A DNA stretch of 21,193 nt from the IMG/VR virus record IMGVR_UViG_3300042563_002227, positions 1 through 21,193 of that record, one strand, 5' to 3'. The position numbers were made by a program, and so were the translations under genes. The notes under the pieces were generated by a model. The model saw only the letters and a program-made list of their open reading frames with translations. It was not told the origin of the DNA and made no database searches. Positions 1 to 21,193 of the stretch are shown here, piece by piece. Within the stretch, counting starts at the first letter, position 1, and each line of letters opens with the position of its first letter. The DNA is from a virus.

Positions 1-600
1 CACTCTAAATTTATATGTCTGTCCTCGATACAATGTTAGAGTAGGATTATTGGTATAGGCATCTGGGGTGAACACAAAACTGTTTGCAGTTGTACTCAAT
101 ACTACTTTATATGTGCTGCTGACTGTAGCACTTTGTCCATATATTGGTACACTAGGCGGACCGTTGGGCACCCAATAATATTCGCGATAATTGATGAACT
201 TGTCCCAGGCAATAGGTGGATTCCAGGCATAGTGCTCCTGGCTAGTAAGTTTGTCGTCACGTTCATCTGTGTTACCAAAGAATTTTAATTGATTTTTAAA
301 ATCAATGTAATCATAGAAATTTTCAATCTTATCCTGATTTCGATATATCACTCCAGGTTCTAACTGATAAGCACTTCTTAATGTAGCATCTGTATCTAGA
401 TATAGATCGTTGCCGTTATAGGTTTTTCCAAATCTACGACCTACATATCCTGTGATTTTGTCCAGTAATCCTGGCTGGACCAGCGGATCCACTACTCCTG
501 CAAGAAACTTGTCGTTAGCCTCAGTTTGAAAAACTTTAGGTAGAAGTTCTACTGATTTTCTTATAGGTAGTTTACTGAAAGGAAAAAATTTATCTGACAT
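1..600 (-). CDS. Large virion structural protein downstream of gp6, N-terminal 200 residues only
   Basis: An open frame starts at the ATG at 600-598 and stays open to the left edge of the window, so the C-terminus is missing. It begins MSDKFFPFSKLPIRKSVELL. An aromatic-rich stretch includes NFYDYIDFKNQLKFFGN, HYAWNPPIAWDKFINYREYY and WVPNGPPSVP. The last residues (TLTLYRGQTYKFRV) look like a beta-sandwich strand pattern. The start lies 1 nt after the gp6 stop, so it is translated as part of the baseplate operon. In marine T4-like phages a very large structural protein often follows gp6, and position would fit a gp7-like wedge or fibre-attachment protein. I cannot assign it to gp7 from sequence alone. 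The reading frame is certain; the function is inferred from context. Confidence 0.8.
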   Translation of the reverse strand, partial: MSDKFFPFSKLPIRKSVELLPKVFQTEANDKFLAGVVDPLVQPGLLDKITGYVGRRFGKTYNGNDLYLDTDATLRSAYQLEPGVIYRNQDKIENFYDYIDFKNQLKFFGNTDERDDKLTSQEHYAWNPPIAWDKFINYREYYWVPNGPPSVPIYGQSATVSSTYKVVLSTTANSFVFTPDAYTNNPTLTLYRGQTYKFRV

Positions 601-601
601 A

Positions 602-3600
602 TTAATAGGTAGTAGATACCACACTGGTTATAGCAGAACCAACTTCGGCTGCTGTGATAGCGGTGACTATCTCAACATCTGTGACTGTGGCTCCACTGAT
701 TAAAATTTCATCCGATCTGCTCTGTATCTCAAACAGGCTTCCGAATGATTGCCCACTTTGTTTAGGACATATAACTATGTTACTGATATCGGGTGCTGTA
801 GAATTTAGTATGTAGGTAGTAAGTTCACCCATATAAAATCTATCACCGAAATCCCAATTGCTGATGTCGAAGAATGAGTTTATTGCTGAGATAACTCGAA
901 CTTTAAGATCGTTATCATTAATAGATTGTCCAGGATTTTTAACCACTTTAAATATGGCCTGTAGTTTAGGATCTGCTTTTGAACCAAACAACACCTTATA
1001 TTTTACTGTATGATAAATGATTTCGTCACTGATAGATTTAATCGCAGATAGGTTAGCTCCAAACGTTGTTCTTAAACTGTCTGTGCTGGGAGGTTCTGGT
1101 GCAGTTGCAGTGCCGCCTGCAAGATAAATCCTATATGATTCATCATAGGATCTGGTTAATAAAAACACATCAATGATATTGCTAGAGCTTGGATCTATTC
1201 TGCGATCCACGCTGGCATTATGAATATACTGAAATTTAAGATTTCTTCGACCAATGTTAGCTCTGTATGATCTATCAAGATCAAATGTATTGGTGCTTCG
1301 GTTCACTGCTTTAACAACATCTTCGTCGATGGTATAAAAATAGATCAATTGTCCGTCAGGATAAGTTGTTGCATCAGTGAAATCAACCACAGATTCTTTT
1401 TCTCGAATTAATATTAGATTATCCGAGTTATCCACTAACTGATAATCAGTTGTGCCGTATTGATCTACAGTTTCCTTAAAAAACAAATAATTTAACGCGG
1501 TGTCTGCGCCAACTATCTGTTCAAATGAATCTGGATTATCTATAACTCCGTCGTCGTCGCTGTCTTGAAAACTTAATTTTATTTCCGTGGTACTTTCATA
1601 TCCATCATCAAATTTAATAGTGTCGCTAATTTCAAAGGGCACGTCTTGCCGTAATTCTGTGATAAACCCGCTGTCGGTATTGATCCCAAGTACCTTGACC
1701 TGATCTTTTACCACAGCACCCAATTGGTCATTATAACGTTTTTCGTTGGTATCAAAATAAAAACGATTCTGCATAACACTGCCAAACACATAACTGAGTC
1801 GTCTTATTCTAACTACATATCTATCGGCTTCTTTAACAAAGGCTACTAACCATGAACTATCTGCATTTGTGTTAGTTACGTCTCCCGATTTTCCTAGACT
1901 AAAATCGCTGATTAAGTTAATATTAGTAGCGGTAACAATCTTCCAGGTCGACGAAACCGATTCATATCTCAATCCAAAATTTAAATTCTGAGAGCATTGA
2001 TTAACTATTTCTGTTTCTAACGCAGCATCTAAATCATTAATAAATCTAGGCACAATGCGATTTGCCACTGCACCTGTAGGCACAGCATCACTAAATGTTA
2101 CCGCCCCTAGTCCGTTGGTCAGCACACCTCTACCAGCATTAGTACCGTCGCCTGCCACAGACACTACTTTAGTCCAAAGCCTATCGCGTTGCTCTGGATC
2201 TTGAGCGTTAATAGCTACTAATTTACCTTTTTTAAATGCTAGTCCGGCGGGTGCTGTAAATTTAATTAATGCTCCGCTGAGCAGATATTTCAAGCTAGAA
2301 GTAGAATACGTACCTACTTTTAACAGTGAGTTATCCACCACATTCTTGAAATAGCCGGTAGGGGTTGTAGAAGTGACGCTTTGCCATACCGTGTTATTAT
2401 CTGTGAAAAGAATACGATCAAATTTTGTAAAATAAAAATTATAAACATCTGCGTCTGTAAATTTTGGTTCTACACTTTGCCGAAGAAAATTAATTACATC
2501 GACTCTATTGTTAAATCTAAATCCAAGAGTTTCTTCACTTTCTTGTTTATAGATATATCCATCATTACAAAATACATTGATACTAGAATATTTCCCAGAT
2601 GCATCAATGATATCAAAATTTCTACTAATCCCGCTAGATGTTCTGTTAATAGATTTTATCTTGACTATATTTTGACTGCTACTTAATGGTGCAAGATTAT
2701 AATCTTCGGCAGTGATCATACGATTCTGCGTATAATAAACTGCAGGAGCATTGGTTCTCACCGAATCTATGCTTTCAGTTGCAGCCGAGTTTGCTACTGT
2801 AGACTGAAGAGCCAGTCCTACTGTTAAGGTATGCTCTACTCCTGATTTGTTAAAATAACTAATACTAATATTGATTCCTCTAAGTTCGTTGGGACTGATG
2901 GTGTAGGATAATCCGTTACTAGTTCTATAAAACACTCTGAAAGAACCTTGTGGTAGATTACCATATACTCCGTCAGCAAAAACTAGATCAACTGTGTCAT
3001 TTTCTTTGGTGTTAACTGCATATATGTTTCTGATGTTTTGTTCTACGCTGTTATAGGCAATATTATTACCTACCAGCGTACTAACTTTAGTCCACTCTTC
3101 TAATTGTGCTCCTGCACTGTTTAATGAAAATAACCATACATCGTCGTTGTTGATGTCGGCCGTATCAATAGCAATTTTTTCGTTAGGAGTTGGCACCCCT
3201 ATACCAAAATCAGCTAGGGCTAGTGTGCCTTGTTTGAACATTAAGAAAAATCCTGTGTTAGGACTGGCAGGTCCTGTGCCGTCATTTCTATACACAAATC
3301 CTAATTGATTGCCAGGTACCGGAGGTTCTTCATAGATATTTTCACTGTTCTTAAATGCGGTGGAAACTAATTCAAACAGCATGCCTCTAGCAGCCACAGT
3401 CTTGCTGAAAGAATAGATTGGCACATCTGTGCTAGTAGTTCTAAATCTATATTGTTCTGTAGGTATACCTTGTATGGTCGCTGAACCTTGGCTACGACCA
3501 AATTCTGTGTTGTCGGCCATTGCTGAATTTAAAACTAAAATAAATTGCTCAAGCCAATTGGTGTTTGTTGGATCATTCCAGCTGACTATCTGTTGTGCAA

Positions 3601-4009
3601 GATTACGTCCGTTACTGTCTACAATATCTTCTGTAGTAGTCACTGAAGTAAATTTTAACAGTCCTTTAGCAGCGACGTTTCTCTTGGCGTTATAACTCAA
3701 CATGCGAGCAATTCGCAACACGCTTTCTTTGGTCTCAGCTAGCTCAATAAAATTTTCTCTGCTGGCTAGATCAATACGAAATGCTAGACTCTGGCCTAAA
3801 AATGCTACAGCATCAATTAGTGCTAGATATTCGGATGACTCAATATAGTCGTTGAAATCTTCTGGATAATTTTCTCGAAGATACGTGATTATAACCCTAC
3901 GCAGATTTTCAAAGTCATAGCTTTTGAAATCAGCGTTTCTAAATGTCTGATAGATTCTAGTCCAGTCTTGGTTTAGAATTAGATTATTTTGTCTACTTGT
4001 AGTGGTCAT
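602..4009 (-). CDS. 6: Baseplate wedge protein gp6
   Basis: In T4, gp6 forms the dimeric ring joining the six baseplate wedges around the hub. The N-terminal part here has the family's typical helical segment, AFLGQSLAFRIDLASREN at residues 69-86, followed by ETKESVLRIARMLSYNAKRN (92-111). The middle and C-terminal parts are beta-rich, and a late segment (YKVLFGSKADPKLQAIFKVV) belongs to a repeated-domain region. At 1135 residues it is much longer than T4 gp6 (about 660), so extra domains are inserted in the central part. A Shine-Dalgarno-like AGGGA lies about 8 nt before the ATG. A late-promoter box lies upstream at 4035-4028, so gp6 can be transcribed separately from gp25 even though both lie in one operon. 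The next gene starts 1 nt after its stop. Identification is confident from the N-terminal motif and from the adjacent gp25. Confidence 0.9.
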   Translation of the reverse strand: MTTTSRQNNLILNQDWTRIYQTFRNADFKSYDFENLRRVIITYLRENYPEDFNDYIESSEYLALIDAVAFLGQSLAFRIDLASRENFIELAETKESVLRIARMLSYNAKRNVAAKGLLKFTSVTTTEDIVDSNGRNLAQQIVSWNDPTNTNWLEQFILVLNSAMADNTEFGRSQGSATIQGIPTEQYRFRTTSTDVPIYSFSKTVAARGMLFELVSTAFKNSENIYEEPPVPGNQLGFVYRNDGTGPASPNTGFFLMFKQGTLALADFGIGVPTPNEKIAIDTADINNDDVWLFSLNSAGAQLEEWTKVSTLVGNNIAYNSVEQNIRNIYAVNTKENDTVDLVFADGVYGNLPQGSFRVFYRTSNGLSYTISPNELRGINISISYFNKSGVEHTLTVGLALQSTVANSAATESIDSVRTNAPAVYYTQNRMITAEDYNLAPLSSSQNIVKIKSINRTSSGISRNFDIIDASGKYSSINVFCNDGYIYKQESEETLGFRFNNRVDVINFLRQSVEPKFTDADVYNFYFTKFDRILFTDNNTVWQSVTSTTPTGYFKNVVDNSLLKVGTYSTSSLKYLLSGALIKFTAPAGLAFKKGKLVAINAQDPEQRDRLWTKVVSVAGDGTNAGRGVLTNGLGAVTFSDAVPTGAVANRIVPRFINDLDAALETEIVNQCSQNLNFGLRYESVSSTWKIVTATNINLISDFSLGKSGDVTNTNADSSWLVAFVKEADRYVVRIRRLSYVFGSVMQNRFYFDTNEKRYNDQLGAVVKDQVKVLGINTDSGFITELRQDVPFEISDTIKFDDGYESTTEIKLSFQDSDDDGVIDNPDSFEQIVGADTALNYLFFKETVDQYGTTDYQLVDNSDNLILIREKESVVDFTDATTYPDGQLIYFYTIDEDVVKAVNRSTNTFDLDRSYRANIGRRNLKFQYIHNASVDRRIDPSSSNIIDVFLLTRSYDESYRIYLAGGTATAPEPPSTDSLRTTFGANLSAIKSISDEIIYHTVKYKVLFGSKADPKLQAIFKVVKNPGQSINDNDLKVRVISAINSFFDISNWDFGDRFYMGELTTYILNSTAPDISNIVICPKQSGQSFGSLFEIQSRSDEILISGATVTDVEIVTAITAAEVGSAITSVVSTTY

Positions 4010-4027
4010 TTAAAGTCCCTATGCCAA

Positions 4028-4035
4028 TATTTATA
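4028..4035 (-). promoter_or_regulatory. T4-type late promoter box for gp6
   Basis: The minus strand reads TATAAATA, an exact match to the T4 late -10 element recognised by gp55-bound RNA polymerase. It lies in the 42-nt gap between gp25 and gp6. The expected start point is about 12-13 nt before the gp6 ATG, and the short leader would still contain the AGGGA ribosome site. Activity is inferred. Confidence 0.7.
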
Positions 4036-4051
4036 TTATAAAATAAAGTGG

Positions 4052-4492
4052 TCATATTATGATATTATTAGTTTTATCGAAATCAAAAGACATGCGTTCA
4101 TTGACATTGAAAGGAATGTACACTATGTCAGCCTGTATGCGAATTCCTTGGTCCGTGCTGTCTATAGTCACAGTGTTCACTGAGATTCTTGGATCGTAAT
4201 TTATTATGGCTTCAACGTCTTTGGCGATAATCTGCTTGACATCTTCGGTAAAATTTTCAAACAACATATCCCAAATCACTGTACCAAAATCTGGATTTTC
4301 TAATTTCTCTCCTTTGCGGATATAGAAATGATTAATCAAATCCTGCTTGACTAGATCAATATCATAGAGTTTGTAATTTTTTGAACTCTGTTGACTACTA
4401 AATCCTTTGTACAAAAAAACTCCTAGATTTTTTTCTGTTGTAACAGCGGTATTATTAGCTACTGTTTTTTGATTATAAAGTTTATTTGCCAT
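4052..4492 (-). CDS. 25: Baseplate wedge protein gp25
   Basis: A small wedge component with the gp25/GPW fold that is conserved across contractile tails and type VI secretion (TssE). In T4 it sits at the inner baseplate and helps trigger sheath contraction. The diagnostic segment GEKLENPDFGTVIWDMLFE spans residues 61-79. It is followed by the helical stretch EDVKQIIAKDVEAIINYDPR and then strands ending in VNTVTI and IQADIVYIPF. The length of 146 residues is close to T4 gp25 (132), with about 30 extra residues at the N-terminus. An AGGGA ribosome site for it lies inside the last codons of gp5, 1 nt upstream. The assignment is firm. Confidence 0.93.
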   Translation of the reverse strand: MANKLYNQKTVANNTAVTTEKNLGVFLYKGFSSQQSSKNYKLYDIDLVKQDLINHFYIRKGEKLENPDFGTVIWDMLFENFTEDVKQIIAKDVEAIINYDPRISVNTVTIDSTDQGIRIQADIVYIPFNVNERMSFDFDKTNNIII

Positions 4493-4493
4493 A

Positions 4494-6092
4494 TTATGCG
4501 TCCCTATCTGTGTTATCAGGAGTTAGTTGCGCAGGGGCCAGGTGTTCATGCAAAGGCCAAGGTTCGTGCATAGGAATCCTTTTCATAAAACTCTTAACTA
4601 TTCCTGATTGATATCTCTTGTCCCAGCCTGCAGTGGTGCTGGTTGCTACGTTATCTCTGAGATCATAAGGTCTTACAAAGTCTGCTGGCACAGCAGTCTC
4701 GGCATTGTTGGGTCCGTTGAGATTAATTTTTGTACCGTTCATCTTTAACTCTGATGCAGAACCTACACTAATATCACCAGTAGCTGACACCTTAAGTTCT
4801 GTGTTGGTAGCAATATCCATGTCATTGTTGGCTGATATCTTTAGTTTGGCTCCTACTAGGATATCACAGTTGGCTCCCACGGTGAGCTTGGCATCGTTAT
4901 TGATCAAAAACTCCATATCGGTGGCAATTTCTGCATGCCATTTGCCTGATTCTGTTCTAAAATTCATGTTGCGGCCAGCTTCAAAATTGATGTCTCTGTC
5001 GGCACGTATGTTGAGATCAGTGCCAGTATGTATGCTAACACTGTCTTGTGCATAGATATCTATTTTACCATTGCTGGTCATTTCGATCCAAGCAGTGCCT
5101 CTAGCATTACCTATGTAGATTAGATCTTCTGAATTGTGCAAAAGTATCTGGTGACCAGTTCTAGTTCTCACTCTAAAATATTCATTGTAAGGAACTGTAG
5201 CTTCTCCCTGTGAAATTCTACGCTGAACTTCTGGATCTAAAAGGTCAACATATTTCACTGGACCTTCTGCGGCTGTTTTTTCTCTGTGATAACGATCATC
5301 GCCGTCGTCCATGACTAGCTGTGTGCCACCTAATCTGCTGATAGGTAGTGGTGCAGACTTGCTGTCTTTTTTTCCTATCACTGCTTTTTTAGCATTAGTT
5401 CTGCGATCGACTGGGCCGGGAGTTGAGATACCAAACACCATACCTGGTAGTTCTCTTCTGGGTGATGACGAACTTGTTCCACGAACATCATCTTCTAGTA
5501 ACCCTTGCTCTAAAAATCTATCGGCAATAGGATGTACAACTCTAGGAATTTTTTCTGGATCTATTTCTTGCTTCTCACCGTTGATACGTTTGTTTATTTC
5601 TGCTACAGGTAATGGCAGTTTTGTATTACCGTACCTAGCTTTATCTTCTGCATCTAATGCATTTATTTTAGATCCTGCAATAGCCGGAACCATGTTATTA
5701 ATATAACGGCCAGGAACACAGGCAAACCAATAGCCCTGTCCAGGATCGCCATCTACAAAAAGTACTAAAACGTTAACACCGACATCTGGAGGAACGAACC
5801 ACATGCCGTAGCTCTTCTGTGTATCATTGAATCCTTCGATGGTAGAACTAGTACCATCATTCTTGCCCATGTACTCAAACCCTGTGTAACCAAAGAAAGG
5901 CGGAGCATATTTTACTATATGTAATTGACTGTCATCTCCGGGGTCATTACTTTGATCTTTAAGTAATGTCACTTCTAACGATCCCATGAAAGTTGGATCA
6001 AGATGACTGATCACCCTTGCAAGATATATGCCTTGAGTAAGACCTCCTGATTTTCCTTCTCCTTCAGCTGAGGGACGACCTAATTCTGCCAT
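4494..6092 (-). CDS. 5: Baseplate hub/spike protein gp5, no lysozyme domain
   Basis: This is the central spike of the baseplate, which pierces the outer membrane when the sheath contracts. Residues about 20-135 look like the OB-fold of gp5/VgrG proteins (YLARVISHLDPTFMGSLEV, GMWFVPPDVGVNVLVLFVDG, GYWFACVPG). A polar linker follows. Residues about 310-470 show the short alternating repeats of the triple-stranded beta-helix (RTRTGHQILLHNSEDLIYIG, then KIDIYAQDSVSIHTGTDLNI and onward to ELKMNGTKINLNG). The muramidase domain that sits between these parts in T4 gp5 is absent. The C-terminal tail has LHEHLAP, an HxH motif at residues 515-517. The start has GGATAAC upstream, 3 nt after the 805-aa gene. 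Identification is strong from domain order and neighbours. Confidence 0.88.
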   Translation of the reverse strand: MAELGRPSAEGEGKSGGLTQGIYLARVISHLDPTFMGSLEVTLLKDQSNDPGDDSQLHIVKYAPPFFGYTGFEYMGKNDGTSSTIEGFNDTQKSYGMWFVPPDVGVNVLVLFVDGDPGQGYWFACVPGRYINNMVPAIAGSKINALDAEDKARYGNTKLPLPVAEINKRINGEKQEIDPEKIPRVVHPIADRFLEQGLLEDDVRGTSSSSPRRELPGMVFGISTPGPVDRRTNAKKAVIGKKDSKSAPLPISRLGGTQLVMDDGDDRYHREKTAAEGPVKYVDLLDPEVQRRISQGEATVPYNEYFRVRTRTGHQILLHNSEDLIYIGNARGTAWIEMTSNGKIDIYAQDSVSIHTGTDLNIRADRDINFEAGRNMNFRTESGKWHAEIATDMEFLINNDAKLTVGANCDILVGAKLKISANNDMDIATNTELKVSATGDISVGSASELKMNGTKINLNGPNNAETAVPADFVRPYDLRDNVATSTTAGWDKRYQSGIVKSFMKRIPMHEPWPLHEHLAPAQLTPDNTDRDA

Positions 6093-6095
6093 TTG

Positions 6096-8513
6096 TTATC
6101 CTTGTCCTAAATCTCTATAATATCTAAAACCTGTTCTAGTCGGTGCTTGGTTAGAAGTTGTTCTAGTTGCTACTGTGCTTTCTGTTGATGTCGAACTGTT
6201 GTTAGAAGCTAGTTGTGTAGTAGGGTTGCCATCATCTATGGGGCTAGTACTTGGAGCTTCTTGTTCTTTAATATCTATAGCCCCAGCATCGGTAGGAGTT
6301 ACTGTGCCCGAACGGTCTTCATCAGTTACTTCTGGTCCTTGAGGCCCCGGCATCCTAATACATTTAAGTTTTTGTTTCCATTGTCCATCAGAAAAAGTGT
6401 TTTCACACATCACAACTCGGTATATGCCGCCGAACGGACTTTCTTTACCGGCCTGTGAAAAATCATACAATCCAGTGGTTTCATTAATGTCGGTCGGAGT
6501 TCGAAATGTTAGATAGATGTAAACATTACCACTTTCATAGTTCATAGTTCCGTCGTTGGTAATTTGGCTGTTAGGTGATGGGGCGTCTGAAAAATAATTA
6601 GCTATTCCACTGTCTACAAGCCAGTAAGGATCTCCTAGTATTTCAAGATTTACAGTAACCAAATCAGCACTGTTGCCACTGAGAAAGGCCTGTTGAAAAG
6701 TTTCTGCTATGTTCTGTTCTACTGTCTTATCAGAATTACCACCTTTGTATCCCTTTAACAGTTTAGGATCTCGTTTAGGTCTCGCTCTACCTAATTGTGC
6801 CGCCTGTGCAGCCGGTGCGTTACCCTGGCCAACTCCTGTAGTTGCATTAGTTCTTTCTGCAGGCTTTTGATCCTGATTAGCAGTTTTAGATCCGCTATTT
6901 TCTGATGAAGGATTGGCACCTGTGTAAAATAAATTATTAATTTCTATATCAAATCGGGTGACGTCAACATTTTGTCCAGTATAGATATATTGATACTCCT
7001 TAACCACTGATTTCATCAATTCATAATATCCCACAGGAGCAGAACTAGGATTAGCAAATATAGATTGATGTATAAAGTAGGGCACTACTCTATAAGTAAT
7101 TTTTTTAGCATAATCTCCTATCAACGGGTCATATTCTAAAAGTTCTATCTGTGCATCTAGTTTAAACCATTTGATATAACCTTCTGGAGTAGGTTTTTCG
7201 TTAATGGCATTAAATGCATATTTAGAACTTAATACTATCTGATTAATAATAGAAGTCAGCGACTGCCCTTGACCAAATTGAAAAGCTCGTTGCTTGGGAT
7301 CTATAGTCATTCCATCTCTTTTCACTAATCCCGTTTTTTCATCTATACTGTCTCCGGCCCGTTTAAAAATATTGGCACCGCCTCTCAATTGATCGAAGCC
7401 AAGGCTAGATCTTCCTATTTCATTAATCGGCAAGTTTGACACATCTGCTTCTACACTAACTCCAGAACCAAACAACTCGATGTCTCCCTCGTTTTCTTCT
7501 TCGACAGGATCTACTGTAGCTGAATTTCTCTTTTCTTTTTTTCCTGCAGAAGAATACCAAGTGCTGCTGGTTTGAGGGAATTGTATAACATATCTGTCAG
7601 GATAAACAATACGCTCTGTTTCTTTTAATTTTTGTTCGTTACGGTTTAATACCGCTGTCAACCCGTCTGGACTGGTCTGTAAAACTTCAGCTACTATACC
7701 TTGTCCTTTAATATCTCCGGCTATTTTTAAATCGTTATAGGTTGTATTAATAGCATCTGAAAATGCCTGATGATTGTACGGAATGCCTTCTACTTTATAA
7801 TTAGAGCCCGCTTCAGTTACTGTAAATTTCATAGAAACCAACTTCATCACAAAGAATTTTGGTTTGATTGAACTTATAGGTACTCCGAGTTCGTCGAACC
7901 CTTTGATATCCATTCTTAGAACATACGGACAGTTGTCAAGGTAACTGAGATATCCGGCTTTTATTGCAGCATTCTGCATGCTCTGTAACAGCAGTCCCAT
8001 AGACTGAGGCTCTATAATTTCAAAACTAAATTTTATGGCATTACTATTTCCAGTTTTTTCATTGGCTCCGATAACGCTGTTCATAACAAAATTATTAATA
8101 AAATATTCCGGAGCTCCGAATAAAGTATTCACACGTTGATCGTCAAATCTTCCACCGGAACTAAACACAACATTTTTTAGTTCACTGGTACTATTTCTAT
8201 ATGACGCTGGATCATTAAACTGCTGAGGAGTCAATGCGGCTAGCGTCCATAATATTGTACTGGTGGCAAACTCTTCCATAGGATTAGGAGTTAAAGATGG
8301 TAAATTTTTTGTCGCAGCTGAAGATAATTTTTTTGGATCAGCCGCTATACTGCTTTTGCCGTCCTGAATAGGATTAGTAGCTCTGGCAATCAAATTTTCT
8401 GTGGTGCGAAACACTGAATTTATATTAAAACCTGCAGCAGTATCAAACGGGATCACTGAAGTTCCGTCTGGTTTTTTAATGTCTAAAATTCTTCCTAGTT
8501 CTCTTAAAGCCAT
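6096..8513 (-). CDS. Large baseplate hub candidate (gp27 position), 805 aa
   Basis: I do not recognise a named family with confidence. The protein has an N-terminal segment of about 115 residues, then a globular part with LLQSMQNAAIKAGYLSYLDN and CPYVLRMDIKGFDELG, a low-complexity Gln/Ala/Asn linker near residues 545-590, and a second beta-rich part with ADLVTVNLEILGDPYWLVDS and GGIYRVVMCENTFSDG. The last 70 or so residues are rich in Ser, Thr and Pro and are probably disordered. It lies between gp53 and gp5, 1 nt after gp53 and 3 nt before gp5. The window has no other gp27, the hub partner that docks gp5 in T4, so a hub role is a reasonable inference by elimination and position. T4 gp27 is about half this size. 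It could instead be a novel structural protein of the marine T4-like group. Confidence 0.6.
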   Translation of the reverse strand: MALRELGRILDIKKPDGTSVIPFDTAAGFNINSVFRTTENLIARATNPIQDGKSSIAADPKKLSSAATKNLPSLTPNPMEEFATSTILWTLAALTPQQFNDPASYRNSTSELKNVVFSSGGRFDDQRVNTLFGAPEYFINNFVMNSVIGANEKTGNSNAIKFSFEIIEPQSMGLLLQSMQNAAIKAGYLSYLDNCPYVLRMDIKGFDELGVPISSIKPKFFVMKLVSMKFTVTEAGSNYKVEGIPYNHQAFSDAINTTYNDLKIAGDIKGQGIVAEVLQTSPDGLTAVLNRNEQKLKETERIVYPDRYVIQFPQTSSTWYSSAGKKEKRNSATVDPVEEENEGDIELFGSGVSVEADVSNLPINEIGRSSLGFDQLRGGANIFKRAGDSIDEKTGLVKRDGMTIDPKQRAFQFGQGQSLTSIINQIVLSSKYAFNAINEKPTPEGYIKWFKLDAQIELLEYDPLIGDYAKKITYRVVPYFIHQSIFANPSSAPVGYYELMKSVVKEYQYIYTGQNVDVTRFDIEINNLFYTGANPSSENSGSKTANQDQKPAERTNATTGVGQGNAPAAQAAQLGRARPKRDPKLLKGYKGGNSDKTVEQNIAETFQQAFLSGNSADLVTVNLEILGDPYWLVDSGIANYFSDAPSPNSQITNDGTMNYESGNVYIYLTFRTPTDINETTGLYDFSQAGKESPFGGIYRVVMCENTFSDGQWKQKLKCIRMPGPQGPEVTDEDRSGTVTPTDAGAIDIKEQEAPSTSPIDDGNPTTQLASNNSSTSTESTVATRTTSNQAPTRTGFRYYRDLGQG

Positions 8514-8514
8514 A

Positions 8515-8814
8515 TCACACTCCTAGAAACTTTGATAGATTACTTTTCTTAGGCAGATATATGGCTGTGCCTGGTTTGAAATCATAGATGGGATCTTTTA
8601 TCACTGACATATTTCTTTGCACAAACACCCACCATAATTTAGGATCCCCGTAAAGATCATAGGCTAATAAATCCGGTCTGTTACGATATTGATTTTCAAT
8701 CACATATCTGACATCGTCTGCTTCAGAAGGTACTGGACGAATATCTAACAGTTCCAGATAAAAATTATTTTGTTGGGTGTTGGCCCACGGACTTGCTTTA
8801 GAATATTTTGCCAT
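8515..8814 (-). CDS. 53: Baseplate wedge protein gp53
   Basis: A small wedge protein that in T4 completes each wedge and clamps it to the hub. The C-terminal half shows a LysM-like pattern: NRPDLLAYDLYGDPKLWWVF, then PGTAIYLPKK. The N-terminal part (SPWANTQQNNFYLELLDIRP) is typical of the family. The length is 99 residues, shorter than T4 gp53 (196), as I recall for marine relatives. Its ATG overlaps the stop of the upstream tube-cap gene by 1 nt (TAATG), which suggests coupled translation. The family call is confident. Confidence 0.85.
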   Translation of the reverse strand: MAKYSKASPWANTQQNNFYLELLDIRPVPSEADDVRYVIENQYRNRPDLLAYDLYGDPKLWWVFVQRNMSVIKDPIYDFKPGTAIYLPKKSNLSKFLGV

Positions 8815-10094
8815 TAGATATATCCTACTCGACCTTTTTCTCCTGCAAGACTACCACGTGAATAATCTTGAAGACTGAATTTGCGCATTCTAGCTCTGGT
8901 ATATACTGGCGATACTGTTACTGAAATTGTGCTGAGGACCGGTACCCATGTAGTAGATCCAAATTCCTCACATTTAACATAATTAACATCATCCTTGAGG
9001 TCTACTGAAAAACTTTTTATAATCACTGGTGTATTGTTAAACACACTGGCTCCATAACCTTTGAGGATACAAATAATCGGAGGATTACCTGCTAGTTCTC
9101 CTTGACCAAAAAACATTTTAGTTGCTGTTTTGAAAAAGGTAGTAGCAGCTATCCAATATGCCGCATCGCTGGCTGTTTCGCACGAAAACTCTCCAGAGAT
9201 CTGTATGTCATCTACCATGCTGCCTTTATAGGCATAGTTGGTGTAATTATTGTGTGTTGTATTAATTGGTGTATACTCTGCCTTGGTAGCCACTGTGATA
9301 CTAGGTAGATATGGCCATACCACTCCGCCTGTGAGTTTTAATCTTTCAAAGATAGGACTATCAAAAATATTCCATTGACAATCTATTCTTACACGCCAAT
9401 CATTTTTCGAAGAAACATTTAATTTTATTGGTTCTCCGTTTTTACTAAACACATCTGCTCCCTTTGGAAGGTTGGCTCCTCTCTTTAAGCTAAGTATATT
9501 GTTAAGCATACCGGCTGCTGCACTAATTTGTCCTGCAGCTTTAAGCAGACCACCAGCAAGGCTGCCGCCTGTTAATTTGTTTATAGTACCGGAGATATCT
9601 GCCGCAATGTTACTAGTTGAACCTGCTGCTGATTGCAATGAACCTATTGCACCACTTAATTTACTTTTAGCAGCATCAGCAAATCCTCCAAGCCCTGTTT
9701 CAGCACCCGAGGCACCTAAAGATGCCTGCAGCTGGGAGATTCCTTGTTTTACATTACCGGTAAATCCGTTAAGGCCTGACCCTATCTCTCCAGATGCTTT
9801 AGAAATTTTATCGTCTAATTCGGCTTTGGCCTGCGCAAAATTTCCAGGTAACTGGGCCGCATCAGCTTCTTGTGTTCTTTGTATTCCGGCAGAAACTCCT
9901 GCTACTAGACTTGCGAAAGGATTTATCGGAGGACCACTGGAACTGTTGCCAAATCCAAATGATGCGGTCAATGATTCATTGAGCTTGCGGTTGTTAGCCA
10001 CCTGTTGTGCAGTGATACCCTCGGGATCACCGCTGGCAGCATTGATTCTTGCGGCTTCTTCTGCAGGGGTTTCAGGATAGGTTTTTCTCGCCAT
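8814..10094 (-). CDS. 48: Baseplate tail-tube cap/initiator gp48 (gp48/gp54 family)
   Basis: In T4, gp48 and gp54 sit on the hub and nucleate tail-tube polymerisation. The C-terminal half of this 426-residue protein carries the tube-like fold: NDWRVRIDCQWNIFDSPIFE, then FNNTPVIIKSFSVDLKDDVN, and the ending WVPVLSTISVTVSPVYTRAR. Residues about 90-210 are Ala/Gly/Ser-rich and of low complexity, probably helical. No second tube-cap gene is seen in the window, so gp54 either lies elsewhere or its role is filled by this protein. This is the first gene of the minus-strand operon. AAGGA lies about 12 nt before the ATG and a late-type box is further upstream. gp48 is preferred over gp54 from remembered marine T4-like gene order; the split between the two is less certain than the family. 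Confidence 0.78.
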   Translation of the reverse strand: MARKTYPETPAEEAARINAASGDPEGITAQQVANNRKLNESLTASFGFGNSSSGPPINPFASLVAGVSAGIQRTQEADAAQLPGNFAQAKAELDDKISKASGEIGSGLNGFTGNVKQGISQLQASLGASGAETGLGGFADAAKSKLSGAIGSLQSAAGSTSNIAADISGTINKLTGGSLAGGLLKAAGQISAAAGMLNNILSLKRGANLPKGADVFSKNGEPIKLNVSSKNDWRVRIDCQWNIFDSPIFERLKLTGGVVWPYLPSITVATKAEYTPINTTHNNYTNYAYKGSMVDDIQISGEFSCETASDAAYWIAATTFFKTATKMFFGQGELAGNPPIICILKGYGASVFNNTPVIIKSFSVDLKDDVNYVKCEEFGSTTWVPVLSTISVTVSPVYTRARMRKFSLQDYSRGSLAGEKGRVGYI

Positions 10095-10120
10095 TTTGAA
10101 CAGATTTCCTTGTTATAGAC

Positions 10121-10128
10121 TATTTATT
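10121..10128 (-). promoter_or_regulatory. Late promoter box for the baseplate operon
   Basis: The minus strand reads AATAAATA, one base from the T4 late consensus TATAAATA. It lies 26 nt upstream of the gp48 ATG, in the 82-nt divergent gap between gp48 and gp55. The predicted start near 10115 leaves a leader that contains AAGGA. It is the only good candidate to drive the whole minus-strand block from gp48. Confidence 0.6.
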
Positions 10129-10140
10129 ATTAGAAAAATG

Positions 10141-10149
10141 TGCTATTAT
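10141..10149 (+). promoter_or_regulatory. Possible extended -10 promoter for gp55
   Basis: TGCTATTAT matches an extended -10 (TGn plus TATAAT with one mismatch), 27 nt upstream of the gp55 ATG, with GGAGA at 10162-10166 as ribosome site. I see no convincing -35 hexamer at 16-18 bp. It would allow host RNA polymerase to read gp55 before late transcription. Weak evidence. Confidence 0.35.
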
Positions 10150-10176
10150 ATTACTAACCACGGAGAATTATAATCA

Positions 10177-11031
10177 ATGACAGTGCCCAAGATCAAGTAC
10201 TTGACCAACAAAGACCTACTCAAAGAAATACACCTCAGCAAAAATACCTACTGCACCTATATCAAACCAGAATATGGATTCTATGATCTCATAGTGCCTA
10301 ATCTAGCTAAAATCAATATAAGAACCATAGCAGAGGCCAAACGAAACTGCGCTACGAGACTCAGCAAACAGGCGCACGAAGCAGCAGTGATAGCTGGAGG
10401 TAAAAAACTGCCTGCTAAAGAATTTGAAGTAGATTACAAAAAAATGCGCAAGGAAGATCTCATATTCCGTGTGATGACCTTTGAACACATACCGTTGGCT
10501 CCGGGGCGCAAAAAGACCCTGAAGAACACTGCGGACAGTCATGACAAAGTTAATTTTCCTCCATTCCAACATTGGAAGTTCGATGACAAAGGCAACATCA
10601 GTTGTGTGGGCAAGAGCCACTGGAAAGGTGATCTCGAGCACGGTGAATTCTCTAAGGATCACGGTCAGATGACCAACGATCTAGCTCGCATGTTTATCAA
10701 GCTCTGTGAACGCTATGCTACTAGAGGCAATGTCAGAGGCTATACCTACAACGACGAAATGCGTGGGCAGGCCATCTTACAATTAACACAGATAGGACTA
10801 CAGTTCGATGAATCCAAATCCGATAATCCTTTTGCTTATTATACCGCTGCTGTTACTAATTCATTCGTGCGAATCATCAACATTGAAAAACGCAACCAAA
10901 ACATTCGAGACGACATTCTAGAAATGAACGGCATGAATCCTTCATGGACCAGACAGAACGCAGGCGGCAGTGTGCCCGGTCCTGCCATAGTCACTACCAC
11001 TGTGGATAACACAGGTAGTGATTGGGATTGA
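10177..11031 (+). CDS. 55: Late-transcription sigma factor gp55
   Basis: gp55 is the phage sigma-family protein that lets host RNA polymerase recognise the TATAAATA late promoter, together with gp33 and the sliding clamp in T4. The sigma region-2-like part lies in residues about 165-250: DLARMFIKLCERYATRGN, GYTYNDEMRGQAILQL, ESKSDNPFAYYTAAVTNSF and INIEKRNQNIRDDILEMNG. At 284 residues it is about 100 longer than T4 gp55 (185). The added N-terminal part includes NKDLLKEIHLSKNTYCTYI, a feature I remember from cyanophage homologues. GGAGA lies 10 nt before the ATG. Late-promoter boxes elsewhere in this window are its expected targets. The gp47 gene follows after 31 nt. Identification is strong. 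Confidence 0.9.
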   Translation: MTVPKIKYLTNKDLLKEIHLSKNTYCTYIKPEYGFYDLIVPNLAKINIRTIAEAKRNCATRLSKQAHEAAVIAGGKKLPAKEFEVDYKKMRKEDLIFRVMTFEHIPLAPGRKKTLKNTADSHDKVNFPPFQHWKFDDKGNISCVGKSHWKGDLEHGEFSKDHGQMTNDLARMFIKLCERYATRGNVRGYTYNDEMRGQAILQLTQIGLQFDESKSDNPFAYYTAAVTNSFVRIINIEKRNQNIRDDILEMNGMNPSWTRQNAGGSVPGPAIVTTTVDNTGSDWD

Positions 11032-11056
11032 TCTTTCATCATAAAGGCGGTATAAT
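11028..11056 (+). promoter_or_regulatory. Sigma70-like promoter for gp47-gp46
   Basis: TTGATC (11028-11033) is followed after exactly 17 bp by TATAAT (11051-11056). The -10 is perfect and the -35 keeps the TTGA core. The -35 overlaps the gp55 stop codon. The expected start point, 6-8 nt after the -10, falls on the A of the gp47 ATG at 11063. This fits early expression of the recombination genes by unmodified host polymerase. Confidence 0.65.
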
Positions 11057-11062
11057 AAGTCT

Positions 11063-12073
11063 ATGAGTCTATTTAAAAAAGTCGCTTGTTTCACGGACAT
11101 ACACTTTGGTCTCAAGGGTGGTTCAAGAACACACAACACTGACTGCGAACAGTTTGTGGATTGGTTCTGCGATACTGCTAAGGCCAACGGCTGTGAAACT
11201 GCTATATTCCTCGGAGATTGGCATCATAATCGCAGCACCACTGATGTCAGTACCATGAACTATACTGTGAGCAATCTTGAAAGATTAAATGCTTCGTTTG
11301 AAAAAGTATTTTTTATACTAGGCAATCACGATCTGTTCTACAAAGACAAACGTGAAATCAACAGCATAGAATTCATGAGGCTGTTTCCTAATATCATTGC
11401 TATCAAAGATCCCTTGACCATGGAAGATGTGACCATACTGCCTTGGCTGGTAGGTGATGAATGGCGAGATGTTCCTAAGATCAAAAGCCGATACATTTTT
11501 GGTCATTTCGAACTGCCTAGTTTTTACATGAATGCCATGGTACAGATGCCAGATCACGGACAATTACAGCGCAGCCATTTCCAACATCAAGACTATGTAT
11601 TTTCGGGTCACTTTCACAAACGCCAACAGAACAACAACATTGTTTACATAGGTAATGCATTTCCTCACAACTATGCAGATGCTGGTGATGACGAGCGTGG
11701 TATGATGATGCTAGAATGGGGTGGTAAACCTGAATACATATCTTGGCCGGATCAACCTATATATAGGACCTACAAGCTGAGTCAGATCATCGACACACCA
11801 GAAAAACTGCTGCGTCCTAAGATGCACTGCCGGGTGACCATTGATTTACCTATCACATTTGAAGAAGCCAACTTCATCAAAGAAAAGTTCATGCCTGAAT
11901 ATGATCTCAGAGAACTGATGCTGATACCCGAAAAAATAGAAGTAGATGCAAATTCTACTCCTATAGATATAAATTTTGAAAGTGTAGATACCATAGTGAT
12001 GAATCAGATTAATGCCATTGACAGCGATACCTTTGACAAGAGCCTGCTGTTGGAGATATACAACGACCTATGA
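11063..12073 (+). CDS. 47: Recombination nuclease subunit gp47 (SbcD/Mre11 family)
   Basis: gp47 is the metal-dependent nuclease of the gp46/gp47 complex, which resects DNA ends for recombination-dependent replication and helps degrade host DNA. All calcineurin-like phosphoesterase motifs are present: D12-I-H14, G51-D52 in FLGDWHHNR, G87-N-H-D90, G147-H148 in IFGHFE, and SGHFH at 181-185. The length of 336 residues matches T4 gp47 (339). The C-terminal third has the helical part expected to contact gp46. The only ribosome-site-like sequence, AAAGG at 11043-11047, is 15 nt from the ATG, which is long. The stop overlaps the gp46 start as ATGA. The assignment is very strong. Confidence 0.95.
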   Translation: MSLFKKVACFTDIHFGLKGGSRTHNTDCEQFVDWFCDTAKANGCETAIFLGDWHHNRSTTDVSTMNYTVSNLERLNASFEKVFFILGNHDLFYKDKREINSIEFMRLFPNIIAIKDPLTMEDVTILPWLVGDEWRDVPKIKSRYIFGHFELPSFYMNAMVQMPDHGQLQRSHFQHQDYVFSGHFHKRQQNNNIVYIGNAFPHNYADAGDDERGMMMLEWGGKPEYISWPDQPIYRTYKLSQIIDTPEKLLRPKMHCRVTIDLPITFEEANFIKEKFMPEYDLRELMLIPEKIEVDANSTPIDINFESVDTIVMNQINAIDSDTFDKSLLLEIYNDL

Positions 12074-13848
12074 TTAAAATCAAGAATCTCACAGTTCGTA
12101 ACTTCATGAGTGTGGGCGCACAGACCCAGGCCATAGACTTTGACAAGGGTCAGTTAACTTTGGTCTTAGGTGAGAACCTGGATCTAGGCGGTGACGACTC
12201 AGGTGCTAGAAACGGCACCGGCAAGACCACCATCATCAATGGTCTCAGCTACGGCATATATGGCCAGGCCCTGACCAATATCAAACGTGATAATCTAGTC
12301 AACAAGATCAACGGCAAGGGCATGTTGGTCACTGTGACCTTTGATGTAGACGGTGTTGAATATCATATCGAACGTGGTCGCAAGCCCAACATACTGAAAT
12401 TCAGTGTCAATGGCGAAGAACAGCAGCTCACAGATCTAGACGAATCGCAAGGCGACAGCAGAGAAACACAGAAAAGCATCGAAGAACGATTCTGTATGAG
12501 CCACGACATGTTCAAGCATCTTGTGGCATTAAACACCTACACAGAACCATTCTTGGCGCAGAAGGCTGCAGAACAACGTGCTATCATTGAACAGTTGTTG
12601 GGTATTACACTGCTGAGTGAAAAAGCAGAAGCTCTCAAAGAGCAGATCAAACTGACCAAAGACAGTATCAGCACAGAGAACACTCGTGTAGAAACTGTCA
12701 AAGCCAGCAACGAGCGCATACAGCAGAGCATCACTGCCTTAGAGCGCAAGCAGAACATGTGGGAAGAAGCCAAAGAAAAGAATCTTGAAAATATTCTCAA
12801 GAGCATCGATCATCTGAGTCATATAGATATCGAACAAGAAGTAGCTGCACACAAGGCTCTGGCTGTGTATAATCAGCTGCGCAAAGACATCAACGAAGTC
12901 ACTGCTCAATTGAATCGTGCTAGACTAGATCAAAGCAGAGAAGAAAAACTTCGTGATCGATTAGCAGCTGAAATAGCCACTCTGGAACGACATCTCTGTC
13001 ATGCCTGTGGACAAGAGTTCCACGATGCCAAGCACGACGAAGTTATGGCTGCAAAACGCAAAGATCATGACTCGGCCTGTGCAGAATATGATTCACAGTC
13101 TGCAAATATCGCGGCCTATGAGTTAGCACTCACCGAACTAGGAGCTCTAGGCGATTGTCCTACGATACAGTACGATACCTTGGAAGAAGCACTGAATCAC
13201 AAGAACACATTAATCAGCTTAGAAAAAGATCTCGAGATCAAAGCCGCAGATGAAAATCCCTATGATGAACAGATCATCGAGTTGAAGGCCACTGCGGTGC
13301 AGGAGATTGACTGGAACTACATGAACGAACTGGTGCGTGTTAAAGACCATCAGGAGTTTCTGCACAAGTTACTCACAAACAAAGATTCGTTTGTGCGCAA
13401 ACGCATCATTGATCAGAATCTTGCATTCCTAAATCAACGCCTGACCTATTATCTGGACAAGATTGGCCTACCGCACACCGTGGAATTCCAAAATGATCTC
13501 ACTGTGATCATCACTCAACTAGGACAGGATCTAGATTTTGACAATTTGAGCCGCGGCGAACGCAATAGATTAATACTTTCTCTGAGTTGGGCTTTCCGTG
13601 ATGTATGGGAGAATCTGTATCACAGCATCAACCTCTTGTTCATAGACGAATTAGTTGATTCAGGCATGGATGCTTCAGGCGTAGAATCTAGTATCGCTGT
13701 GTTGAAACGCATGACCCGCGAGCGTGACAAGAATGTATTCCTAATTTCACACAGAGATGATCTAACCAGCCGTGTAAATCATGTGCTGAAGGTGATCAAA
13801 GAAAATGGATTCACCAGTTATTCCAATGATGTGGAGATCATTGAGTGA
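12070..13848 (+). CDS. 46: Recombination nuclease ATPase subunit gp46 (SbcC/Rad50 family)
   Basis: An SMC-like ATPase that works with gp47 at DNA ends. The P-loop is GARNGTGKTT at residues 45-54. The central part is a long coiled coil of charged helices broken by a zinc hook, CHAC, at 310-313. The C-terminal lobe has the ABC signature LSRGE (493-497), Walker B LLFIDE (522-527) with the D-loop DSGMD, and the H-loop FLISH ending at H561. It has 592 residues against 560 in T4. The strict first P-loop glycine position is Ala46, with Gly one residue earlier; I believe this is usual in the cyanophage-type branch. The gene starts inside the gp47 stop (ATGA), with GGAG 14 nt upstream. It appears intact. 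Confidence 0.95.
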   Translation: MIKIKNLTVRNFMSVGAQTQAIDFDKGQLTLVLGENLDLGGDDSGARNGTGKTTIINGLSYGIYGQALTNIKRDNLVNKINGKGMLVTVTFDVDGVEYHIERGRKPNILKFSVNGEEQQLTDLDESQGDSRETQKSIEERFCMSHDMFKHLVALNTYTEPFLAQKAAEQRAIIEQLLGITLLSEKAEALKEQIKLTKDSISTENTRVETVKASNERIQQSITALERKQNMWEEAKEKNLENILKSIDHLSHIDIEQEVAAHKALAVYNQLRKDINEVTAQLNRARLDQSREEKLRDRLAAEIATLERHLCHACGQEFHDAKHDEVMAAKRKDHDSACAEYDSQSANIAAYELALTELGALGDCPTIQYDTLEEALNHKNTLISLEKDLEIKAADENPYDEQIIELKATAVQEIDWNYMNELVRVKDHQEFLHKLLTNKDSFVRKRIIDQNLAFLNQRLTYYLDKIGLPHTVEFQNDLTVIITQLGQDLDFDNLSRGERNRLILSLSWAFRDVWENLYHSINLLFIDELVDSGMDASGVESSIAVLKRMTRERDKNVFLISHRDDLTSRVNHVLKVIKENGFTSYSNDVEIIE

Positions 13849-14075
13849 GCACAGACAGCCACGATCTAATGATCGCTGCTTTTCAAGAATATTTTAAATG
13901 GCAGGATCGTTTTGAATACAAGAATTCAGACGAAGCAGGCATCAAGGCACGATATTGGCTATCAGAAATACGCAACCATGCATCAACAAGGCGCATGGAA
14001 ATACAGGCAAAAAGACTAGAACGTAAAAAATCCAGAAAAGGCCAACTAGGCAGACCTCCGAAACTAACTAAATGA
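13845..14075 (+). CDS. Small basic protein of unknown function after gp46
   Basis: A 76-residue protein with no named family that I can assign. It starts with GTG overlapping the gp46 stop (GTGA), with GGAG 8 nt upstream, so both spacing and coupling support this start. The N-terminal half is acidic-aromatic and helical (LMIAAFQEYFKWQDRFEYK). The middle, EAGIKARYWLSEIRNHAST, is also helical. The C-terminus is strongly basic and ends KKSRKGQLGRPPKLTK, which resembles an AT-hook-like GRP tail and suggests nucleic-acid contact. Proteins of similar size follow gp46 in some marine T4-like phages, as far as I recall. The next gene is in the same frame directly after the TGA. Confidence 0.75.
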   Translation: MSTDSHDLMIAAFQEYFKWQDRFEYKNSDEAGIKARYWLSEIRNHASTRRMEIQAKRLERKKSRKGQLGRPPKLTK

Positions 14076-14510
14076 GTGCAATGGACGTTTCAAAATCAAC
14101 CCGTAGACGAAATACCAGAAGGCTATATTGGCTTTGTTTATATAATCACGAATCTACAATCCGGACAGAAGTACATAGGCAAGAAATTAGCACAATTCAA
14201 ACGTACTAAACCCCCACTCAAAGGCAAAAAACTTAAAAGAAGAAGTGTAGTAGAAAGCGATTGGCGCGAATACTATGGTTCATCGGATAGGTTAAACGCA
14301 GACGTCCAATCATTAGGTCCGGAAAACTTCACAAGAGAAATACTTTACCTTTGTAAATCCAAGGCAGAACTCAGTTATTTAGAGGCAAGAGAACAGTTTG
14401 AACGCAGAGTTTTAGAAACTGATGACTATTATAATGGCATTATAAACGTCAGAGTCGGCGGTTCAAACATACTTAGACAGCGTCTACTAGAACAATCTCA
14501 GGCAAAATAA
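14076..14510 (+). CDS. GIY-YIG family nuclease, Seg-like
   Basis: The N-terminal motif pair of the GIY-YIG fold is clear: GFVY at residues 19-22 and KYIG at 32-35, followed by SDWREYYGSS (61-70). A downstream helix, SYLEAREQFERRVL, probably supplies the catalytic glutamate, and YYNGIINVRVGG at 118-129 gives the conserved Asn region. At 144 residues it is essentially the nuclease domain with no obvious DNA-targeting domain. Similar proteins in T4-like phages are annotated as Seg-like homing endonucleases, though a repair or host-DNA-degradation role is equally possible next to gp46/gp47. The GTG start directly follows the TGA of the previous gene (TGAGTG), in the same frame and with no clear ribosome site, so translation probably depends on reinitiation. 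No better start exists. Confidence 0.78.
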   Translation: MQWTFQNQPVDEIPEGYIGFVYIITNLQSGQKYIGKKLAQFKRTKPPLKGKKLKRRSVVESDWREYYGSSDRLNADVQSLGPENFTREILYLCKSKAELSYLEAREQFERRVLETDDYYNGIINVRVGGSNILRQRLLEQSQAK

Positions 14511-14698
14511 AGCGGTTTTTTGGCTAGCGCAGGCTTAATTTCGTGCGCTCTAAACCTGGTCTACGTGTACACAGGGATGGAAAACCTTGCCGCAAAGGTG
14601 CTTAACCACTACCCGAAAGGATGACGATCGCTACTAAGACCTGCGATTTGGTTATTTGAAAAGAAAAACAAGGCAAAAAGAAGGGAGAAATACCCTAC

Positions 14699-14730
14699 GT
14701 GTGTGCATTTGTTAGCGTAAATGTATACAC
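14699..14730 (+). repeat. 12-bp hairpin in the candidate RNA
   Basis: GTGTGTGCATTT (14699-14710) pairs with AAATGTATACAC (14719-14730) across an 8-nt loop; ten Watson-Crick pairs and two G-U pairs. The G-U pairs pair less well on the complementary strand, which supports plus-strand RNA. Confidence 0.75.
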
Positions 14731-14826
14731 CGCCGTCGTATAAAGACGCAGCTCGAGGTACCGGATGACCGCCTCTGTAATGCTGTAACGCTAGAGTGTA
14801 CTGTGCAACTCGCATAATGCTGTTAT

Positions 14827-14847
14827 CTTTGCCCGGCCTGGGCAAAG
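14827..14847 (+). repeat. 8-bp perfect hairpin in the candidate RNA
   Basis: CTTTGCCC (14827-14834) and GGGCAAAG (14840-14847) are perfect complements around the loop GGCCT. No run of T follows, so it is not a usual intrinsic terminator. Confidence 0.75.
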
Positions 14848-14946
14848 TGTGACTGAACAATCTGCATAATACTTGAATTGCTTCGCAATTATAATGTCGA
14901 TAACTACTAAAAGAAGAAAATGCGTTGAGCGATCAGCGAAAACGCA

Positions 14947-14964
14947 AACGAGCGCAAGCTCGTT
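14947..14964 (+). repeat. 7-bp hairpin with GNRA loop at the RNA 3' side
   Basis: AACGAGC, GCAA loop, GCTCGTT, all perfect. It starts directly after the preceding TGCGTT/AACGCA stem (14921-14946), so the two could stack end to end. No T-tract follows; the late box begins 6 nt later. Confidence 0.75.
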
Positions 14965-14969
14965 GATGC

Positions 14970-14977
14970 GATAAATA
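14970..14977 (+). promoter_or_regulatory. Late promoter box for the 585-aa gene
   Basis: GATAAATA differs at one base from the T4 late consensus. It ends 22 nt before the ATG at 15000, giving a predicted leader of roughly 17 nt. It would drive the three-gene unit to 18050 as late genes. Confidence 0.6.
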
Positions 14978-14999
14978 AAACATAGAAACGAGAATATCA

Positions 15000-16757
15000 A
15001 TGCGATTACATAATTTAGATAAGACAAGTATCAGATATTATATTAGTGAGGATCTCAAGAGAGACCCTGCTCTCAATGAGCAATGGGATCGTATTGACAA
15101 CGAATTCTTCAAACCATGGCAAAAATATCTCAATGAAGCTGCCATTACTCCAGATCAGATCAATCAGATCTTTGCAGCTGCAGAAAAAGAATCTGTTACA
15201 GCCGGTGGCAATAGCACTATGTTGGGCAAGATTGTTGATAAAATCATCCCAGATTCTTTTCTAGGCAAGTTAGAAAAAGCACTGCCTGAACCTGATCCAA
15301 AGGCTGTGCCTGATCCAGAATTTGAAGCCAAAGCCAGTGCAGCAGTACAACAGCTAGAAGCACCAGCTGAAACCAAGACAGGTCTAATGGCCATTGTCAA
15401 AGCTGCGGTGAAAAATCCACAAGCTCAAGCAGTGGTGCTTAGTCTAGTTGGTGGTGTGCTGGGCGGCCTAATGAGCAAGGCTGGACCATTGATTGCTACT
15501 TTCTTTCCTGGAGGTGGTACTGCTGCCGTGGCTATCACTGGTGCTATTGTTGCAGGCGGTGTTGCTATTGCAGCAGCCAAACTGCAAGGCAAGCCGTGGA
15601 AAGAAGCATTTAAAGGAGCGATTAAACCTGCATTAGCTGGTGCAGCTGGTGCTGTTATTGGTCAATTTGCAGCTGGAATTGCTGGCGCTGCTGTTGACAA
15701 GGTAGCAGGAGCATTTAAAGATACTGGCGCACCACCTGGAGGTGATACCAGTGCCGCAACCACTGCTATGAATGCTGACAAAAAAATGATCGCTGATCTA
15801 CAGAAAGAATATCCCCCAGACAAGTTTGAATTTTCTGGATCGGGGGACAAAATAACTGTTATAGACCGCGCCACAGGACAAAAGGTGCAGACGCTTGATG
15901 GTCTTCAAGGCCAGTCCATGGACACAAAGACTCTAGCAGATCTAGCCAACGATCCTAATAAAGCTGTATCATCACCGCCAGGTGCTGGGCCTTTATCAAC
16001 AGGTAAAGCTGATCCAGGCATAACCGATAATCCATTGTCTTCCCCCACTCTTAATAAATTAGCTGCAAAAGTAGCCGCCGGTCAAGCACCAACTGATCAA
16101 GAAATGAGCTATCTTGACAAGATAGAAAGGAGCGCCGTGCAAATGTCCAGTGCCACTAATCCTCAAGGCACGTCTGGTATTGGTAGTCCTAATTCACAAC
16201 TCACGCTCAACACTGGAGAAGTAGTCACAGGAGCCAAGGCTGCACAAATGGCAAATGGATATTTTGATGCCACACAACGACTTAAAATGCAGGCTATTGA
16301 ACTACAAGGCAATGCCAAATACGGAACATTGAAGAATTCAATTGAACGCACTGGGAAAAAATTGTCAGAAGGTCAGGTCTATCTCGTGTTCAATAAAATT
16401 GTCACACGCAACAACTATCTTCTCGGCGAAGGAAGATTGGCCGAAGGTCCCATGGACTGGCTAAAAACCAAAGCAAAAAATTTAACAACCAAAGTCACTG
16501 CTGACAAACTTAACTCAGCTTGGCAGAAAGCAGGATCGCCCATGGATTCCGAAGCCGTGGCTAAAGTCCTAGCTGATGCAGGAGTAAATCCTGATGTGGT
16601 TAAAAAAGTCTATACTGATCTAAAAATACCTGCAGCCGGTGCTGCTGCGCCAGCAGCAATGAGTGACGCTGAATTAGATAAACTGATAGACCAGTTAAAT
16701 ACTAAACAGAAAAAAGAAATACTAACCTATGTTCAGCAACAATTAAGGGCCGCATAA
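15000..16757 (+). CDS. Putative virion or internal head protein, 585 aa
   Basis: Function not recognised. The order of parts is: a charged N-terminal segment with KPWQKYLNEAAITP (E46), an Ala/Pro linker, an Ala/Gly-rich hydrophobic region at about 141-240 with glycine-zipper-like runs (VVLSLVGGVLGGLMSKAG, AVAITGAIVAGGVAIAAAK), a polar low-complexity middle (about 241-400), then NNYLLGEGRLAEGPMDWLK (471-489). The C-terminal module AWQKAGSPMDSEAVAKVL with GVNPDVVKKVYTDL (507-541) looks familiar to me from structural proteins of marine myoviruses. LxE/A and LxE/G sites at E46, E477 and E482 resemble targets of the T4 prohead protease. A late box lies upstream. The start has only a weak ribosome site (ACGAGA). 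It could instead be a tail or membrane-acting protein because of the hydrophobic region. Confidence 0.65.
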   Translation: MRLHNLDKTSIRYYISEDLKRDPALNEQWDRIDNEFFKPWQKYLNEAAITPDQINQIFAAAEKESVTAGGNSTMLGKIVDKIIPDSFLGKLEKALPEPDPKAVPDPEFEAKASAAVQQLEAPAETKTGLMAIVKAAVKNPQAQAVVLSLVGGVLGGLMSKAGPLIATFFPGGGTAAVAITGAIVAGGVAIAAAKLQGKPWKEAFKGAIKPALAGAAGAVIGQFAAGIAGAAVDKVAGAFKDTGAPPGGDTSAATTAMNADKKMIADLQKEYPPDKFEFSGSGDKITVIDRATGQKVQTLDGLQGQSMDTKTLADLANDPNKAVSSPPGAGPLSTGKADPGITDNPLSSPTLNKLAAKVAAGQAPTDQEMSYLDKIERSAVQMSSATNPQGTSGIGSPNSQLTLNTGEVVTGAKAAQMANGYFDATQRLKMQAIELQGNAKYGTLKNSIERTGKKLSEGQVYLVFNKIVTRNNYLLGEGRLAEGPMDWLKTKAKNLTTKVTADKLNSAWQKAGSPMDSEAVAKVLADAGVNPDVVKKVYTDLKIPAAGAAAPAAMSDAELDKLIDQLNTKQKKEILTYVQQQLRAA

Positions 16758-16758
16758 T

Positions 16759-17820
16759 ATGAGACTTCATGAAATAATTACAGAATCACAGATGGACGAA
16801 GGTCCAATTGGTCGTGGGATAGGCAAGCTAGTAGGCGGTGCTGCTAGAGGTATAGGAGCCATAGCAGGCGGAGTAGTCGGTGCTGGCACAGCATTGAAAA
16901 AAGGTTACCAATCTGGAAAAGCCGTAGTAGGTGATGATCCAGATCCTAATGCAGGAAAACCTGGATATACACCACCAGCAGAAGCACCAGTAGCGGCGCC
17001 AGCGGCGGGCGGAGCAGGAGGCGCAGCACCAGCACCAGCAGGTGATCCAAAAGCAGCAGCACCAGTACCAGCAGGTGATCCAAAAGCAGCAGCACCAGCA
17101 CCAGCAGGTGATCCAAAAGCAGCAGCACCAGCACCAGCAGGTGATCCAAAAGCGGATGCTGCGGCAGCAGATGATGCAGCACGGACAGGAGAAAAAATCT
17201 ATACACAGGTCAAGTCTAACATTGACAAATTAGATAACGAAGGAAAAACACGCATACTTGATCTTTTAAAGAAAAGTATTCAATCGACACCAGCTGAACC
17301 AGATCCCGCAGCGGCAACACCGGCGGCAGGTGATCCAAAAGCAGCAGCAGATCCAGCGGCACCAGCAGGTGATCCAAAAGCAGCAGCAGATCCAGCAGCA
17401 GGTGGCAAACCTCCCAATACCATGGCCAATGCACCAGTAAGTGCCACAAACAAGGCGGACCCTAGTAATCCTAATCTAGCGGCAGCGACCCCACCAGCAG
17501 CGGATGCAGCGGCACCGGCAGCGGATGCGGCAGCTACAGCACCAGCAGGACAAGGTGCATTTGCTAACGTGGCTCAACAGTTGTCTAAACCCGCAAAAGA
17601 CCCAGCCGTTAAAGCCGCCGCAGATGCTGCACTCGCTAAACCAGGATTCCAACGAACAGCATCAGACAAACTAGCAATTAAAGCAGCCGCAGAAACAAAG
17701 AGTCTAGTACATCGTGGAAAAAGTCTTAACGAAGTATTTGCTCAAAGACTGGAAATACACAAGCGCAGAATGTTTGAATCTGCACTTACTAATGGTACGG
17801 CAAGTGTATTTGTAAAATGA
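16759..17820 (+). CDS. Repeat-containing Ala/Pro-rich protein, possible internal capsid protein
   Basis: Function not recognised. It begins MRLHEIITESQMDEGP, close in layout to the capsid-targeting peptides of T4 internal proteins (remembered as MKTYQEFIAEA), with a possible prohead protease site at E9. Residues 17-45 form a glycine-rich hydrophobic segment (IGRGIGKLVGGAARGIGAIA). Four copies of an 11-residue unit with core PAGDPKA lie at 89-132, a short helical stretch (about 141-176) follows, and two 13-residue units with the same core lie at 190-214. The C-terminus is helical and basic (LNEVFAQRLEIHKRRMFESA). Low-complexity Ala/Pro linkers dominate, so much of it is probably extended. AGGG lies 9 nt before the ATG, 1 nt after the previous stop. 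Its last codons overlap the next ATG (ATGA). Confidence 0.65.
   Translation: MRLHEIITESQMDEGPIGRGIGKLVGGAARGIGAIAGGVVGAGTALKKGYQSGKAVVGDDPDPNAGKPGYTPPAEAPVAAPAAGGAGGAAPAPAGDPKAAAPVPAGDPKAAAPAPAGDPKAAAPAPAGDPKADAAAADDAARTGEKIYTQVKSNIDKLDNEGKTRILDLLKKSIQSTPAEPDPAAATPAAGDPKAAADPAAPAGDPKAAADPAAGGKPPNTMANAPVSATNKADPSNPNLAAATPPAADAAAPAADAAATAPAGQGAFANVAQQLSKPAKDPAVKAAADAALAKPGFQRTASDKLAIKAAAETKSLVHRGKSLNEVFAQRLEIHKRRMFESALTNGTASVFVK
17023..17154 (+). repeat. Four tandem 33-bp coding repeats
   Basis: Four in-frame units encode AAPAPAGDPKA (second copy with Val in place of Ala). The DNA core GCAGGTGATCCAAAAGC recurs unchanged at 17038, 17071, 17104 and 17137. The near-identity at DNA level indicates recent expansion by slippage or unequal recombination. 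Confidence 0.9.
17326..17400 (+). repeat. Two further repeat units, 39-bp period
   Basis: The same 17-bp core recurs at 17326 and 17365, now in a 13-residue unit AGDPKAAADPAAP (the second copy incomplete at its end). It is separated from the first array by a unique helical segment, so the repeat has spread to a second site or the array was split. Confidence 0.85.
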
Positions 17821-18050
17821 GAATCAGAGATTTAAACGACGGGTTTGTAGACAGTTTTAAAAAAGGATATGCTAAAACTGCTCCTGCTGAACCAGCTCCT
17901 AGTTCAGCACCGTCTGCTGATACAACACAATCTGTGTTTTCTATGTTAGATCCTAGAGACACAAAAAAAATATTAGCAACTATTATTAATGGTCAGCCTT
18001 TAGACAATAGACAAATGTCAATGATCAAAAAGATGTATAACAAACTCTAA
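17817..18050 (+). CDS. Small protein of unknown function, end of late unit
   Basis: A 77-residue protein starting MRIRDLNDGFVDSFKKGY, so its N-terminus resembles those of the two genes before it (MRLH). A Pro/Ala/Ser linker (APAEPAPSSAPSAD) leads to a short helical C-terminal part, MLDPRDTKKILATIING and QMSMIKKMYNKL. The ATG overlaps the stop of the 353-aa gene (ATGA), which supports coupled translation and membership in the same unit. Its stop overlaps by 4 bp with the stop of a gene on the other strand. No family was recognised; a shared role with the two upstream proteins is inferred only from position and the N-terminus. Confidence 0.65.
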   Translation: MRIRDLNDGFVDSFKKGYAKTAPAEPAPSSAPSADTTQSVFSMLDPRDTKKILATIINGQPLDNRQMSMIKKMYNKL

Positions 18051-18325
18051 AAGAAAGGCAGTCCTGATTTTTTAGTTGTTTCGAGATTTTCTGCAACAAT
18101 CTCTCCAATTATCTCGCGTTCGTCCCAACTCATATTCACGACTTCATTATAAGATAGTCCTCGCATATACCAACAGAGTTTTAGACAGTCTTTTTTTATT
18201 GACCTTGCCTCTTTGTCTAAGTTATCAGATTCCCGTAAAATCTCCGGCAAGGTTAATTTTGAGATTTTACGGCGAAAAAATTTGCCTGATCCATGGTTAT
18301 TGGCATGGTAAATTCTTTGGTACAT
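18047..18325 (-). CDS. Small protein after gp26, in the place of gp51
   Basis: A 92-residue frame with a conserved-looking body: FFRRKISKLTLPEIL, then DCLKLCWYMRGLSYNEVVN, and the end ENLETTKKSGLPFF. I recall similar endings in small cyanophage proteins located next to gp26. In T4, gene 51 (baseplate hub assembly) directly follows gene 26, so a gp51-like role is suggested by order but not by clear similarity. The ATG start gives a 73-bp overlap with gp26 in another frame. A TTG at 18250 would remove the overlap but would cut the FFRRKISKL segment, which looks like part of the family, so the longer form is preferred. No good ribosome site is seen. The gene meets the 77-aa gene tail to tail. 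Confidence 0.65.
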   Translation of the reverse strand: MYQRIYHANNHGSGKFFRRKISKLTLPEILRESDNLDKEARSIKKDCLKLCWYMRGLSYNEVVNMSWDEREIIGEIVAENLETTKKSGLPFF

Positions 18326-19122
18326 TCACTACACGACACAATATGAGATTTTAATTCAATCTGGTCTTTCATTGACACAACATGTTTTGAAATTGTTTCA
18401 AAGAGATCCTTGTTGCAGTTGTGAATAAATTCATTTATCATTTGTTTGTCTGTGACTGGTCCGTCTGGAGTATCTATTTGGCTGATACATTCTGCAATCA
18501 AATCCACAGTTAGTTCGGTCAACTTCACAAAACTTTTTCCAAATCTTTCTAATTTTTCTTCGTCTCCCATGTTCTCGTCATTGACAATGGCAAATATTCT
18601 CTGCTGCTCAAGAGTCTTAATACTGGTCTTGGTTATTTCACTATAGGAATAAGGACGCACATGTATAAGAAGAGGATCTGCATGGATTTCTTCTTTATAT
18701 TCAAAATTATCAAATACACTGAACCATGCAGATAGATCTACGTCATAGTTGTTATCAGCATTACAATGCGGGCATTGTGTGTTGACTTCCATCTTGTTAC
18801 CATAGGTAGCTATGCGTATGGCAATTAAAGCAAAGTCAATGTCGATACTGGGCATTTTCCAAGGATCAAGTATTGCAGGTATACAGCTCTTGATCAATTC
18901 CACAGTGCTTTGTCCTGACAGCAGTGCATCAGGAGTTTTAAACATGAGTTCATCTTTGGCAGTCATAGCGTATACAGCATATTGCCCGTTTTCACTGCGA
19001 TCTAATGCACCTTGGGAATAGAATTTACCTTTTGATGGCAAAGACACATAGATCTTAGGCTGTCTAAAAAACCCAGCCAGGGGATTCTTTTTTTGCTGCA
19101 TCGTGTTAGGAATTTCGTTCAT
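18253..19122 (-). CDS. 26: Baseplate hub assembly protein gp26
   Basis: Recognised by the N-terminal pattern of T4-like gp26 proteins: IYVSLPSKGKFY, YAVYAMTAKDELMFKTPDAL, then TVELIKSCIPAILDPW and DFALIAIRIATYGNKMEV. In T4 the protein takes part in hub assembly. Two Cys pairs, CPHC at 117-120 and CSEC at 264-267, could together bind zinc. At 289 residues it is longer than T4 gp26 (208). The start is well supported: GGAGA is 7 nt upstream and a perfect late box is 33 nt upstream. It overlaps the next gene by 73 bp. The separation of this gene from the main baseplate operon, with two other modules between, is visible here. Confidence 0.82.
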   Translation of the reverse strand: MNEIPNTMQQKKNPLAGFFRQPKIYVSLPSKGKFYSQGALDRSENGQYAVYAMTAKDELMFKTPDALLSGQSTVELIKSCIPAILDPWKMPSIDIDFALIAIRIATYGNKMEVNTQCPHCNADNNYDVDLSAWFSVFDNFEYKEEIHADPLLIHVRPYSYSEITKTSIKTLEQQRIFAIVNDENMGDEEKLERFGKSFVKLTELTVDLIAECISQIDTPDGPVTDKQMINEFIHNCNKDLFETISKHVVSMKDQIELKSHIVSCSECTKEFTMPITMDQANFFAVKSQN

Positions 19123-19131
19123 TTTATCTCC

Positions 19132-19139
19132 GGTAAATA
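19132..19139 (+). promoter_or_regulatory. Possible late box for the tape-measure-like gene
   Basis: GGTAAATA keeps the TAAATA core of the late element but misses the first two bases. It lies 52 nt before the ATG at 19192. It is the only candidate in the 69-nt divergent gap for plus-strand transcription. Confidence 0.3.
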
Positions 19140-19154
19140 TATAATGCTCACAAG

Positions 19155-19162
19155 TATTTATA
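19155..19162 (-). promoter_or_regulatory. T4-type late promoter box for gp26
   Basis: The minus strand reads TATAAATA exactly, 33 nt before the gp26 ATG. The predicted leader of about 27 nt contains GGAGA at suitable spacing. Confidence 0.75.
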
Positions 19163-19191
19163 TGCGTATTTTACCAGGAAAAAAATAAGCC

Positions 19192-21193
19192 ATGGCCGCA
19201 GTAATGATCGACATTCCAGGAATTGGACAAGTAGAAGCTAAAAATGCCGCTTCTGAATCTACGCTGCGTGAACTGCTGGCCGTAATGAGAGGTAGCCGCG
19301 GCGGGGGTGGCGGGGGTGGAGCAGGCGGCGGCGGTAGCGGGGGTGGCGGGGGTGGAGCAGGAGGCGGCGGTGGAGCAGGAGGCGGCGGCATATTTGGAAA
19401 AGCTGGTTCTATGGCAGGATCGGCACTATTCGGAGTCGGTAAGGCAGCAGGTCTAGTAGCTGGAGGTCTTGGAAAAGTAGCCGGTGGAGCTGGATTAGTT
19501 GCAGGAGCCTTGGCCGGTGTAGTAAAACAAGGGGTAGAGCTAGCCGAAAAAGGATTACGTGCTGCTGACCAACTATCTCGTATGGGTGACGATGCTTCGG
19601 ATGCTGCAAGTATGCTATCTGGTCTTCCTGTAATAGGAAAATTAGGACCAATATTTAAGATAGTAGCAGGCGCTGCTGACAAAATGTTAGCTGCTTATGG
19701 TGCTGCCACAGCTGCTGGATCTAGTTTTGGAGGAAGCATAACTCAATTTTCAGCAGCGGCTACTACTGCTGGTATGAATCTACAAGAATTTGGATCACTG
19801 ATTGCAAAAAATGGTCAGTCGATGGGAGCGTTTGGAACTACCACAGAAGGAGGTGCTGCTAATTTTGCCAAGGTGTCTAAACAGTTGAGATCTACCAGCA
19901 GTGACTTATACGCATTGGGATTTAGCACAGCAGAAATAAATCAAGGATTAGCCAGTTATGGTAATCTTATGAAACTGCAAGGACTGCAAGGTAAGCAATC
20001 AAATGCACAACTAGCACAGGGTGCTAGAAGCTACATGAAAGAATTGGATCTGCTGGCCAAAGCCACAGGCAAAAGTCGTCAGCAGGTAGAAGATCAAATG
20101 GCAACAATGGCCAAAGATGCACAGTTCCAGGCGTCGATGTCTGGGCTTGGAGATGGCGTGAGAAAAAGTTTTCTTGCAGTCACAACTGGACTTCCGGATG
20201 GTCTACAAGATTTTGCCAAAGACATCATGGCCACTGGTACAGCTACCACAGAAGAAAATCAAAAGCTCATGGCCATGATGCCTCAGAGCGCGGCCATGCT
20301 GCAGAGAATGAATCAAAAAATGCAGCGTGGTGAGGCAGTGACCTTAGAAGAACGTAATTCTCTAAACAATCTCATGAAGTCAGAAGGTGGTAAACAATTA
20401 CAGAGTATAAAGAGCGCAGGTGCTGCTAATGCAGAGTTGGCTGGAACTGTAAACAAACTAGCTTCTACTCAACAGATAAATGCTAACGCACTCAAAGAAG
20501 GAACAGAAGAACAGAAAAAAGCCGCGGCCAACACAGACAAGTTCAATGAAAAAATGAACAAAATGAAAGAAGTGTTGTCTGGTCTCAGTAATACTTTTAC
20601 AAACATATTGGCTAACAGTGGATTTTTAGATCTAATGATTAGTGCAGTTGGTCTAGTAGCAGACATTGCTAATGCAGTGCTTGTGCCGGCATTGCAGGCG
20701 CTAGACGCAGGAATACGTCCTATCGTAGATATATTCATGAAGACTTTTCCACCAGTGCTGGCAGTGGTATCTGCACTGTTTGAAAAGGTCGGTCTAGGAA
20801 TGCAATTGATTTTTGGGCCTGTAGTAGAAAGAATTGGCAAGGCCCTAGAAGGCGTCAGCATGAAATTTGAAGATTTCAAAGGTGTAATTGACGTCGTTGA
20901 TGAAGCATTTAATTTCTTATTTGGAATAGTAAACAGTGTAGTAGCAGGATTAGAAATAGCATTCGGTGGATTATTTGAAGCTGTACAAGATCTCATGCAG
21001 CCATTCAGTGAACTTTGGAATGCCTTGTCTGACACGTGGAGTACAGTAAATGATCTAGGGGGCGGCTTTGATTGGCTAAAACAAACTATAATAGAAGTGG
21101 GATCTGTGATAGGAGAAGCATTTAAGATTTTAGGAGCTATCATAGGCGCAGTAGTAGGTGTAGTCACTGACCTGTACAAGTGGTTTAATCAAA
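19192..21193 (+). CDS. Tape-measure-like large virion protein, N-terminal 667 codons
   Basis: An open frame from ATG 19192 runs past the right edge of the window. AGGAA at 19176-19180 is a reasonable ribosome site. The N-terminus MAAVMIDIPGIGQVEAKNAA is followed by a Gly/Ala tract at residues 37-66, then Ala/Gly-rich hydrophobic helices (FGVGKAAGLVAGGLGKVAGG). Next comes a long helical part rich in Gln, Met and Lys (STAEINQGLASYGNLMKLQG, EEQKKAAANTDKFNEKMNKM). From about residue 475 long hydrophobic segments appear (ISAVGLVADIANAVLVPALQ, AVVSALFEKVGLGMQLIFGP, KILGAIIGAVVGVVTDLYK). This layout is typical of tail tape-measure proteins, which set tail length and can pass through the host membrane. 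T4 gp29 similarity is not evident. A second possibility is another large structural protein found in marine T4-like phages. Confidence 0.65.
   Translation, partial: MAAVMIDIPGIGQVEAKNAASESTLRELLAVMRGSRGGGGGGGAGGGGSGGGGGGAGGGGGAGGGGIFGKAGSMAGSALFGVGKAAGLVAGGLGKVAGGAGLVAGALAGVVKQGVELAEKGLRAADQLSRMGDDASDAASMLSGLPVIGKLGPIFKIVAGAADKMLAAYGAATAAGSSFGGSITQFSAAATTAGMNLQEFGSLIAKNGQSMGAFGTTTEGGAANFAKVSKQLRSTSSDLYALGFSTAEINQGLASYGNLMKLQGLQGKQSNAQLAQGARSYMKELDLLAKATGKSRQQVEDQMATMAKDAQFQASMSGLGDGVRKSFLAVTTGLPDGLQDFAKDIMATGTATTEENQKLMAMMPQSAAMLQRMNQKMQRGEAVTLEERNSLNNLMKSEGGKQLQSIKSAGAANAELAGTVNKLASTQQINANALKEGTEEQKKAAANTDKFNEKMNKMKEVLSGLSNTFTNILANSGFLDLMISAVGLVADIANAVLVPALQALDAGIRPIVDIFMKTFPPVLAVVSALFEKVGLGMQLIFGPVVERIGKALEGVSMKFEDFKGVIDVVDEAFNFLFGIVNSVVAGLEIAFGGLFEAVQDLMQPFSELWNALSDTWSTVNDLGGGFDWLKQTIIEVGSVIGEAFKILGAIIGAVVGVVTDLYKWFNQ
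19300..19389 (+). repeat. G-rich tandem repeat encoding poly-glycine
   Basis: Thirty codons encode only Gly with a few Ala and one Ser. A unit starting GGGGGTGGCGGGGGTGGAGC occurs twice, 36 bp apart, followed by shorter GGAGCAGGAGGCGGCGG copies. Four runs of five G start at 19303, 19312, 19339 and 19348. The surrounding gene is far less GC-rich. Confidence 0.85.

Follow-up and report, generated by a model that had tools for sequence, protein, structure and literature searches.

The intergenic gap at positions 14511-14999 of the 21-kb virus record IMGVR_UViG_3300042563_002227, whose 21,193 nucleotides were analysed as a whole and are here called the window, encodes a large, structured and evolutionarily conserved phage RNA. 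This RNA of 443 nt (14522-14964, plus strand) is delimited by conservation and covariation among 74 non-redundant sequences including the window; its predicted 5' limit is given by an Rfam match together with the first covarying helix and its predicted 3' limit by the last covarying hairpin. Conservation in the alignment of relatives spans ~14522 to ~14965 and drops beyond. The initial annotation had proposed a large conserved structured phage RNA at this place and had suggested an Rfam search and a covariation analysis of homologues; the 74-sequence alignment bears the proposal out, with strong compensatory change in all four parts tested, three pseudoknots included. The same annotation called the RNA unrecognised, which is wrong for 14522-14657, where the Rfam search returns a strong match to RF01718. 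The 5' third is thus already in Rfam, and the remainder of the molecule, as well as its link to a second type of RNA, appear undescribed in the literature searched.

The gap lies between the end of a GIY-YIG ORF at 14510 and the start of the next ORF at 15000, and the ORF list holds no plus-strand ORF of at least 40 aa between them, in agreement with the earlier view that no convincing gene is present. Two minus-strand ORFs overlap the gap (14609-14860 and 14791-15027). A protein-coding reading was rejected, as the first of these is open in 5 of the 74 aligned sequences, the window included, and the longest stop-free stretch has a mean of 75.3 vs 70.9 in mononucleotide shuffles. The gene directly 5' of the RNA (14076-14510, plus strand, 144 aa) encodes a SegE-like GIY-YIG protein (PF19835, E 3.5e-37), here called GIY; phage records often label such genes 'NAD synthetase', apparently an error that has been propagated. 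PHROGs matches identify a late sigma factor (10177-11031) and two genes to which we assign the T4 names gp47 (11063-12073) and gp46 (12070-13848), the latter with its best matches in the phage collection among large phages, namely Phosso (469 kb), PA5oct (287 kb) and Atu_ph07 (490 kb), at 46-48% identity. The downstream ORF (15000-16757, plus strand) has no Pfam or PHROGs match, and neither does a 353-aa ORF at 16759-17820, which carries tandem PAGDPKAAA-type repeats. Across the relatives, 127 of 137 loci have a GIY motif upstream in the same orientation, so that RNA and GIY are linked in most window-type loci; 10 of the 137 lack the upstream motif, and three of those ten (L085, L166 and L167) are badly placed or cut. 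The downstream gene varies in both family and strand, with 94 on the plus and 51 on the minus strand among the 145 loci having one. Among phage records matching the GIY family, 338 of 526 have names starting with 'Synechococcus', and the Polynucleobacter-1 entry reportedly mentions a nearby cyanophage-like gene, which would fit GIY.

Relatives were gathered from IMG/VR by sequence patterns. A pattern for the 5' domain found 64 stretches and a looser version 77, and a pattern for the core found at least 120 virus stretches, at least four of them chance matches; the earlier suggestion that parts near GAGGTACCGG recur in marine phage contigs is thereby supported as far as virus contigs are concerned. 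We call window type those RNAs that have the same 5' domain and core, and second type those that follow GIY genes without that core. Before alignment, 82 of 198 candidate loci were removed as chance matches, as cut short or as RNAs whose core or 5' motif varies; 44 of these 82 are still among the 160 loci used for the neighbour-gene survey, from which four chance core matches (L120, L127, L130 and L189) were excluded. The 116 loci kept include 103 that are complete, and these were thinned to 74 including the window, with an effective number of ~51. The sub-alignments A1, A3, A4 and A5 hold 49, 53, 48 and 47 rows drawn from diverse lists of 52, 56, 57 and 59, which were themselves thinned and length-limited, and the omission of rows with insertions or near neighbours biases these sub-alignments toward clean structure. 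Six pattern matches in bacterial genomes were dropped, none having the core motif at the expected distance.

The plus strand of the gap is more stable than its shuffles (z -2.23, 1 of 100 equally stable); for the minus strand the difference is smaller (z -1.12, 14 of 100). In each of the four parts, none of 500 shuffles reaches the observed covariation score, and slid controls score far lower, a comparison in which the tested structures have an advantage since they were derived from those same sequences. The number of pairs with double changes is reached by 56 of 500 shuffles for the repeat domain and 122 of 500 for the 3' hairpins, and the number of further pair types by 12 for the repeat domain, 12 for the 5' domain and 345 for the 3' hairpins.

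The 5' domain (14522-14657, plus strand) is Polynucleobacter-1 RNA: cmscan aligns the window with positions 1-141 of RF01718, the entire model, and scores the match at 102.6 bits where the cut-off is 37; all 12 relatives scanned also match the model at full length. Its helices include 14603-07/14650-54 and 14626-31/14643-48, and our alignment adds an H-type pseudoknot, 14522-24/14533-35, which crosses 14527-31/14544-48 and owes its support mainly to one pair (G-C in 36 sequences, A-U in 11). Over 48 sequences (A4) and 33 pairs, 90.6% of cells are paired vs 77.6 in shuffles, the covariation is 0.388 vs 0.174, and 24 of the 33 pairs show double changes; helix 14584-88/14595-99 is weak in this alignment (62.5-63.5% paired). 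The 2010 table lists Polynucleobacter-1 with RNA 'y' (probably), cis-regulation 'y' (probably) and switch '?', from Burkholderiales and fresh water or estuary, and its authors write that a 5' UTR is usually assumed where a motif commonly sits upstream of coding regions (Weinberg et al. 2010, PMC2864571). The literature searched held nothing further under the name Polynucleobacter-1 or the accession RF01718. Compared with the RNA described here, the Polynucleobacter-1 model covers just the first third and lacks the H-type pseudoknot, the core, the repeat domain and the 3' hairpins, and the module in our loci lies in virus records and not ahead of a fixed gene. Polynucleobacter-1 is the 5' third of a ~443-nt phage RNA.

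The core domain (14669-14800, plus strand) combines hairpins, crossing helices and two pseudoknots. Its hairpins are 14682-85/14693-96 and 14699-710/14719-30; the second had been described as a perfect 12-bp hairpin, and it is present at 14699-14710/14719-14730 but perfect only if its two G-U pairs are counted. The loop pseudoknot 14712-17/14789-94 is 96.9% paired, with double changes in 6 of 6 pairs. A second pseudoknot, 14735-39/14765-69, crosses helices 14749-52/14782-85 and 14755-58/14772-75, and within it a U-A pair becomes C-G in step in 24 sequences with no broken cell. This pseudoknot explains the AUGA loop that was earlier taken for a plain hairpin: in place of the bulged 7-bp stem that had been read at 14755, covariation gives a stem of 4 bp, 14755-58/14772-75, closing a loop that pairs with 14735-39 further upstream. 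Across 49 sequences (A1) the 35 core pairs are 88.5% paired vs 71.2 in shuffles, with double changes in 30 of 35 and a covariation of 0.516 vs 0.202. Helix 14682-85/14693-96, just 62.8% paired, is weak or misaligned, and many bases of the core are invariant.

The core is probably akin to cow-rumen-2 (RF02947), to judge from shared sequence motifs and weak model matches. Both have the same order of elements, a hairpin, GCCGCC and AGC..GG.GUAC.GGAUGACC..CC..GUAA..GC, whereas their 5' and 3' parts differ and cow-rumen-2 has no repeat domain. The RF02947 model matches the window core at full length (14699-14794) and weakly, with 22.4 bits against a cut-off of 66 and E 0.11; core scores among relatives run from 8.8 to 24.6 bits, and none exceeds the cut-off in either the 49 or the 16 records considered here. 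Run on 49 whole window-type records, all of which had passed a core-sequence filter near the cow-rumen-2 consensus, the model matches 40 at E up to 1 and 7 below 0.001, and a comparison of coordinates places a match on the core in each of the 40, with 4 of the 44 matches elsewhere. Every one of the 17 records with GGAUGACC matches, as do 23 of the 32 with other letters. In the 16 records that were fetched by their 5' domain and carry core variant GGUCAACC or GGCCAACC, the model leaves the core unmatched and has a single match elsewhere. At four sites where the core pattern occurs by chance there is no match even at E up to 10, so the pattern alone is insufficient for an RF02947 match; unrelated control genomes also yield one in 1 to 3 of 14. 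The reverse direction is weak: of 17 records, model R1 has its best match at the cow-rumen-2 site in 7 and at another place in 3, and its scores on cow-rumen-2 sites are no better than on chance pattern sites. In the Rfam 15 paper, the sole one found under the name cow-rumen-2, the table of improved structures gives it one line.

A cow-rumen-2 pattern found 57 stretches, and the 33 that have the GCCGCCAT motif are here termed the cow-rumen-2 type; some lie on contigs of >400 kb. Most have an intergenic gap of similar size. GIY is directly upstream in 0 of 33, and three have a GIY-like gene more than 2 kb off on the opposite strand. A TTTACA/G-16/17-TA promoter-like pair stands ahead of the RNA in 11 of 16 representatives, and promoter scores of at least 10 occur in 81% vs 33% of shuffles. 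Two cow-rumen-2-type RNAs (L209 and L254) lie on the same 424,163-base contig, with different genes around each, and on a 137-kb virus contig a tmRNA match of 133.5 bits (L223, 4366-4722, minus strand) lies ~3 kb from a cow-rumen-2 RNA. An isolated R1 match at L238 1009-1146 (L260; E 8.6e-5 for the record), with no Polynucleobacter-1 match, may be a further variant or chance.

The 3' repeat domain (14795-14874, plus strand) places a hairpin between two repeat units, and that hairpin is the perfect 8-bp inverted repeat 14827-34/14840-47 of the initial annotation. Its 12 pairs over 53 sequences (A3) are 84.7% paired vs 75.2 in shuffles, with a covariation of 0.273 vs 0.125; the outer stem (columns 10-13/74-78), only 57.5% paired, is weak or misaligned. 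A 9-nt direct repeat, TAATGCTGT, had been reported at 14778 and 14815 and is indeed present, but the conserved repeat is a different one, a pair of heptamers. Both read GCATAAT in the window (14812-14818 and 14864-14870, plus strand), the first preceded by CTC and the second by TCT, and these flanking triplets are invariant in the alignment. The two heptamers are identical to each other in 53 of 53 aligned sequences, while positions 1, 2, 5 and 7 vary among phages, and they are also identical in three rows omitted from A3 (L155, L179 and L192). The fixed CTC and TCT beside them speak against one repeat having been copied over its counterpart. By pattern count the identical pair occurs in 148 of 160 loci; the 12 misses comprise seven that are cut off, two with an identical pair after T, one deletion and two (L166 and L167) without a recognisable RNA there. 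The pair is likewise identical in 16 of 16 loci with the GGUCAACC or GGCCAACC core variant. L087 lacks the stretch from the core to the second heptamer, which looks like a deletion or an assembly collapse.

What links the heptamers is same-base covariation and not base pairing between them. The 200 strongest column pairs contain no complementary RNA partner for them, and their complements are not clearly enriched when matched and mismatched loci are compared: own-complement rates per kb are 0.215 vs 0.104 for GGATGAT, 0.106 vs 0.064 for GGATAAT, 0.093 vs 0.217 for AGATGAT and 0.122 vs 0.124 for GCATAAT. A GIY residue as reader of the heptamer was considered and rejected, the best coefficient being 0.60, with exceptions and within what kinship could give. 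A sponge for a CsrA-type protein would be expected to carry repeated GGA sites, and such a sponge is not favoured, since of 148 loci 97 have heptamers from which GGA is absent, and 51 have it. From the sequence comparison we infer that the heptamers may be two sites for one partner, which would differ between phages.

The repeat domain is common to the window type and to the second RNA type. The 80 best of 596 loci retrieved by their GIY family member were examined. A strong R1 match is present in 15 of the 80, and another 42 that lack one extend for 560 nt beyond the gene; these 42 were taken as the second type. Aligned representatives (L276-L342) show another conserved stretch at the equivalent place, after the GIY stop codon, with covarying pairs of its own (24 of 39 representatives, effective number 16, without a shuffled control), and the eight loci scanned have no relevant Rfam match. 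Model R2, built solely from the repeat domain of the window type, matches 35 of the 42 loci at E up to 1, once in each and within ~700 nt 3' of the GIY gene, and has no match in eight phage stretches used as negatives. Only 10 of the 35 matches fall below E 0.01, so that position carries much of the argument. Second-type loci also have identical heptamers in 35 of 42, against 0 of 840 mononucleotide shuffles, and in L281 the third base is changed to a rare one in both copies at once. R2 matches 0 of the 33 cow-rumen-2-type loci, where the repeat domain is absent, and twin sites are therefore not the function of every possible relative.

At its 3' end the RNA carries two hairpins. The first (14921-14946, plus strand) pairs 14921-26/14941-46 with inner pairs 14929-30/14936-37 and is 59% paired in the alignment; the terminal one (14947-14964, plus strand) is terminator-like, with no long T run in the window, and is the perfect 7-bp stem with a GNRA loop noted before (14947-53/14958-64, loop GCAA). 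In the terminal hairpin 98.1% of cells are paired and 6 of 7 pairs show double changes, and 110 of 116 loci have a stem of at least 6 bp within the expected range, a count without a shuffled control. Together the 15 pairs of this part (A5, 47 sequences) are 82.4% paired vs 63.1 in shuffles, with a covariation of 0.529 vs 0.201. Between the RNA and the downstream gene stands the motif GATAAATAAA (14970-14979, plus strand), which we take to be a T4-type late-promoter-like motif. Of 63 loci whose next gene is on the plus strand, 58 have such a motif no more than 45 nt from the hairpin, as against 1 of 42 with a minus-strand gene.

The reading that we favour, while stopping short of calling it probable, is that of a stand-alone RNA that works in trans, serving as scaffold or decoy and offering one partner two identical sites for recognition. 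An RNA of ~443 nt would begin just 3' of the SegE-like gene, would in this phage probably be transcribed as the 3'-most part of the gp47-gp46-GIY unit, and would end at the hairpin that precedes the next gene's late-type promoter. Of its three modules, the Polynucleobacter-1 5' domain and the doubly pseudoknotted core would form a rigid scaffold, and the third, the 3' domain, would present a 7-nt recognition element in two copies flanking a hairpin. Both heptamers could then bind the same partner, which may be a protein of phage or host origin that is a dimer or is bound twice, or a target RNA engaged as two copies, and the RNA would act in trans as scaffold or decoy during infection.

How the RNA is transcribed bears on a cis-acting alternative, which we consider unlikely: the RNA would serve the gp47-gp46-GIY operon as an attenuator or structured 3' UTR, governing mRNA stability or termination, or else would be the 5' leader of the next gene. 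In the window type no sigma-70-like promoter signal precedes the RNA (score of at least 10 in 11% of 71 vs 23% of shuffles), and the second type has little (21% vs 12% of shuffles). This lack of an own promoter weakly suggests co-transcription with the upstream operon and counts against a separate transcript of the RNA; the same-strand GIY gene directly upstream in most loci agrees with a cis role, as does the row 'y y ?' by which the 2010 table rates Polynucleobacter-1 as probably cis-regulatory (PMC2864571). A 5' leader, however, fits poorly with a next gene that varies in family and strand and with a late-promoter motif that follows the hairpin and is tied to the strand of that gene, which together indicate that the RNA is not its leader; the regulation of a downstream gene rated probable in 2010 was thus not found in these loci. 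A 3' UTR is at variance with the loci in which GIY is missing beside the RNA, and a terminator would need neither 443 nt nor several pseudoknots.

The many invariant bases and crossing helices of the core would also suit a catalytic RNA or the RNA of a ribonucleoprotein machine, by analogy with ribozymes or with GOLLD and ROOL, in which the knotted core would be the active part and the heptamers would only aid assembly; we hold this to be unlikely. GOLLD and ROOL are large ornate RNAs, GOLLD being linked to phages, and the size of the present RNA goes some way towards theirs. The likeness is one of functional analogy only: the window RNA is smaller, and in 14400-15100 Rfam has no match to GOLLD, ROOL or a ribozyme, with only RF01718 and RF02947 appearing at E up to 1. 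At the same threshold there is no match to a group I intron or RNase P RNA, and ARAGORN finds no tRNA or tmRNA gene and Rfam no match to either, in line with the initial annotation, which had seen no marks of these four classes.

A further alternative is a mobile cassette, in which the GIY-YIG protein would be a homing-type nuclease and the RNA, or the repeat-bearing DNA beneath it, would be among the things moved, protected or recognised by that protein. In ten close relatives, agreement at fourfold sites is 0.73-0.89 for GIY, 0.38-0.54 for gp46 (nine measured) and 0.24-0.49 for gp47 (eight measured). Full-length comparison of the RNA in eight of them gives 91-96% identity for seven and 79% for the remaining one. 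GIY and RNA, being less diverged than gp46 and gp47, look more recently exchanged between phages, and the repeat domain occurs in the two types with an upstream GIY and is absent from the cow-rumen-2 type. The border of the exchanged block is blurred, though, because p76, the gene before GIY, is intermediate (0.53-0.88, few sites); some loci have the RNA without GIY; and compensatory helices mean selection on RNA structure, which is unexpected for a passenger or a DNA site. Five isolates with the GIY gene (Melnitz, ACP17, phiM12, P-HM1 and C48C1) have at most ~150 nt after it, without room for the RNA and with no R1 or R2 match. These points make a cassette quite improbable as an explanation. 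HEARO RNA, a structured RNA beside an HNH nuclease gene, shares with ours the position next to a nuclease gene, but here the nuclease is GIY-YIG, the RNA is downstream of the gene, Rfam gives no HEARO match and the RNA also occurs without the nuclease. Isolated phages gave little else: blastn against INPHARED returned no record for the window, a second relative, a second-type RNA or a cow-rumen-2-type RNA; PA5oct and Atu_ph07, near gp46 carriers, have no RF01718 match and Phosso has one short match (E 0.39); Atu_ph07 (L258) has partial R1 matches of 17-19 positions to the GGUAC..ACCGCC stretch at 383320-383338 and 490121-490137 (E 0.24 and 0.46); and R2 has no match in the isolate-phage stretches searched. 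Finally, a DNA element such as an origin, packaging or recombination site with hairpin-like inverted repeats is highly improbable, for direct and inverted repeats are features of DNA too, but crossing helices with double changes and G-U pairs are expected of RNA and not of DNA sites.

A trans-acting scaffold or decoy with twin recognition sites remains our preferred reading of the window RNA, and a wider one is possible, though more speculative: a superfamily of modular phage RNAs beside recombination genes or GIY, in which at least two architectures share the 3' domain, and cow-rumen-2 perhaps the core, and in which the two types with the 3' domain carry a 7-nt address that evolves while its two copies are kept identical. 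Its members would occur in phages from the environment, including some whose genomes are very large; the two orphan motifs of Rfam would represent parts of such RNAs, and the second type would be new. An orphan Rfam motif is shown here as the first third of a larger phage RNA, for which the remaining molecule and its pseudoknots are now supplied, and the 3' domain links this RNA to a second type that has no Rfam match in the loci scanned. The twin heptamers offer a direct handle on function. If the reading is true, a lineage-specific partner would be read twice, and we know of no description of such a twin-site RNA address; with at least 120 stretches of virus contigs, at least four of them chance, matching one core pattern alone, its role likely matters in many phages.
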